NCBI RefSeq assembly: GCF_947498175.1
Contig: NZ_CANMJB010000003.1
Span: 248,001-312,000, forward strand
Origin: an uncultured Algimonas sp.
GTDB taxonomy: Bacteria; Pseudomonadota; Alphaproteobacteria; Caulobacterales; Maricaulaceae
Length of the DNA stretch: 64,000 bases
Reading direction: 5' to 3'
Positions 1 through 64,000 of the stretch are shown in pieces (the stretch's first letter is position 1; the number at the start of each line of letters is the position of its first letter). The notes below the pieces were generated by a model, which ran no database searches, was not told the DNA's origin, and saw only the letters and a program-made list of their open reading frames with translations. A program made the translations under genes and the position numbers.

Positions 1-214
1 GGACCTGGTCACGCAGAAGGCGGAAAACCTGTCGCGTCTCGTCGGACTATTGTCCGATCGAACGGGATGCGAGACTGTCGACCGCGCGGATGAACTGATG
101 GATGCTTTGACCCTGGGCGAGTTACGTCAAAGGCTGGGCCAAAGGATCGGCCGCATCGACGCGGTCGCACCGGAAAGCGGCACGCCCGTTGCCGGAGAAA
201 TCGATCTGTTCTGA
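1..214 (+). CDS. 3' end of an unidentified gene next to the chemotaxis genes
   Basis: An open frame enters from the left edge and ends with TGA at 212-214, giving about 70 C-terminal residues with no upstream start visible. The segment looks helical and charged and ends in GEIDLF. It converges on cheD, whose last residues are GEVELF, with only 10 bases between the two stops. The shared acidic-hydrophobic tail and the position suggest another chemotaxis protein. I do not recognise the family from this fragment, so the identity is left open. Confidence 0.6.
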   Translation, partial: DLVTQKAENLSRLVGLLSDRTGCETVDRADELMDALTLGELRQRLGQRIGRIDAVAPESGTPVAGEIDLF

Positions 215-224
215 GAATAGCGGC

Positions 225-770
225 CTAGAAAAGCTCGACTTCACCCGTTTGCGCCGGAATCGGAGCCGGGGCCGGTCTCTTGGCAATCGCGTCGGCGCTA
301 TCGGCGATCCGCTTCACGCGCGCCTTGCCCGTTGCGGGCTGGAATTGGATTCTTTGGGCTTTGGTGCCGCGCAGCGCATTGCCGATGCAGGGAATGGCTT
401 CGCTGATCAGGAATCCTTCGGCAAGTTGCGCGTTCTTGGCGCCGATGTCGCTCAACCCTTTGGTCAGGCAATTCCCGCCGAACAGCTTCGCCTGTAGCCG
501 ACTCTTACGCGCGCCGATGCCCAGCAAGCGGTTGATGAGCAATTCCATCTGGTTGATGCCGTAGAGCGCTGTCTGTTCGCCCGCATTCGGATCGTCCGGC
601 AAGAGGAAATGGTTCATGCCGCCGACACGGGCGACGGGATCGAAAATGCAGGCCGAGACACAGGATCCCACCAGCGTCGTCATGACGACACCGGACTCGT
701 CGCTGACCTTCACCTCGCCTTGCGTCAGGTGAACCGTACGGAGCGACTGGCCATCCGTGTTCCAACTCAT
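225..770 (-). CDS. cheD: Chemotaxis receptor glutamine deamidase CheD
   Basis: CheD hydrolyses glutamine side chains on chemoreceptors to glutamate, tuning receptor methylation sites. The 181-residue product has the family layout: TLVGSCVSACIFD with catalytic Cys37, GGMNHFLLP with His54, and KLFGGNC further on. The length is normal for the family. It is the last gene of a receptor-cheB-cheD operon: its ATG overlaps the cheB TGA in an ATGA, which implies translational coupling. The protein ends in GEVELF, a tail echoed by the convergent gene at the left edge. Confidence 0.95.
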   Translation of the reverse strand: MSWNTDGQSLRTVHLTQGEVKVSDESGVVMTTLVGSCVSACIFDPVARVGGMNHFLLPDDPNAGEQTALYGINQMELLINRLLGIGARKSRLQAKLFGGNCLTKGLSDIGAKNAQLAEGFLISEAIPCIGNALRGTKAQRIQFQPATGKARVKRIADSADAIAKRPAPAPIPAQTGEVELF

Positions 771-1828
771 GGGGCGGCCTGTGGTGGCGACGCCAGTCTG
801 GAGCAGGCGTCCAGCATGGCATCGGCGAGGTCGGATAGGGGAAGTTGCTCGCCGACGGCGCCGAGTTCGAACGCTACCTTGGGCATGCCGTAGACTGTGG
901 ATGATGCCCGGTCCTGGCCAAAGGTGCGGGCGCCGCTTTCGCGCATCTCCAGCAGTCCGGCCGCACCGTCACGGCCCATGCCCGTCAGGATAGTGCCGAC
1001 GGCCCTTTTTCCGATGGCGGCCGCGACTGAACTCAACAGGACGTCCACGGAAGGACAATGCGCTCGGTCTGGCGACCGCGTGACAAGACGGATGCGATGG
1101 GCCGTGCGTGGGGACAGAGCCATATCGAGATCGCCGCCCGGCGCGAAACGGATCTGTCCGGGCTGAAGGGTTTCGCCTTCGCGTGCCACCTTGACGTCCG
1201 GTGCGATGGTGCGGTCCAGCCGATCGGCGAAGGACTGGATGAAGGCGGCCGGCATGTGCTGGGCAATGACAACGGGGGGGCAGTTTGCGGGAAAATCCGC
1301 CAGAAGTTCGCACAGCGCGTCCACCCCGCCTGTCGAGGATCCGATCGCGATCAAGGCGTTGCGCTTGAACAGATGGGCGGAGGCGGCCTGGCCTGACGCG
1401 GCCGAACCGGACGTTCTGGGTTTGCGGGCTGCGATCGACGATGCGGCCGCGGCCCGAACCAGACCCGGCAGATCGGACAGGGCCTCGATGATGTTGCCAC
1501 TGGACGGTTTCTGCAGACAGTGGAATGCACCGTTGCTCAACGCCGTCACGGCGCTGTCGCTGCCTTCGGCGGTCGAACTGGACAGCATGATGACCGGCAT
1601 GGGGCGGAGCGTCATGATCTTGTCGAGGAAGTCGAGCCCGTTCATGCCGGGCATCTCGATGTCCAGCGTGATGACATCCGGATCGAGTTCCTTGATGAGG
1701 CGGCGAGCCTCCATCGCATCCGCCGCCTCGCCAACGACCCGTATGGACGGATCCTGGCGGACGACGGATTTGACAACGGCTCTCAGGGTCGCCGAATCAT
1801 CGACGATCAGCAGCGAGACGGAAGACAA
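767..1828 (-). CDS. cheB: Chemotaxis response regulator / protein-glutamate methylesterase CheB
   Basis: CheB removes methyl groups from chemoreceptors when phosphorylated by CheA. The 353-residue product has an N-terminal receiver domain (acidic pair Asp10-Asp11, phospho-acceptor Asp56 in TLDIEMPGMNG) joined by a linker to a C-terminal methylesterase domain. The catalytic motifs are GSSTGGVDAL (Ser), IAQHMP (His) and GMGRDGAAG (Asp). The start is TTG at 1826-1828, directly abutting the receptor's TAA stop, and the N-terminus MSSVSLLIVDDSA fits receiver domains exactly. Coupled translation with the receptor upstream and cheD downstream is likely. Confidence 0.95.
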   Translation of the reverse strand: MSSVSLLIVDDSATLRAVVKSVVRQDPSIRVVGEAADAMEARRLIKELDPDVITLDIEMPGMNGLDFLDKIMTLRPMPVIMLSSSTAEGSDSAVTALSNGAFHCLQKPSSGNIIEALSDLPGLVRAAAASSIAARKPRTSGSAASGQAASAHLFKRNALIAIGSSTGGVDALCELLADFPANCPPVVIAQHMPAAFIQSFADRLDRTIAPDVKVAREGETLQPGQIRFAPGGDLDMALSPRTAHRIRLVTRSPDRAHCPSVDVLLSSVAAAIGKRAVGTILTGMGRDGAAGLLEMRESGARTFGQDRASSTVYGMPKVAFELGAVGEQLPLSDLADAMLDACSRLASPPQAAP

Positions 1829-4800
1829 TTAGAACTCCTGCCAGTCCTGGTCGCCGTCAAAGTCGGGGTCGACCTTCACGGCCGCGGACCCGCTGGAAAA
1901 ATAGGCCTTGGCCCGTTCCTGCTGCGCATGCACCGGGTTCGCCCCGTTATTGGCGGCGACCGGTGCGGCCTGTGTCTCTGCGACCTGCGATGCGTCGATC
2001 CGGAACTTCGCGACCAGGGCGCTCAGATTCTCGGTCTCGCTGCTCAGCGCATGGCAGGCCGCGGTCGATTCTTCCACCATGGCCGCGTTGCGTTGCGTCA
2101 CGCGGTCCATGTCGGTGACGGCCGTGTTGACCTCGGCCAGGCCCGTAGCCTGTTCCTTCGCCGACGTGGTGATGTCGCTGACGAGCGCATCGATGCTGAT
2201 GACCTGCTCCACGATCTTTTGCAGCGCTTCGCCGGTCTTGTCGACGAGCGAGACGCCGGATTCGACATGGTGCGAGCTGGCGGAAATCAAGTCCTTGATG
2301 TCCTTTGCGGCGTCAGAAGATCGTTGCGCAAGAGCCCGCACTTCGGAGGCCACGACGGCGAAGCCGCGACCGGCTTCTCCGGCCCGGGCGGCTTCCACGC
2401 CGGCATTGAGGGCCAAAAGATTGGTCTGGAAGGCGATTTCGTCGATGACGCCGATGATCTGGGAGATCTTCTCGGACGATTCCTTGATGGATCCCATGGC
2501 GTCCACCGTGGACTGGACGACGTCGCCGCCCGCTTCCGCGTCAGACTTGGCTTCCGAGACCACGCTCCGGGCCTCTTCGGCCGCGCTGGCGCTCTGCTGC
2601 ACGGTCGTCGTGATCTCGTTCAAGGCTGCAGCCGTTTCTTCCAGCGAAGCGGCCTGGTTCTCCGTGCGCTTGGACAGATTGTCCGAAGCACGGCTCAGCT
2701 CGACCGACCCGGTCTTGATGTTCACGGTCGCGCCGGAGATCTGGCTCACCGTGCTGGACAGTTGCTGCACGGTCGCGTTGAAGTCGGACCGCAACCCTTC
2801 ATAGTCCGCGTCGAATTCCTTATCGATGGTTTGCGTCAGGTCGCCGTTGGCCAATGACTTCAAACCGCGCGCAAGTTCCGTGACCACGAGGCTCTGCACC
2901 TCGGAACGACGCGCCAGTTCGCGCTCCTGGGCCTCGCGCGATTTACGGACTTCCGTGACATCGCTGGCGATCTTGACGACCTTGTAGGTCTTTCCGGCCG
3001 AGTTCTTGACGGCATTATACGTCGCATCGAGCCAAAGCTCGTCGCCGGCCTTGTTGCGGCGCTCGAACGTGTCCTGAATCGTGTGGCCTTCTGCCAGATC
3101 GTTCCAGAACTTAGCATATTCCGGCGTGTTGACATGCTTGGGCGGCATGAAAATCCGGTGATGCTTGCCGACAATTTCGTCGAGCGAGTAGCCTGTGGCG
3201 GCCAGAAAGTTCTGGTTTGCCGAGATGATCGTGCCGTTGGCTTGGAATTCGATCATGGCTTGGGAATGTTCGATGGCGTTGAGAATGCCGGCATTCAACC
3301 GGTCTCCTGTCACATTGTCCCATTGCAGAATGTTGCCGATATATTCGCCTTTGGTGTCAAACACACCGGTTATGCTCAAATGGAAGGTGAGCTGACCAAC
3401 AAGGATGTCCGTTTCGAAGGGCAAATTGGCTGGATTTTCGAGAATGCGACGTTGATGAGATGGATCCTTGTGGAAGGTGTCGATACTCGTTCCGACGATC
3501 TTCTCCGGATTGAATTTAGGCCATTCCTTGCGGAAAACATCGATGTTTTCGTCGAAAAGTTCCATCGTGGCCGTATTGGCATAGGTGATTTCGAGGTCAC
3601 GGTTGACGATCATCATGGGGTTATTGGTCGAGTCGAACACTGCGCCCTTGAACAGCATGATTTCGTTGAATTCCTGGTCTTTTTCAAACGTCGCCCGGAA
3701 CTCACCCAGCGAGTTCGCCATATCGCCGATCTCATCCTTGCGCTTGCCGCCGGGAACCAAGGTCTTGATATCGCCATCGGCCAGAGACTTCATGCGCTCG
3801 TTGATCTTCAAGATCGGTCCAGAGATGCTGCGACCCAAGAGAATGCCGCCAATGATCAGGATCAGTGCCGACACACCGAGTACGATCACGACATAGTTGC
3901 GGAGTTTCGTGATGTTGGCAAAGATCTCCGACTGGTCCTGTTGCGCGATCAGACCCCATTCCAACCCATTCGTCTGAAACGGTCGGAAGGCTGAGACCGT
4001 TTCGACGCCGTTGAAATCCGTATGGATGCCGGACCCGGAATCTCCGCCGAGGGCGCGTGCGGCCGGAACCGTATCGACCTTTTTCGCCAGAATGGATGCC
4101 GTGTCTCCAGCGATATGGCCGGAGCGCATGTGCTGGTTCGGGCCGACGGCATAGATCAGACCGGTTTCGCCGAGACCCATTCCCGGCAACATGATCGCAT
4201 TTACGCGGTCGATCGGCATCTGATAGGCCAGCACGCCGATCGTGCGTCCGGCCTCGTTCTTCACCGGCGTCGAGAGGAAGCCGGCAGGGGCGTCCGCGCT
4301 CGGTGCGTAAGGAGCGAAATCGAACACCGCCGTGCCTTCGGACATTTTGACGGCTTCGCGGAAAGCGCGGCCGAGGTCCGATGATGCATAGGCGCCCCCT
4401 TCGAAATTGGTCGCGAAATCGGATTCCTTGTAGACCGAATAGATCAAGTCGCCGTTCATGCCGAACAGGAAGACGTCGTGATAACCCTTGTCCTTCAGCA
4501 GCGCTCTGAAGAAGGGATGATATGCGGCGTGGACGTCGCTATAGGCCGACCCGTCATTTCCGGCATCCAGCATGTCTTTCTGACCCACCGGATGCGGATT
4601 GCCGCTGATGTAGATGGACTGCAGTGTCTGCGTCTGACCGGATTCGAGATCCGACCAGGCCTGACTGAAATCGCGGATCGCCGACCTGACGGCAGGATTC
4701 TGGGCCTGGGTCTGGATGTCGCGGTCGATTTCGCCGAACAGGTCGTTCATGGCGACCGACTTCGCCTCCAGAACCGCTTCCAGTTTGTTCTTGGAGGCCT

Positions 4801-4924
4801 GTTCGAGGCTCGACTTGGCCTGGTAGTAGCTGAAACTCGCCATGACGCATGCGGTGATGAGGCCGAAGGCCGTCACTGCAAGCGTGATGCGGTTCGAAAG
4901 GCTGTTCAATTTGATCGTTTTCAT
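1829..4924 (-). CDS. Methyl-accepting chemotaxis protein with two PAS domains and a C-terminal tether pentapeptide
   Basis: A membrane chemoreceptor of about 1031 residues from the start MKTIKLNSLSNRI, which has an AGGGG ribosome site just upstream; an in-frame ATG at 5002 would add 26 unlikely residues. Order: N-terminal transmembrane helix, a long periplasmic sensor of about 300 residues, a second transmembrane helix, HAMP, two PAS-like segments (one containing EFQANGTIISANQNF), a second HAMP-like segment (LANGDLTQTI), then the signalling hairpin with IDEIAFQTNLLALNAGVEAA. It ends in DWQEF, matching the NWETF-type tether that recruits CheR/CheB. It heads the operon with cheB and cheD. The ligand is unknown. 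Confidence 0.93.
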   Translation of the reverse strand: MKTIKLNSLSNRITLAVTAFGLITACVMASFSYYQAKSSLEQASKNKLEAVLEAKSVAMNDLFGEIDRDIQTQAQNPAVRSAIRDFSQAWSDLESGQTQTLQSIYISGNPHPVGQKDMLDAGNDGSAYSDVHAAYHPFFRALLKDKGYHDVFLFGMNGDLIYSVYKESDFATNFEGGAYASSDLGRAFREAVKMSEGTAVFDFAPYAPSADAPAGFLSTPVKNEAGRTIGVLAYQMPIDRVNAIMLPGMGLGETGLIYAVGPNQHMRSGHIAGDTASILAKKVDTVPAARALGGDSGSGIHTDFNGVETVSAFRPFQTNGLEWGLIAQQDQSEIFANITKLRNYVVIVLGVSALILIIGGILLGRSISGPILKINERMKSLADGDIKTLVPGGKRKDEIGDMANSLGEFRATFEKDQEFNEIMLFKGAVFDSTNNPMMIVNRDLEITYANTATMELFDENIDVFRKEWPKFNPEKIVGTSIDTFHKDPSHQRRILENPANLPFETDILVGQLTFHLSITGVFDTKGEYIGNILQWDNVTGDRLNAGILNAIEHSQAMIEFQANGTIISANQNFLAATGYSLDEIVGKHHRIFMPPKHVNTPEYAKFWNDLAEGHTIQDTFERRNKAGDELWLDATYNAVKNSAGKTYKVVKIASDVTEVRKSREAQERELARRSEVQSLVVTELARGLKSLANGDLTQTIDKEFDADYEGLRSDFNATVQQLSSTVSQISGATVNIKTGSVELSRASDNLSKRTENQAASLEETAAALNEITTTVQQSASAAEEARSVVSEAKSDAEAGGDVVQSTVDAMGSIKESSEKISQIIGVIDEIAFQTNLLALNAGVEAARAGEAGRGFAVVASEVRALAQRSSDAAKDIKDLISASSHHVESGVSLVDKTGEALQKIVEQVISIDALVSDITTSAKEQATGLAEVNTAVTDMDRVTQRNAAMVEESTAACHALSSETENLSALVAKFRIDASQVAETQAAPVAANNGANPVHAQQERAKAYFSSGSAAVKVDPDFDGDQDWQEF

Positions 4925-5013
4925 GGCCCCTGCCCGATTCTTTCGCATATCGGTCCGACCATCCCCCATGGCGGCCGGACAACATGCCTGACAGGCGGAC
5001 ATGTCCGACTTTA

Positions 5014-5034
5014 TTGTAAATAAAAGACTTACAA
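5014..5034. promoter_or_regulatory. Inverted repeat upstream of the chemoreceptor
   Basis: TTGTAA at 5014-5019 and TTACAA at 5029-5034 form a 6-base dyad with a 9-base AT-rich spacer in the region before the receptor gene. It could be an operator or part of a promoter. The assignment rests only on symmetry and position. Confidence 0.25.
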
Positions 5035-5116
5035 GGCCCTTTAGATTCCCAGACAGCCGAAGAAAGCAATTTCCGAGCGAAGATTTTCAAGGCGCACTTT
5101 TCCGAGGAGCTTCATC

Positions 5117-6310
5117 TCAAGCCGTGACGTCATGCCCATAGATCGGGTCGAAACGGCGAAGCGCCGTTTCCGGTCGAACCCGTCCCACTGTCCAGATCGG
5201 CGCATATGTCGCCAACTGCGACAGCGTGTTTCGCCGATGAAACAATCCGGCATTGACGCGCGACCGTGACTGCATGGCTGTCGCGCGCGCCAATCGCCGG
5301 TTTTGGTAACGTTGCAGCGCGACGGCAACCGCATCGCCCTGGTCCCGACCCTCCGTCAGACACCGGGCGAGCGTCCAGCCGTCTTCGATCGCCATGGCCG
5401 CGCCCTGGGCTATGAAAGGGAGCATCGGATGGGCAGCATCTCCCAGAAGGGCGACCCGGCCATCGGTCCAGCGCGGCAAGGGCGGTCGGTCGAACAAGGC
5501 CCACCGGAACAAGGCGTCGCTCTGTTCGATCAATTGCGTGATCCGGGGATGCCAACCTTCGAAGTCCGCCAGGGCGCTTTTCCTGTCGCCAGTCTGGCTC
5601 CAGCTTTCCTCCGTCCAAGTGCGCTGTTCGACGACGCCGACGAAGTTGGCATGGGTGCCGCCTTTGAGCAGATATGTCACAGCATGCCGGCCGCGGCCCA
5701 TCCAGGCGCAGGCGACCCTATCCGGTGCATTGCTTCCAAGGCGGGATACGGGAACGACCGTTCGCCACGCGACATTCCCCGTGAAAACAGGCGCGTCCGG
5801 ACCGATCATCTGTGCCCGGATGGCCGAATGGATGCCGTCGGCGCCGATCAGGACGTCTCCAGCGATCTCGCTGCCGTCCTGGAGACGGGCGCGAATACCG
5901 CTTTCATCGCATTGATAGCTTTCTACGCTGGCCCCGAGCTGAATCGAACCGGGTGCGCGCTCGTCGAGCGCGGACTGGAGCGTTTCGATCAGGTCGGCCC
6001 GGTGGATGTGAAGGTAGGGCGCGCCCCAGCGTTGCCGCGCCGCCTCGCCGAGTTCCGTTCGGATCAATCGCAGGCCGCTGACGCCCATGCGCAATTCGAT
6101 GGCTTCGGGTTCGACACCGCGCACGGTCAACGCGGGGTCGAGGCGGAGCGCTTTCATGACCTGCATGGCATTGGGGCTGAGCTGTATCCCCGCGCCGACT
6201 TCACCGATCTCCGGCGCCCGTTCGACGACCCTCACGGTGTAACCATGCTCGACCAAGCTCAACGCAGCCGTCAAACCCCCGATCCCGCCGCCGGCAATCA
6301 GGATTTTCAT
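5117..6310 (-). CDS. FAD-dependent aromatic-ring monooxygenase (salicylate/3-hydroxybenzoate hydroxylase-like)
   Basis: A group A flavoprotein monooxygenase of about 397 residues, a class that uses NAD(P)H and O2 to hydroxylate aromatic substrates. The N-terminus MKILIAGGGIGGLTAA is the FAD Rossmann motif. GADGIHSAIR is the conserved DG motif and LLGDAAHPMLPF the second FAD-binding motif. The start at 6310 begins at the Rossmann strand; an ATG at 6325 adds five residues, and neither has a clear ribosome site. It stands alone, divergent from the autotransporter and downstream of three CAATGTGAC boxes. The substrate cannot be inferred, because no ring-cleavage or transport gene is adjacent. Confidence 0.85.
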   Translation of the reverse strand: MKILIAGGGIGGLTAALSLVEHGYTVRVVERAPEIGEVGAGIQLSPNAMQVMKALRLDPALTVRGVEPEAIELRMGVSGLRLIRTELGEAARQRWGAPYLHIHRADLIETLQSALDERAPGSIQLGASVESYQCDESGIRARLQDGSEIAGDVLIGADGIHSAIRAQMIGPDAPVFTGNVAWRTVVPVSRLGSNAPDRVACAWMGRGRHAVTYLLKGGTHANFVGVVEQRTWTEESWSQTGDRKSALADFEGWHPRITQLIEQSDALFRWALFDRPPLPRWTDGRVALLGDAAHPMLPFIAQGAAMAIEDGWTLARCLTEGRDQGDAVAVALQRYQNRRLARATAMQSRSRVNAGLFHRRNTLSQLATYAPIWTVGRVRPETALRRFDPIYGHDVTA

Positions 6311-6356
6311 GGTTGTAAGCACCATAAAGTTTACATCGAAAGAAGCCCAGAAAAGT

Positions 6357-6523
6357 CAATGTGACCAATGGCAGGTGCCTGCTATCGAGGGAAAAGTGCT
6401 TGTCGGTCAAGGTGATCCGCTTTGGTAAAGCATCCATCAAGGATTTCGAATTCCAATGTGACGTAATACATAGACAAGTTGCGAACCTTCAGGTTACTAA
6501 AACTTCAGTTTAGTGTCACATTG
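6357..6523. promoter_or_regulatory. Three CAATGTGAC boxes in the monooxygenase/autotransporter intergenic region
   Basis: The 9-mer CAATGTGAC occurs at 6357-6365 and 6454-6462 on the plus strand and at 6515-6523 on the minus strand (read as GTCACATTG). All lie in the roughly 230-base divergent intergenic region. The TGTGAC core resembles CRP/FNR-family half-sites, but no paired consensus site is seen. The repetition suggests one regulator acting on both divergent genes. Confidence 0.45.
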
Positions 6524-6539
6524 AAGGGGTTTAATTCTG

Positions 6540-9500
6540 ATGCCGACTAAGAAAAGCCACAGTAAGTTTCTGGCCAATGGCGCCGCAACGTTCGTTCTAG
6601 CGAGCCTGATCCACGCGCCTTTGGCGAATGCGGTCGTGCCGAACGACAATACGAATTCCGAGGAAATCGTCGACACGGAAGGCGGAGTAAACGGAGTCGG
6701 CATGTTTTTCAGTGGCGGCAGCTGCACGGGAACTCTGATCAATCCGAGAACGGTTTTGTTTGCGGCCCATTGCGTTAATGATCGGCCTGAAAATGCCTAT
6801 GGATCAACGAGGGCTGCGGCGTTTGCATTCGACGTAGATGCGTTACCAGGTTTGCTAAACTGGATCCAGAACGGATTTGCCAGCAATCCTGATCTGTTCG
6901 TCTACAACATTAATCGGATATCCTACGATCCGCGGTCGCTCGACAATCCAGCCGCCCGCGGTTTTCTGGAAGCCGACATCGCTCTGGCGACTCTCGACAC
7001 GCCGGCAGCCAACGTACCGGCTTGGGCCATGCTATTCTCTGCTCTGCCTGTTCCGGACGCCCTGACCATCGAAAGCGGAACCGGTTATCACGTTAACATA
7101 ACGGGCTACGGACGAACCGGAAGCGGGACGACCGGTTCGTCGACGCCCGTAGATTTCCGTCGCCGTGCCGCCGAAAACTATATCGGCGCTTTGACGTCTC
7201 TTAACCAGAGAAGTGAATTTCTATTTGGTAATGGCGATAGAGGCTTGCCGCAGAACCTCTACATCACGGATTTCGACGACCCGAACCAGAATTCCGGCAC
7301 TGATTTCAATGTCCATCTCGACAATGCTCTGCCCAATGAAGGCACAACCGCATCAGGTGATTCTGGCGGCCCGCTCATTCTCGATGCGGCCAATAACGCC
7401 ATTACCGATATGGACATCGTAATCGGCGTCCTCTCCGGCGGCTCCACATTTCTCAATGGACAACCAGGTTCAAGCTATGGCTCCACGACCCTCTATCAGC
7501 CGCTTTATGCATTCTACGAATATATTGCCGCAAACAATCCGTACAAATATGTGGGCGCGCGTGCCGGCGACGGCAATTGGGAAGATCAATCCCACTGGGT
7601 GACGAATCTTGATCCGAACTACTACATCATCGATGAAAACGGCGCTGTCGTGAACGGCTTTCCCGATGTGCCGGAACAGGGCGTCAATGCCACGGACGGC
7701 GACTTCGGAGCGACTTGCGTCCAGTTCGACCGGTCACAACCCGGGAACTGCCGCGATATGTCCACCGGTGAAGACTTCACGACGGACAATCCTCCCGGAC
7801 CGTCTGATGCACAAGCCGCCACTGGAGTCGTCGAGGGTGCCGGAACGTCCAGTGGTCTTGTCGAAGGGCTTGAGGCTTCTCTGCCCGGTGACATCACCCT
7901 CGATGACGTTATAAACATCGCCAGCGACGGTATTGTCAGCGAGTATCGCTATCAGCAGCGGGCCGTAAACCTGGAAGTGGATTCTGCATCCGTTGCACAG
8001 GCTGCGCCCTCGGCCGATCTTCCCGCCCCCACGATTGACAATGGGTTGGCCGGTGCCACAGACTTCGTTCCAGATAACCGCAACCCGGATGCGGCCGCTG
8101 GTGTCAACGGCCGCTACTTCGATGTCACCTTGTCGGCCGATGGCACGACGACACTCAATAGCACGGTAACGATCGACCGTTTGACGGTCAGCGGCGCGAA
8201 TGCGGGGCTGACCATCGCGCCCGATGGCTCGTTGACCAGCCTGATGGATGTGAAACAAACTGCGGGATTGGTGAGTGTCGGCGGGACTCTGTCCAGCGTG
8301 GGCGACTATCTTCTGATGAGCGGCATGCTTACCGGATCCGGTACGGTGCAGACGCCGTTTCTGACGAATGTCATGGGGGCGATCGCGCCCGGCACAATGG
8401 GTGGAATCGGCACCTTGACCATTGACGGCAGTGCCGTGCTTGCATCCGCATCCACCTTGATCATCGACATCGGGGCGGACGGCGTCAACGACCGGCTCTT
8501 CGTGACGGGAGACTCCAGTCTCGGCGGCCGGGTGGTTTTCGCCCCGAACGCTGACGTACGCGCAGGCAACAGCTACACCTTCTTGACGACAGGAGGTACG
8601 CAAGCCGGAACGTTCGAGACTGATCAAGTCAGTGCAATTCTGCGATCCGTACTCAGCTATGGTGAAAACTCGGTCATGGCGCGGATCGAAGCAGGCGACT
8701 ATCTCGACGTGATTGCCTCGAACAGTTCTGTTCAGTCCGGTTACGCGCAGCTCTTGGATGCATCACGGGGGGCGGACGCCCTGGATCCGCTATTCGCTGC
8801 GCTCGACTTGGCAACGGCAGAAACGATCCAATCCACATTACAAAGCTGGGCGCCCGTATCGGAGACGACAAACCGTAGCCTCGCCAAGGCAAGCCTCGAT
8901 TTTCAGGCGAACTTCCATCGGGGTCGCATGAGCAGATTCAATGGCGGAAATTGGGGAGGAAAAGTCACCGTCATGGGCAGCCCCATCATGTTGGCTTCCA
9001 ATGCGGACGCCCTAAGCGCCGTATCCGGAGAGACTTTGATGGCCGCCGCCAATGGGGGGTCCATACGTCAGACCGCCAATATTCCGGACGACTACGAAGT
9101 CTTCTTGTCAGGCGCCTTCATCGACGGCGATGCAGAGACTCTTTCGACCGGACAAGCCGCAAATCCGGAAGACGACTTCGACGGTTGGTCGGTCGCCGCC
9201 GGCATCGAACGCAAAATGTCCGACCTAGTGAGTGTCGGCGCGTCGTTAAACTATACAACGCTGGATGCAGACAGTCCTGTCGGCAATGTGGCGGATAGCG
9301 ATTACTTCGCCGGGGCGGTTTACGGACAACTCCGATCATCGGTTGGCATGGTCCTGGACGGCTTAGTTAGTTTGGGATCGTACGGAACCGAGACGTCGCG
9401 CATTGTCACGGCGCCAGGTCTTGGAACCAATACGCTGACATCCGATGACAGCAGCTTGGCTTTCACAGCCGACTTGCTCGTGTCTCGTCCGATCGAAATG

Positions 9501-9926
9501 GAGGCAGTCATCGTGTCTCCGCGCTTCGGTCTTCGCAATACAATCATTGATTTCGATGATATTCGAGAAGAAGGCGGCGCTCTCGCTTTGGATATCGACC
9601 GCGACAAGTTCCATAGCACGCAAGCCAGGCTCGGCCTTGCTGTCGGATCGAAGCCGACATTGCAATACAGTTTTCAGCTCACGGGTGATTTCGTGGCGGA
9701 ACTCGAAGATCGCGATGACGACTTCACGGCAGGGTTCGCCGCAACGAACGGTTCCGTCAACGCTCTGTTTCCAATTGTCGCAACAGACCAAGATTGGTTC
9801 GAACTCGGCGCATCAGTCGGCTTCGATCTTGGTCAAACGCGGATCTCGCTTTCCGCCGATACGACGGTCGACCGCTCGGACATTGATGCCCAGTCCTATA
9901 GGGCAAGCGTAAGTTACACATTTTAA
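6540..9926 (+). CDS. Secreted trypsin-like serine protease autotransporter (type V secretion)
   Basis: A 1128-residue secreted protein. Signal peptide: MPTKKSHSKF followed by a hydrophobic run ending near LANA. A chymotrypsin-type protease follows, with the triad His77 (LFAAHCVN), Asp146 (EADIALAT) and Ser275 (SGDSGGP). A beta-helix-like passenger follows, including a repeat-like segment at about 600-640 (GSGTVQTP, AIAPGTMGGIGTLTIDG) typical of autotransporter passengers. The last ~270 residues form the outer-membrane barrel, ending in the aromatic-terminal strand SYTF. The gene is less GC-rich than its housekeeping neighbours. The likely role is extracellular or surface proteolysis, which fits with the peptide-uptake locus 2 kb downstream. 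Confidence 0.9.
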   Translation: MPTKKSHSKFLANGAATFVLASLIHAPLANAVVPNDNTNSEEIVDTEGGVNGVGMFFSGGSCTGTLINPRTVLFAAHCVNDRPENAYGSTRAAAFAFDVDALPGLLNWIQNGFASNPDLFVYNINRISYDPRSLDNPAARGFLEADIALATLDTPAANVPAWAMLFSALPVPDALTIESGTGYHVNITGYGRTGSGTTGSSTPVDFRRRAAENYIGALTSLNQRSEFLFGNGDRGLPQNLYITDFDDPNQNSGTDFNVHLDNALPNEGTTASGDSGGPLILDAANNAITDMDIVIGVLSGGSTFLNGQPGSSYGSTTLYQPLYAFYEYIAANNPYKYVGARAGDGNWEDQSHWVTNLDPNYYIIDENGAVVNGFPDVPEQGVNATDGDFGATCVQFDRSQPGNCRDMSTGEDFTTDNPPGPSDAQAATGVVEGAGTSSGLVEGLEASLPGDITLDDVINIASDGIVSEYRYQQRAVNLEVDSASVAQAAPSADLPAPTIDNGLAGATDFVPDNRNPDAAAGVNGRYFDVTLSADGTTTLNSTVTIDRLTVSGANAGLTIAPDGSLTSLMDVKQTAGLVSVGGTLSSVGDYLLMSGMLTGSGTVQTPFLTNVMGAIAPGTMGGIGTLTIDGSAVLASASTLIIDIGADGVNDRLFVTGDSSLGGRVVFAPNADVRAGNSYTFLTTGGTQAGTFETDQVSAILRSVLSYGENSVMARIEAGDYLDVIASNSSVQSGYAQLLDASRGADALDPLFAALDLATAETIQSTLQSWAPVSETTNRSLAKASLDFQANFHRGRMSRFNGGNWGGKVTVMGSPIMLASNADALSAVSGETLMAAANGGSIRQTANIPDDYEVFLSGAFIDGDAETLSTGQAANPEDDFDGWSVAAGIERKMSDLVSVGASLNYTTLDADSPVGNVADSDYFAGAVYGQLRSSVGMVLDGLVSLGSYGTETSRIVTAPGLGTNTLTSDDSSLAFTADLLVSRPIEMEAVIVSPRFGLRNTIIDFDDIREEGGALALDIDRDKFHSTQARLGLAVGSKPTLQYSFQLTGDFVAELEDRDDDFTAGFAATNGSVNALFPIVATDQDWFELGASVGFDLGQTRISLSADTTVDRSDIDAQSYRASVSYTF

Positions 9927-9946
9927 GTGACATCTTCGCGAACCCT

Positions 9947-9992
9947 GAAACGAAAGAAGAGGTGCTGGTCCGCTAGCGCCCCTCTTCGTTTC
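9947..9992 (+). terminator. Imperfect inverted repeat after the autotransporter gene
   Basis: GAAACGAA followed by a few extra bases and GAGG (9947-9962) pairs imperfectly with CCTCTTCGTTTC (9981-9992) just after the autotransporter stop. There is no T-run directly after it, so a Rho-independent terminator is only a possibility. Confidence 0.3.
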
Positions 9993-10006
9993 GCAGAAAG
10001 TTCGGC

Positions 10007-10450
10007 ATGAGTTTTTTTGCCACGCTGTCCACCCAAGCAGGGTTTATCATCACAGCGGTTCTTATCGCTTCCTGCGCGCGACTGCCCTCTGCCGATAGGT
10101 CCATTGATGTGTCTGTTCCACAAAATCGGACTGATATCGAAGTTATAGATCCTGAGTTGGAAAAGGAGGCCATAATCGAAGAAGATATTATCAATCAGAC
10201 TGTCTACTGGGCCGAGGAATTGAACTTACCTGTCTATAATGGTGAGAAAACACAGACGCGGACTTTGCGATTGCAAACGCGTGTAGTCGTCTATGAACGA
10301 CAGGGCCGGTATGGTCGCATTCACCCTGAACGGGATGAATGGGTCGATCTGTCATGTTTCAGTCGGACCGAGCCTGAACGACCCCTCGTGCAGCCACGCT
10401 ACGAGTCAGGTCCGGAGCCCATAACCCTCCCTGTACCGGACTCGGACTGA
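10007..10450 (+). CDS. Small predicted lipoprotein with an SH3-like C-terminal half
   Basis: A 147-residue protein. The N-terminus is a signal sequence ending in the lipobox IASC, so it is probably lipidated at Cys23 and exported. An acidic linker follows, then a segment (TRVVVYERQGRYGRIHP, EWVDLSCF) that reads like a bacterial SH3 fold: small beta strands with a WV near the end. It is separated by nine bases from the DUF6445 gene and probably co-transcribed with it. I do not recognise a named family. A cell-wall or surface binding role is possible but unproven. Confidence 0.65.
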   Translation: MSFFATLSTQAGFIITAVLIASCARLPSADRSIDVSVPQNRTDIEVIDPELEKEAIIEEDIINQTVYWAEELNLPVYNGEKTQTRTLRLQTRVVVYERQGRYGRIHPERDEWVDLSCFSRTEPERPLVQPRYESGPEPITLPVPDSD

Positions 10451-10459
10451 TACAGCGCG

Positions 10460-11065
10460 ATGCGCCCTGACTTCTTGATCATCGATGATTTCCTTTCGAA
10501 CCCTCTGGACGTTCGAAAGCAGGCTTTGCAACTCGATTACGACCCCGCACTTAAAAAAGGAAACTATCCGGGTCTGCTCTCGGCATCGCCACTCGGCGTA
10601 GAGCCGATCGAACAGACTGTGTCAGAGGTCATGGGGATAGATTTGGTGAACGCACCTGGTACGTCTCACGGACATTGCCGCCTCACGCTTGCAGGCGAAA
10701 AAGGGCGCAGCGGCGTTCATGTCGACCCCTGTTATTATTCAGGCATTCTGTACCTAAGCCTGCCGGAACATTGCCGCGGCGGCACGGACTTCTTCCGCCA
10801 TCGGCGAACCGGCCTCGAAGCCGTACCAGCTACGACGACAAAGTTAATGGCCAGCGGCTATTCGGATCCGAATCTTCTTATCGAGGACGTCGTCAACAAG
10901 GATACAAAACAACCAAGTAAGTGGGAGCGGACACTCAGAGCCCCGATGCGCTTCAATCGTCTTATTCTATTCAATCCCTGGATGTTTCACAATTCCGGCC
11001 CGGGTTTCGGACGGACACCGGAAACGGGACGATTGGTCTGCCTCTTGTTTTTCGCCGCGAAATGA
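10460..11065 (+). CDS. DUF6445 family protein, 2-oxoglutarate/Fe(II) oxygenase-like
   Basis: A 201-residue protein opening with FLIIDDFLSNPLDVRKQAL, the usual start of the DUF6445 family. GVHVDP supplies an HxD pair and MFHNSGPGFG a downstream His, the arrangement of metal ligands in Fe(II)/2-oxoglutarate oxygenases. Family members are commonly found beside TonB receptors and halogenase or SapC genes in Caulobacterales; here the TonB receptor lies 1 kb downstream, but no halogenase is seen. Any hydroxylation target is unknown. The ATG lacks a strong ribosome site, which suggests coupling to the lipoprotein upstream. Confidence 0.7.
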   Translation: MRPDFLIIDDFLSNPLDVRKQALQLDYDPALKKGNYPGLLSASPLGVEPIEQTVSEVMGIDLVNAPGTSHGHCRLTLAGEKGRSGVHVDPCYYSGILYLSLPEHCRGGTDFFRHRRTGLEAVPATTTKLMASGYSDPNLLIEDVVNKDTKQPSKWERTLRAPMRFNRLILFNPWMFHNSGPGFGRTPETGRLVCLLFFAAK

Positions 11066-11085
11066 CAGCACATGGCGGCTATCCG

Positions 11086-12000
11086 TCAGGATTCCCGAAC
11101 CGGCATGACCGAATTTTTCAGTAACGTCCAAATCGTCTGCGCGATCGGGTTCTTGTTGCGGGACGAGCGGTAAATGCAAATCGTGACAGAAGTCGAATAG
11201 TTCTCGCTCATCTTCACGAGACCATAGTCCGAAGCCGTTCCAGGCGCGACGGTTTCCGGCAAAAATGCCAGACCGAGGCCGTGTTGTGCGGCCGTAAAGA
11301 CACTTTCAGCCAGTGAAGCTCGGTAAACAGGTTTAAGCCTTTTTCTAAATGGCGCGCGCGACAGGCAATGATCCACGACGCGAGCCATATAAGTTGCCGG
11401 AGCATAATCCAGATAATCGATATCACGTCCGATAGACCTTTCCAATTCCGGGTCTTGTAGGGACAGGCTCTGATACGGATGTATCCAGTGTCGGCTAAGT
11501 TCGAGTTTCGGGAAATCGTTATGGTCGATCCCCATCGGAACGGATGGATGGTCGTAGCAGATAAAGAAGTCGCTATTGCCGTTGGCTAAGCTAATCAGGT
11601 AATCTTCAACCGACCGCAGATCTGCGATAATGGATGCGGAAAAGTGATCGGTTTGCTCCTGCAAGCGGGATATAAGTGAAGGCACATAGCTCAGTGTCAG
11701 CGTATGGAGGCTGGCAATCGTGACGCTTCTGTCGCCGAGCCGCGCCAGTTCGCTGGTCATGGCCTGCGCTTCGTAGGCTTTCGCGACAACTTGGCGGGCA
11801 GTCGGCATGAAGACTTCTCCCGCCGAAGTCAGCCGGATAGGATGGCTCGAACGGTCGAACAGTTCGGCCCCAAGCCACGTTTCCAGCGATTGTATGCGTC
11901 GGCTGAGAGCGGACTGTGTGATGAATCTTTCAGCAGATGCCCGGGCAAAGTGTCCCTTTTCTGCAACAGTGATAAAATCCTCAACCCACTTAAGCTCCAA
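11086..12000 (-). CDS. LysR-family transcriptional regulator
   Basis: A LysR regulator of about 304 residues: N-terminal winged helix-turn-helix (ELKWVEDFITVAEKGHF, TQSALSRRIQSLE) and a C-terminal effector-binding domain. An ATG at 12048 would add 16 residues; I prefer the TTG at 11998-12000 because GAAAAGG lies 8 bases before it and the product then starts at the usual LysR N-terminus. That also frees the palindrome CAATGCATTG at 12015-12024 as regulatory DNA. The gene is divergent from the TonB receptor and peptidase genes, the usual geometry for a LysR regulator and its target. Confidence 0.88.
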   Translation of the reverse strand: MELKWVEDFITVAEKGHFARASAERFITQSALSRRIQSLETWLGAELFDRSSHPIRLTSAGEVFMPTARQVVAKAYEAQAMTSELARLGDRSVTIASLHTLTLSYVPSLISRLQEQTDHFSASIIADLRSVEDYLISLANGNSDFFICYDHPSVPMGIDHNDFPKLELSRHWIHPYQSLSLQDPELERSIGRDIDYLDYAPATYMARVVDHCLSRAPFRKRLKPVYRASLAESVFTAAQHGLGLAFLPETVAPGTASDYGLVKMSENYSTSVTICIYRSSRNKNPIAQTIWTLLKNSVMPVRES

Positions 12001-12014
12001 AACAAACGCCTTTT

Positions 12015-12038
12015 CAATGCATTGCGATTTATGCATTG
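12015..12038. promoter_or_regulatory. Palindrome and direct repeat between the LysR gene and the TonB receptor
   Basis: CAATGCATTG at 12015-12024 is a perfect 10-base palindrome. Its right part, ATGCATTG, recurs at 12031-12038, 14 bases on. The site sits in the 121-base divergent intergenic region and is a good candidate LysR binding site. No TTC-N7-GAA-type box was evident. Confidence 0.45.
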
Positions 12039-12121
12039 GCTGTCGCACATTATGAACTGGAATGCAAAACCCGCCCCCGTCTTACAGGCCGTTAATCAAT
12101 ATGAGAATGGGGGAGAAAGCC

Positions 12122-15100
12122 ATGCACTCTGATATCAAGTTGAGTAAGCTGCTGGCCTGTGCGGGAATGACGGCTCTTATGTTGGCTGTGGAGACGCAGT
12201 TCGCCTACGCGCAAGCGCCGGATCCCGAGATTGCGCCGACTGAAGACGAGATCGTGGTCACGGGCTCGCGTATCAGGCGTGACAGCAATGCCAGCTCGGC
12301 TGTACCGTTACAGGTTTTCAGCAGCGTGGCTTTCGACGAGATCGGCACGACCGATCTGGCCGAAGCGCTGGTCGAGATTCCGGGCGTGTCGGAAAGCATC
12401 TCGCCGGAAAACAGCAACAACCTCATCCAGACGTCTGGGCTTTCGACAGTCAGTTTGCGCCGTCTCGGCGACGACCGGACGCTCGTCTTGATCAATGGCA
12501 AACGCGCCGTGTCGAACTCTGGCAATTCGGACCGGGTTAGCGTTTCAACCATTCCAGCGGGGCTCGTGGAGCGCACGGAGATCACGACGGGTGGCGCATC
12601 CGCCATTTACGGGTCAGACGCTATCGCTGGTGTTGCGAACTTTCTGATCGAGGATGATTTCGAGGGCGGTCTTGTCCAGATGCGATACGAGACGCCAGAA
12701 GCTTCTGGCGGCGAGGAATTCCGTATTGAAGGCCAATATGGCCTGAGGTTCAACCAGGATCGCGGCTATATCATGGTGGCGGCCGACTACGACGAACGTC
12801 AGATGATCCGCGCGGATAGCACGCGGCCGCTCTCCGTCGCCAACATCAGTTTCGACGATCCGTCTTTTGCGGCCAATGACTTCTTTGCGGACCAGCCAAA
12901 CCAGCCAGGTTGTCGCCCTTTGCCGGAGGGCAATGATTTTCACTGTTTCCTCGGCAATCGCAGCTCCTTTACACCTGGTGGCGTTTTCGAAGGCGGGGAT
13001 GCCTGGTTCGTTGATGGGCGCTGGTTCAATGACCAGTCGCTACAACCAGCAGACAGAGCCGGCAATCCCGACGCACCCAATTCTGACTTCTTTAGCGATG
13101 TGGATGGTTTTGACTTCCGGACAGGTCGGACCTTGCGAGGTTCCCGCGACATCTACAATGTCGGCACTTATATCGAATATGATTTTACGAGTGCCATGAC
13201 GGGTTCTCTGTTGGCTCTCTACAATCAAGTTGATACGGTCACGGCGGGCGGGTTCGAAACACTGAACAACTCGGATTCCTTCGGAGACGGCCAGACTTTG
13301 GGGAATATAGCGGCAAATCATCCCTTTATTCCCCCTGAAGTCGAAGAAACGCGTTCTGGCAGTGTTTCTTTTGGCAGGCGTCTAGTCGAGTTAGGGGAAC
13401 AACAGCGGATCAATGACCGAGAGACTATTCGTCTGATCGGAGACTTGGGGGGCACGTTCGACAACGGCTTCAATTGGGAAATTTACGGCACGTTCGGCCA
13501 TTTCGAGCAGAATCAGACCAACCCGAACGAGTACAACATTCAAAAAGCCCAATTCGCACTCGACATTGAAGCCGACGGCAATGGCGGCTTCCAGTGTGTC
13601 AATGTTGCCGCACGGGCAGATGGTTGCGTTCCCCTCAACCCTTTCGGTGCAGGGACAATCACACAGGCAGCGGCAGACTATATCCGTTATAACGGCTCCG
13701 CCTCCCAGTCCCGCACACAGTATTCGGCCGGCGGTTATGTGTCGGGCGACGTCATGGAATTCCGCGACCGGGATATTCAAGGCGTTTTCGGTGTTGAATT
13801 CCGCCGCGAAGAACAAGAGACTAATGGTGATCCCGATGGAGATTTGATCGGCGGCCTAGATGGCGATCCGGCGACCCCGGATGTGGATGTCACTACATTG
13901 GCTACGTTCCCGGATCTGAAGGCCAGTTTCGATGTCATCGAAGCTTTCGCAGAAGTCGATATACCATTGACCGACGATTTGAGTCTTCAGGCTGCTGGTC
14001 GGATTGGAGACTACACCACTGTCGGCGCCATCACGAGCTACAACATTGGTACAGTTTGGCGGCCGAGCGAGCAATTTGCTATCCGCGGACAGTATTCACG
14101 CTCGCAACGGGCGCCGAACCTGACAGAGTTCTTTTCGCTGCCGCGCCCCGATTCCGACCCTCTGTTCGATCCTTGCGAGGGCTTGTTGCCAAACGGCGCT
14201 TATGAAGGCAGCCGGAGCTTCAGGACCGATCTGGGTCCGATCGATCCGGCCGTTGTATCCGCTAACTGTCTGACTGAACCCGGCGTCCTAGCCTATTTTG
14301 CAAATCCTGAAAATGTGGATGGAGACGGAAATGTGCTCGCCTTCGACGCACCGGGTGCCGTCCAAGGTCCAAACGCAGGCAATCCCAACCTGCAGGAAGA
14401 AACGGCAGACACATTCACGGTCGGCGCGATTTTCCAACCAGCATTTGTCGAAAACCTGACCTTTATTGTCGACTATTATAAAATCGACATCAGCGATGCA
14501 ATTACATCGGTCACGACGCAGAATACAGTAGATCTATGTTATGCCTCGGCAGGTTTCCCCGACAATAGGTTCTGCAATGTCATAACAAGGAACCCGGTTG
14601 ACGGAGCAGTGGAGGAAGTCATCAACTTCCAGGAAAACCTCAACAACGAGCTCGTCGAAGGTGTGGACGCTTCGCTTGATTACAATTTCGACGTTGGGGC
14701 TGTGCCGGGCCGTTGGGATCTGGATCTGCGCTACACACATTATTTCAAACAGGAAGTCGTGTTCGAGGGCCTTGGCGGCGTTGAATTACTGAGCACGAAC
14801 CTTGGTGAAATAAACAATGCCCGGAACGAGTTCAGAGCTTCCCTGGGCTGGCGGAATGACGGACTCCGCCTTCGTTATACGATGGTGTTCGAGGAGGGCG
14901 GAGTCGACGACCTCGTGAATGATCCCGCATATTTCAATGAGCGATATTTCGAGTTGGGAGACGAAACATTCCACCGCATCTTTGCATCCTATACCTTCGG
15001 TGAGGACGATAGATTCCGGGTCTTTGGCGGTGTGAACAACATCTTCGACAATTTCGGTCCGTTGGTGCCGAGCGGTCTCGATAATGGCAGCTCGCTGAAC

Positions 15101-15166
15101 ATCGTCAGCGATTTGAACAGGCTTGCAGGGCGTGAGTTCTATGCCGGAGCCCGCGTGCTGTTCTAG
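12122..15166 (+). CDS. TonB-dependent outer-membrane receptor
   Basis: A receptor of about 1014 residues for energised uptake across the outer membrane. The start at 12122 (MHSDIKLSKLLACAG) has GGGGGAG six bases upstream; earlier in-frame ATGs lack this. A signal peptide ending in AYAQA is followed by DEIVVTGSRIRR, typical of the plug start. The plug (NLIQTSGLSTVSLRRLG, GGASAIYGSDAIAGVANFL) and the large barrel end in FYAGARVLF with the terminal Phe. The length and the asymmetric loops resemble Caulobacterales receptors for peptides or sugars. The two peptidase genes downstream point to peptides. Confidence 0.93.
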   Translation: MHSDIKLSKLLACAGMTALMLAVETQFAYAQAPDPEIAPTEDEIVVTGSRIRRDSNASSAVPLQVFSSVAFDEIGTTDLAEALVEIPGVSESISPENSNNLIQTSGLSTVSLRRLGDDRTLVLINGKRAVSNSGNSDRVSVSTIPAGLVERTEITTGGASAIYGSDAIAGVANFLIEDDFEGGLVQMRYETPEASGGEEFRIEGQYGLRFNQDRGYIMVAADYDERQMIRADSTRPLSVANISFDDPSFAANDFFADQPNQPGCRPLPEGNDFHCFLGNRSSFTPGGVFEGGDAWFVDGRWFNDQSLQPADRAGNPDAPNSDFFSDVDGFDFRTGRTLRGSRDIYNVGTYIEYDFTSAMTGSLLALYNQVDTVTAGGFETLNNSDSFGDGQTLGNIAANHPFIPPEVEETRSGSVSFGRRLVELGEQQRINDRETIRLIGDLGGTFDNGFNWEIYGTFGHFEQNQTNPNEYNIQKAQFALDIEADGNGGFQCVNVAARADGCVPLNPFGAGTITQAAADYIRYNGSASQSRTQYSAGGYVSGDVMEFRDRDIQGVFGVEFRREEQETNGDPDGDLIGGLDGDPATPDVDVTTLATFPDLKASFDVIEAFAEVDIPLTDDLSLQAAGRIGDYTTVGAITSYNIGTVWRPSEQFAIRGQYSRSQRAPNLTEFFSLPRPDSDPLFDPCEGLLPNGAYEGSRSFRTDLGPIDPAVVSANCLTEPGVLAYFANPENVDGDGNVLAFDAPGAVQGPNAGNPNLQEETADTFTVGAIFQPAFVENLTFIVDYYKIDISDAITSVTTQNTVDLCYASAGFPDNRFCNVITRNPVDGAVEEVINFQENLNNELVEGVDASLDYNFDVGAVPGRWDLDLRYTHYFKQEVVFEGLGGVELLSTNLGEINNARNEFRASLGWRNDGLRLRYTMVFEEGGVDDLVNDPAYFNERYFELGDETFHRIFASYTFGEDDRFRVFGGVNNIFDNFGPLVPSGLDNGSSLNIVSDLNRLAGREFYAGARVLF

Positions 15167-15175
15167 AGCTGGCTG

Positions 15176-15200
15176 GAAGCGCCCCTATGGGCGCTTCTTT
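15176..15200 (+). terminator. Hairpin between the TonB receptor and the M20 peptidase gene
   Basis: GAAGCGCCC (15176-15184), loop CTAT, GGGCGCTTC (15189-15197), then TTT: a perfect 9-base stem 10 bases after the receptor stop. The short T-run suggests partial termination, which would make the peptidase genes less expressed than the receptor. Confidence 0.6.
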
Positions 15201-15218
15201 CTGCGTGAGGGGGCGGCC

Positions 15219-16538
15219 ATGACGTTGCGTATAGTAATAGGCGGAGCGGCATTGGCCACTTCCATCTTGGCAGGATGCCAAACCAGTGCCGATACGAAAA
15301 TCCCGCCGAAACCTTCCGATCTGGGCGTTTTACCGTCTGCGCTCTTGACGGCGCAGAGTCTGCATAGCCGAGACGATGTCCGGCGTGCCTTCCGCCAGAT
15401 CGAAGCGGACCGCGCACGCAACAATCGGGAGATGATCGAGCTTAACGAGATCCCCGCGCCGCCTTTTGGCGAAGCGCAGCGGGCGGCACGGCTTGCAGCC
15501 ATGTTTCGAGAGCTGTCCTTGGACGTCAGCCTCGACGACGTCGGCAATGTGATCGCACGCCGACCGGGCTGGACGGGTGCGGAAACAGTCGTGCTCGGTG
15601 CCCATATCGATACGGTCTTTCCGATCGAAACGGACGTGACGGTGCGCCGCGACGGCGATCTGTTCATCGCACCCGGCATTGGCGACAATACGCGTGGGCT
15701 CATCGCCTTGCTCAGCCTGGCACGCGCCATGGATGCGGGCGGCATCGAGACCGAAGACGATGTGATATTCGCCGGATTGATCGGCGAGGAAGGGCTGGGC
15801 GACCTGAAAGGCGTCAAGCATCTCTATCGCGATGGGGCCGACCATCCGGATAGTTTCATCGCGATCGACGGCGGCCGACTCGACGGATTGGTCCACGGGG
15901 CAGTCGGATCGAACCGCTACCGGATCACCTATCAAGGGCCGGGCGGCCACAGCTGGGGTCATTTCGGGCGCGCCAATCCCCATCACGCACTGGCGCGGGC
16001 CATCGAGACTTTCGCGCAGACGGCCTTGCCGGTCACGGAGACCGGGCCGAAGAGCAGCTTCAGTGTCGGGCGGATCGGCGGCGGAACGTCGATCAATTCC
16101 ATCGCCTATGAAAGCTGGATGGAGGTCGATATGCGGTCCGGCAATATCGGGAAGCTCGGCGAGCTGGACGCCGTCTTTCGCGCAGCCGTACAGCAAGGGT
16201 TGGCGGTTGAGAACGAAACCCGCACGCGCGGCCCCGAACTGAATGTCGAGATCGACCAGGTCGGCGAGCGTCCGGCCGGGCTGCTGCCACTGGACATGCC
16301 GATCGTCCAGAATGCAATGGCGGCGATGCGCGTCATGGGTGTCGAGCCTGAACCAGGCATTTCCTCGACCGACTCCAACATCCCGATCTCGATGGGCTTG
16401 CCGGCCGTGACCATTGCGCGCGGCGGACGATCGTCCGGCGCTCATTCTCTCGACGAGACCTGGGAGGATGTGGATGCGCATCTCGGCGTTCAGCAGGCGC
16501 TATTGTTGACGTTGATGGAAGCCGGAATCGCCAACTAG
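15219..16538 (+). CDS. M20-family metallopeptidase, lipoprotein
   Basis: A zinc peptidase of about 439 residues. The start at 15219 has GTGAGG upstream and gives a lipoprotein signal MTLRIVIGG...ILAGC; longer frames overlap the receptor. Metal and catalytic motifs: GAHIDTVFP (His129, Asp131), GIGDNTRG, GEEGLGD (Glu190/191), a dimerisation-domain segment GGHSWGHFG, and a terminal GAHSLDETW His. M20 enzymes cleave small peptides or acylated amino acids. It lies between the TonB receptor and an S9 peptidase, so it probably trims imported peptides in the periplasm. Confidence 0.88.
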   Translation: MTLRIVIGGAALATSILAGCQTSADTKIPPKPSDLGVLPSALLTAQSLHSRDDVRRAFRQIEADRARNNREMIELNEIPAPPFGEAQRAARLAAMFRELSLDVSLDDVGNVIARRPGWTGAETVVLGAHIDTVFPIETDVTVRRDGDLFIAPGIGDNTRGLIALLSLARAMDAGGIETEDDVIFAGLIGEEGLGDLKGVKHLYRDGADHPDSFIAIDGGRLDGLVHGAVGSNRYRITYQGPGGHSWGHFGRANPHHALARAIETFAQTALPVTETGPKSSFSVGRIGGGTSINSIAYESWMEVDMRSGNIGKLGELDAVFRAAVQQGLAVENETRTRGPELNVEIDQVGERPAGLLPLDMPIVQNAMAAMRVMGVEPEPGISSTDSNIPISMGLPAVTIARGGRSSGAHSLDETWEDVDAHLGVQQALLLTLMEAGIAN

Positions 16539-16555
16539 ATTTCAAGGGATCTGAC

Positions 16556-18610
16556 ATGATGGCCAAACCCTGGCTCCAATACCTTCTCGGCCTTGTCGTT
16601 TTGCCAGCATCCGCTTTGGCTGAAACAAGCCCGGTTCCGATGTCGCCCGTCGACTTCATCGAGATGCCGCGACTGTCCGATCCCGTGCCGTCGCCGGACG
16701 GGCGCTATGTGGCCTATCTCCGCTCGCAAACCGATTGGTCGGAGAACGACATATTCGACCGGATTGTGCTGATGGACCGCACGACCGGGCGGGCATTGCC
16801 CATCTTTGCACCGAGCGAAGAGACGGAAGACATGTCCGCACCGGATTGGATGCCCGACTCACGCCGCTTCATCGTCGTACTGGAACGCGAAATCGAGACG
16901 TCCGGCGACGAGAAAGAGGAAAAAGAGGGCCTGTCGGATGAACAGGCGTGGATCTACGACATCGGCACTCACAGGCTGGAGCGCCTGACCGCGCACCCGA
17001 CCGATATCGGCAACGTACAGGTCGCGCCGGACGGGAGTGGATTTTACTTCACGGCCCGCAAACCGCGCGACCGTGTCCTGCAAACCGCGCTCGACGACGA
17101 TTTCGCCATTCGTCCCTATGAAAGCGAGCGGCCGTTCGAAGTCTGGTTCTTCGATCTGGAGACGCGTGCTTCGCGGAAGATCATCAGCGGCGACTTCTAC
17201 ACGCGCGGCTACGACCTGTCGGAAGACGGGTCGCAAATCCTGCACATGCGGGCGCCCGCGCCGACGGGCGATGCGCGCCATGACGGCGAGCTCTGGGTGC
17301 AAGACGTGGCTAGTGGGGCGTCCCGCCAGCTGACGCGAAATACCCATGCCGAGAATTCGGCTCGGCTTTCGCCGGATAACCGATCCTTTGCCTACATCGC
17401 CACCGTCAACGCGGCCGGTGAGGGCTATTACGAAGACAATCTGTTCATCCACAGAATCGGAGAGGTCAAGCCGACGCTTGCCCTGCCGGACTTGCCCATG
17501 GAAGTGGTGGATGTGGCCTGGGGCGCGGACGCAGAAACCATCTTTCTGCTGGGAAACAAGGGTCTTCGCACACAGCTTTACCGCTACGATGTCCGGTCCG
17601 GGGCGCTCACGCCACTGACATTGGGCGACCATGTGGTGAAAGACTGGCATTTCGTTCCTCAAAGCGGGGTGCACGCTTTCGTGCGCCAGGATGCGGAAAG
17701 CCCGGGCGAAGTCTACACGCTAGACACCGACCGCGGCGTGCAGCGTCTGACGAATGAATATGCGGACTGGCCGTCGCGCTACCGTCTGCCGAAGCAGGAG
17801 CCGTTTGCCTGGACCGGCCGAGACGGGGTGCCGATCGAAGGGCTGCTCGTCTATCCCGTCGACTACAGACCCGGCCTGCGTTTTCCGCTAGTCACGGTCA
17901 CGCATGGCGGCCCGCGCAGCTCGTCGCAATTCGGGTCGTGGAACACGTCGCGCGGCGTTCCGGTGCTGGCAGGCCAAGGATATGGCGTTCTCCTTCCCAA
18001 CCATCGGGGCGGAACGGGTTATGGCGATGATTTCGTCCGCGACATGGTCGGCGGCTATTTCACCAATGCCGGGCACGACACGATGCGCGGCATCGATGCG
18101 GCGATCGCGGCCGGGCTGGCCGATCCGGATGCACTTATCAAAATGGGCTGGAGCGCCGGCGGGCACATGACCAATTGGCTGATCACGCAGACAGACCGTT
18201 TCAAGGCAGCCGCGTCGGGCGCTGGCGCCGCCGACTGGATCTCCATGTACGGCGAAAGCGACATCAGGCACAATCGCACGCCCTGGTTCGGGGCGTCGCC
18301 CTGGGACGCGGATGCCGATCTGGATGTGTTCCGCGAACATTCGCCGCTGACGTTCAGCGCGCGCGTGACCACGCCGACCCTTTTCTACAACGGAGCCCGG
18401 GATGTCCGGGTGCCGCCGACACAAAGCATCATGATGTACCGGGCCGTCCAGGCGACGGGAACGCCGACGCGGCTCTATCTTGCGCCGGGACAGCCGCACG
18501 GCTTCCGCAAGCCCGGTTTCCAGCTCTTCAAGGTCAATACCGATCTGGCCTGGTTCGCGGAGCATCTGGGACGTCCCATCCCCGAACCGGTCATGCCGGA
18601 CGGTCGTTAG
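16556..18610 (+). CDS. S9-family serine peptidase (prolyl oligopeptidase/acylaminoacyl-peptidase type)
   Basis: A 684-residue peptidase with a signal peptide (cleavage near ALAE). The N-terminal ~400 residues are a beta-propeller with WD40-like PD motifs (VPSPDGRYVAYL, DWMPDSRRF). The C-terminal alpha/beta hydrolase carries Ser533 in GWSAGGH, Asp in NGARDVRVPP and His in GQPHGF. The Ser motif is GWSAGG rather than the more common GGSYGG. The 17-base gap to the M20 gene, with AAGGGA upstream, indicates one operon. It likely degrades oligopeptides delivered by the TonB receptor. Confidence 0.92.
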   Translation: MMAKPWLQYLLGLVVLPASALAETSPVPMSPVDFIEMPRLSDPVPSPDGRYVAYLRSQTDWSENDIFDRIVLMDRTTGRALPIFAPSEETEDMSAPDWMPDSRRFIVVLEREIETSGDEKEEKEGLSDEQAWIYDIGTHRLERLTAHPTDIGNVQVAPDGSGFYFTARKPRDRVLQTALDDDFAIRPYESERPFEVWFFDLETRASRKIISGDFYTRGYDLSEDGSQILHMRAPAPTGDARHDGELWVQDVASGASRQLTRNTHAENSARLSPDNRSFAYIATVNAAGEGYYEDNLFIHRIGEVKPTLALPDLPMEVVDVAWGADAETIFLLGNKGLRTQLYRYDVRSGALTPLTLGDHVVKDWHFVPQSGVHAFVRQDAESPGEVYTLDTDRGVQRLTNEYADWPSRYRLPKQEPFAWTGRDGVPIEGLLVYPVDYRPGLRFPLVTVTHGGPRSSSQFGSWNTSRGVPVLAGQGYGVLLPNHRGGTGYGDDFVRDMVGGYFTNAGHDTMRGIDAAIAAGLADPDALIKMGWSAGGHMTNWLITQTDRFKAAASGAGAADWISMYGESDIRHNRTPWFGASPWDADADLDVFREHSPLTFSARVTTPTLFYNGARDVRVPPTQSIMMYRAVQATGTPTRLYLAPGQPHGFRKPGFQLFKVNTDLAWFAEHLGRPIPEPVMPDGR

Positions 18611-18620
18611 GCGATGACCG

Positions 18621-19607
18621 CTAAGCGACCATCACGCTCGCCGCGCTCTCCGGCAGGTCTTCGCCGAAGGCGCGTTGATAGAATTCGCTGATGACGGGGC
18701 GTTCCAGCTCGTCGCATTTGTTCAAGAAGGTCAGGCGGAAGGCTTGGGCCAGATCGCCATCGAAGATCCGGGCGTTCTCGGCCCAGTTCATGACGGTGCG
18801 CGGACTCATCACCGTGCTGATGTCGCCATTGATGAAGGCGTTGCGGGTCATGTCGGCGACCCGCACCATAGACGCGATCATGTCGCGGCCTTCAGCCGTG
18901 TCGTAGGACGGCGATTTGGCCAGCACGATCTTCTCTTCCTCGTCATGCGGCAGGTAATTGAGCTGCACCACGATGGACCAGCGGTCCATCTGGCCCTGAT
19001 TGATCTGTTGCGTGCCGTGATACAGGCCGGACGTGTCGCCGAGGCCGACCGTATTGGTCGTCGCGAACAGGCGGAAAGCCTTATGCGGCGTGATGACCTT
19101 GTTCTGGTCCAGCAGCGTCAGGCGGCCTTGCGCTTCCAGCACACGCTGGATCACGAACATCACATCCGGACGACCGGCGTCATATTCATCGAACGTCAGC
19201 GCGACCGGGTTCTGCAACGCCCAAGGCAGCAAGCCTTCGCGAAATTCCGTGATCTGCTTGCCGTCCTTCAGAACGATCGCGTCCTTGCCGACCAGATCGA
19301 TCCGCGACACATGGCTGTCGAGGTTGATGCGGACCAAGGGCCAGTTCAGCCGCGCGGCGACCTGCTCGATGTGAGTGGATTTTCCGGTGCCGTGATAGCC
19401 CTGGATCATCACCCGGCGATCAAAGGCGAAACCGGCCAGAATGGCTTGCGTCGTCGGCCCGTCGAAGCGGTAGGCCTCATCGATCGGCGGGACGAATTCG
19501 CTCGCATCTGAAAAGGCCGGCACCGTCATGTCGAAATCCACGCCGAACGTTTCGCGCGCGGAGACTTCGGTATCCGGCTGGAACAGGGGGAACTGGTCGG
19601 TGCTCAT
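18621..19607 (-). CDS. cobS: Cobaltochelatase CobS-type AAA+ ATPase
   Basis: A 328-residue MoxR/CobS-type AAA+ ATPase. Walker A is GYHGTGKST (residues 70-78), Walker B is in [10 protein letters not shown], and sensor 1 is in FATTNTVG. The family-typical N-terminus ([13 protein letters not shown]) is present. In the aerobic cobalamin pathway CobS works with CobT and CobN to insert cobalt. The J-domain gene upstream and bolA beyond it match the common alphaproteobacterial order. The usual cobT partner does not follow: the next gene is the convergent S9 peptidase, ten bases away. Confidence 0.9.
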
Positions 19608-19713
19608 GAAACATATGTCCGGTCTGGAGGGTGCGCGGGGCGCTCTAGCCTCTGCTTACGCACAATCCAAGCATGGCGATGCGGCAGCGGCGCATTATCA
19701 CATAAGGGAATGG

Positions 19714-20325
19714 TCAGCCGAGATTGGCGTTCTTGAGGATCTTCCAGGCTTTCAGCACACGCTGGAAACTTTCCTCCGCGTCGCGCTTGCCCTGGTTGGC
19801 GTCCGGATGGAACTGCTTGACCAGCTTGGTGTAGCGCTTGCGCACCTCGTCCGAGGTGGCGCCTTCGTCCAGACCGAGATCGTGCAGGGCTTTGAGCGCC
19901 ATTTTGGAGACGGACCGGCGCGGCGCGTTGTCGACGCTGCCCGGATCGACGCCGTCCCCGAATATGGTGTAGCCTTCGGCGGTCGCCGCCGTCGCACCCG
20001 CCTTGCGGCGCTTGTTCGCTTGGGCGCGTTCGGCGGTGTTCTTGCGCACGTCCCAGGTCGGGCGGTGGCCGTGGCGCGCACCGACCTGCCATTCCGTGAT
20101 GTCGGCGTCGGACATGCCTTGGAAGAAATTCCAGTTCTTGTTGTATTCGCGCGCATGCGCCTGGCAGAAATTATGGTACTCGCGCAGACGGTCCGGCGAT
20201 TTCGGCGCCTTGCATCCCCCCAATTTGTCGCAGCCTGCCCAATCGCAAGGCTCTTCGGTGGGCTTCTTCTTTTTCTTCGCCTTGGCGGCGCTGATGTCTA
20301 TGCCTTTGGATTTCCAGGAAGCCAA
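19714..20325 (-). CDS. J-domain (DnaJ-like) co-chaperone protein
   Basis: A protein of about 203 residues. The C-terminus is a J domain (LHDLGLDEGATSDEVRKRY, then KQFHPDANQG with the HPD motif). The N-terminal half (CDWAGCDKLGGCKAPKSPD, REYHNFCQAHAREYNK) has four Cys/His-like positions and is typical of the J proteins found beside cobS. I place the start at TTG 20323-20325 because CGGAG lies six bases before it. Longer in-frame versions would run through bolA on the other strand. It would stimulate DnaK on an unknown client. Confidence 0.82.
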   Translation of the reverse strand: MASWKSKGIDISAAKAKKKKKPTEEPCDWAGCDKLGGCKAPKSPDRLREYHNFCQAHAREYNKNWNFFQGMSDADITEWQVGARHGHRPTWDVRKNTAERAQANKRRKAGATAATAEGYTIFGDGVDPGSVDNAPRRSVSKMALKALHDLGLDEGATSDEVRKRYTKLVKQFHPDANQGKRDAEESFQRVLKAWKILKNANLG

Positions 20326-20448
20326 GGAATACTCCGGTCTGTCGCGTGAAGGTGGAATTCGGAACGGCGCAACATGGCGATGAAGCCGGGTGAAATCAAG
20401 AGAGGATGGCGGCTCGCCAGCATCGCCGGGATAGATTAGAGGCCCCGT

Positions 20449-20730
20449 ATGACAGATGTTCTCGACAGTATCGAAGCGAAATTGCGCCACGCTTTCACGC
20501 TGTCTCAGCTCGCGGTTGAAAACGAATCCCATCTGCATGCCGGACATGGCGGCGCAGCCGAACATGCGGCAGAGTTCGGCGATGGGCCGAGCCATGTCCA
20601 CATAGCGATCGAAGCGCAGGATTTCGCCGGATTGTCGCGTCTGGCCCGGCACCGGGCCGTGATGGAGGTGATCGACGACGAAGTCGCGCAGCTGCATGCG
20701 CTGCGCCTGACCATCAGCGCGCCTGGATAG
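20449..20730 (+). CDS. bolA: BolA-family protein
   Basis: A 93-residue BolA/IbaG-type protein (SIEAKLRHAF, HLHAGHGGA, HVHIAIEAQDFAGLSRLARHR). These proteins pair with monothiol glutaredoxins in iron-sulfur handling. AGAGG lies seven bases before the ATG. It is divergent from the J-domain gene, and its last 17 bases overlap, tail to tail, the end of the amidohydrolase gene. Confidence 0.92.
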   Translation: MTDVLDSIEAKLRHAFTLSQLAVENESHLHAGHGGAAEHAAEFGDGPSHVHIAIEAQDFAGLSRLARHRAVMEVIDDEVAQLHALRLTISAPG

Positions 20731-22417
20731 CGCTTTCACCGGCCGCATTGCGGTCGAACACAGTCCGGCCTGCGACATAGGTGGCTTCGATCGTGATCGT
20801 CCGCGGATCCTGCGTCAGCGGATTACCGCTGAGAACGACGAAGTCCGCCCACTTGCCCAGGGCCAGGCTGCCGATCGCTTCCTCCTGGAAGGCGGCGCGA
20901 GCGCCTTCGAAGGTCATGGCGCGCAAGACGGTCTCCGGGTCCAATGCCTGGCCCAGATACCATCCGCCTTCGGGTGTGCCGTCCAAACGCGTCCGGGTCG
21001 TGGCGAAATGCAGGGTCTGCATCGGCATCCAGGGCTCGCCCGGCAGATCGGAGTTCAGGATCAGCGGGACGCCCGCCTCGTGCAAGGTCCGCCAGGCATA
21101 GGCGCGGCGGATCCGTCGGGAGCCGATCCGGTCCTCAGCCCAGTTGCTGTCGCCGAGCGCGTGGCTCGGCTGCATGGAGGCGATCACGCCCAAAGCTTTC
21201 GCCCGCTCCGGGAAATCGGGCCGGAAAACCTGCGCATGTTCGATGCGCCAACGATGATCCGCAACCTGGCCGTCTTCCGTGGCCAGACGGCGTTCATAAC
21301 TGCGCAGGACATTGTCGGTCGCCGCATCGCCGATGGCGTGGACCGCCATCTGGAAACCCGTGTCGCGCGCCCGTTTGCTCAGTTCTTCCACACGGGCCAT
21401 GGAAATGCGCGCCACCGGCCGCGCGGCCTCAGGCCTGTCCGTGTAGGGCGCTTCCATCAGGGCGGTACGCGAGCCCAGGCTGCCATCGTAGAATATCTTG
21501 ATGCCGCGAATGTCCAACCGGTCGTCAGGATCGTCCAGCGGTCCGCGCGCGAACCAGTCTTCCATCAGGGTCGCATCATTGCCGTCCAGCAGACCGTAAA
21601 CCCGGATCGGAAGATCGCTCGCTTCGGCCAGTGCAGTAAAGGCCGCGACCGACATGTCGTCCATTCCGACCTCATGAACAGACGTGACGCCGGCCGCCGC
21701 CAGCCGTTGCAACCCGTCCAGAATGGCCGCTTCGACCCTGTCCGGCTCAGGCTTGGGCACGGCGTCGAGCGCGGCCTTCTGCGCGAGCGCCAGCAGCACG
21801 CCGGTCGGCTGGCCGTCCTCGTCGCGCAGGATGGTGCCGCCTTCGGGGTCGGGTGTGGCGGCGGTGATGCCTGCCTTCGCCAACGCGGCCGCATTGGCCA
21901 TCAGGGCAAACCCATGCAACGATTCCAGCACGACCGGCGTGTCTGGGAAAGCGGTGGTCAAAGCCTCCGTCGTCGGATAGCCGCCGGGGCCGTCCGCATC
22001 GGCGAAGGCTCCTTCGTCCCAGCCCTGACCCAGGATCCATGCGCCGGGGTCCGCTTCGGGCCGTTGGGCGCGGATACGCGCGACCATGCCTTCGACTGTG
22101 GCGACGCCGACTAGATCGACCTTGGCGGCATCGAGCCCCAGTTCCGCGACATGGGCATGGCTGTCCACGATGCCGGGAATGACCGTCCGGCCCGTCAGGT
22201 CGGTCAGAACCGCGCCGGGATTGCGAGCGCGCAGAGCGTCGGCCGAGCCCAGCGCCGCAATGCGACCGTCTTCGATCAGCATGGCTTCGGGCGCGGGCCC
22301 GTCTTCCATCGTCACGAAGGTCGCACCGACGATTATGCGGGTGTCGGGCGTCAGCACGCCCGTGCCGCAACCGCCGGTCAACAGAAGTGCGAGTGCCGCA
22401 ATGGCTGCGCGTCTCAC
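20714..22417 (-). CDS. Amidohydrolase family protein (YtcJ-like), predicted lipoprotein
   Basis: A 567-residue metal-dependent hydrolase of the amidohydrolase-3 family. The N-terminus has a lipoprotein signal (ALLLTGGC), so it is probably periplasmic and membrane-anchored. PGIVDSHAHV carries the HxH metal motif; EHAQVFRPDF and NSDLPGEPW carry later ligands. It starts at GTG 22415-22417, overlapping the CorC-family stop as GTGA. It is the last gene of the aroK operon. The substrate is unknown; the family cleaves C-N bonds in amides or cyclic imides. Confidence 0.87.
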   Translation of the reverse strand: MRRAAIAALALLLTGGCGTGVLTPDTRIIVGATFVTMEDGPAPEAMLIEDGRIAALGSADALRARNPGAVLTDLTGRTVIPGIVDSHAHVAELGLDAAKVDLVGVATVEGMVARIRAQRPEADPGAWILGQGWDEGAFADADGPGGYPTTEALTTAFPDTPVVLESLHGFALMANAAALAKAGITAATPDPEGGTILRDEDGQPTGVLLALAQKAALDAVPKPEPDRVEAAILDGLQRLAAAGVTSVHEVGMDDMSVAAFTALAEASDLPIRVYGLLDGNDATLMEDWFARGPLDDPDDRLDIRGIKIFYDGSLGSRTALMEAPYTDRPEAARPVARISMARVEELSKRARDTGFQMAVHAIGDAATDNVLRSYERRLATEDGQVADHRWRIEHAQVFRPDFPERAKALGVIASMQPSHALGDSNWAEDRIGSRRIRRAYAWRTLHEAGVPLILNSDLPGEPWMPMQTLHFATTRTRLDGTPEGGWYLGQALDPETVLRAMTFEGARAAFQEEAIGSLALGKWADFVVLSGNPLTQDPRTITIEATYVAGRTVFDRNAAGESAIQAR

Positions 22418-23712
22418 CCGTCCTTCCTCTGGTCCGGTTCGAATGTCTTGCGCACGCGCAGAGACTGGATCTGGTTGCGTTCGCGGGTCAGGATCTCGAA
22501 GCGGTAGCCATGATAGGCGAAGGTCTGCCCGGCCGTCGGGATGGTCTGCGATTCATGAATGACCAGCCCGGCGATGGTGACCGCTTCGTCGTCCGGCAGC
22601 TTCCAGTCCATGGCTCGGTTCAGGTCGCGGATCGCGACATCGCCGCGCACCACGGCCCCGCCGTCTTTCAATCGCGACACGCCTTCCAGTTCCTCGTCAT
22701 ATTCGTCCTGGATGTCGCCGACGATCTCTTCGAGAATGTCTTCCAACGTGACCACGCCCATCAGCGCGCCGTATTCGTCCACGACCAGCGCGAAATGTTC
22801 GCGCTTGCTCTGGAAGGCGCGCAGCTGTTTCACCACGGATGTCGTCTCCGGCACGAACCAGGCATCGCGCAGCAGCTTCTTCACCTCCAATCCGGACAAT
22901 TCGCCGGTTCTGGCCAGCGCCGCCAGCAGGTCCTTGACGTGGATGACGCCGACCACATTGTCGCTGTCGCCCGAATAGACGGGCAGGCGTGAATGGCCCG
23001 AGGCGAGGACCTCTTTCAGCACTTCGTTGTTGGGCGTTTCCAGATCGACCATGGACAGGCTGGAGCGGTGGATCATCACATCCTCGACCGTCAGTTCGCC
23101 GATTTCCAGCACGCCGTAGATCTGGTCGCGGGCCCGCTTGGCCACGCCGCCTTCCTGCAGGTGCAGGTCGACCGCGCCTTTGATTTCGTCGGCCGCCGTC
23201 CAGGCGCTGGCATCCGTGTCGATGCCGAACAGACGCAGCACCCCGTTCACGATCAACTGCACCAGCGACACGATCGGTCCCAATATGCGCACGATCAGGC
23301 TGATCGGCCGGGAGACGATCAGGGCCAGTTTGTCGGGCTGCGAAATGGCGTATGTCTTGGGCAGGACCTCGGCGAAGATCAGGATCAACGCCGTCATGAC
23401 GGCGGTCGCCATCGCCAGCGCCAAGGCGCTGTCGCCGAAGATGTTGGTGAACAAGGTCGTGGTCAGGACGGACGCCAGAATGTTGACCAGATTGTTGCCC
23501 AACAGGATGCCGCCCAGCAGCCTTTCGCGCATATTGATCAGGCGCGACACGATGGTGGCGCGTTTGTCGCCGTCTTTTTCCGCCGCGTGCATGCGCACGC
23601 GCGATGCAGCCGTCAGCGCGGTCTCGGATGACGAAAAGAACCCCGAACAGACGAGCAGCGTCAGGATCACCCCGACCAGGATCAAGTTCTGAGGTTCCAG
23701 AAAGGCGCTCAC
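22414..23712 (-). CDS. CNNM/CorC-family membrane protein with CBS domains
   Basis: A 432-residue protein: an N-terminal DUF21/CNNM transmembrane domain (LILVGVILTLLVCSGFFS, ETALTAASR), then a CBS pair (VEDVMIHRSSLSMVDL, ALVVDEYGALMGVVTLED) and a C-terminal CorC_HlyC domain. Relatives are implicated in Mg2+ or Co2+ transport. It starts with GTG overlapping the aroB stop by four bases. The position after aroB is common in alphaproteobacteria. Confidence 0.92.
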   Translation of the reverse strand: MSAFLEPQNLILVGVILTLLVCSGFFSSSETALTAASRVRMHAAEKDGDKRATIVSRLINMRERLLGGILLGNNLVNILASVLTTTLFTNIFGDSALALAMATAVMTALILIFAEVLPKTYAISQPDKLALIVSRPISLIVRILGPIVSLVQLIVNGVLRLFGIDTDASAWTAADEIKGAVDLHLQEGGVAKRARDQIYGVLEIGELTVEDVMIHRSSLSMVDLETPNNEVLKEVLASGHSRLPVYSGDSDNVVGVIHVKDLLAALARTGELSGLEVKKLLRDAWFVPETTSVVKQLRAFQSKREHFALVVDEYGALMGVVTLEDILEEIVGDIQDEYDEELEGVSRLKDGGAVVRGDVAIRDLNRAMDWKLPDDEAVTIAGLVIHESQTIPTAGQTFAYHGYRFEILTRERNQIQSLRVRKTFEPDQRKDG

Positions 23713-24830
23713 GATCGGATGTCCATGGGGGCGGCGATATCCTTCAAATAGTCGAGCAGGTCGGGTTCGGATACGGACCGGTCGATGAAGCTCTGTCCGA
23801 TGCCGCGTGCGAGGATGAGCGTCAATCGCCCGCCTTCATTCTTCTTGTCCTGCCTCATATGGTCGATCAACGCGGCAGGGTCCGACAGGAACAGCCCCAT
23901 GTCGGCGCGGGTGGGCATGCCGAGCCGCGACAGATGGCGATGGATCCGCGACGCCTCCTGCGCCGGGCAGAGACCGAGCCGGTGCGAAAACTCGAACGCC
24001 ATGTCCATGCCTGCGCTGACGGCTTCTCCGTGGAGCAGGCCGCCGTCGTAACCGGCCTGCAATTCCAGGGCGTGCGCAAAGGTATGTCCGAGATTGAGCA
24101 GGGCGCGGGTACCGCTTTCGCGTTCGTCCTGCGCCACGACCGCCGCCTTGGCCGTGCAGGAGACGGAAATCGCCTCGCGCAGGGCTGCCGGTTCGAGTGC
24201 CAGCACATCCGCGCCCAGCTCGTCATCCAGCGCCATGAAGAATTCCGGCCGGTCGATCAGGCCGTATTTGACGATTTCGGCATAACCCGCCTTGACTTGC
24301 CGTTCGGGCAACGTCTGCAGCAGGTCCGTGTCGATCAGCACGAGCCGGGGCTGATGGAAGGCGCCGACCAGGTTCTTGCCATAGGCATTGTTGATTGCCG
24401 TCTTGCCGCCGACCGAACTGTCCACCTGCGCCAGCAACGTGGTCGGGACCTGCACGAAAGTCGCACCGCGCTTGAAGACGCTGGCGGCGAATCCGGTCAG
24501 ATCGCCGATCACGCCGCCGCCGAAAGCCAGGATCGTATCCGATCTGTCGAATCCCGCGCGGAACAGCGAATCCAGCACAGCGTCCAAACCCTCCATGCTT
24601 TTCTGCGCCTCGCCTTCGGGACGCACGATCACATGAGTGCGGAAATCCGACAGGGCGCTGGCGATGGATGCACCGTGAAGGGCGTGGACGGTTTCGTCCG
24701 TGACGACGGCGACGCGGTCCGATCCGGTCGTCGCGCGCAGATGATCGCCCAGCCGCGATAGCGTGCCCGCCCCGATGACGATGTCGTAGCTCCGGGGTCC
24801 CAGCTCGACTTGCACGGTGTCCGCCGTCAT
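23709..24830 (-). CDS. aroB: 3-dehydroquinate synthase
   Basis: Converts DAHP to 3-dehydroquinate in the shikimate pathway, NAD- and Zn-dependent. The 373-residue length is normal. Motifs: AFGGGVIGDLTGFAASVFKRG (NAD site), PTTLLAQVDSSVGGKTAIN, and the metal ligands in LLNLGHTFAHALE and LLHGEAVS. Its ATG overlaps the aroK stop (ATGA). Confidence 0.97.
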   Translation of the reverse strand: MTADTVQVELGPRSYDIVIGAGTLSRLGDHLRATTGSDRVAVVTDETVHALHGASIASALSDFRTHVIVRPEGEAQKSMEGLDAVLDSLFRAGFDRSDTILAFGGGVIGDLTGFAASVFKRGATFVQVPTTLLAQVDSSVGGKTAINNAYGKNLVGAFHQPRLVLIDTDLLQTLPERQVKAGYAEIVKYGLIDRPEFFMALDDELGADVLALEPAALREAISVSCTAKAAVVAQDERESGTRALLNLGHTFAHALELQAGYDGGLLHGEAVSAGMDMAFEFSHRLGLCPAQEASRIHRHLSRLGMPTRADMGLFLSDPAALIDHMRQDKKNEGGRLTLILARGIGQSFIDRSVSEPDLLDYLKDIAAPMDIRS

Positions 24831-25441
24831 GCCGGCTTCCCTTCCGCGGAGAGGAACATGTCCAGCGCTTTCTCGATGCGCCCGACCGTGCGCATGTGCG
24901 GGCCCTTGGACACGGGCACGGTGATATGCGCTTGCGCGTAGAGCGGTTCGCGCTCGATCATCAGGGCGCGCATGCGGGCCCGTGGATCGGGCACGTGCAG
25001 CAAGGGGCGCGTATTCTTGCGCGAGACGCGCTCCATGATGGTTTCGAAATCGCCTTGCAACCAGATCACCAGCGCGCGTTCCAGCAGCAGTTTGCGCGTC
25101 GGCGGATGGATGAAGGCACCGCCGCCTGTAGCGAGGACGAGCGCGCTCTCCTCCAGCAACCGGGCGACGACACGGCGTTCGCCGTCACGGAAAGCGGCCT
25201 CGCCGTGATCGCGGAAATAGCCCGCCACGGTGCGGCCCGACGCGCGTTCGATCTCTTCGTCGGAATCGCGGAAATTCCGGCTCATGACTTTGGCCAGCCG
25301 TCGCCCCACGGTCGTCTTTCCGACGCCCATCAGCCCGACAAGCGCAAGCGGGCGGTAACGGAACGGTTGCAAGCCCTTGCCGTCGGGGCTCTCATTGGGG
25401 GATAAGGCCCCTATGTCTGCTGCGGCCCGGAGGTCTGTCAA
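24827..25441 (-). CDS. aroK: Shikimate kinase
   Basis: Phosphorylates shikimate with ATP. The 204-residue product has Walker A GLMGVGKTT (residues 36-44), DSDEEIE for shikimate binding, LATGGGAF and the lid region RKNTRPLL. The start is TTG at 25439-25441 with a GAGAGAGAC ribosome-site-like stretch; no in-frame ATG precedes the core. It heads a four-gene operon (aroK, aroB, CNNM/CorC, amidohydrolase) in which every junction is a 4-base overlap. Confidence 0.95.
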   Translation of the reverse strand: MTDLRAAADIGALSPNESPDGKGLQPFRYRPLALVGLMGVGKTTVGRRLAKVMSRNFRDSDEEIERASGRTVAGYFRDHGEAAFRDGERRVVARLLEESALVLATGGGAFIHPPTRKLLLERALVIWLQGDFETIMERVSRKNTRPLLHVPDPRARMRALMIEREPLYAQAHITVPVSKGPHMRTVGRIEKALDMFLSAEGKPA

Positions 25442-25546
25442 AGTCTCTCTCTATGCTGCGGACTGCGCCGCAGTGTGTGGTAGGTGTCATTGGAGAGTAT
25501 GGGCATATCAACCCGGACTCAACTTTCAAACGGGATAAGGACCGTC

Positions 25547-25687
25547 ATGAAGAAATTGATGATCATAGGCGGGGTTGTCCTCGTTCTGGTGCTGGGCCTC
25601 ATGGTCTGGCTGGCCGGATCCGTCGGACCAGAAACCGCGCCGAAGGATGTTCGTTCCATCGACCTGCCCGATAGCTATGGGAATTAG
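25547..25687 (+). CDS. 46-residue single-span membrane protein
   Basis: ATG at 25547 has AAGGA six bases upstream. The product begins MKKLMIIGGVVLVLVLGLM, one hydrophobic helix, followed by a short soluble tail ending in DLPDSYGN. Its stop overlaps the next gene by 11 bases, so translation of the two is probably coupled. I know of no assigned function. Confidence 0.65.
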   Translation: MKKLMIIGGVVLVLVLGLMVWLAGSVGPETAPKDVRSIDLPDSYGN

Positions 25688-27176
25688 AGCCCGCATTTCC
25701 GTCGCCGCGGTTCTGGCGACCTTGTCCCTTCCCTTGGTGCCGGCGGTGGTCGCGCACGCGCAATCCATAAAGACCGAAGAACTGGACGCGCCCAAGGCGT
25801 TCGCGCCCGGCATCGACATTGCCGACGAATTGGCGGCCGACGCCTGGGCTGGAACCTCGGCCGCGCGCGCCGTGCGGTTGCTCGAAGCCATGCCGGCCGA
25901 CACCGACCATCCCGTCGTGCGCGACATGTTGCGCCGGGTCGTATTGTCCGGCCTCGTTCCGCCCCAAGGTGCGGCGGACGCGTTCGAGCGCAGCCGGATC
26001 GCGGCGGCACGCGACCTGGCCAATCCCGACGAGTATGCGCGCTTCGCCGCGCGCAATCCGGCCGCGCGCGATCCACGCCTGCGCGCCGAAGCCCACATCA
26101 CCCAAGGCGATCTGGCCGCGGCCTGCGATATATCCGACACGGTGCAGCGAGGCCGGGGCGAGACCTTCTGGGTGCGCCTGCGGGCGGGCTGCCATACGCT
26201 ACGCGGCGAAACGTCTTCCGCCGATCTGGCGCGCGATATCCTGCGCGACCGTGGCGAGGAGACGGAACTGGTCATCCCCGATCCGCCGTCCGGTTTCTGG
26301 GCCGAGGCGCTCGCCCAGGACGCGGTCGGGCTGGACGCCATGATGACGGCGCTCGCCCTGGGTCCTGACGGTCAAGATGGCGGAAGCGTCCAGTCCGCCG
26401 ATGACGGGCTCGCCGGCAACGACCCCGCGTTACGGCCCACGCCGCTCTTCCCGGCGGCCGACCCCGACCCAGCCCCCCTCTACGATTTGACCGACGCGAT
26501 CGCCGACCGGTCCGAAATCGGCACGGCGCGCTTGTTCGTGCTCGGCCGGGACGGCAATGCGCGCGCGGCCGCAGCCTTCGTGCGCCGCGCTGAGGCCGAC
26601 GGGCTGAACCCGTACGCGGTGCTGCCGCGCATTCCGGCCGTTCTGGACCCGGCGGGCATGGTCGCGGCCGATTTGCCGCTGTTCGCGCGCTATGCCGTGA
26701 TCAGCCGCGATATCGATCTGATCCGGTCCCTGTTCGAAAGCGCGGACGATGTGCGAGCGAAAGAGCGTCTGGCGCTAGCGTCCGACGCACTGGGCGGCGG
26801 GTTCATCGGACGTCCCTTGGGCGACGGGCTGGACGCGGCTCTCAGCGACGGCCGCGACGGAGCGGTCAAGGACGTGATGCTTGCGCTCGCGCTCGGCGCG
26901 GACCTGACGGAACCCGTCGAAACCCGGTTGCGCGAGGCCGGAATGGCCGCAGGCGAGGGCGCGCCGGTTCTCGACTGGGTCGCCGTGGACCACGCGGTCG
27001 ACCGGGCCGCAAAAGCCGAAAGCCTGCTGCGGCTGGCGGATATCCTCAACGATGCGGGAACGGGCGACGAAGCGGCGCTCTACCGCGTTCTTCGCAGCCT
27101 GCGCGAGGCCGGGTTCGCCGATACGGCCGGACAGCTCGCCGCGTTCGAATATCTGCGCGGTCTCGGCGGCGCGTGA
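25677..27176 (+). CDS. Exported alpha-helical protein of unknown function upstream of xerD
   Basis: About 499 residues from the ATG at 25677. A signal peptide (MGIRARISVAAVLATLSLPL, cleavage near AHAQ) is followed by Ala/Asp-rich helical repeats (ADELAADAWAGTSAARAVRLLEA, FVRRAEADGLNPYAVL) with a solenoid or TPR-like look. It overlaps the small membrane protein at the start, and only seven bases separate it from xerD. I do not recognise the family. A periplasmic scaffold is a guess from composition only. Confidence 0.75.
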   Translation: MGIRARISVAAVLATLSLPLVPAVVAHAQSIKTEELDAPKAFAPGIDIADELAADAWAGTSAARAVRLLEAMPADTDHPVVRDMLRRVVLSGLVPPQGAADAFERSRIAAARDLANPDEYARFAARNPAARDPRLRAEAHITQGDLAAACDISDTVQRGRGETFWVRLRAGCHTLRGETSSADLARDILRDRGEETELVIPDPPSGFWAEALAQDAVGLDAMMTALALGPDGQDGGSVQSADDGLAGNDPALRPTPLFPAADPDPAPLYDLTDAIADRSEIGTARLFVLGRDGNARAAAAFVRRAEADGLNPYAVLPRIPAVLDPAGMVAADLPLFARYAVISRDIDLIRSLFESADDVRAKERLALASDALGGGFIGRPLGDGLDAALSDGRDGAVKDVMLALALGADLTEPVETRLREAGMAAGEGAPVLDWVAVDHAVDRAAKAESLLRLADILNDAGTGDEAALYRVLRSLREAGFADTAGQLAAFEYLRGLGGA

Positions 27177-27183
27177 GCCGGCC

Positions 27184-28107
27184 GTGAGCATCGACACATT
27201 CCTGGAGATGATGAGCGCCGAACGCGGCGCGGCCGCCAATACGCTGTCCGCCTATCGGCGCGACCTGCGCGACTGGTCGGCCGCGCTCGCGCCGCGCGGT
27301 CTTCTGGACGCGTCGACCGGCCATCTGGAAGGCGTCCTGTCGGGCTGGGCGGAGGCTGGATTGGGCGCGTCGACCGCCGCGCGAAAACTCTCGGCCATGA
27401 AGCAATACTGCCTGTTCGCCCAAACCGAAGGATTGCGCCCCGATAACCCTGCCCACCGCCTGCGCGCCCCCAAGGCGGCAAAGCCCTTGCCCAAGCGGCT
27501 GAGCCGCGAGGATGTGGACCGCCTGCTGGACCAAGCCGCGTCGGACACAACGCCCAAGGGATTGCGACTGACCGCCATGCTGGAAATCCTCTATTCTGCG
27601 GGTTTGCGCGTCTCCGAACTCGTCTCGCTGAAAGTCGTGCAGACCCGCCGCCGGGATGGCTGCCTGATGATCCGGGGCAAGGGCGGGCGCGAACGGCTGG
27701 TGCCGCTGACCCCGCCTGCGCTGCAAGCCCTGGCAGCCTGGACCGAGGCGCGCGATGCGACCCTGCCCAAGGCGTCCGGGACCCGCGACCGCGCCGCGCC
27801 CTATCTCTTTCCGTCCGGCGGCACACGCGGCCACCTGACGCGTGAACGCTTCGCTCAGATGCTCAAGGATCTGGCGCGCGACGCCGGGCTGCAACCGTCC
27901 CGGATCAGTCCGCACGTTCTGCGCCACGCTTTCGCGACGCACCTGCTCGAAGGCGGCGCTGATCTTCGGGCGGTGCAGACCCTGCTCGGCCATGCCGACA
28001 TCTCCACGACCCAGATCTATACGCACATTCTTGACGAACGCCTCAAGGCGCTGGTCGAAGCCGCCCATCCGCTGTCGGAAACGTCCGGCGAGGCGGTATC
28101 GTCATGA
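27184..28107 (+). CDS. xerD: Site-specific tyrosine recombinase XerD
   Basis: Resolves chromosome dimers at dif with XerC. The product is 307 residues from the GTG at 27184; earlier in-frame ATGs lie inside the preceding gene. The N-terminal core-binding domain (SAERGAAANTLSAYRRDL) is followed by the catalytic domain with Arg in LYSAGLRVSEL, HVLRHAFATHLLEGGADLR, LGHADISTTQIYTH and nucleophile Tyr279. The xerD versus xerC choice rests on the adjacent aroK/aroB and accA, a typical xerD setting. Confidence 0.9.
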   Translation: MSIDTFLEMMSAERGAAANTLSAYRRDLRDWSAALAPRGLLDASTGHLEGVLSGWAEAGLGASTAARKLSAMKQYCLFAQTEGLRPDNPAHRLRAPKAAKPLPKRLSREDVDRLLDQAASDTTPKGLRLTAMLEILYSAGLRVSELVSLKVVQTRRRDGCLMIRGKGGRERLVPLTPPALQALAAWTEARDATLPKASGTRDRAAPYLFPSGGTRGHLTRERFAQMLKDLARDAGLQPSRISPHVLRHAFATHLLEGGADLRAVQTLLGHADISTTQIYTHILDERLKALVEAAHPLSETSGEAVSS

Positions 28108-28117
28108 GGCACCCGTA

Positions 28118-28390
28118 ATGAGCAAAAAGGACCCGCGCGACCCGGACCTGATCCGCGATCTCGACCTGTTGCTGGACGCGCTCTGCGCGGAATGGGATTT
28201 CTGTGCCGGCGTGCGCGGCGAAGATCTAGTCCAGGGCGCCAAACCACTGACGTCGAAACGGTTCACGGATACGGTTCTGGACGCGGAAGCCGAACTGCCC
28301 GGCAACCGGGCCAGCTGGGACCGGCGCATCAAGCGCCGCTTCGTGCAACGTTACGGCCACAGCATCACGCGGCGCGACTACCGGCCATGA
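28118..28390 (+). CDS. Conserved small hypothetical protein between xerD and accA
   Basis: A 90-residue, charged, soluble protein with GAGG eight bases before its ATG. It reads DLDLLLDALCAEWDFCAG near the start and ends RFVQRYGHSITRRDYRP. It sits ten bases after xerD, probably in the same transcript. I do not recognise a domain. Confidence 0.7.
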   Translation: MSKKDPRDPDLIRDLDLLLDALCAEWDFCAGVRGEDLVQGAKPLTSKRFTDTVLDAEAELPGNRASWDRRIKRRFVQRYGHSITRRDYRP

Positions 28391-28458
28391 ACCTGCCGAC
28401 GATTGCGGGCGGACGCTTGCGGGCTGGACCTTCCCGCCCGGCACGCTAAGAGGCCCGA

Positions 28459-29403
28459 ATGTCCCGGACCTATCTCGATTTCGAACGCAGCGTGGCGGAA
28501 CTCGACAAGCAGGCGGACGCGCTGGCTGAATCCGACCCGACCGCGGCGAAGGAGATCGGCGGACGCGCGGCGAAGGAGCTCAAGAAGCTCTATGCCAAGC
28601 TGGGCCCATGGGAGAAGGCGCACGTCGCCCGCCATCCCGGTCGCCCGCATTTCAGCGATTACGTCGCGCAGCTTGTCACGGACTTCACGCCGTTGGCCGG
28701 GGACCGGCAGTTCGGCGACGACCATGCCCTGCTCGGCGGTCCGGGCAAACTGGGCGGGCGTTCCGTGATCGTCATGGGACACGAGAAGGGCAAGGATCTC
28801 GATACCCGACTGAAACACAATTTCGGCATGGCGCGGCCCGAAGGCTACCGCAAGGCGGTGCGCCTGATGGATCTGGCCGAACGGTTCCGCCTGCCGGTCG
28901 TCAGTTTCGTGGATACGGCGGGGGCCTATCCGGGCCGGGGTGCCGAAGAGCGCGGACAGGCCGAAGCCATTGCGCGGTCCATCGACCGCGGCCTGTCCCT
29001 GTCCGTGCCGTTCGTCTCCGTCATCACCGGAGAAGGGGGCTCGGGCGGGGCGGTGGCCATCGCGACGGCCGACCATGTGCTGATGCTAGAACATTCCGTC
29101 TATTCGGTGATCTCGCCCGAAGGCTGCGCCTCGATTCTGTGGCGCGACGGCGCGCGTGCCGAGGATGCGGCCAAGGCGATGAAGATCACGGCGCAGGACC
29201 TGAAACGGCTGGGCGTGATCGACGGCATCGTCAAGGAGCCGGTCGGCGGCGCCCACCGCGCGCCGGAAGAGGCCGTCAAACGGGTCGGCAAGATGATCCT
29301 TTCCCGGCTGGAAGAATTGTCGGCGCTCGATCCGCAAGCGCTGAGAGAGCGCCGCCGCGGGAAATTCCTCGACATCGGCCGGACGCTTCCCGGCGCGAAA
29401 TAG
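28459..29403 (+). CDS. accA: Acetyl-CoA carboxylase carboxyltransferase subunit alpha
   Basis: Part of the carboxyltransferase that makes malonyl-CoA for fatty-acid synthesis, acting with AccD. The 314-residue product has the family signatures [34 protein letters not shown] and [17 protein letters not shown] precedes the ATG by five bases. It follows xerD and the small protein on the same strand. Confidence 0.97.
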
Positions 29404-29494
29404 GCGCGGCGCGAAATAGGATGTGGACGGAAAAAATGATCCGGTCGGGCGAACCGTCCGGCCCGTCCCTTCCGTCTGCCCTTGGAAGAGACCT

Positions 29495-30229
29495 CTAGAA
29501 GCGGGTCGAAATTCCCGTTCCGAACCAGAGCAGTTCGTCGCGCCGGTTCAGCGCGTTGAAGTCCAGCGCGTTCTCGGAATTGACCGTATAGTTCGCCCCG
29601 ACATAGACGGAGGCCGCCTCCGTGATCGCGTGGCTGAGCGCGGCGGTCGCCGTCGCCCATTCGTAGGAGGTGCCGTCGCCGTCCACGAGCCCGACCGTCA
29701 GGCCGAAATCCACGGCGTTTTTCTCATCGAACCCAGTCTTGTGGCCGATCGCGCCTTCCAGTGTGAAGTTTTCCAGCGTAAAATCGTAATAGGCGGCGAC
29801 GGACGGGGCGAACATGACGTCGCCGAAGCCGAGCGCAGCGGACACTTCGTACGATCCAGCTGCGCCGTCTTCGGTTTCCAGCAGGTCGCCGCTTTGCGGA
29901 TAGTGATAGTAGGTCACACCGAGATCGAGTGAGATCGAGCCGTCCAGCGGAACGCTGTAGCCGCCATAGAAGTCGATTTCGTCGGCAGCAGCCTGCGAGC
30001 CTTCGCCGACGCCGGTCGAGGCCCAGATGCCGCCGGTGAAACCGCCGGACGAGATTTCCACGTAAGGCTGGATCGAATCGGCACCCAGGCTGGCGCCGCG
30101 AAAGACATAGTCGGTGACGTAGTCGAGGCCGACGGACCAGCCGACATCATCGGCCTGCGCATCCGACGGCACGGACATCAGCGCGGCAGCGGCAGACAAG
30201 GTGCCGGCTAAAAGTTGGAATGGTTTCAT
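29495..30229 (-). CDS. TorF-family putative outer-membrane porin
   Basis: About 244 residues. The start MKPFQLLAGTLSAAAAL has GGGAG seven bases upstream. A signal peptide ending near AQAD precedes WSVGLDYVTDYVFRGAS, the hallmark opening of this family. The rest is alternating beta strands, ending in the terminal aromatic segment FGTGISTRF. A full CtrA-type box lies about 100 bases upstream, which suggests cell-cycle-controlled expression. The transported solute is unknown. Confidence 0.88.
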   Translation of the reverse strand: MKPFQLLAGTLSAAAALMSVPSDAQADDVGWSVGLDYVTDYVFRGASLGADSIQPYVEISSGGFTGGIWASTGVGEGSQAAADEIDFYGGYSVPLDGSISLDLGVTYYHYPQSGDLLETEDGAAGSYEVSAALGFGDVMFAPSVAAYYDFTLENFTLEGAIGHKTGFDEKNAVDFGLTVGLVDGDGTSYEWATATAALSHAITEAASVYVGANYTVNSENALDFNALNRRDELLWFGTGISTRF

Positions 30230-30328
30230 GACGGGCTCCCTGCTCAAGTCTTTGCCGACTTAAAGGCATCGCCCGGTTGGAAAGCGAACTTCACAAGACA
30301 TCGACCCGACGCCGTATGAGACACGCCT

Positions 30329-30344
30329 GTTAAATGTGCATTAA
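30329..30344 (-). promoter_or_regulatory. CtrA-type box upstream of the TorF gene
   Basis: Read on the minus strand the site is TTAA-TGCACAT-TTAAC, matching the full CtrA consensus TTAA-N7-TTAAC. It lies about 100 bases before the TorF start, in the 185-base gap after secA. CtrA is the master cell-cycle regulator of this bacterial group; the regulator itself is not in the window. Confidence 0.6.
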
Positions 30345-30414
30345 GTTAAGCGTCTTGCCCGATTGAGTGCGCACCCGACGCAAGCGGCGACGGCGCATGA
30401 GCGGTCGCGCTGCG

Positions 30415-33195
<2,781 letters not shown>

Positions 33196-33277
33196 GAGGC
33201 GGTCCTTGAAGGCGTCAGGAAAGGCTCGTCGGAAAATCACGTTGCCGTCCAGGCGGCGAGCCGTTTTTGCTTTGGCG

Positions 33278-33306
33278 TGACTTAGGAACGGCCCTCCCTT
33301 AAGTCA
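33278..33306. promoter_or_regulatory. Inverted repeat between secA and the parvulin gene
   Basis: TGACTTA (33278-33284) and TAAGTCA (33300-33306) form a perfect 7-base dyad with a 15-base spacer between two divergent envelope-export genes. It may be an operator. No regulator can be named. Confidence 0.3.
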
Positions 33307-33343
33307 ACGAAGCGGGGCAGGATGAATCGAAAGGAATAGGTAG

Positions 33344-34309
33344 ATGAACGGTCGTTTTGCCGGTCGAGCGGCGCAATGGATGGGGGCAAGCGCCCTGATG
33401 TCCGTCTTGCTGGTGGCCTTGGCGGCCTGTTCGCCGCCCAGCGCGCCCATGGACGGCGCGGAGGCGAAGCTGGACCGTGCAGGCGACGTGGTCGTCGCGC
33501 GCGTCGAAGGCACGCCGATCTACCGCACGGATGTGCGCCGCGCGGCCCAGGCGCAAGGGCTGATCGGTGAAGACGACCCGCTCACGACCGGCGATCCCGT
33601 CTTCACCGTGGCCGTGAACGAACTGATCGACCAGCGCCTGCTGTCGCTCGATGCGGTGCGGACCGGGGTGGCGCAGACGCAGGAAGTCCAGCGACGGCTC
33701 GCCTCCGCGCGCGAACGCATACTGGGCAATTACCGGGTCGAAGCCCATCTGGACGAGACCGTGACCGACGCGGCCGTGCGCAAGCTCTACGACGCCCAGC
33801 GCGAACTGGCCGGCCAGGGCGAGGAACGCCGCATCCGCCAGATCGTGGTCGGGAACGAAGCGCTGGCCACGGACATCGTCCGCCGCCTCAATGACGAGGA
33901 AGATTTTGAGCAATTGGCGCGCGAGCATTCGACCGATGCGGAGTCTCGCGAGGCGGGCGGAGAACGCGGCTGGGTCAGCCGTAAGGTGCTGCCGGAGGAG
34001 GTCGCCGACGCGGCTTTCTCCGCACCGGTCGGCGGCCGGTCCGGCCCGGTCCGTTCGGGCGAGGACTGGGTCGTGCTGGAAGTGCTGGACACGCGCACGC
34101 CCAATTCGCGCTCCTTCGAGCAGACCCGCGAGGAAATCGCCCGCTTCATGACGTTCGAGGCGGTCGAAGCGCTGGTCTCCCGGCTGCGCGACCGGGCCGA
34201 TGTGGAGCGGCTCTACGAGAACATGGCTGACGACGTTGCGGATGCCGAAGAAACGGCTCCGGAAGAGACGGCTCCCGTCGATGCTGGTGAGGCGACCGAC
34301 GGCGAATGA
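33344..34309 (+). CDS. Parvulin-type peptidyl-prolyl isomerase lipoprotein
   Basis: A 321-residue protein with a lipoprotein signal (LLVALAACS). An N-terminal SurA-N-like helical part (NELIDQRLLSLDAV) is followed by a PpiC-type rotamase domain (RRIRQIVVG, FEQLAREHSTD, GGERGWVSR). It would fold or chaperone exported proteins in the periplasm. It is divergent from secA and its stop overlaps the argJ start (ATGA). The acidic Ala/Glu tail is low-complexity. Confidence 0.85.
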   Translation: MNGRFAGRAAQWMGASALMSVLLVALAACSPPSAPMDGAEAKLDRAGDVVVARVEGTPIYRTDVRRAAQAQGLIGEDDPLTTGDPVFTVAVNELIDQRLLSLDAVRTGVAQTQEVQRRLASARERILGNYRVEAHLDETVTDAAVRKLYDAQRELAGQGEERRIRQIVVGNEALATDIVRRLNDEEDFEQLAREHSTDAESREAGGERGWVSRKVLPEEVADAAFSAPVGGRSGPVRSGEDWVVLEVLDTRTPNSRSFEQTREEIARFMTFEAVEALVSRLRDRADVERLYENMADDVADAEETAPEETAPVDAGEATDGE

Positions 34310-35544
34310 GCGACATCGTCAGCCCGTTCGCGCCGGACGCTTTCCCGGACCTGCCGCCTGTTGCCGGTTTCACCATGGCAACGGCCGAAGCCGGCGTGAA
34401 ATATCGCGGCCGGAGAGACCTCTGGGTGTTGCGCGGCGACCCGGGGACGCAGATTGCGGGCGTGTTCACGCAGAACCGCTGTCCCGGCGCGCCGGTGGAC
34501 TGGTCGCGCGCCGCGCTGGACGCACCGACGCACGGTCCGCGCCTCGTCGTCGTCAACAGCGGAACGGCCAACGTGTTCACGGGGCAAGCCGGGAAGGATG
34601 CCGTGCTGGAGACGGCAAAAGGTGCGGCGGACGCGTTCGGTGCCGAAGCCGAGGCCGTCCAGGTCGCCTCGACCGGCGTGATCGGCGTCGCGCTGGACGC
34701 CTCCAAATTGGTCGCGCAGTTCCCGGACATGGCAGGACGTATGCGTCCCGACGGCTGGGAGGCGGCGGCGCGTGCCATCATGACGACCGACACCTATCCC
34801 AAGGGCGCGACCCAGACCGCGCTGATCGGCGACACGGTCGTCACGCTCAACGGCATCGCCAAGGGATCGGGCATGATCGCGCCGGACATGGCGACCATGC
34901 TGGCCTATGTCGCGACCGATGCGGACCTGCCGCAAGACGTGCTCCAGGCGCTGCTGGCGGACTATACCGGCCCCACCTTCAATGCCGTGACGGTCGACAG
35001 CGACACCTCCACGTCGGATACGATGCTCCTGCTGGCGAGCGGACAGGCGGAGCATCCGCGCGTCCTGGGCGCCGACGATCCCGTCCTGGCCGCGTTCCGG
35101 CTGGCGCTGCGGGCCGTGATGCACGACCTCGCCCAGCAGATCGTGCGCGACGGGGAGGGCATCTCCAAGCTGATGACGGTTCAGGTCACCGGTGCCGTGT
35201 CGGACGACAGCGCCGCGACCATCGCCAAGTCGGTCGCCAATTCGCCGCTGGTCAAGACGGCTGTGGCGGGCGAAGACGCCAATTGGGGCCGCATCGTCAT
35301 GGCGGTCGGCAAGGCGGGCGAACCGGCCGAGCGCGATCGGTTGAGCATCCATGTCGGCCCGCACCGGTTGGCGAGGCAGGGACAGCCCGATCCGGACTAC
35401 CGCGAGGAACTGGGCGCGAGCTATATGCGGAATTCCGAGATCGAATTCTCCATCGACCTCGGGCTGGGCGACGGTGCGGCGACCGTCTGGGCGTCGGACC
35501 TGACGCACCGCTATATCGACATCAATGCGGATTACCGCTCGTGA
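34306..35544 (+). CDS. argJ: Bifunctional glutamate N-acetyltransferase / N-acetylglutamate synthase ArgJ
   Basis: Transfers acetyl from N-acetylornithine to glutamate (and can use acetyl-CoA) in arginine synthesis. The 412-residue length is normal. KGSGMIAPDMATMLAY contains the self-cleavage site, with Thr197 as the expected nucleophile. TTDTYPK and GEDANWGRI are also family motifs. The start overlaps the parvulin stop and the end overlaps the Nudix gene. Confidence 0.96.
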   Translation: MSDIVSPFAPDAFPDLPPVAGFTMATAEAGVKYRGRRDLWVLRGDPGTQIAGVFTQNRCPGAPVDWSRAALDAPTHGPRLVVVNSGTANVFTGQAGKDAVLETAKGAADAFGAEAEAVQVASTGVIGVALDASKLVAQFPDMAGRMRPDGWEAAARAIMTTDTYPKGATQTALIGDTVVTLNGIAKGSGMIAPDMATMLAYVATDADLPQDVLQALLADYTGPTFNAVTVDSDTSTSDTMLLLASGQAEHPRVLGADDPVLAAFRLALRAVMHDLAQQIVRDGEGISKLMTVQVTGAVSDDSAATIAKSVANSPLVKTAVAGEDANWGRIVMAVGKAGEPAERDRLSIHVGPHRLARQGQPDPDYREELGASYMRNSEIEFSIDLGLGDGAATVWASDLTHRYIDINADYRS

Positions 35545-35996
35545 ACGACAAAGCCGCCTCGGGGAGGTTTCGCGGGCCCGTCGTCTGGGTCGCCGCCTGC
35601 GCGCTGATCGATGCGGATGGCCGTGTGCTGGTCACGCAGCGGCCCCCCGGCAAGGATCATGCGGGATTGTGGGAATTTCCCGGCGGCAAGATCGAACCGG
35701 GAGAGCGGCCCGAAGAGACGATCGTGCGCGAACTCCATGAGGAACTGTCCGTCGAGCCCTGTCTCGACTGCCTGGAGCCGCTCACCTTCGCCAGCCACGC
35801 CTACGACACGTTCCAGCTCGTCATGCCGACCTATGTCTGTCGCCAATGGGACGGGGTGGTCCGCCCGACCGAAGGCCAGGCGACCAAATGGGGCTGGGCG
35901 GCGGACATCGCCCGCTTGCCGCTCGTGCCGGCCGACATACCACTCGCCCAGCAGCTGGCGGCGCGCCTGCCCAAGGGGCGGCGTTTCCTGACGTGA
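35541..35996 (+). CDS. Nudix hydrolase, MutT-like (8-oxo-dGTPase type)
   Basis: 151 residues from the GTG at 35541, overlapping the argJ stop as GTGA. The Nudix box is complete: GGKIEPGERPEET followed by REL and EEL. The N-terminus VAACALIDADGRVLVTQRPPGK matches MutT-type sanitising enzymes. Its usual role is hydrolysis of oxidised dGTP. The argJ-mutT pair is a common alphaproteobacterial arrangement. Confidence 0.9.
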   Translation: MNDKAASGRFRGPVVWVAACALIDADGRVLVTQRPPGKDHAGLWEFPGGKIEPGERPEETIVRELHEELSVEPCLDCLEPLTFASHAYDTFQLVMPTYVCRQWDGVVRPTEGQATKWGWAADIARLPLVPADIPLAQQLAARLPKGRRFLT

Positions 35997-36013
35997 CTCG
36001 TTTCCTAACGTGA

Positions 36014-36262
36014 TTAGCGCCGCGTGACCGCCGCCCAGACCAGGCTGACCAGCACGGCGCCGACGGTCGCCCCGATCCAGCCTGCGAACTCGCCTTCAGT
36101 GTAGAGGCCCAACATCTCGCCGATATAGGTGAAGGCGAAGGCGCCCGCGATACCGGTCAGGATGGTGCCGAAGAAGCCGCGCGGTTCCTTGCTCTTGCTC
36201 AACAGCAATTTCGCGAGAAAGCCCGCGACAGCGCCCAGTATGATGAGACCGAATATGCTCAT
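36014..36262 (-). CDS. GlsB/YeaQ/YmgE-family membrane protein
   Basis: An 82-residue protein with three hydrophobic segments (MSIFGLIILGAVAGFLAKLL, GFFGTILTGIAGAFAFTYIG, WIGATVGAVLVSLVWAAV). This is the classic Gly-rich transglycosylase-associated family, often stress-induced. The biochemical role is not established. It stands alone between the Nudix gene and pdeM. Confidence 0.88.
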   Translation of the reverse strand: MSIFGLIILGAVAGFLAKLLLSKSKEPRGFFGTILTGIAGAFAFTYIGEMLGLYTEGEFAGWIGATVGAVLVSLVWAAVTRR

Positions 36263-36328
36263 GGAGATGTCCTTTCATTCCCGATGTGACTGCCCCCTAG
36301 CGCACCAGCCCGCCCTTGAAAACGGCGA

Positions 36329-37003
36329 TCAGCCCGCCAGCGCGACCACGCTCTTTCCGGTCGTCGCGAAATAAGCGCGGGCGCCCGGCAGTTCGTCCGC
36401 GATGGCCGGGTGACGCACGTCCAGCCCGCCTGTGAACGTCCCGAAACTCGGCATGATGATGCGCTCCCGGCTGACGGCCCAGCACGGGGCAGGGACGTTC
36501 GCCCGCCGCGTGGAGATCCGCACTTTGGGGTGCAGGTGACCACAGACATTCACGCCGTCGTTTTTCAAGGGCGCCGTCGGGAGGTGCGTCAGCAGGAAGC
36601 CGCCACATTCGATGTGATCCTCCTGGTCGCCGTCCAAGCCGTCCGGAATGTCCGGATCGTGATTTCCCAGTATCCAAGTGAAGCGGGGCACGCGCGCGAC
36701 CAGCGCGTTCATCGCCGCGAGGTCGGCCGCACTCATCCGCTCGCCCGCTTTCGTGTCGTGGAAACTGTCGCCCAGCGCCGCGACATGTCTGGGCCGGAAC
36801 GTCTCGACCAGGGCGCAGAGCCGTTCCAGCGTGTCGGGTGTGTCGTAAGTCGGCAGCGGTGCGTGGCCGATCGCCTGCAGATAGCTGCCCTTCTCGAAGT
36901 GCAGGTCCGCGACCAGCAGCGTTTCGCAATCCGGCAGGAACGCTCCCTTGCGGTGGTCGAAGACGATGGGGCCGCAACGCGCGGCGAATTCAAGCCGCTC
37001 CAC
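36329..37003 (-). CDS. pdeM: Ligase-associated DNA-damage-response endonuclease PdeM
   Basis: A calcineurin-like phosphoesterase of about 224 residues. Metal motifs: VADLHFEKG, GDSFHD, LGNHDPD and CGHLHPK. I choose the GTG at 37001-37003, 14 bases inside the helicase end, because the product then begins MERLEFAARCGPIVF like its relatives. The ATG at 37078 would overlap the helicase by 89 bases. The family travels with an Lhr-like helicase, a DNA ligase and an exonuclease; only the helicase is here. Confidence 0.88.
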   Translation of the reverse strand: MERLEFAARCGPIVFDHRKGAFLPDCETLLVADLHFEKGSYLQAIGHAPLPTYDTPDTLERLCALVETFRPRHVAALGDSFHDTKAGERMSAADLAAMNALVARVPRFTWILGNHDPDIPDGLDGDQEDHIECGGFLLTHLPTAPLKNDGVNVCGHLHPKVRISTRRANVPAPCWAVSRERIIMPSFGTFTGGLDVRHPAIADELPGARAYFATTGKSVVALAG

Positions 37004-39578
37004 GGGCGCCTGCCGAACCGGCGGAGGCGTGCTCCACTCCCGCGTCTTCCGATAGCGATGTCCCCCGCCTGTCCACATAATCCCTCACCTGATCCAGCAG
37101 GCTGTCGCCGATCCCGTTCATGTAATCCTGAACGTGGCTGCCGGCTCTTTGCCCGGCTTCGGCGACCAGCCTGTTTTGCGCGTCGCCGCGAATCTGTTCG
37201 CGTCCGACCTGCATCATGGCGGGGATAGACAGGGGGCTGGCATGGGGCAAAGTGCGAAATACAGTGTCGTGCCGCACATCGTGCAGAAAGCCGCGCAGCC
37301 GCTCGACGTCCAGCAGGTCGCCCTCCGCTTCCTGCCGCGCGATCCGCAGCAGGATATGATCCGGTTCGTATTTCAGCAGCACGTCATAGATCAGGTCGGT
37401 CGAAAACGTCACTTGCTTCATCGTGCGCTGCTGACCCGGCAGGCGCTGCTCGGTCAGTCCGGCTATGGTCGCGATCTTGCGGAAGGACCGTTTGATCATC
37501 GGCGAATTGACGATCCAGTCGTCCAGATCGTCCTCCAGGATATCGGCATCGAGCAATCCATCGAGGCTGTTGACGGGTTCCAGCGATGTGATGGTCAGCG
37601 CGTAGTCGGTGATGGTGAAATTGATCGGCGCCAGACCGCGCTTCTCCATCCGTTTGGTCAGCAGGAAGCCCAGCGCATTGTTGACCTTGCGCCCCTCGAA
37701 GGTGTGGACCAGCAGGATGTGGTCGTTGCGGTCGAAGAAGCTCTCGACCAACAGGCCGCTCTTGCCGGGTAGGTTAGAAAACAGCGATTGCAGCGTCAGC
37801 CATTGCTCCACCTGGTCGGGCAAGCGGTGCCATTGGCCCGGATCGGCCACCACCGCGCGCACCCCTTCCGCCAGATAGCTCGACAGCGGCATCATCCCGC
37901 CCGCATAGGCCGGGATCTTGGGCCGCGCCTTCGGCGCCGGAACGGCTTCCACCGCCATTTCGCGAATGCCTTCATAGCGCAGCGTTTCGCCCGCAAAGGC
38001 AAACGTGTCGCCTCGGTTGAGGTTCATCACGAAGCGTTCCTCGATCTCGCCGACGACGCGGCCGCGCTTGGATTTGGGCGAGGGGATGCGCCGAACCTTC
38101 AGCTTGGCATATTCGACGATGGTGCCGATATTCATGCGGTGGCGGCGCGCTTGCGGCTGGCTGGCGATGGTGTAGCCGCGAGAGGTTTTCTTCAGGCGAC
38201 GGAACCGCTCATAGCTTTTCAGCGCGTAGCCTCCGTCCACGGCAAAGGAAAGGATCGCGTCGAAGTCGGCCTTCTTCAGATCGCGGTACGGCCAGGCCGA
38301 ACGGATTTCCTGGAGCGCCTCACGCTTCTTCAACGGCCCGCCGCAAGCGCGGTTGACCAGATATTGCACCACCACATCCATCGATCCGGCGGAATAGTCC
38401 TCGCCGTCGCGGTGGCCGTCCTTGATGGCCTGGATGGCGACGTCGCATTCGACCACTTCCAGCGGGTTGGTCGGGACCAGAATGGCCTTGGACGCTTCGT
38501 CGATGCGATGATTGCTTCGTCCGATCCGTTGCAACAGGCGCGACACGCCTTTGGGCGCGCCGACCTGGACGATCACATCCACATCGCCCCAGTCGATGCC
38601 CATTTCCAATGCGGAGGTCGACACGACCGCCCGCATCTGGCCGGAGGATATGAGCGCCTCCGTCTTCTGCCGCCGGTCGCGCGCGAGGCTGCCGTGATAG
38701 ACCCCGATGGGCAGGCCGTCCTCGTTGACCTCCCACAGCTGCTGGAACAGCACTTCGGCCTGGGCGCGCGTATTGACGAAGACGATGGAGGTGCGGTGGT
38801 CGCGGATGATCTCGTAAATGTCCCGGACCGCAAAACGCGGGCTGTGGCCACCCAGCGGAAAGCGTCCTTCCGGCTCGATGATCGTGACCAGCGGCGGCGT
38901 GTCGCCCGACACTTCGATCCGGTCCGCCGGCCGCCCCGTCGGGCCGAGCCAGGCGGCGGCCTTGTCGGGCTGGGCGACCGTGGCGGACAGGCCGAAGCGG
39001 ACGTGATCCAGCGCGAGGCTTTTCAGCCGCGCCAGCGCCAGTGCCGTGAAATCGCCGCGCTTACCCGTCGTGAAGCTGTGCATCTCGTCGATCACGACGC
39101 ATCGCAGCGACGCGAAATAGTCGGGCGCATTGTCATAGGACAGCAGCAGCATCAGGCTTTCGGGCGTGGTCAGCAACAGATCCGGCGGTTTGGTCTGCTG
39201 GCGCTTGCGCTGATAGGTCTTGGTGTCGCCTGTTCGAACGCCGATCTCGATGGGCAGGTCCAAGTCGCTCACAGGCCGCATGAGATTGCGTTCGATATCG
39301 TTGGTCAGCGCGCGCAGCGGGCTGATGTAGAGCGTGTGCAGGGCGTGCGGGGCGTCCTTGGGTTTGTCGGCCAGGTCGCACAGAGACGGCAGGAATCCCG
39401 CCAGCGTCTTCCCGCCTCCGGTCGGCGCGATCAGCAGCGTATCGGTTCCGCTTGCAAACCGCTCCACCATGGTCCGCTGATAGTCGCGGATGGTCCAGCC
39501 CTGATCCTCGAACCAAGCGTCGATGCGATCCGGAATCAGGCCCGGGTTTCGGGCGGTCTGTCTGTCGGGGATCGGCAT
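36990..39578 (-). CDS. Lhr-like, ligase-associated DEXH-box DNA helicase
   Basis: A superfamily 2 helicase of about 862 residues from MPIPDRQTARNPGL. Motif I is APTGGGKTLAGFLPSL, motif II VIDEMHSF (DEXH), motif III GLSATVAQ, and motif VI QRIGRSNHR. The C-terminal domains are typical of Lhr-core enzymes. An open frame continues about 100 residues upstream, but that part is compositionally unlike a helicase. It overlaps pdeM by 14 bases, so the pair is translationally coupled. Role: DNA repair. Confidence 0.92.
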   Translation of the reverse strand: MPIPDRQTARNPGLIPDRIDAWFEDQGWTIRDYQRTMVERFASGTDTLLIAPTGGGKTLAGFLPSLCDLADKPKDAPHALHTLYISPLRALTNDIERNLMRPVSDLDLPIEIGVRTGDTKTYQRKRQQTKPPDLLLTTPESLMLLLSYDNAPDYFASLRCVVIDEMHSFTTGKRGDFTALALARLKSLALDHVRFGLSATVAQPDKAAAWLGPTGRPADRIEVSGDTPPLVTIIEPEGRFPLGGHSPRFAVRDIYEIIRDHRTSIVFVNTRAQAEVLFQQLWEVNEDGLPIGVYHGSLARDRRQKTEALISSGQMRAVVSTSALEMGIDWGDVDVIVQVGAPKGVSRLLQRIGRSNHRIDEASKAILVPTNPLEVVECDVAIQAIKDGHRDGEDYSAGSMDVVVQYLVNRACGGPLKKREALQEIRSAWPYRDLKKADFDAILSFAVDGGYALKSYERFRRLKKTSRGYTIASQPQARRHRMNIGTIVEYAKLKVRRIPSPKSKRGRVVGEIEERFVMNLNRGDTFAFAGETLRYEGIREMAVEAVPAPKARPKIPAYAGGMMPLSSYLAEGVRAVVADPGQWHRLPDQVEQWLTLQSLFSNLPGKSGLLVESFFDRNDHILLVHTFEGRKVNNALGFLLTKRMEKRGLAPINFTITDYALTITSLEPVNSLDGLLDADILEDDLDDWIVNSPMIKRSFRKIATIAGLTEQRLPGQQRTMKQVTFSTDLIYDVLLKYEPDHILLRIARQEAEGDLLDVERLRGFLHDVRHDTVFRTLPHASPLSIPAMMQVGREQIRGDAQNRLVAEAGQRAGSHVQDYMNGIGDSLLDQVRDYVDRRGTSLSEDAGVEHASAGSAGARGAA

Positions 39579-39782
39579 CACCCTGTTGATACGTGCCAGA
39601 GGCCGGACTCGCTCCGAATCGCCGGGCTGCAAATGATAAAAGGTTGATATGTGTCTCGCCCGGGTCGTGTGTTTCGGTCTCGGGCATGGACCGGTTTGCG
39701 CGCACCCCTTTCGGCACCATCGGACATCGGGCCATGACGGGGTTGTCGCATCTTGTTCGTGTCGGGCGACACGAGGCGCGCG

Positions 39783-39805
39783 CCCTTCCCCGTGACGGGG
39801 AAGGG
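39783..39805. repeat. GC-rich hairpin repeat
   Basis: CCCTTCCCCG, loop TGA, CGGGGAAGGG: a perfect 10-base stem. It has the form of dispersed intergenic hairpin repeats, but no second copy of this exact sequence was noticed in the window. Confidence 0.5.
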
Positions 39806-40029
39806 AAACAACACGTCTTGGACACAAAGGCGAAAAGCCGCGCGGAGAGTCCAGCCCGACGCCGCCTGGTGTGTGACACATCGCTTGAAGTCCGCGGCTT
39901 CCTTTCGTTCACAGGATTATTTGATAAAGTTACTGACTACCCTCAATCCGGGCAGGGACGCGATTGCGCGGTCCCATGGGGGTCCATCACGGGGTGGCTG
40001 GGCTGGCCGGAATAGTTGGGAGATGGAGT

Positions 40030-40044
40030 CCGGGTCGAGCCCGG
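40030..40044. repeat. CCGGGTCGAGCCCGG hairpin repeat
   Basis: CCGGG, loop TCGAG, CCCGG, followed by GATGAGG. It resembles a widespread alphaproteobacterial intergenic element. It lies 68 bases from the response-regulator stop. Confidence 0.4.
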
Positions 40045-40111
40045 GATGAGGTGGGGGCGCGCGGACAGGACGCTGTTTAGGCTTGCGGGCCCCAAACCTA
40101 TCGGCTGGAGC

Positions 40112-40819
40112 TCATTCGTGCGCCAAGCTGTAGCCGCCCGCTTCCGTCAGCAGGATCGACGCCTGGCCCTTCACCGGTTCGATCTTCTGGCGCAGACGGT
40201 AGACATGGGTTTCCAGCGTATGGGTGGTGACGCCGGAATTGTAGCCCCAGACCTCTTCGAGCAACTCGTCCCGCCCGACCGGCTTGCCGCCGGCGCGGTA
40301 GAGATATTTCAGGATGTTGGTCTCCTTCTCCGTCAGGCGGATGTCGCGCACGGTTTTGCCGTCTTCGGGCTGCGGCGGGGTCAGGCGCTTGGCGGACGGC
40401 TTGAAGGTGTAGGGGCCGATGCGGAAGGTCGCGTCCTCGGATTGCTCGAAGCTGCGCAGATGCGCCCGGATACGTGCGATCAGGACGGAGAGGCGGAACG
40501 GCTTGGTGACATAGTCGTTGGCGCCGCTGTTCAGGCCGAGGATTTCGCTGGCCTCGCCCGTATTGCCCGTCAGCATGATGATCGGCGCGGCGACGCCGTG
40601 CTTGCGCATCACGGCGCACGCGTCGGTTCCTTGCATGTCCGGCAGGTCGATATCGAGCACGATGGCGTCGAAATTGCCGGTCTCAGCGGCTTGTATGCCG
40701 TCGGTCGCATTGGCCACGGAGATGGTCTCGAATTCATCGAAAAAGGCGAATTGGGAGGTCAGCTCCTCGCGCAGCGCGTCGTCGTCGTCGACAATTAGAA
40801 TACGTTTTTTCACAGACAT
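40112..40819 (-). CDS. OmpR-family response regulator (CenR/OtpR-like)
   Basis: A 235-residue regulator: receiver domain with acidic triplet DDDD at 11-14 and phospho-acceptor Asp56 (VLDIDLPDMQG), then a winged-helix output domain (RLTEKETNILKYLYRAGG, EVWGYNSGVTTHTLETH, YRLRQKIEP). The output signature resembles the CenR/OtpR regulators of envelope homeostasis in alphaproteobacteria. I recall this from family resemblance and cannot check it. No cognate kinase is adjacent. The divergent L,D-transpeptidase gene fits an envelope role. Confidence 0.85.
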   Translation of the reverse strand: MSVKKRILIVDDDDALREELTSQFAFFDEFETISVANATDGIQAAETGNFDAIVLDIDLPDMQGTDACAVMRKHGVAAPIIMLTGNTGEASEILGLNSGANDYVTKPFRLSVLIARIRAHLRSFEQSEDATFRIGPYTFKPSAKRLTPPQPEDGKTVRDIRLTEKETNILKYLYRAGGKPVGRDELLEEVWGYNSGVTTHTLETHVYRLRQKIEPVKGQASILLTEAGGYSLAHE

Positions 40820-40898
40820 GGCGGCGTCTCTAGACCAGAGCCCGCCGATGCGCCAATCATGGAATAGTGAGCGAGAGTAAAACGCAGGTGACGTTGTT

Positions 40899-41408
40899 GT
40901 GAACCGGTCGGTCCAGTTCGATACTCAAGCGGGTCTGGCGACCTTGGACGACTGGACGGCCCCGTTCGGTTTCGGACGCGAAGGCACCGTCCCGGCGGCC
41001 GAAGGCCATGAAGGCGACGCCAAAACCCCGCTTGGCCCCTACCATTTGCGGTTCGGCTTCTACCGGGCCGATCGCCTGCCCGAACCGAGCACCGCCCTGA
41101 CGATGCATGCGATCCGCACGGACGATGGGTGGTGCGATGCTCCGGACGATGCAGCCTACAACCGCTTCGTCGCCCTGCCTTACCCGGCCAGCCATGAGCG
41201 CCTCTGGCGCGCGGACGGCGCCTACGATGTCGTGCTGGTCCTGAGCCACAACGATGACCCGCCGATCCCCGGACGCGGCTCCGCCATCTTCGTCCACTGC
41301 CGCCAGCCCGACCACCGCCCCACATTGGGCTGCCTGGCGCTGGCCGCGCCGGACATGGCGGCCCTGTTGCCGCGGCTGCGGGCCGGGATGGGCGTGGCGG
41401 TCATCTAG
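40899..41408 (+). CDS. L,D-transpeptidase (YkuD domain) family protein
   Basis: 169 residues from the GTG at 40899. The active-site region IFVHCRQPDHRPTLGCLAL has the His and the SxGC-like Cys of YkuD enzymes (here TLGC). DAKTPLGPYHL is the conserved early motif. These enzymes make 3-3 cross-links in peptidoglycan or attach proteins to it. No signal peptide is visible, which is common in this subgroup. Its stop codon shares the bases CTAG with the stop of the convergent lipoprotein gene. Confidence 0.85.
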   Translation: MNRSVQFDTQAGLATLDDWTAPFGFGREGTVPAAEGHEGDAKTPLGPYHLRFGFYRADRLPEPSTALTMHAIRTDDGWCDAPDDAAYNRFVALPYPASHERLWRADGAYDVVLVLSHNDDPPIPGRGSAIFVHCRQPDHRPTLGCLALAAPDMAALLPRLRAGMGVAVI

Positions 41409-42685
41409 TCGGGTGGATATTGCGTTTCCGCCAGAACCGTCCGCCCCTCTCCATAAACCGTTATGTACAACGGCCCGTGTGGCAGGATCAGATCGACGGT
41501 TTCGTTTGGCCTGACGAGCACGCGGTCGACCAGGTTTCCGGGCTCACCGCGCGCCGCCGCTTCGATCACGACCCAATCGTCGCGCGACGATTGGGGAATG
41601 AAGCTGTCGCTGGCGACCCGGCGCGTATCGTCGCCGTCCAGCCAGCGCTGCCGACCATCATCAAAGGTCTCCGGCCGGGAATGGACGAGCAGGTCGAAAC
41701 CGCTCTGCGCGGCGGGCACGCTGTAGCGCCAACCCGGCGCATCCTCTGGATCGGCGCATCCGGTCTGCGCGATCGTGAACGGATCCAGCCCATAGTCTTC
41801 GTTCAGCCGCTGCGCCATCCAGACATTGCCTCTTAAATCCGGTGTCTCGCGGGCATGGCTGTGGCCGACATGGATCAGAACCTTCGCGGTGGGGTCCTGC
41901 AGCACGCGCTCCCACAAATTGCGGGCTTGTTCAGTCTCGCGCAATGCGATCCGGTCTGCCGATCTCGTCCCCTCGGGAGCCTGCGCCTCGCTCTCATAGG
42001 CGACCGGAACCCAACCTTGCGACAGTGCATCCGCGACCGTTCGGGCAAAGACAGGATCGCGCGTGTAATATCCATCTTCGGGCCTGAGGTGACCGCGCGC
42101 CGTGACGGCCGCCTGCCATGCCTCGTGCTCGATAGGCTTTTCATCCTCCAACCGGCTGAAGGTCTCCGCAGCGTAGTGGGTGTACCCGGTATCGCGCAGC
42201 CCCGGTAGCAAACGGCGGATGAAAGCGCGGTGCTGCGGCACGGCATGGTCTTCGTTGACGATGAGGATGCGGTGGTCGCGGGCAGCTTCCAGCACGGCCT
42301 CCACCGCGCCGTCCCGCAACGTCTCGACATGCGCATCGGCGCAAGTTTTCGGTGTCCGAGCGGATGCCGGATCGATGTCCGCCAGGCTTCGCCCCATGAA
42401 GGGATAGTGCTGCGGGAACAGTCCGTATTCATCCGTTTCGGTCTGCATGAGTCGGGCCGCGCGCGCGAAATCGTCCTGAAACATCGCATCGGACACAGTG
42501 TCCGCCAAACCGGCTTCGTTCGGCCCGTCCGTCGTGTCCACTGCATCAGCGGCTCGTTCCGACGAGTCCACGCTGACATTGGCCATGCTGACATTGGGCA
42601 GGGTCTTTTCGCGATCCTCATCGCTTCCGGGATCGCTGCAGGCCGCGACGATGAAAGACGCCAATGTGAGGGCGAAAACTCGCAT
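41405..42685 (-). CDS. Predicted lipoprotein with an EreA/ChaN-like core
   Basis: About 426 residues. The start MRVFALTLASFIVAACS has GGAG six bases upstream and gives a lipobox ending at Cys. An acidic linker follows. The core has ILIVNEDHAVPQHRAFIRRL, ETFSRLEDEKPIEHEAW and VLIHVGHSHARETP. These spaced E-x-H and H-x-H motifs recall the erythromycin-esterase/ChaN/TIKI group of hydrolases and haem-binding proteins. The resemblance is from motifs only; substrate and activity are unknown. The tail is beta-rich (VVIEAAARGEPGNLVDRVLV). Confidence 0.7.
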   Translation of the reverse strand: MRVFALTLASFIVAACSDPGSDEDREKTLPNVSMANVSVDSSERAADAVDTTDGPNEAGLADTVSDAMFQDDFARAARLMQTETDEYGLFPQHYPFMGRSLADIDPASARTPKTCADAHVETLRDGAVEAVLEAARDHRILIVNEDHAVPQHRAFIRRLLPGLRDTGYTHYAAETFSRLEDEKPIEHEAWQAAVTARGHLRPEDGYYTRDPVFARTVADALSQGWVPVAYESEAQAPEGTRSADRIALRETEQARNLWERVLQDPTAKVLIHVGHSHARETPDLRGNVWMAQRLNEDYGLDPFTIAQTGCADPEDAPGWRYSVPAAQSGFDLLVHSRPETFDDGRQRWLDGDDTRRVASDSFIPQSSRDDWVVIEAAARGEPGNLVDRVLVRPNETVDLILPHGPLYITVYGEGRTVLAETQYPPD

Positions 42686-42859
42686 GGCCAGCTCCGCAAA
42701 GCCGCAGCGTAACTTCCCGGATCCTTCGTCAAATCCTGCCGGAACGCTTTGCCCCCCGGGCGCTTCGGAGGGGTTCAGCGCCCGCAATGCCCGAAGCGCA
42801 CCACTGCTCTTGCCAATATGATCGCTCGCCTCTATATCCCCCTTTCGACATCGCCGGTT

Positions 42860-42910
42860 CTGGCAGTTGCCAGCCAGGCGGCCCTCCGGGAACGGCGGGC
42901 CGTTTTTTTA
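42860..42910 (+). ncRNA. rimP leader with attenuator hairpin
   Basis: A palindrome CTGGCA-GT-TGCCAG (42860-42873) is followed by a terminator: CGGCCC (42879-42884), inner CCG/CGG closing a GGAA tetraloop, GGGCCG (42897-42902), then seven T residues. It lies just before the rimP coding start. A putative rimP leader with a 3' Rho-independent terminator is known in alphaproteobacteria and thought to attenuate the rimP-nusA-infB operon. The upstream palindrome could form part of the switch. Confidence 0.75.
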
Positions 42911-42931
42911 TTGGACCGAAGGGCTTTTGCG

Positions 42932-43480
42932 CTGAAAACCAAGACGCATATCGACGACCGCATTCTGGAACTCGCCGATCCGATCGCCGAGGATCTGGGC
43001 CTGCGCATCGTGCGCGTGCGCGTCATGGCGGGCAAGCGCCGCACCGTGCAGATCATGGCCGAACGCAAGAGCGACGGCCTGATGGGCATCGAGAATTGCG
43101 AGGCCCTGTCCCGCGAATTGTCGGCCACGATGGAAGTGGAAGATCCGCTGGACGATGCCTATGTCCTGGAAGTGTCGAGCCCCGGCATCGACCGGCCGCT
43201 GACGGCGTTCGAGGACTTCACGGCCTATGAAGGCTATCTCGCCCGGCTGGAACTCGACCGCATGGTCGAAGGGCGCAAACGGTTCCGCGGCGTTCTGGCA
43301 GGCGTGGAGAACGGTCATGTGGACATCAATCTGGACGGCGACGACGAGAATACGGCGTCCGTCCCGTTCGACTGGATCGCCGAAGCCAAACTGCTGATCA
43401 CCGATGAACTGGTCGCCGAAGGCCAGAAGAAAAAAGAGGCGGCCAAAGCGGCGGCCAACAAGAACGAAGAAGAGGAATAG
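42932..43480 (+). CDS. rimP: Ribosome maturation factor RimP
   Basis: Needed for 30S subunit assembly. The product is 182 residues if it starts at CTG 42932: GAAGGG lies eight bases upstream, and the N-terminus MKTKTHIDDRILELADPIAE aligns with Caulobacter RimP as I remember it. The only nearby conventional start, TTG 42911, directly follows the terminator T-run and adds seven residues. ATGs further up would lie before the terminator. Core motifs: VSSPGIDRPLT and GRKRFRGVL. A Lys/Ala/Glu tail ends five bases before nusA. Confidence 0.88.
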   Translation: MKTKTHIDDRILELADPIAEDLGLRIVRVRVMAGKRRTVQIMAERKSDGLMGIENCEALSRELSATMEVEDPLDDAYVLEVSSPGIDRPLTAFEDFTAYEGYLARLELDRMVEGRKRFRGVLAGVENGHVDINLDGDDENTASVPFDWIAEAKLLITDELVAEGQKKKEAAKAAANKNEEEE

Positions 43481-43484
43481 AGCC

Positions 43485-45230
43485 ATGGGCATCGCCGGCG
43501 TTTCCGCAAACAAACTGGAATGGCTTCAGATCGCGAAGGCGGTCGCCGAGGAGAAGTCGATCGACAAGCAGATCGTGCTGCGCGCGATCGAGGAGGCGTT
43601 CGAACGCGCCGCCAAGATGCGCTACGGCGCGGAGCTGGATATCCGTGCGCACCTGCATCCGGAAACGGGCGAAATGTCCTTGCGCCGCGTCATGACGGTC
43701 GTGCCCGACGAAGAGGTCATGGAGCCGCAGGCGCAAGTGGGGCTCAGCGCGGCGAAACTGGACGACGACACGGCCGAACTCGGCACGGAAATCTCCACGG
43801 CGCTGCCCATGATCGAGCCGTCGCGCGTGCAGACGCACCTCGCCAAACAGGTCATCACGCAGAAGACCCGCGAAGCCGAGCGCGCCCGCCAGTATGAGGA
43901 ATTCAAGGACCGTGTCGGAGAGATCATCAACGGCATCGTCAAGCGCGTCGAATATGGCCACATCATCGTGGACCTCGGCCGCGCCGAAGCCGTCATCCGC
44001 CGCGACCAGGCCCTGCCGCGCGAAAACGTCAAGCCGGGCGACCGCATCCGCGCCTACATCATGGATGTGCGCGAAGAGCCGCGCGGCAGCCAGATCTTCC
44101 TGTCCCGCGCGCACCCGCAATTCATGGCGCAACTGTTCGCCCAGGAAGTGCCGGAAGTCTATGAAGGCACGATCCAGATCGTCGCCGTGGCTCGCGATCC
44201 CGGATCGCGCGCCAAGATCGCCGTCTATTCCAACGACAGCTCGATCGATCCCGTCGGCGCCTGCGTCGGCATGCGCGGGTCGCGCGTGCAAGCCGTGGTC
44301 AACGAGCTGCAAGGCGAACGCATCGACATCATCCCCTATACCGAGGATCTCGGCACCTTCATCGTCAACGGCCTGCAGCCGGCGGAAGTCGCCAAGGTCG
44401 TCATCCACGAAGAAGACGAGCGCATCGAAGTCGTCGTGCCCGAAGAGCAGCTGTCGCTCGCCATCGGCCGTCGCGGCCAGAATGTCCGCCTCGCCAGCCA
44501 GCTGTCCGGTTGGGCGCTGGACATCCTGACCGAAGAGCAGGAGAGCGAACGCCGCCAGCAGGAGTTCCGCGAACGCTCCGAGCTGTTCATGACTGGCCTG
44601 GACGTGGACGAAATGGTCGCCCAGCTGCTCGTTTCCGAAGGGTTCGAGACGATGGAAGAGGTCGGCTATGTCGAACTGGACGAGCTGTCCTCCATCGAAG
44701 GGTTCGACGACGAGACGGCACAGGAGCTGCAGACCCGCGCGCGCGAATATCTGGAGAAGATCGCCGAGGAACAGAACGCCAGACGCACCGAGCTCGGCGT
44801 CGAGGACGGCGTGCTGGAAATCGACGGGCTGACCCTGCCCATGGCCGTGATCTTCGGCGAGAACGAGATTTTCACGGTCGAGGACGTGGCTGGGCTCGTT
44901 CCGGACGATCTGACCGGCTACACCGAGTTCAAGGACGGCGAGCGCGTCCGCGAGCCGGGTCTGTTCGACGGCATGAAATATTCCGCCGAGGAGGCGACCG
45001 ACCTGATCATGCGCGCGCGCGTCCATGCCGGCTGGATCAGCGAGGAAGACCTCTATGCCGACGCCGAGGAAGAGAGCGAAGGCGAGACGGTCGACCCGGA
45101 TGCCTATGTCGCCCCGGAACGCCCCATCGACGCGGCCGAGGCGCTGTTCAGCAGCGAGGGCGCCAATGCGGACACGGCCGGCGCGCAAACGGATGCGGCC
45201 GACGCAGAACCAGAAGGACAAGGCGCATAA
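43485..45230 (+). CDS. nusA: Transcription termination/antitermination factor NusA
   Basis: 581 residues from MGIAGVSANKLEWLQIAKAV; AGAGGA lies eight bases before the ATG. Order: N-terminal RNA-polymerase-binding domain, S1 domain (VKRVEYGHIIVDLG), two KH domains (VGACVGMRGSRVQAV, LAIGRRGQNVRLASQLSGW), then acidic helix-hairpin-helix repeats. The long acidic C-terminus is usual in alphaproteobacteria. It follows rimP directly. Confidence 0.97.
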   Translation: MGIAGVSANKLEWLQIAKAVAEEKSIDKQIVLRAIEEAFERAAKMRYGAELDIRAHLHPETGEMSLRRVMTVVPDEEVMEPQAQVGLSAAKLDDDTAELGTEISTALPMIEPSRVQTHLAKQVITQKTREAERARQYEEFKDRVGEIINGIVKRVEYGHIIVDLGRAEAVIRRDQALPRENVKPGDRIRAYIMDVREEPRGSQIFLSRAHPQFMAQLFAQEVPEVYEGTIQIVAVARDPGSRAKIAVYSNDSSIDPVGACVGMRGSRVQAVVNELQGERIDIIPYTEDLGTFIVNGLQPAEVAKVVIHEEDERIEVVVPEEQLSLAIGRRGQNVRLASQLSGWALDILTEEQESERRQQEFRERSELFMTGLDVDEMVAQLLVSEGFETMEEVGYVELDELSSIEGFDDETAQELQTRAREYLEKIAEEQNARRTELGVEDGVLEIDGLTLPMAVIFGENEIFTVEDVAGLVPDDLTGYTEFKDGERVREPGLFDGMKYSAEEATDLIMRARVHAGWISEEDLYADAEEESEGETVDPDAYVAPERPIDAAEALFSSEGANADTAGAQTDAADAEPEGQGA

Positions 45231-45250
45231 TGCGCCTTTGACCTGACCGG

Positions 45251-45979
45251 TTGAGCGCCGAGTCCGACATCGTTGAAGAGCCCGCCCCGGCGGACAGGCG
45301 CGGCCACAAGCCGAGCGAGCGTCGCTGCGTCGCCAGTGGCGCCGTGCGCGATCCGTCGGCGATGGTGCGCTATGTTCTGTCGCCGGACGGCGACGTCGTC
45401 GCGGACGTGTATGGCAAGCTGCCCGGGCGCGGGGCCTGGGTCACGGCCGCGGAAGAGCCCGTGCGCACCGCTGTGCAAAAGGGCGGTTTCAACCGCGGCT
45501 TCAAGGCCAAGGTCCGTGCAGACGCCGACGCGCTGGTCGCGCAGACCCGCACGCAATTGCGCCGGCGCCTGCTGGGGCAGCTGACCATGGCCCGCAAGGC
45601 CGGGCGGCTGGTCTTCGGCGAAGCGGGCGTGCGCGAACCGGCCGCACGCGGCGATGTCGCCCTGCGCATCGAAGCGTCCGACGGGGCCGCCGACGGGCGC
45701 GGCAAGCTGCGCACGCTGAGCCTGGCCACGGCGCGCGAGCTGAGCGAACAGGGCCTGCGCCGACCCGACCCGCCGGTCGTGGGCTGTTTCACCGCCGAAG
45801 AGATCGGCGCGGCGCTGGGACGCGATCCGGTCGTCCATGCCGCCTTGCTGGCGGGTCCGATGGTGGCGGACATCATGGCCGGCGCGCGCCGTCTGGCGGG
45901 TTTCGAGCCGCTGGTGCCGCCGGACTGGTCCGATGCACGTCACGAGATCCGTCTGGAACCGCCGCCCGGTGAAAGTTGA
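45251..45979 (+). CDS. YlxR-family RNA-binding protein with an L7Ae-like C-terminal part
   Basis: 242 residues from the TTG at 45251, 20 bases after nusA. The N-terminus has the YlxR motif (SERRCVASGAVRD, LPGRGAWVTA). The middle (LLGQLTMARKAGRLVFGE) matches the ribosomal L7Ae-like proteins usually encoded next to ylxR, so two neighbours common in other bacteria appear joined here. That fusion is frequent in alphaproteobacteria. It likely binds RNA in the nusA-infB context. Its stop lies in the first unit of a tandem repeat. Confidence 0.85.
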   Translation: MSAESDIVEEPAPADRRGHKPSERRCVASGAVRDPSAMVRYVLSPDGDVVADVYGKLPGRGAWVTAAEEPVRTAVQKGGFNRGFKAKVRADADALVAQTRTQLRRRLLGQLTMARKAGRLVFGEAGVREPAARGDVALRIEASDGAADGRGKLRTLSLATARELSEQGLRRPDPPVVGCFTAEEIGAALGRDPVVHAALLAGPMVADIMAGARRLAGFEPLVPPDWSDARHEIRLEPPPGES

Positions 45980-46039
45980 AGAAGGCCAAGATTGAAGTTG
46001 GCAAGCATTGAGTCTTGCAAGTGTTTGAGTCCGGCAAGC
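45975..46039. repeat. Degenerate 16-base tandem repeat at the end of ylxR
   Basis: Four head-to-tail units of 16-17 bases: TTGAAGAAGGCCAAGA, TTGAAGTTGGCAAGCA, TTGAGTCTTGCAAGTG and TTTGAGTCCGGCAAGCG. The first unit contains the ylxR stop. Common core: TTGAG/A-N5-GCAAG. The function is unknown; it occupies the infB leader. Confidence 0.7.
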
Positions 46040-46207
46040 GTTCAAGAAGACAGCCGCCGAAAGCAGGCAGCGGTTGAAAAAGGCGCATTTGCCGCTAGAT
46101 TGCGCCTCGTCACGAGACGGGGCCGCGACCCATTGATGAATGAACGGCAACCCGGCCGCCACACGGCCGGACCTTCGCCCCGCGAAATGACGAACTGAAA
46201 GAAGATG

Positions 46208-49078
46208 ATGAGCGACAATAACGACAACCGACCCCGCCGCCCTGTTGGCGGACGCCCAGGGGGACCGACCCGCGGGCCGCGGCGCACGACGTCCCGGTCT
46301 TCCGCCGTGGTGGTCGAGAAGAAGAAGAAACGCCTGGTCAAGCCGGGCGCGGGCGGTTCCGGTGCGACCGGGGCCAAGCCGAAGATCCAGCTCAAGCCCC
46401 GCACCGGCGCGGGCGCGAGCCCGGCTGCGCCGAAGCCTACTCCCGCTGCGGCCCAACCGGCGACGACCGCCAAGGCCGAGCCCCAGCCGCAAGCCACGCC
46501 CGAAAGCCAGCCCAAAGCGGTTCAGATTCCCAAACCCGACGGTGCGGCGTCCAGCGGCCCCCAAGCCGCCACGCCCGTGAAGGCTGCGCCGGCTACCAAG
46601 GCGCCGACCTTGGCCCCGCCGATCAAGACGGCTGCCGAAGCCAAGCCTTCATCCACGCCCAGAGCAGCGCCCAAACCGACCAAGCCGGCGGCGCTGACGG
46701 ATGCGCAGATCGCCGCCGCCGCCCGGGAACAGGGCCTGTCCGTCGCCGAATTCAAGGTCCGGATGGTCGCCCTGCAGAAAGCGCAGGCCCAGGCGGCCGA
46801 GCGCGCCGCCAAGAAGGCCGCCGAGGCCGAAGCCCGCCAGGCCCGCATGCGCGAGGAGCAGGAACTGCTCGAAGCCAAGAAGAAGGCTGAGGAAGAAGCC
46901 GAGCTGAAGCGCATCGAGGAAGAGGAAACCGCCAAGCGCCAGCAGGACAAGGAAGAACAGGAACGGCTGCAGCGCAAATCGGTCGGCTCGCCGCTGGAGC
47001 GCGGCAAGTCCGAAGCCGAAATGTCGGAGCTGGAAAAGGCCGGCGGACGCATCAAGAAGAAGCGCAACACCCCGCCGCCGACCCGGTCCAAGGGCGAACA
47101 GAAACGCCGCCGCGGCAAGCTGACCATCGTTTCGGCCCTGTCCGGCAACGACGAACGCCAGCGTTCGCTCGCCGCCGTGAAACGCAAGCGCGAACGCGAA
47201 CGCCAGCGCCGCGCCGGCGGTTCCGGATCCCGCGAGAAGGTGCAACGCGAAGTCACGGTGCCCGAAACCATTACCATCGCCGCTCTGGCCAACCGCATGG
47301 CGGAACGCGGTGCGGATGTCGTGAAATACCTCATGCAGCAGGGCACCATGTCCACGCTGAACGACGTGATTGATGCCGATACGGCACAGCTGATCGTCGA
47401 GGATTTCGGCCATACGGTGAAGCGTGTGTCCGAAGCCGATGTCGAGGACGATTTCCTGATCGACGATACGCCGAGCCAGGAAAAGGACCGCAAGCCGCGG
47501 CCGCCCGTCATCGCCATCATGGGCCATGTCGATCACGGCAAGACCTCGCTGCTGGACGCGCTGCGCGCGACCGACGTGGCGGCGGGCGAAGCCGGGGGCA
47601 TCACCCAGCATATCGGCGCCTACCAGCTGCAACTGAAGTCCGGCGACAAGATCACCGTGCTCGACACGCCCGGCCACGCGGCCTTCGCGGACATGCGCAC
47701 GCGCGGGGCGGAAGCCGTGGACATCGTCATCCTCGTGGTGGCGGCCGATGACGGCGTGAAGCCGCAGACGATCGAGTCGATCCGCTACGCCAAGGCGGCC
47801 GGCAAGCCGATCATCGTGGCGATCAACAAGATCGACAAATACGATGCCGACCCCAAGAAGGTCGAAACCGACCTGCTGCAATACGAAGTCATCACCGAGA
47901 GCATGTCTGGCGATGTGCAGGCCATCCCGGTGTCGGCCAAGGAAGGCACGGGACTGGACGCGCTGGCCGAAGCGATCACGCTGCAGGCCGAGCTGATGGA
48001 GCTGAAAGCCAATCCGAAGCGTAATCCGGACGGGCTGGTCATCGAGAGCCGGTTCGAGAAGGGCCGGGGTGCGGTGACGACGCTCCTGATCAAGCGCGGC
48101 ACGCTCAAGCGCGGCGACATGATCGTGGCCGACGAATATATGGGCAAGGTCAAGGCCATGATGGACGAGCGCGGCAAGCAGGTGAAGCAGTCCGGCCCGT
48201 CCACCCCTGTGGAAGTCATGGGCTTGGACGGCGCGCCGATGCCGGGCGAGCCGTTCGCCGTCGTCGACGGCGAGCAGAAGGCCCGCGAAATCGTCGAATA
48301 CCGCCAGCGTCAGAAGAAGAAGGCCGCCGCCGCGCAGCCATCCGCTCTGGCGTCGATGGAACAGATGATGGCGAAACTGCAGAACAAGGAAGTCAGCGAG
48401 CTTCCCTTGCTGGTCAAGGCCGATGTCCAGGGTTCCGCCGAGGCGATCAAGTCCTCGCTGGAGGGCCTGTCCAACTCGGAGGTCAAGGCCAACGTCATCT
48501 ACGCAGCCGCCGGGGGCATCTCGGAGAGCGACGTGCAGATGGCCATGACGGCCGGTGCGCCGATCATCGCCTTCAACGTCCGTCCGAACAAGCAGGCCAA
48601 GGAACTGGCCGACCGCGAAGGCGTGGAGATCCGCTACTATTCGATCATCTACGAGCTGATCGAATATATCGAGGGCATCCTGACCGGCATGATCAAGCCG
48701 GAGCGCCGCGAGACCTTCATCGGCTACGCGGAAATCCTGGAGGTCTTCAACATCTCCAAGCTGGGCAAGATCGCGGGCTGCCGCGTCACGGACGGACGTG
48801 TGGAGCGCGGCTCGGGCGTACGCCTGCTGCGCGACGATGTCGTCATCCACGAAGGCACGCTCAAGACGCTCAAGCGCTTCAAGGACGAAGTCGAGAAGGT
48901 CCAGAGCGGTATGGAATGCGGCATGGCCTTCGAGAACTACGAGGATCTTCGCAAGGGCGACCAGATCGAGTGCTTCACGGTCGAAATGGTCGACCGCTCG
49001 CTCGAGGACGTGGCCCTGTCCGACATGGAAGCGGAGAGTGCCGTCGCCCCGAGCCAGGACGAAAGCGAAGACGCATAG
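46208..49078 (+). CDS. infB: Translation initiation factor IF-2
   Basis: 956 residues from the second of two tandem ATGs (46205, 46208); the second has better spacing from GAAAGAAG. The long N-terminus is Ala/Pro/Lys-rich, followed by a charged helix ([12 protein letters not shown]) and the IF2_N region. The GTPase has [14 protein letters not shown] (G1), DTPGHAAF (G3) and NKIDK (G4). Domains II-IV follow, with [13 protein letters not shown] near the end. It promotes initiator-tRNA binding on the 30S subunit. Confidence 0.97.
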
Positions 49079-49080
49079 GT

Positions 49081-49097
49081 TTTTCCCGAAGGGAAAA
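49081..49097 (+). terminator. Hairpin after infB
   Basis: TTTTCCC, loop GAA, GGGAAAA: a 7-base stem starting two bases after the infB stop. No T-run follows, so termination may be partial. It separates infB from rbfA, which normally share a transcript. Confidence 0.5.
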
Positions 49098-49815
49098 TCC
49101 TTGGTCCGGGCGGAACGGGAATCGCGAAGCGCCGCCCACCTGCCATGCCTTGCCGCCTTCTCGAAGGAGGGCGAAAGGAACGCCACTTGTCTCCAAAAGG
49201 CTCGGCCTCGGCATTCATTGCCGGGGCCGAAGATCTGCGGGACCTGTCATGCGCGCAGGCGGATCCGCGCCCTCGCGGCCTGGCGAGAGAAAAGAGTGGC
49301 AGGGAAGGCCCGCGGGTCGCACGATACATGTTGTCACATGTCATCACACGTTGTGGCGCTACCAGACCTTTCGGGTCCGCGCCGCGCCGGGGGTGTGCGA
49401 CCTGCAACGATGCCGGTTTCCTTCGCCTTTGTGGGGCGCAGAAACCGGGCGGGCCGCGTCTTGCCAAAGACGCGGAACCCGCCGAACGCAGCGACCCACC
49501 AGATATTCGGAGCGTCGGAGTCCCGCCCGCCTCCGCCATCCGGTTGGTGCGCGAGTAATATGGCACGGGCTCGGGGTGTCGCGGATCTATTCGGCGATTT
49601 ATCTGGAAGCCGCTGAAAGAATTGACGGAATTCAAGGAATTATCACGGACGGTTTTTGAAATAGCCGGTCCCGACCGCCAGGAAGGGTCGAAAACCGCCG
49701 GCTATGTTTGCCGTTTCTGCGTCCCAGACGCGCTTTGCCGGAAGGCAAGATAATCGCACCACCCCGAAACGCCTCACGCTTTCATTTGCGTCCAAGCGCT
49801 CCTATCTAGCGCCGC
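49098..49815. other. 0.72-kb non-coding stretch between infB and rbfA
   Basis: No convincing gene was found. Three clear inverted repeats lie inside: 49202-49230 (TCGGCCTCGGCA, loop TTCAT, TGCCGGGGCCGA; 12 bases with one G-T pair), 49454-49475 (CCGCGTCTT, loop GCCA, AAGACGCGG), and 49661-49705. A triplet of GAATT-containing units sits near 49620-49641. The stretch looks like a mosaic of small repeats or a decayed insertion. Several frames span it, but none has a family look. Confidence 0.6.
49661..49705. repeat. Two-tier stem-loop upstream of rbfA
   Basis: Outer arms ATAGCCGG (49661-49668) and CCGGCTAT (49698-49705) enclose inner arms CGACC (49672-49676) and GGTCG (49686-49690). The nested symmetry suggests a folded RNA in the rbfA leader or a mobile-type hairpin repeat. 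It lies 110 bases before rbfA. Confidence 0.45.
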
Positions 49816-50205
49816 ATGGCCCGTAACAGACCCCCCTCCCAACGCCAGCTGAAGACCGGCGAAGTGATCCGCCGCGCTCTGGCGGAGATCATCAACCGCG
49901 AAGACCTGCGCGACCCGGCCCTGTCCGGGGTCAGCGTGACCATCGCCGAGGTGCGCGCCGCCCCGGACCTGAAAGTCGCGACAGTGTTTGCCGCTCCGCT
50001 CGGTCCCGACGCCGACGGCGAGGCCGTCATCGCCGGGTTGCAGCGCTGCGGCCGTTTCCTGCGCGGACGGCTGGGCCGCGAACTGGAAATGAAAAGCACG
50101 CCGCGCCTCGTCTTCCGCCTCGACACGACCTTCGATACGGCCGACGACATGGCGCGCCTGCTGTCCCGGCCGGAGGTGGTGCGGGATCTGGAAGCGGACG
50201 ATTGA
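49816..50205 (+). CDS. rbfA: 30S ribosome-binding factor RbfA
   Basis: 129 residues with the KH-like RbfA fold: RQLKTGEVIRRALAEIINRED, LSGVSVTIAEVRAAPDLKVATVF, and RLVFRLDTTFD. It helps late maturation of the 30S subunit. It is separated from infB by a long non-coding stretch and from truB by three unrelated genes, so the standard operon is broken up. Confidence 0.95.
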   Translation: MARNRPPSQRQLKTGEVIRRALAEIINREDLRDPALSGVSVTIAEVRAAPDLKVATVFAAPLGPDADGEAVIAGLQRCGRFLRGRLGRELEMKSTPRLVFRLDTTFDTADDMARLLSRPEVVRDLEADD

Positions 50206-50285
50206 GGACATCAGCACAAGGATGTGCATTTTACACAAGACCGATCAACCGCTAGCGGACATCTGACAAGGGGGATATATTCATC

Positions 50286-50969
50286 ATGAAAAAGGCAATT
50301 CTCGGAGCTTTCGCTCTTTCGTTGACCGCATGCGCAACGACCACGAGTTCGCCGATCGACAGTACGGTTTTCCAAGACAGTCTGCGTCTCGGTGATGTCA
50401 CCGTATCCTTTGCCGAAGACCGCGCCGTACCGGGAGTCTACGACAAGGCTGTCGCCGCTCTTCTCGATGCCGACGCCGATTCGGTCATCGTCCGGTCGGC
50501 ATTTTCCGATTATATCAATGCAAATGGCGGACGCGGGGCCGAAGACGACCAGCTCGGCGAGCGCTATCTCGAATACCGGATCGCGGAGGAAGTCGCCGCC
50601 CGCCTTCGCGGCAATCTGACCGGGGAGCGAGACGTCGACGTCACCATCGATATAGAGAAGATCGCCACGCCGAATGCGGCGACCATGTTGTTGATCGGCG
50701 AAGTCAAAGGCATAAACTATGACATGGACGTCACGGATGCAGCCACGAACGCCGTCTTGATCGACCTTGTAGAGCCATCCAATCCGTTCGTGGAACGCAG
50801 CTCGGTTTTAAGCAGCGGCTTGCTCGGAATGGCGGCACGGACTGGATCCGGCACCCATATCAAGGATCTCGAACAGATGGTGTTCGCTGTGGCCGAGGAA
50901 GTGTCTCAGATCATGACGGGGGCCGAGGTCAACAAGGGCGTCGCCAAGAAAATCCGTTCGACCCTGTGA
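50286..50969 (+). CDS. Predicted lipoprotein of unknown function
   Basis: 227 residues. Signal MKKAILGAFALSLTAC with a lipobox ending at Cys16. The mature part is mixed alpha/beta (VTVSFAEDRAVPGVYDKAVA, TGERDVDVTIDIEKIATPN, MLLIGEVKGINYDMDVTDA) and ends with a helical segment. I do not recognise the family. It lies inside the broken rbfA-truB interval. Confidence 0.75.
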   Translation: MKKAILGAFALSLTACATTTSSPIDSTVFQDSLRLGDVTVSFAEDRAVPGVYDKAVAALLDADADSVIVRSAFSDYINANGGRGAEDDQLGERYLEYRIAEEVAARLRGNLTGERDVDVTIDIEKIATPNAATMLLIGEVKGINYDMDVTDAATNAVLIDLVEPSNPFVERSSVLSSGLLGMAARTGSGTHIKDLEQMVFAVAEEVSQIMTGAEVNKGVAKKIRSTL

Positions 50970-50991
50970 TACCGGCCTGTTGCCACCGCTT

Positions 50992-51438
50992 TCAGGACGC
51001 GCCGTAATCCAGGGTTCTCATCAGATCGCCCTTTTCGTCGGTGGCCGTTGAACGGCCTCCGGCCGGGGCGAGATCGACGGTTACGGACCGTGGAAGAAGC
51101 GCCTTATCGGCGCCGCTATCGCTGTCTATTATGGCCGCATAACTCGAACCGGCACTCAAAATGGAGCGGCCTAGGGTCGTTCTCGGCGTGATTTGATAGG
51201 TGAACGGCGAATAGCCAGCCATCTCCACCGTGGTCCGGTATGTCGATCGCGGCAGCTCTATCTCGCAAGGTGTGACGCATTCGACGTCATTGAGTTTTCG
51301 TGCCGCGTCGCGGAACGTCACGGTGGCCCCCGTGGGTTCGCTGACGATGGTCACAGTCTCGTTCTGGCCCGCAACGATCGTCGCGCAGCCTCCGAGTGCG
51401 ATAACCAGGCCGTACAAAGCGGCATGTCTTGGATGCAT
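50992..51438 (-). CDS. Predicted lipoprotein with a PEGA-like domain
   Basis: 148 residues. The lipobox is ALGGC. The mature start NETVTIVSEPTGATVTFRD, followed by CVTPCEIELPRSTYRTTVEMAGY, is the PEGA pattern: short beta strands with a P-G-A turn, often on surface lipoproteins. The two Cys of CVTPC could form a disulfide. It converges on the neighbouring lipoprotein gene, 22 bases apart. Confidence 0.72.
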   Translation of the reverse strand: MHPRHAALYGLVIALGGCATIVAGQNETVTIVSEPTGATVTFRDAARKLNDVECVTPCEIELPRSTYRTTVEMAGYSPFTYQITPRTTLGRSILSAGSSYAAIIDSDSGADKALLPRSVTVDLAPAGGRSTATDEKGDLMRTLDYGAS

Positions 51439-51583
51439 GTTCGCCCTCCCAACAGTGACCGACGACCCTCGTCATTCGAGGCGCCAACCGGCTTCAACCG
51501 ATCATATATATCGGATTCGCCAGACATCAAGAAAACCGGAGGCGGGCTCGGCGGCAGTCAATCCGCCGATATGTTCTGTGACT

Positions 51584-52222
51584 CTAGAACCGCCTTCCCA
51601 AGCCGATCCCGACGATCCAGGGGTTGATGTCGGCGTCGGCCTCGACGGCCACGCCGCCGGCATCGACTTTCACGTCCGTGCTCAGCCACAGTTTCTTGAC
51701 GTCGGCGTTGAAGAACCAGGTGTCGTTGATCGGAATGTCGGCGCCCGCCTGCAGGGCGAAACCGAATTCGTTGCTATAGTCGATCGAGGTGACGTCGCCT
51801 TCGTCCTCGCCGAAGAAGACGGTGTAGTTCACGCCCGCCCCGACATAGGGCCGGAACCCCCCGCGCGGGTTGAAATGGTACTGCGCCGTCACCGTCGGCG
51901 GCAACAGCCAGACGTCGCCCAGATCGACATCCCCCACGGAGGTGGCGTTGGCGTTCACGTCGTGATTGGTCACGCCGAGGATCAGTTCGAACGCGATGTT
52001 CTCGGACACGAAGTAGGAGATGTCGAGTTCCGGAACGATCTGGTCGCCGATATCGACCGTCCCGCCGATCGGCCGGATCGTGCCGTCCTCTTCGGGCATG
52101 ACCGAGATGGCGCGCACGCGCACCAACCAAGGATCGTCCACATCGGACGCGGCGGCGTTGGCGGCGGGCAGGACGGTCATGGCGGCGGCGCCCATCATGA
52201 CGGCGAAAGTGGTCTTGAACAT
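51584..52222 (-). CDS. OmpW-family outer-membrane protein
   Basis: About 212 residues. The start MFKTTFAVMMGAAAM has GGGAG six bases upstream; the ATG at 52228 is too close to that site. A signal peptide ending near NAAA leads to an eight-strand barrel: WLVRVRAISVMP, FELILGVTNHDV, FRPYVGAGVNYTVFF, and terminal VGIGLGRRF. OmpW proteins form narrow hydrophobic channels. It is read against the flow of the surrounding rbfA/truB genes. Confidence 0.92.
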   Translation of the reverse strand: MFKTTFAVMMGAAAMTVLPAANAAASDVDDPWLVRVRAISVMPEEDGTIRPIGGTVDIGDQIVPELDISYFVSENIAFELILGVTNHDVNANATSVGDVDLGDVWLLPPTVTAQYHFNPRGGFRPYVGAGVNYTVFFGEDEGDVTSIDYSNEFGFALQAGADIPINDTWFFNADVKKLWLSTDVKVDAGGVAVEADADINPWIVGIGLGRRF

Positions 52223-52440
52223 GTGCATCTCCCGATTGGCACTCCGACCGCCACGGGACCAGCCGCCCCTCCTGGGCGGGCCGCGACGATATTTGTTCCA
52301 TGATGGATATCGAGACCGCCTGGGGGCGTGACGCGGGTCACGCGAGCACGGCTATAAGTGCAGACCGGCTCCGGCGATTCAGCATGGCTGGACTTCGTCC
52401 GGCTTCCGTTCCAGGCCGGAATGGCGTAGCCGCCCTGCCC

Positions 52441-53370
52441 ATGGATCCCAACGGACGCAATCGGCGCAAACGCGGACGGCCCATTCATGGCTGGGTCGTT
52501 CTGGACAAGCCGCTGGGCCTGGGCAGCACAAAAGCCGTTGCCGCTGTCCGGCGGTTGATGGACGCGCAGAAAGCGGGCCATGCCGGAACTTTGGATCCGC
52601 TGGCGACCGGCCTTCTGCCCATCGCACTGGGCGAGGCGACCAAGACCGTGCCGTTCCTGATGGACGCGCCCAAATCCTACGACTTCGACATCGCTTTCGG
52701 CACCAGCACCGAAACGCTGGACGCCGAAGGGGCCGTGACGGGTGCGTCCGACGTGCGGCCGACGCGCGCGCAGATCGAAGCGGTGCTGCCGCGCTTCGTC
52801 GGCGCGGTCGAACAGGTCCCGCCCAAATATTCCGCCATCAGGATCGACGGCAAGCGCGCCTACGACCTGGCGCGGGCGGGTGCGGCGGTCGAGATGAAGA
52901 CGCGGACCGTCCGCATCGACGCCCTGCGCCTGGTTTCGCATGATGGCGACGGCGTCTCTTTGTTGGTCGATTGCGGCAAGGGCACCTATGTCCGGTCGCT
53001 GGCGCGCGACATCTGCGTCGCAACGGGAGCCGAAGGCCATATCTCGCGCCTGCGCCGGACGCGGGTCGGACCGTTCGGACTGGCGCAGTCATTGACGCTG
53101 GACGCGCTGGCGGAACTATGCGATGGCGCGCGCGCCGATGAGGGGTGCTTGCCGCTCTCGACCGCGCTGGACGACATCCCGGTGCTGGCCGTGACCGACC
53201 CGCAAGCGATCCATCTGAAGCAGGGCCGCGCCATCGCCGCCCCGCAATCTCTCCAAACGTCCGCCCCGCACGATCGGGAATGGATATTGGCCGAGGCTGA
53301 GGGTTCGCCGGTTGCGTTGTGCCAACCCCGCGACGGCCGGCTCTGGCCCAAGCGGGTTTTCAATATCTAG
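52441..53370 (+). CDS. truB: tRNA pseudouridine-55 synthase TruB
   Basis: Makes pseudouridine 55 in the T-loop of tRNAs. The product is 309 residues from MDPNGRNRRKRGRPIHG; earlier in-frame ATGs add residues unlike the family. WVVLDKPLG and AGHAGTLDPLATGLL are conserved, with catalytic Asp52. The remaining part includes the PUA-like tail. It is followed 18 bases on by rpsO. Confidence 0.95.
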   Translation: MDPNGRNRRKRGRPIHGWVVLDKPLGLGSTKAVAAVRRLMDAQKAGHAGTLDPLATGLLPIALGEATKTVPFLMDAPKSYDFDIAFGTSTETLDAEGAVTGASDVRPTRAQIEAVLPRFVGAVEQVPPKYSAIRIDGKRAYDLARAGAAVEMKTRTVRIDALRLVSHDGDGVSLLVDCGKGTYVRSLARDICVATGAEGHISRLRRTRVGPFGLAQSLTLDALAELCDGARADEGCLPLSTALDDIPVLAVTDPQAIHLKQGRAIAAPQSLQTSAPHDREWILAEAEGSPVALCQPRDGRLWPKRVFNI

Positions 53371-53388
53371 CTATGATGGAGAAACCCG

Positions 53389-53658
53389 ATGTCGATTACA
53401 GCCAAGCGTAAGGCGGAACTGATTACCGAATACGCGACGAAGCCGGGCGATACCGGCTCCCCCGAAGTCCAGGTCGCGATCCTGACGGAACGCATCCGGA
53501 ACCTGACCGAGCATTTCAAGACCAACGCCAAGGACAACCATTCCCGTCGCGGTCTGCTCGCCATGGTGACGCAACGCCGTCGCCTGCTCGACTATCTGAA
53601 GGGCAAGTCCGAGGACCGCTACCAGGACCTCATCAAACGTCTGGAGCTGCGCCGCTAG
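53389..53658 (+). CDS. rpsO: 30S ribosomal protein S15
   Basis: 89 residues of the S15 family ([46 protein letters not shown]). GGAG lies eight bases before the ATG. It binds 16S rRNA early in 30S assembly. The truB-rpsO-pnp order is the standard one. A strong terminator follows. Confidence 0.98.
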
Positions 53659-53680
53659 GCCGCCCCCGACACACAACGAC

Positions 53681-53713
53681 AAAGCCGCCGGAGAGGGCTC
53701 CGGCGGCTTTCGT
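53681..53713 (+). terminator. rpsO terminator
   Basis: AAAGCCGCCGGAG (53681-53693), loop AGGG, CTCCGGCGGCTTT (53698-53710): a perfect 13-base stem ending in T residues. It should end most rpsO transcripts before pnp. Confidence 0.9.
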
Positions 53714-53731
53714 GCATTCAAGCACACCCGC

Positions 53732-53789
53732 GTTCCGCAACCCTGCGGAACACTGAAATTTGCATCCGCCGGGAGCAATGAGGCTCCCG
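53732..53789 (+). promoter_or_regulatory. Two hairpins in the pnp leader
   Basis: GTTCCGCA, loop ACCC, TGCGGAAC (53732-53751; 8 bases) and CGGGAGC, loop AATGAG, GCTCCCG (53770-53789; 7 bases), both perfect. In E. coli an RNase III-cut hairpin in this same rpsO-pnp gap lets PNPase repress its own mRNA. These may serve the same purpose. Confidence 0.6.
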
Positions 53790-53835
53790 AAAGACACACA
53801 GCCGGGTGCAAGTCCGTACGATGAAAGACAGACTT

Positions 53836-56055
53836 ATGTTCGATACGCAATCCGTCACGATTGACTGGGCGGGCCGAGAGCTCACCCTGGAAACGGGCCG
53901 CGTCGCCCGCCAAGCCGATGGGGCGGTGCTCGCCACTTACGGCGACACCAAACTGCTCGCCACCGCCTGCTTCGCCAAGGATGCACGCCCGGGTCAGCAC
54001 TTCTTCCCGCTGACCGTCAACTACATGGAAAAATTCTACGCCGCCGGCAAAGTGCCGGGCGGTTACTTCAAACGCGAAGGCCGTCCGACCGAGCGCGAGA
54101 CGCTGATCTCCCGCCTGACCGACCGTCCGATCCGCCCGCTCTTCCCCAAGGGCTTCCGCAACGAAGTGCAGGTCGTCATCACGGTCCTGCAGCACGATCT
54201 CGAAAACGAACCCGACATCATCGGCATGGTCGCGGCTTCCGCGGCTCTGGCCCTGTCAGGCGCGCCGTTTGCCGGTCCGATCGGCGCCGCGCGCGTCGGC
54301 CTGATCGACGGGGACTATGTGCTGAACCCGATGCTCGACGAAATGGAAGAGTCCGAGCTCGACCTCGTCGTCGCCGGGACGGAAGAGGCCATCATGATGG
54401 TCGAATCCGAAGCCAAGGAACTGACCGAGGAGCAGATGCTCGGCGCGGTCATGTTCGCCCACGAAGCCTGCCAGGACGTGATCGAAGCGATCCACGATCT
54501 GGTCAAGAAGGCCGGCGCCAAGCCCGCCTACGACTATGTCGTGCCGGATCTCGAAGACGAGAAGAAAGAGGTCAAGAAGATCGCCGAGAAAGGCATAAAG
54601 GCGGCCTACAAGAAGAAGGACAAGCTGGAACGCCAGGACGCGCTTCGCGCCGCCAAGGACGATGCCAAGGCCAAGCTGGTCGTCTCAGATGAAAACCCGC
54701 ACGGCATGACCGACGCTGTCTTCAGCGATGTCTTCAAATCGGTCGAGTCCGAAACAGTCCGCCAGAGCGTCATCAAGACCAAGAAGCGCATCGACGGTCG
54801 CAAGACCGACGAAGTCCGCCCGATCGAAGCGATGGCGGGCCTTCTGCCCCGCACGCACGGCTCCGCCCTGTTCACGCGCGGCGAAACGCAGGCCATCTGC
54901 GTCGCCACGCTCGGCACGTCCGAGGACGAGCAGTTCATGGACCAGCTGACCGGCACGATCAAAAACAAGTTCATGCTGCACTACAACTTCCCGCCCTATT
55001 CGGTCGGGGAAACCGGTCGCATGGGCGGCACGTCGCGCCGCGAGATGGGCCACGGCAAGCTCGCCTGGCGCGCGCTTCAAGCCGTCCTGCCGACGGCGGA
55101 AGACTTCCCCTACACGATCCGTCTCGTCTCGGAGATCACCGAGTCCAACGGTTCGTCCTCCATGGCGACGGTGTGCGGTTGTTCATTGGCCATGATGGAT
55201 GCGGGCGTGCCGATCAAGCGCCCCGTTTCCGGTATCGCGATGGGCCTGATCAAGGACGATAACGGCGTCGCCGTTCTGTCCGACATTCTGGGCGACGAAG
55301 ATCACTTGGGCGACATGGACTTCAAGGTCGCCGGCACGTCCGAGGGCATCACGTCCCTGCAGATGGACATCAAGATCGCCGGCATCACCGAAGAGATCAT
55401 GGAAGAGGCGCTGGCCCAGGCCCATGACGGCCGCCTGCACATTCTCGACCGCATGAACGACGCGCTGACGGAAAGCCGCGAGAGCGTCGGCGAATTCGCC
55501 CCGCGCATCGAGCAGATGCAGATCCCCGTCGACAAGATCCGCGACGTGATCGGTTCGGGCGGCAAGGTCATCCGCGAAATCGTGGACACGACCGGTGCCC
55601 GCGTCAGCGTCGAGGATGACGGCTCCATCAAGATCGCGTCCAACGACCAGAAGTCGATCGACGCCGCCAAGGAATGGATCTCGTCCCTGACCGAGGAACC
55701 CGAAGCCGGTGCCATCTACAAGGGCAAGGTCGTGAAGGTTGTCGATTTCGGCGCCTTCGTGAACTTCTTCGGCAAGAAGGACGGTCTGGTCCACGTCTCC
55801 ATGATCAAGCCGGAGCGGGTGAACCATCCGTCCGACTTTCTGGAAGAGGGCCAGGAGGTCTGGGTCAAGCTGATGGGCTTCGATGATCGCGGCAAGGTCC
55901 GCCTGAGCATGAAACATGTCGATCAGGACAGCGGTGAAGAGATCGAAGTCGAGGAGCGCAAGCGGTCCAAGCGCGACGACGAAGATGAGGACGGCGGCGA
56001 CGACAAGCCTCGCCGCCCTCACCGCCGCCGCTCACCCCGCAAAGACGAAGATTAA
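53836..56055 (+). CDS. pnp: Polynucleotide phosphorylase
   Basis: A 3'-5' phosphorolytic exoribonuclease of about 739 residues. The start [21 protein letters not shown] matches the family; GTG 53806 and ATG 53821 would extend it by 5-10 residues. Two RNase PH domains (the second with [16 protein letters not shown]) are followed by KH ([13 protein letters not shown]) and S1 ([17 protein letters not shown]) RNA-binding domains. The tail is Arg/Asp-rich, a frequent RNase E-contact feature. Confidence 0.97.
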
Positions 56056-56095
56056 GGGGGCGCGCCGATTAGGCGCGGTTCGGATATCAATCCAG

Positions 56096-56123
56096 AAACC
56101 CGGCTTCGGCCGGGTTTTTTATT
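56096..56123 (+). terminator. pnp terminator
   Basis: AAACCCGGC (56096-56104), tetraloop TTCG, GCCGGGTTT (56109-56117), then TTTATT. A canonical Rho-independent terminator 40 bases after pnp. Confidence 0.92.
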
Positions 56124-56212
56124 GGGCGGCGCGCGCAGGATGATGCGTAACGTTATACGGTCGGCAATCAGGGCGGATGCAGTCCGAAATATCAACCTAT
56201 GCGTGTTTCGTG

Positions 56213-56241
56213 CTTGAAAAGTTGCGCTTGCAACTGTCAAG
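56213..56241. promoter_or_regulatory. Two-part dyad upstream of the XRE regulator
   Basis: CTTGA-aaa-GTTGC-gctt-GCAAC-tg-TCAAG. Both arm pairs are perfect, and only the internal spacers differ (3 versus 2 bases). It lies about 120 bases before the XRE gene and is a plausible operator for that regulator. Confidence 0.5.
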
Positions 56242-56326
56242 TCATCAAAACGTCGCGCAAAAAATGATGTGAATCAGTTGGCTGAGGCAACTGCTTTAAT
56301 CACTTTGATCTCAATCATGCCTTGTG

Positions 56327-56335
56327 TTATCCACA
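56327..56335 (+). promoter_or_regulatory. Consensus DnaA box
   Basis: TTATCCACA, a perfect 9-base DnaA box, 27 bases before the XRE regulator start. It is single and has no AT-rich unwinding region or other boxes nearby, so transcriptional control by DnaA is more likely than an origin. Confidence 0.5.
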
Positions 56336-56361
56336 GCTCATCAAGCCAAAGGGGAGCTGGC

Positions 56362-56649
56362 ATGAACATATCGGATATTGAATTGAACGTGGTCGATCAG
56401 CATGTCGGCCGAATGGTGCGCCTGCACCGGAAGGCGGCCGGCCTGACCCAGACGGATATGGCGGCGATGCTCGGCGTCATGCCGCGCCAGTTGCGCAAAT
56501 ATGAGGCCGGACAGGAACGGATCAGCCCGCTGATGCTGCGCGACATGTGCGTGGCGATGGACATCCGGCCGATCGAGCTTTTCGACACGATGGACCGTAA
56601 CGCGTCCAGCCACCGCAACTTCGTGCCCGGCCGCTTCGGGAGGTCGTGA
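56362..56649 (+). CDS. XRE-family helix-turn-helix regulator
   Basis: 95 residues from MNISDIELNVVDQHVG; GGGGAG lies six bases upstream. The helix-turn-helix is GRMVRLHRKAAGLTQTDMAA, then LGVMPRQLRKYEAGQERIS. There is no additional sensor domain. The promoter carries a DnaA box and a dyad that may be its own operator. It is coupled to the next gene by a TGATG stop-start overlap. Confidence 0.88.
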   Translation: MNISDIELNVVDQHVGRMVRLHRKAAGLTQTDMAAMLGVMPRQLRKYEAGQERISPLMLRDMCVAMDIRPIELFDTMDRNASSHRNFVPGRFGRS

Positions 56650-56939
56650 TGAGCAACGTCATACGCCCGTGGCGCGGGGCGTCGTCCGATCCGGTGGCCT
56701 GGACCGACGAGATCCGCGACCTTTACACGGTCAGCGACATGGATGCGGTTCGTCTGGGATTGGAACCCGACGCCCGCAAACCGCTCAGCTGCCCCGACGA
56801 CATCTCCCTGATGGATGACGTTTTGGACGCGCTGGCCGATCCGCAACAGGCCAAGATGGCCCGCCCGGTCCTGCGCCACGCCTTGAAGGAAATCGCCCGG
56901 GCGGCGCTGTTGAAACCTTCCCAACCCCGCAAGAGCTGA
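56649..56939 (+). CDS. Small hypothetical protein coupled to the XRE regulator
   Basis: 96 residues from the ATG overlapping the XRE stop. It begins MSNVIRPWRGASSDPVAW and is soluble, with an acidic middle (DDISLMDDVLDALADPQQ) and a basic end. I do not recognise a domain. Co-expression with the regulator suggests a partner or modulator. Confidence 0.68.
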   Translation: MSNVIRPWRGASSDPVAWTDEIRDLYTVSDMDAVRLGLEPDARKPLSCPDDISLMDDVLDALADPQQAKMARPVLRHALKEIARAALLKPSQPRKS

Positions 56940-56949
56940 TCCGGATGCG

Positions 56950-58107
56950 CTAGCGCGGCCGCAGGCGCAGCAGGTGTCCGGTCTTGGCATCCTCGACCAG
57001 CACCAGCACCGATCCGTCCGCCTCGACATCCACGTCGCGCACGCGAAACGGGTCGTCATCCGTCTTCGCGTCCGACAGCAGGATCGTCTCCTCGCCCGAG
57101 ATCGGATCGACGCGGCGCAGGTCTCCGGACGCCAATCCGCCGACGAGTGCGTGGCCCTGCCAGTCCGGAAACAGATCGCCGCGATAGATCGCCAGGCCCG
57201 ACGGCGCGATGGACGGCGTCCATACATGGACCGGTGCGGTGAACCCCGCATGGTCCTCGGTCGGGCTGATCCGCGCGCCCTGATAGTCACGCCCATGGGT
57301 TGCGATCGGCCAGCCATGGTTGGCGCCCGCTTCCAGCCGGTTCAGTTCGTCCCCGCCGCGCGGCCCGTGTTCGTGCTGCCAGATCGCGCCGGTATCCGGG
57401 TCGATCGCCAGCCCCTGGACATTGCGGTGGCCGATGGAGAAGAGTTGCAACTTCGCGCCGTCTCCGAAGTCCGGATTGTCCGTCGGCGTGCCGCCGTCCG
57501 GCATCAGGCGCACAACCGATCCCAGATGCGAATCCGTTTTCTGCGCCTCTTCTCGCAAGGAAAACCCGTCGCCCAAGCTCAGCAGCAAGGTGCCGTCGCC
57601 CGGAAAGGCGATCTTGCCGCCATAATGGCTGCCCGCTTCCTTGGCCGGACCGGCGCGGAAGATCGTCACCGGATCGCGCAGACGGTCCCCGTCCAGCGTG
57701 GCGCGCAACAGCGCCGTGCCGTTGGCATCCCAGTCGCCATAGGAATAGGACAGGTAGATCGTGCCGGTTTGCGCAAAGTCTGGGGCCAGCGCGACATCGA
57801 GCAGCCCGCCCTGGCCGTCGGTCGCGATGCGGTTGTTCGCCAGCGCTATGATCTCCCGGGGCAGGCCCGTGATCTCCTGCCTGTTGCCGTCCCGGACGAT
57901 CCAGAGCCGCCCGAGCTTGCCCGTCACCAGATAGCCGCCCTGTGGCAGGGCCGCCGCCGCCCAGGGCGCGGGCAGGCTGTCCGCGACCGTCTCAATCCGG
58001 AAATCGGACAGGGGGCGTTCGGGCCGGTCAGGGGCCGGCTGAGCTTCCAGACAGGCTGCAAGGCCGATCAGGGCAAGACAGGACAGACCCGGAACCCATT
58101 GTTTCAT
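56950..58107 (-). CDS. PQQ-dependent sugar (aldose/sorbosone-type) dehydrogenase lipoprotein
   Basis: About 385 residues. The start MKQWVPGLSCLALIGLAAC has AAGGA seven bases upstream and gives a lipobox at Cys. The beta-propeller carries family motifs: LPAPWAAAALPQGGYLVT, GGLLDVALAPDF, GSHYGGKIAF, SIGHRNVQGLA and HEHGPRGGDELN. Relatives oxidise aldoses in the periplasm with PQQ and Ca2+. PQQ synthesis genes are not in the window. Confidence 0.87.
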   Translation of the reverse strand: MKQWVPGLSCLALIGLAACLEAQPAPDRPERPLSDFRIETVADSLPAPWAAAALPQGGYLVTGKLGRLWIVRDGNRQEITGLPREIIALANNRIATDGQGGLLDVALAPDFAQTGTIYLSYSYGDWDANGTALLRATLDGDRLRDPVTIFRAGPAKEAGSHYGGKIAFPGDGTLLLSLGDGFSLREEAQKTDSHLGSVVRLMPDGGTPTDNPDFGDGAKLQLFSIGHRNVQGLAIDPDTGAIWQHEHGPRGGDELNRLEAGANHGWPIATHGRDYQGARISPTEDHAGFTAPVHVWTPSIAPSGLAIYRGDLFPDWQGHALVGGLASGDLRRVDPISGEETILLSDAKTDDDPFRVRDVDVEADGSVLVLVEDAKTGHLLRLRPR

Positions 58108-58219
58108 CGCACATCCTTTGATCCGCACGGCGCGTTTGACCGTTTGACCCGCCTGTCACACTAGGCGTAGCAACGGCTCACGCAAGGCATCTTCCGGGCG
58201 GGAAGGGCAAGGAGGCGGG

Positions 58220-58672
58220 ATGAAAACGTTTCTGACATTTCTGGGCGGCTGGATCGCCGCAGCGGTGGCGACGACGGCGCTGGGCGTCTTGTTCCAGACG
58301 CAGAACGTCATCGCGCGACTGAACGGGATCGGCGCGGATATCGGCTGGAGCGAGCGCCTGTCGATGAGCGCCTACGACCTGCTCCGTCTCGGCTCGCTCT
58401 ACATCCTCTTTGTCGGCATCGCGACGCTCGTCGCCTATCTGGCGGGCCTGTTGGTATACCGGTTGGCGAGTTTCGGGCGTTGGGTCGTCTTTGCCGTCGC
58501 CGGAGCGGTCGCCCTTTTCGTCATGCTGATGCTGATGAAGCAGGCCTTTTTCGGCGTGCATCTGATCGCGGGCGCGCGCGATGTGGCCGGGATCGGGTTC
58601 CAGATGCTGGCAGGCGCGCTTGGCGGGCTGGTTTTCGCCGGCCTGACGCGTCCCGCGCGTCGACGCGCCTAG
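58220..58672 (+). CDS. Small polytopic membrane protein of unknown function
   Basis: 150 residues with four hydrophobic segments (TFLGGWIAAAVATTALGVLF; LYILFVGIATLVAYLAGLLV; WVVFAVAGAVALFVMLMLM; IGFQMLAGALGGLVFAGL). The ATG follows AAGGAGG, the strongest ribosome site seen in the window. Its stop shares CTAG with the stop of the convergent histidine kinase gene. No family recognised. Confidence 0.72.
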   Translation: MKTFLTFLGGWIAAAVATTALGVLFQTQNVIARLNGIGADIGWSERLSMSAYDLLRLGSLYILFVGIATLVAYLAGLLVYRLASFGRWVVFAVAGAVALFVMLMLMKQAFFGVHLIAGARDVAGIGFQMLAGALGGLVFAGLTRPARRRA

Positions 58673-60834
58673 ACGGCCGAGCGCTCGGCCGCGGCGGGGC
58701 CGGTGCGGTTCTCGAACAGCGGATGGTCGCGCATCAGGTCGATGACCGTATCGTCCTGCAGGTCGGCCGTCGTGGCTGCTTCGTCCGCGAGCGGCAGGCG
58801 CAGGGTCAGAGTGAATTCCGAGCCGCGGCCTTCGCGCGAATTGACGACCAGGTCGCCATGCATCATCCGGGCGAGCTTGCGCGCGATGGCGAGGCTCAGC
58901 CCGGCGCCGCCATGTTTGCGCGTCGTGCTGGCGTCGGCCTGCAGAAACGGCCTGAACAGACGTGATTGCACCGCGTCGCTGATCCCTTGGCCCGTATCGG
59001 CCACGACCAGCGTCACGCGCAGGCAGCCCGATCCGTCCCTTTCCCCGGTCGCATGCAGGTGGACGCGGCCCTTTTGCGTGTAGCGCACCGCATTGCCCAG
59101 CAGGAAGCGCAGACATGTCTGCAGGCGCGCCGCATCCCCCAGAACGGTCCGGTCCAGGTCCGGCGCGACGAAGTGGGTGAAGGCCAGTCCCTTTTCGCTC
59201 GCAGCGACTTCCCATTTGCACACCTCCGGCATGATCGCATCGGTCAGGCGCATCGGTTCGTGCTCCAGCGACAGGTGGCCCGCCTCAATGGTGGACATGG
59301 TGATGAGGCTTTCCAGCAGGTCCTGCAACGTCTGGCCGCTTTGCTGCACGGTGCGCGCCTGTTCGCGCAGCACGGGGTCGTCGGCATGGTGGATCATGGC
59401 GTCGCTGATGCCGATGATTCCGTTCAGCGGAGTGCGCAGCTCGTGATTGACGACCCCCAGGAATTCGGTCTTCATCTTTTCCGCCGTGAGCGCCTCTTCC
59501 TGCAACGCCTGCATCTTGGTGTTCGACTTCTCCCGGTAGCGCAGGAAAGCCAGCAACAGGTTGAACGCCAGCGTCAGCCCCCCGATCAGGACCCATAACA
59601 GCCGGTTGAGCCGGTTCTTCTGCTCAAGCTGCACCGCCTTGAGCTCCGCCTCGCGCTGCAAGGCCGCCTCACGCTCGACCTGGCGTTCGCGGGTGTTTTC
59701 GAGATGGCTGAGCATGGATGCCGTATCGGCGGCACTGGCATCGTACATCTTGCCGATCATCAAATCGAGACGCCGGTTCATGAGTGAAACGGCAGATTCG
59801 GCATCGCCGGACGAAGCTGCCAGCAAGGCCCGGGCATGCAGACCGCCTTCGCTACGATCCGCCTTTGGCGTTGCCCCGTTTTCGTTCCAGAGACCTAGCT
59901 TTTCCATTTCCCTCAATGCCGCGTCGCGTTGCCCGAGACCCGCATAGGCGATCATGGCTTCTCCGTGAGAACGACGCTGGATAAGAGGATCGGAAGCTAA
60001 TTGAGCCGAAGTTGCATAATGAAGCGCTTTGGAATGCTCTCCAATCTCATTATACAAATCAGCCATATATACTTCGGCAAGGCCTTCGACCGTTGCCTCC
60101 GGCCGGGGCTCGTCGCTGAGCATGTCCGCAATGGCTTTTGCACCGTTATGATCGCGCTTCCAATTGAACGCTAACAAGAAATTGGTCATGGCTTCATAGC
60201 GATCGAAATGAAGCCCGAGTTTTTGATGGAGTTCGCGTGAAGTATGGCTGACTTCGAGCATGCGATTTGGGTCAGCGCTAACTCCGTAAAGCATGGTCAA
60301 CTGCTTTGCTAAGATCAGTTGGGCATCTGTCACCAAAATAGATATCTCGGTTGGAATCAGATCGAGAGCAGATTGAGCATATTGGCTAGCTAGGAGAAGC
60401 TCCATCTGCCTGATATGCAATATTGATAGAGCAGAGTTGGTATAAACCCCTGCATACCAGTCGTTTTCGTAATCGAATTGCTTAAGGGATTGGATCAATC
60501 GTTCTTGATCCAGCTGTTCATCTCCAAAGGACTCAATAAAAACTTTGCTAAGCTCTACCAGCTTGGGATGCGTTGAGCGAAGTGCGGAATACTCTTCATC
60601 GAGAAGCACTACTAGTTTCTGCTTGTCACCAAGGCTGATTACATCGTCTAGAGCGTACCGGAACTTGATGGCGTCGTGCTCGATTGCAGACCCCGTAACA
60701 ACGTGATGCTGTTGAGGTGAGTTGGCGCTGTCGAAAAAGGAAATTGTGTCTGTAGCCAAATCCTGAGCGTAAGTATGATCAGAAAAGGCTATGACGCTTA
60801 CAAAAAAAGACGATATGAAGATCAGAAAACGCAT
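58669..60834 (-). CDS. Sensor histidine kinase with a secreted TPR-like sensor half
   Basis: 721 residues. Signal sequence 1-24 (MRFLIFISSFFVSVIAFSDH). Residues about 25-400 are all helical, with TPR-like repeats (VEGLAEVYMADLYNEIGEHS; MIAYAGLGQRDAALREME), placed in the periplasm. One transmembrane helix lies at about 411-433. The kinase core has His464 in NHELRTPLNGIIG, an N box NAVRYTQ, and G boxes ADTGQGIS and GGAGLSLAIARKLA. There is no receiver domain, and no response-regulator gene is adjacent. The sensor-coding part is markedly AT-rich compared with the kinase part. The GG-peptide gene lies 110 bases upstream on the same strand; the peptide may be the ligand. Confidence 0.9.
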   Translation of the reverse strand: MRFLIFISSFFVSVIAFSDHTYAQDLATDTISFFDSANSPQQHHVVTGSAIEHDAIKFRYALDDVISLGDKQKLVVLLDEEYSALRSTHPKLVELSKVFIESFGDEQLDQERLIQSLKQFDYENDWYAGVYTNSALSILHIRQMELLLASQYAQSALDLIPTEISILVTDAQLILAKQLTMLYGVSADPNRMLEVSHTSRELHQKLGLHFDRYEAMTNFLLAFNWKRDHNGAKAIADMLSDEPRPEATVEGLAEVYMADLYNEIGEHSKALHYATSAQLASDPLIQRRSHGEAMIAYAGLGQRDAALREMEKLGLWNENGATPKADRSEGGLHARALLAASSGDAESAVSLMNRRLDLMIGKMYDASAADTASMLSHLENTRERQVEREAALQREAELKAVQLEQKNRLNRLLWVLIGGLTLAFNLLLAFLRYREKSNTKMQALQEEALTAEKMKTEFLGVVNHELRTPLNGIIGISDAMIHHADDPVLREQARTVQQSGQTLQDLLESLITMSTIEAGHLSLEHEPMRLTDAIMPEVCKWEVAASEKGLAFTHFVAPDLDRTVLGDAARLQTCLRFLLGNAVRYTQKGRVHLHATGERDGSGCLRVTLVVADTGQGISDAVQSRLFRPFLQADASTTRKHGGAGLSLAIARKLARMMHGDLVVNSREGRGSEFTLTLRLPLADEAATTADLQDDTVIDLMRDHPLFENRTGPAAAERSAV

Positions 60835-60888
60835 TGTAACCAGGTAAGTCGGCTACAAAGGTTTAAAATTTAGCTATAGCAGCAAAAG

Positions 60889-60913
60889 AAACCCGTATCT
60901 TAGAAACGGGTTT
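60889..60913 (-). terminator. Terminator between the GG-peptide gene and the histidine kinase gene
   Basis: On the minus strand: AAACCCGT, a 9-base loop, ACGGGTTT, then CTTTT. The 8-base stem and T-rich tail lie 32 bases after the peptide stop. It should make a short abundant peptide mRNA with some readthrough into the kinase gene. Confidence 0.65.
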
Positions 60914-60944
60914 GGGTCCACATGATAAAGGTTTTTAGTTAACT

Positions 60945-61013
60945 CTAAAAGTCGACAATGATGGGGTATCCACCAACGACAACGTCAAGTTCTTCAACAG
61001 TCAGTTCACGCAT
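60945..61013 (-). CDS. 22-residue double-glycine leader peptide (candidate exported heptapeptide signal)
   Basis: ATG at 61011-61013, TAG at 60945-60947. The leader MRELTVEELDVVVGG matches the double-glycine leader pattern cut by C39 peptidases: charged start, spaced hydrophobics Leu4, Leu9 and Val12, and Gly14-Gly15. Only YPIIVDF follows, far shorter than a bacteriocin. AGAGGA lies nine bases before the ATG. The gene sits between the exporter gene (61220) and the kinase gene (60834), all on the minus strand. Its own CtrA box and terminator suggest a separate transcript. It is too short for routine gene calling. Confidence 0.75.
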   Translation of the reverse strand: MRELTVEELDVVVGGYPIIVDF

Positions 61014-61043
61014 TGTGTTGAGTCCTCTCTTTGGGGGTTGTGT

Positions 61044-61060
61044 GGTCGGGACATCCGACC
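61044..61060 (-). promoter_or_regulatory. Hairpin in the GG-peptide leader
   Basis: GGTCGG, a 5-base loop, CCGACC: a perfect 6-base stem 31 bases before the peptide ATG, in the predicted untranslated leader. It could be an operator or a translation-control element. A GACTC (GANTC, CcrM methylation motif) lies at 61020-61024, next to the ribosome site. Confidence 0.35.
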
Positions 61061-61130
61061 GCACTCGGACATAAGCAAAGTGCGTACCAAGCGTTCAAGC
61101 TAAATATGTGTCATAGTTGAACAAAACAGG

Positions 61131-61146
61131 GTTAACACGTTGTTAA
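61131..61146 (-). promoter_or_regulatory. CtrA-type box upstream of the GG-peptide gene
   Basis: On the minus strand: TTAA-CAACGTG-TTAAC, a perfect match to TTAA-N7-TTAAC, about 118 bases before the peptide ATG. CtrA boxes at activated promoters often overlap the -35 position; a TATGAC about 15 bases downstream could be the -10. Expression would then be tied to cell-cycle or swarmer-cell state. Confidence 0.65.
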
Positions 61147-61219
61147 TTCATCTTTCTTGACGCATCAGAGGCAAGAAGTCAAATCACTCATGTCAAGATT
61201 GCAAAAACAATTTTGTCAA

Positions 61220-63292
61220 TCATGACTGCGACACTTCGATGACCCGGTCGCTGGCTTCCAAGAAGGCCGGACGATGGGCGACGACGATGCGGGTCATGTC
61301 GAGCCTGGCGACGAGGTCCACGACGGTTTTTTCCGTTTCCACATCCAGATTGGCCGTGCCTTCATCCAGGAACAGCACGTCCGGCTCCTGGTAGAGCGCG
61401 CGGGCCAGCAGGAGGCGCTGTTTCTGCCCGCCGGACAGGATCGACCCCATGTCGCCGATCACGGCCAGGTAATTCATCGGGATCGCCGCGATAGTATCAT
61501 GGATGTGTGCCGCGCTGGCCGCCCGCATCACACGTTGCATGTCGATTTCCGGATCGAAGAAGGCGATATTGTCCGCGATCGTGCCGGACAAGAGCCGGTC
61601 GTCCTGCATGACGACTCCGACGCGCGCGCGCCAGTCGCCCGGATCGATCGTGGCAAGGTCGCGCCCGTCCACGCGCACCGTGCCGGCGTCCGGGGCGTAG
61701 AGCCCCAGCATCAATTTCATCAGGGTCGTCTTGCCCCCTCCGGACGGGCCAGTCAGCGTCACCATCTCGCCGGCGGCGATGTCGAGGCTGAAATCCTCGA
61801 CCACCACCGGGTCTTCCGGCGAATAGGCGAAAGTCACGCCGTCCAGCACGATGCGACCGTCCAGCTCGCCAAGCGGCGCATGGCCGTCCGCCGCAAGTTC
61901 CGGCGCGGCATGGACGATGTCCGCCAGCCGGTCGAGATGCAGCGAGAGCAGCCGGAACTCATTGCCCTTGGTCACGAGCTGCACCACCGCGTCGGAGAAA
62001 TACTGCCGGTAGATCAGGAAGGCGACGAGCATGCCGACGGTGAAGGTGCTGTCTTCGCCCGTCATGATCCAGGCGGCCGCGACCACGACGGCCACCACCT
62101 GCAGTCCTATGACAAGCGTCTGGGCGAAGGTCTGCGCCACCTGCCAGCGCTGGTGGCCGACATCGGCATTGACGAAATCGGTGAACAGGTTGGCCCAGCT
62201 GGCTTCGCGTTCGGCTTCGCGCCCGAACAGCTTCACGGTCGTCGAGGCGCGGATGCTTTCGATCACATGGCTGTTCTCCAGCGCGCGGGCATAGATCGCC
62301 TCCTCCTGCGTGGCGCGCAGGCGCGGATAGATCAACAGCGTCGCGGCGACCAGCAGCGCCGTCGTGCCGACCACGATCCCCGCCAGCAGCGGCGAGAAGA
62401 GAAACATCACCACCAGCATGATGGCCGCCATCGCTCCGTCGATCAGAACGGACACGACGGACTGGCTGAGCGCTTCCTGGATCGGCTGGGTGGAGTTCAT
62501 CCGGCTGATGATGTCGCCGACATGGCGGCGTTCGAAATATCGCACGGGCAGACGCACCAGATGGCGGAAGATGTTGCCGACCATCTGGCGCGACAGCTGC
62601 GCCCCGAACGTGACGATCGTGTAGCCGCGTGCGGCCTCGACCAAGGCGCGCATCACGGCCAGTCCGCCGAAGCCGACGGCCAGCGCGAGCAAAAGCCCCC
62701 GATCCCCATCCGGCAGCACTGCATCCACCGCCAATTGGAACAGGAAGGGCGCGACCAGGATCGTCGCCAACAGCGCGACGGACAGGGCCAGCGTCTGCCC
62801 CACCGCCCGTTTCGCCCCGACCAGCGACGACCACAGGTCCGTCAGTCGCGGCCGGATGCGGTCGCTCACGGGCTGGAAGTCTTCCGCCGGGGTCAGTTCC
62901 AGCGCGACACCGGTGAAATGACCGGACACTTTGGACAGCGTCATCGTGCGCGCCCCGATGCCCGGATCGATGATCTCCACCCGGTCCTCGCGCACGCATT
63001 TCAGCACGACGAAATGGTTCAAGTCCCAGTGCAGGATGGCGGGCGTGGCCAGCTTGTGCAGCTGGTTCAGATCGACGCGCAAGGCGCGCGGCGACAGGGA
63101 CAGCGTGCCCGCGATCTTGATGATCTGCTTCAGTGAGGTGCCGCGCATCGACAGCAGGTATTTCTCGCGCAAGGAATTCAAATCGACGTCGTGGCCGTGA
63201 TAGCGCGCGACCATGGCCAGGCAGGCCAACCCGCATTCCGTCATCTCCGTCTGCAGGATGACCGGCAGGCGCGGCGCGAATGGATTATCCAC
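61220..63292 (-). CDS. C39-peptidase ABC exporter (double-glycine peptide processing and secretion)
   Basis: 690 residues from GTG 63290-63292, with GGAG eight bases upstream; ATG 63316 is possible. The N-terminal C39 peptidase has Gln14, Cys20 (EMTECGLACLAM), His93 (HWDLNHFVVL) and Asp109, all intact, so it should cut after Gly-Gly. A six-helix membrane domain follows (FLFSPLLAGIVVGTTALLV), then the ATPase: Walker A TGPSGGGKTTL, signature LSGGQKQRLLLARAL, Walker B DVLFLDEGT, H-loop VVAHRP. It overlaps the mini-HlyD gene by eight bases. The GG-peptide gene downstream is the obvious substrate. Confidence 0.92.
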   Translation of the reverse strand: MDNPFAPRLPVILQTEMTECGLACLAMVARYHGHDVDLNSLREKYLLSMRGTSLKQIIKIAGTLSLSPRALRVDLNQLHKLATPAILHWDLNHFVVLKCVREDRVEIIDPGIGARTMTLSKVSGHFTGVALELTPAEDFQPVSDRIRPRLTDLWSSLVGAKRAVGQTLALSVALLATILVAPFLFQLAVDAVLPDGDRGLLLALAVGFGGLAVMRALVEAARGYTIVTFGAQLSRQMVGNIFRHLVRLPVRYFERRHVGDIISRMNSTQPIQEALSQSVVSVLIDGAMAAIMLVVMFLFSPLLAGIVVGTTALLVAATLLIYPRLRATQEEAIYARALENSHVIESIRASTTVKLFGREAEREASWANLFTDFVNADVGHQRWQVAQTFAQTLVIGLQVVAVVVAAAWIMTGEDSTFTVGMLVAFLIYRQYFSDAVVQLVTKGNEFRLLSLHLDRLADIVHAAPELAADGHAPLGELDGRIVLDGVTFAYSPEDPVVVEDFSLDIAAGEMVTLTGPSGGGKTTLMKLMLGLYAPDAGTVRVDGRDLATIDPGDWRARVGVVMQDDRLLSGTIADNIAFFDPEIDMQRVMRAASAAHIHDTIAAIPMNYLAVIGDMGSILSGGQKQRLLLARALYQEPDVLFLDEGTANLDVETEKTVVDLVARLDMTRIVVAHRPAFLEASDRVIEVSQS

Positions 63293-63476
63293 GCAACCAG
63301 CTCCAGACGCTTGCACCGTCCACCTGGATCCCGAACAGGATCAGCGCGACCGTCAGGACGGCGCCGAGCACCAGAACTCCGACCGCCCACACGGGCAGCG
63401 GACCGCGCAGCACGACCTCTCCGAACAAGGCGCGCGAGCGGCGCGCCATCGCTTCCTTGCGGAACAGCTGGCTCAT
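63285..63476 (-). CDS. 63-residue HlyD-type anchor protein (adaptor stub)
   Basis: The ATG at 63476 has GGGGGG six bases upstream. MSQLFRKEAMARRSRALFGE is the cytoplasmic start of HlyD-family adaptors, followed by one transmembrane helix (VWAVGVLVLGAVLTVALILF). It then stops after QVDGASVWSWLRG, before any periplasmic barrel or hairpin. The stop overlaps the exporter start. No HlyD continuation is present in other frames, since the exporter begins at once. It is either a relic or a purposeful mini-adaptor. Confidence 0.75.
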   Translation of the reverse strand: MSQLFRKEAMARRSRALFGEVVLRGPLPVWAVGVLVLGAVLTVALILFGIQVDGASVWSWLRG

Positions 63477-63559
63477 GGAAGACCCCCCTTTGCAGCTAGG
63501 ACGCCTACCGCCTGTCTCGCGCTTGTAAAGACGCAGACGGACGGGCAAGGCGTGCGCTT

Positions 63560-64000
63560 ATGGATGTATCACAGACAGCCGGGTGGTGGTCGCTGCTGCC
63601 GCCCGTTCTCGCCATCGGTCTCGCGCTGTGGTCGCGGCAGGTCTATCTGTCGCTTGGGCTCGGCATCGCGGCGGGCTACCTCATCCTGGCGGGCGGCGAT
63701 CCGGTCGCGGCGACGTTCGACACGATCGATGCCGCCGTGGCCGTGTTCGCCGATGCTGGCAATACGCGCATCATCTTGTTCACCCTGGTCGTCGGCGCGC
63801 TGATCGCCCTGATCCAGCGGTCGGGCGGGGTAGCGGGTTTCATTGCGCGGCTGCTGGCCTGGCTCGACCGGCGCACCGAGACAGCGGAAGCGAAGGACCA
63901 GCGCGTCATCGTCGAATTGCTGGCGCTGGGCACGGGGCTTCTGCTGTTCATCGAAAGCAACATATCCATCCTGACAGTCGGGACATTGTTCCGGCCGGTC
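63560..64000 (+). CDS. Na+/H+ antiporter NhaC-family protein, 5' part
   Basis: An open frame from ATG 63560 runs off the right edge (147 codons). It begins MDVSQTAGWWSLLPPVLAIG and shows repeated transmembrane helices (LFTLVVGALIALIQRSGGV; ELLALGTGLLLFIESNISIL, then TVGTLFRPV). The latter matches the conserved NhaC segment that usually reads DDY-N-LTVG. Here the acidic DD is replaced by ES. Divergent from the peptide-export genes. Confidence 0.72.
   Translation, partial: MDVSQTAGWWSLLPPVLAIGLALWSRQVYLSLGLGIAAGYLILAGGDPVAATFDTIDAAVAVFADAGNTRIILFTLVVGALIALIQRSGGVAGFIARLLAWLDRRTETAEAKDQRVIVELLALGTGLLLFIESNISILTVGTLFRPV

Follow-up and report, generated by a model that had tools for sequence, protein, structure and literature searches.

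A Gly-Gly micro-gene between a C39 exporter and a TPR-type histidine kinase in Algimonas and its relatives: a candidate peptide signalling cassette

The locus and its micro-gene

Can a Gram-negative bacterium make, move and sense a very short peptide with the products of four adjacent genes? The question is raised by one part of the window, the 64,000-nucleotide stretch of DNA from an uncultured Algimonas sp. that we analysed, in which an earlier note had reported four same-strand genes. All four were found on the minus strand at 58669-63476, where a mini-HlyD, a C39 peptidase-containing ABC exporter (PCAT), a 22-codon peptide gene and a histidine kinase are co-directed. The four-gene set also occurs in Algimonas, Litorimonas, Hellea and Robiginitomaculum, and it is constant while its flanking genes vary from locus to locus. 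We consider it probable that it forms a peptide signalling cassette, in which the TPR kinase senses a peptide that has been cleaved and then pumped to the periplasm; cleavage, direction of transport, binding and output are all inferred. Peptide pheromones with TPR receptors or kinases are textbook Gram-positive biology, and Dirix and colleagues are reported to have surveyed Gram-negatives in silico for Gly-Gly peptides at an early date. Full-text literature searches showed no description of the cassette among the papers listed, with few subscription papers covered, so that its absence from print is not established.

The micro-gene (60945-61013, minus strand; 22 codons, MRELTVEELDVVVGGYPIIVDF) carries the Gly-Gly leader MRELTVEELDVVVGG (60969..61013), followed by the predicted mature heptapeptide YPIIVDF and the stop codon (60945..60968). 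Leader and core are thus present as the earlier note had them, the release of the core being inferred. That the micro-gene is a chance reading frame finds some support in its mere 22 codons and in the lack of any Pfam or NCBIfam model above cut-off for its product. We nevertheless regard such an artefact as virtually ruled out, as the micro-gene keeps its position, its leader and its type of core: a Gly-Gly micro-gene lies 3′ of the exporter in 31/31 cassette loci with more than 300 nt of DNA beyond the exporter, a placement that exceeds chance, and purine-rich stretches stand ahead of the start codons. Further, 9/42 precursors contain tandem cores in two to five copies (among them IPVIDF x4, LPADIEW x4 and RSIKT x4), and at least 52 nucleotide differences, every one silent, separate the copies (product of the neutral probabilities 2e-32). 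Since the copies differ only silently, selection acts on the short core, which is under purifying selection. In the relatives, the peptide frame is kept in all 29 loci in which exporter and kinase are both visible, so its loss there, the outcome that would have refuted the earlier proposal, is not what is found.

The description of the product as a heptapeptide holds for the window, whose core has seven residues, but not for the family, in which cores vary in length (mostly 5-9 residues), with Pro at position 2 in 30/40 tabulated cores, and in which some precursors are multi-copy. In the latter, a C39 cut at the leader alone may not complete processing; the tandem precursor of Robiginitomaculum antarcticum, for example, contains spacers such as VVGT. 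Gly-Gly leaders and PCATs serve mostly bacteriocins, multi-core precursors are known among RiPPs, and a larger Gly-Gly peptide is encoded at one sister exporter locus (L096). These points would favour a short antimicrobial or RiPP product, with the kinase switching on the cluster to which it belongs, in the manner of lantibiotic autoinduction. We judge this very unlikely, given the shortness of the cores. A core of the size expected from a class II bacteriocin cluster is absent, 39/40 cores or units having 5-11 aa, and the peptide stays beside the kinase where the exporter is elsewhere. In addition, a neighbourhood comparison of 24 loci found exporter and kinase to be the only families of at least 90 aa present in more than 7/24, hence no recurrent modification enzyme; at the same size limit, which leaves out smaller immunity genes, neither a separate response regulator nor a common target gene was recurrent beside the cassette.

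An exporter with a shortened HlyD partner

The exporter (61220..63316, minus strand; 698 aa from the listed GTG) matches Peptidase_C39 (E 7e-36), ABC_membrane and ABC_tran in Pfam. Its residues C28, H101 and D117, which we take to be the usual C39 triad, are invariant in 16/16 aligned exporters, the window exporter included. This is in line with the intact peptidase postulated earlier, with activity remaining an inference. The mini-HlyD (63285..63476, minus strand; 63 aa) overlaps the listed exporter reading frame by 32 nt and has no Pfam match above cut-off. It consists of a HlyD N-terminus that aligns with those of full-length HlyDs, one TM and a short tail ending WSWLRG, without the periplasmic adaptor. 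This adaptor is gone in 38/38 cassette loci examined, the protein being 63-88 aa long in 37 of them with starts chosen by us and assessed by reading in the last (L094). Lipoyl, hairpin and barrel parts are absent from the 37 aligned mini-HlyDs, as opposed to the full HlyD of locus L054, which bears HlyD_3 and lipoyl domains, and what is left is conserved in sequence among cassette loci. Owing to the truncated adaptor, the exporter delivers probably to the periplasm and not to the outside. Of the complete make-export-sense set originally put forward, all four genes stand, with export more probably into the periplasm than out of the cell.

An outside destination would turn the same ligand-receptor pair into a population-density pheromone, with a full HlyD and TolC completing the exporter and the mini-HlyD acting as a regulatory subunit. 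The genome itself has full-length HlyD (HlyD_3) and OEP (TolC-type) genes elsewhere, which could act in trans on the exporter; an exporter homologue in a relative (G018) is adjoined by a 412-aa HlyD; and the first core residue is variable among precursors, resembling pherotype variation. Although this variant is possible, we find it rather doubtful, because the conserved stump lies beside all 38 cassette exporters examined, as if it were sufficient, whereas 6/7 sister exporters have a full-size HlyD gene next to them, as does the second PCAT of this genome. Under periplasmic signalling, the reading we prefer, the Gly-Gly leader of the 22-residue precursor would be recognised and cut off by the C39 domain of the exporter, which would then pump YPIIVDF across the inner membrane. 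With a HlyD membrane anchor as the exporter's only partner, the peptide would most likely be released into the periplasm, where it may act on the same cell or leak through porins. The stump thereby poses the question of what role a HlyD may have for a PCAT other than bridging the envelope.

The sensor kinase and its proposed link to the peptide

The kinase (58669..60834, minus strand; 721 aa) matches HisKA (E 4.5e-13) and HATPase_c (E 8e-23), and its Pfam scan contains no receiver domain; in most scanned relatives a receiver is fused to the kinase. As judged by reading, its N-terminus resembles a signal peptide, and a single hydrophobic segment exceeds the cut-off (residues 412-430). Residues 25-412 (59599..60762) are predicted to form a periplasmic TPR sensor domain. 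Pfam gives no TPR match for the window kinase; a profile built from 29 sensor sequences does, however, match designed consensus TPR proteins (7obi best, E 2e-6), and the AlphaFold2 model is an all-helical solenoid (pLDDT 88). Foldseek matches include RapI, RapH, a phage Rap with pheromone, NprR-NprX and AimR. These RRNPP matches are weak and stand among many TPR proteins, and the one match of 1031 below E 0.001 is not RRNPP. The suggestion that the periplasmic half looks TPR-like is supported to this extent by prediction, and peptide binding is not shown. If it occurs, YPIIVDF would bind the TPR solenoid, the probable site being its concave groove close to an invariant Asn 194 of the sensor, which is residue 218 of the kinase, and alter kinase or phosphatase activity; phosphate would then pass to the fused receiver in most scanned relatives and to an unlinked partner in this strain. 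One relative (G092) has VYG at the place of INN in other sensors.

The linkage of peptide gene and kinase is conserved. In 36 of the 43 family genomes with the sensor, the kinase is preceded by a micro-gene that lies 180-387 nt ahead of the sensor match; of the other seven, four are cut by contig ends and three lack it. The pair also exists without the exporter at its side: in the single-contig genome G018, the only exporter match at E 1e-150 is 1.3 Mb off, and three further genomes with a divergent kinase show a pair without an adjacent exporter, with two more doing so only in part, their second gene being masked or cut. In G004, G061 and the distant G076 the kinase has upstream room, and no such peptide gene was detected there or elsewhere at E 0.5; G004 has no exporter match at E 1e-150 either. 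For distant TPR kinases of other families, the leader pattern returned no convincing peptide gene (8/16 such genomes). In four of the genomes, the short ORFs seen upstream of such kinases were rejected because, by reading, each belonged to a larger gene or overlapped one. As a separate observation, at locus L231 one leader-pattern match lies 1.5 kb downstream of a distant TPR kinase, on the other strand.

Kinases of this wider TPR type without a recognised peptide gene, which occur in other families, together with the periplasmic delivery that the stump suggests, leave room for another role of the peptide: as a co-factor or negative regulator in the periplasm it would set the threshold of the kinase, with a different ligand informing the kinase and the exporter reporting energy or envelope state. 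We think this unlikely, as a specific ligand accounts better for the diversity of the cores and for their tandem copies. Direct tests of the specific ligand-receptor pairing that we favour were without support. In a Mantel test on 26 loci, core distance did not follow sensor distance once exporter distance was removed (partial r -0.13, p 0.86) and slightly followed exporter distance (partial r 0.23, p 0.02); tandem precursors were entered as one unit each, and L094, L078, L080 and loci without a visible kinase were left out. Core charge and sensor charge showed no complementarity (Spearman -0.04). Structure prediction of sensor plus peptide, a check proposed in the earlier note, likewise lent no support: in a tethered AlphaFold model of the peptide and sensor of locus L038 the core was unplaced (pLDDT about 30-45), in what is a weak test, since the modelled chain still contained the leader and the signal peptide.

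Relation to known peptide systems

Streptococcal ComABCDE and BlpABCHR share with the cassette a Gly-Gly precursor, a PCAT, a HlyD-like accessory protein and a histidine kinase, and the solved structures matched by the exporter profile include ComA chains. As in a ComABCDE-type system, the Gly-Gly precursor lies beside a PCAT with intact C39 residues and the kinase is in the same locus. The streptococcal kinases are polytopic membrane sensors; this HPK10-type sensor is absent here, where a single TM follows a periplasmic TPR solenoid. The cassette further differs in its short cores, its 63-aa HlyD stump and the lack of a recurrent separate response regulator nearby. With the RRNPP proteins (Rap, NprR, PlcR, PrgX) and AimR, whose ligands are short peptides, it shares the predicted TPR solenoid. 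RRNPP proteins, however, work in the cytoplasm on a peptide that was exported by Sec and taken up again, whereas the TPR of the cassette forms the periplasmic portion of a kinase and the exporter is a PCAT; in place of a cytoplasmic HTH or phosphatase-type effector there are a signal-peptide-like start, a TM, HisKA and HATPase_c.

In heterocystous cyanobacteria, HetC and PatS-type peptides combine a PCAT in a diderm with differentiation and short peptide signals in the same process; the HetC substrate is called unknown, and neither abstract mentions a TPR kinase (PMC10986499, PMC4133259). Type I secretion of the colicin V type, with HlyD and TolC, resembles the cassette in its PCAT and HlyD-family protein, but here the HlyD is a membrane anchor, with no adaptor that could reach TolC, and the cassette lacks an outer-membrane gene. 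FimS of Porphyromonas gingivalis has a periplasmic TPR domain, and we know of no link between it and a peptide gene or exporter. Like the window kinase it is a two-component sensor kinase, its signal being stated as unknown (PMC11053733).

The best reading is a diderm counterpart of ComABCD whose receptor has an RRNPP-like fold, for which binding has not been demonstrated. A self-contained Gram-negative peptide-hormone system, with minimal or tandem alpha-factor-like precursors, an adaptor-stripped exporter that discharges the signal into the periplasm, and a kinase carrying an RRNPP-like TPR receptor, is a fuller proposal that we make tentatively, with doubt and belief almost in balance. With such a receptor fused to the kinase and the signal in the periplasm, the peptide would be sensed without re-import. 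A conserved family with a predicted ligand per receptor in stalked marine alphaproteobacteria would open the peptide-pheromone field to Gram-negatives, and the cassette points to candidate ligands for TPR kinases of the periplasm. With the natural tandem precursors and about forty pairs of ligand and receptor, specificity can be tested directly by means of short synthetic peptides, for which Algimonas arctica KCTC 32513, Litorimonas cladophorae KCTC 23968, Hellea balneolensis DSM 19091 and Robiginitomaculum antarcticum DSM 21748 are available as cultured strains.

Regulatory sequences and flanking genes

Between peptide gene and kinase, we found by reading a hairpin on the minus strand, AAACCCGT...ACGGGTTT followed by TCTTTT (60889..60913), which is a probable intrinsic terminator; the automated hairpin search, whose loop limit it exceeds, did not list it. 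Hairpins with CCCGC/GCGGG arms stand at the same place in 21/29 loci, also by reading. A terminator behind the peptide gene would give more peptide than receptor. A TTAA-N7-TTAA palindrome (TTAACAACGTGTTAA on the minus strand; 61132..61146, no strand assigned) lies 133 nt upstream of the peptide start. The exact pattern occurs in 10/40 regions upstream of the peptide, against a mean of 1.6 and a maximum of 6 in 300 shuffles, and is thus enriched without being conserved in position. Its spacing is presumably that of a CtrA-type site, and assignment as such a site or another operator is no more than a lead. Neighbouring families that were scanned comprise a PhzF-like protein (3/7 scanned), DUF2207 with LemA, ExoD, PhaC and a weak DUF481 match.

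The four genes and their occurrence in relatives

The earlier note had claimed four genes on a single strand, and we located all of them on the minus strand at 58669-63476, in the order mini-HlyD, PCAT (C39 peptidase ABC exporter), micro-gene and histidine kinase. The mini-HlyD lies at 63285-63476. The exporter (61220-63316) has Peptidase_C39, ABC_membrane and ABC_tran domains; among NCBIfam models, that for the NHLP bacteriocin exporter scores best, at 489 bits well under its cut-off of 853. The micro-gene (60945-61013) encodes the leader MRELTVEELDVVVGG followed by YPIIVDF, and its product found no curated family match above cut-off. The kinase (58669-60834) has HisKA and HATPase_c domains and no receiver.

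When the exporter was searched in 60 related genomes, 27 matched with E no higher than 1e-150. In a scan of a named genome collection, the cassette carriers among the best 80 of 212 relatives are labelled, for instance, Algimonas, Litorimonas, Hellea, Robiginitomaculum or uncultured Caulobacterales. NCBI taxonomy assigns these four genera to the Robiginitomaculaceae, order Maricaulales; a genome paper uses the order Caulobacterales and describes Algimonas porphyrae as dimorphic and prosthecate (PMC11556061). Across the 38 cassette loci compared, a Gly-Gly micro-gene is present in all 31 that have more than 300 nt after the exporter, starting 134-277 nt past its stop; in the remaining seven the sequence ends at or before 202 nt past the exporter. 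Where the kinase is visible too (29 loci), the micro-gene ends 54-188 nt ahead of the first possible kinase start. Loss of the peptide frame from relatives keeping exporter and kinase would have refuted the earlier note; it is kept in all 29 loci with both visible. The mini-HlyD was found by search in 37 of the 38 loci and by reading in the last, L094. No regulator gene recurs beside the cassette in the neighbourhoods compared.

The peptide-kinase pair and selection on the core

A profile of the kinase sensor, built from 29 sequences including the window's, was run against 137 family genomes and had hits with E no higher than 1e-10 in 43; the same 137 were searched with a precursor profile. 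In 36 of the 43 genomes the micro-gene lies on the same strand, 180-387 nt upstream of the sensor match. Four (G005, G009, G012, G062) have only 3-313 nt of contig upstream of that match, and three (G004, G061, G076) have room upstream of the kinase and no micro-gene there, nor a match to the precursor profile genome-wide at E 0.5; an exporter match at E 1e-150 is missing from G004 as well. The kinases without a peptide gene in G004 (locus L176) and G061 (L179) are possible receivers without senders.

In genome G018, a single contig, the pair stands 1.3 Mb from the sole exporter match at E 1e-150, which adjoins a 412-residue HlyD. Five more genomes carry micro-genes whose cores differ, without an exporter alongside in the stretches fetched. 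In G084 (core RGVVL, five copies), G087 (MPPITE) and G089 (SLKVEV) the micro-gene is followed by a kinase that bears HisKA and HATPase_c but lacks a receiver; the following gene runs into masked bases in G090 (GTVVVL) and is cut by the contig end in G092 (NHVPVEI). The sensors of all five are distant relatives of the profiled ones, three clear (E 2e-11 to 2e-9) and two weak (4e-4 and 0.006), with E-values computed for a set of five sequences; four carry an INN motif at the position of the invariant Asn of the profile, and G092 has VYG. We conclude that the peptide-kinase pair is a unit.

The cores include YPIIVDF, APIIVDF, LPIVIDF, QPIIVGDF, MPIIIDF, RPIIVEW, TPIVIRN and NPITIEI. Pro occupies position 2 in 30 of the 40 tabulated, and 39 have a core (or unit, if tandem) of 5-11 residues, the exception being L094 with 31; two further cores, FPIVITD and IPIVINF, follow the same pattern. 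Complete precursors number 42: the 36, one from G128, whose locus is cut before the kinase, and those of the five divergent genomes. Nine hold two to five tandem copies, with spacers of 1-7 residues (FPIIIG x3, FPIDIEV x2, RSIKT x4, TPIDIEL x3, IPVIDF x4, LPADIEW x4, LPIDIEV x3, GPVIIET x3 and RGVVL x5). Core copies within precursors differ by at least 52 nucleotide changes and 0 amino-acid changes, and the product of the nine neutral-change probabilities is 2e-32. Defining copies by unit identity biases this count of silent changes; since the tandem precursors contain nothing besides leader, units and spacers, except for one leading Ser and one two-residue tail, no degenerate copies were omitted. 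Spacers in several of the same genes vary in amino acids (GKA/EKA/DKA; IAGS/IVSA; APGV/EPSV). Judged from these sequence comparisons, selection acts on the core. The spacers VVGT and IAGS resemble the leader's own cleavage site, and we infer that the X-Pro start would also resist aminopeptidase trimming. The tandem precursors are reminiscent of yeast alpha-factor.

The exporter branch and the HlyD stump

In an exporter tree of 88 rows, made by a quick method, the cassette exporters group in a single branch (36 rows, SH-aLRT 99, L094 included). Its sister branch comprises seven exporters (Hellea and other MAGs, one of them labelled Woeseiaceae) with HlyD genes alongside, six of 406-412 residues and one, at L100, of only 167 in one frame. 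On the simplest reading, the adaptor would have been lost once. The stumps (63-88 residues) retain the LFRKEA...RALFGEV...P..W anchor of full HlyD, one TM and a W.WL-like tail resembling the HlyD C-terminus (WEWAF), and lack every part that would bridge the periplasm. We infer that the peptide is released into the periplasm, the direction of export being untested; the window's own genome also has, at other places, full HlyD_3 proteins and genes of the TolC type, which counts against certainty on this point.

That genome has a second PCAT (G000:C3:373518-376753, 47% identical) with a full HlyD directly after it; a search with the leader pattern turned up no substrate for this exporter. Locus L064 (genome G050) has two neighbouring PCATs, and its opposite strand gives three weak matches to the leader (8378-8422, 13415-13474 and 15043-15087). 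Near PCATs in Sphingomonadales and at other alphaproteobacterial loci (L131, L134, L136, L138, L144), Gly-Gly precursors have Lys/Ser/Gly/His-rich repeats, such as KGSKKGSKK and STKKHSTKKH.

Sensor domain, known systems and possible regulatory signals

A signal-peptide-like start was read in all 29 kinases; a plain hydropathy cut-off detects it in 19 and misses the window's. A hydrophobic segment falls within residues 412-496 in 26, the other three being cut by contig ends. The intervening sensor is predicted to be a helical solenoid (mean pLDDT 88). Profile matches for it include designed consensus TPR proteins, at E 2e-6, and, with less support, Hop TPR2A, at E 0.001. Prediction thus bears out the earlier description of the kinase's periplasmic half as TPR-like. 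Foldseek against the PDB returned generic TPR proteins, including RapI, RapH, phage Rap with pheromone, NprR with NprX, and AimR. Of the 1031 matches a single one fell below E 0.001, and it was none of RapI, RapH, phage Rap, NprR or AimR.

Asn 194 of the sensor is invariant in the alignment, mostly inside NNL. Inner-helix TPR Asn residues hold peptide backbones in RRNPP receptors (Rap, NprR, PlcR, PrgX) and in Hop, and because of that role Asn 194 is, by analogy and without binding data, a candidate peptide contact.

Some results speak against a link between peptide and kinase. Core distance and sensor distance are unrelated once exporter distance is removed, and a tethered peptide-sensor model did not place the core. 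TPR kinases matched in 33 of 299 genomes of an order sample; 16 of these genomes belong to other families and have distant kinases of this wider type. In the 8 of the 16 that were examined, no convincing Gly-Gly gene was recognised alongside, and therefore a TPR sensor need not accompany such a peptide. The TPR kinases at L228, L231, L232 and L243, from another family of the order, have a motif like IDGxVxINN in common and no convincing Gly-Gly gene upstream.

Among seven relatives' kinases scanned with Pfam, six have a receiver domain; it is absent from the window kinase and from L039 (same genome as L066). The L038 receiver has, on alignment inspection, Asn in place of Asp at the phospho-acceptor position. 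The window, L066 (L039) and L038 kinases point to receiver decay in the Algimonas lineage.

By its parts (precursor, PCAT, HlyD-like protein, kinase) the cassette is a ComABCD-like system, in which binding, cleavage, export direction and output are untested. It differs in sensor domain from the ComABCD family, and in receptor location and effector from RRNPP systems, and so fails to qualify as a member of either. Full-text literature searches showed no description of the cassette among the matches listed. The nearest diderm precedent in the literature consulted is HetC of Nostoc, described as a PCAT needed for differentiation whose substrate is unknown (PMC10986499; PMC4133259). The cassette is of high interest because its ligand, its exporter and its receptor can each be named and put to the test.

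By reading, 21 of the 29 loci have, between micro-gene and kinase, a hairpin that combines CCCGC/GCGGG arms with a T run. Under a loose rule all 29 show a hairpin of some kind, where simple shuffles would give 18.6, and therefore only the shared arms are telling. The window's hairpin, with CCCGT arms (60889-60913), was read from the sequence and is not listed by the hairpin search, which gives a weaker one at 60834-60858. Given a hairpin in this place, peptide and receptor are probably produced in unequal amounts. Of 40 loci, 10 have TTAA-N7-TTAA upstream of the peptide gene, where shuffled sequences average 1.6. Its position is not conserved among the 40 upstream regions; in the window it lies at 61132-61146, and its spacing is that of CtrA sites.
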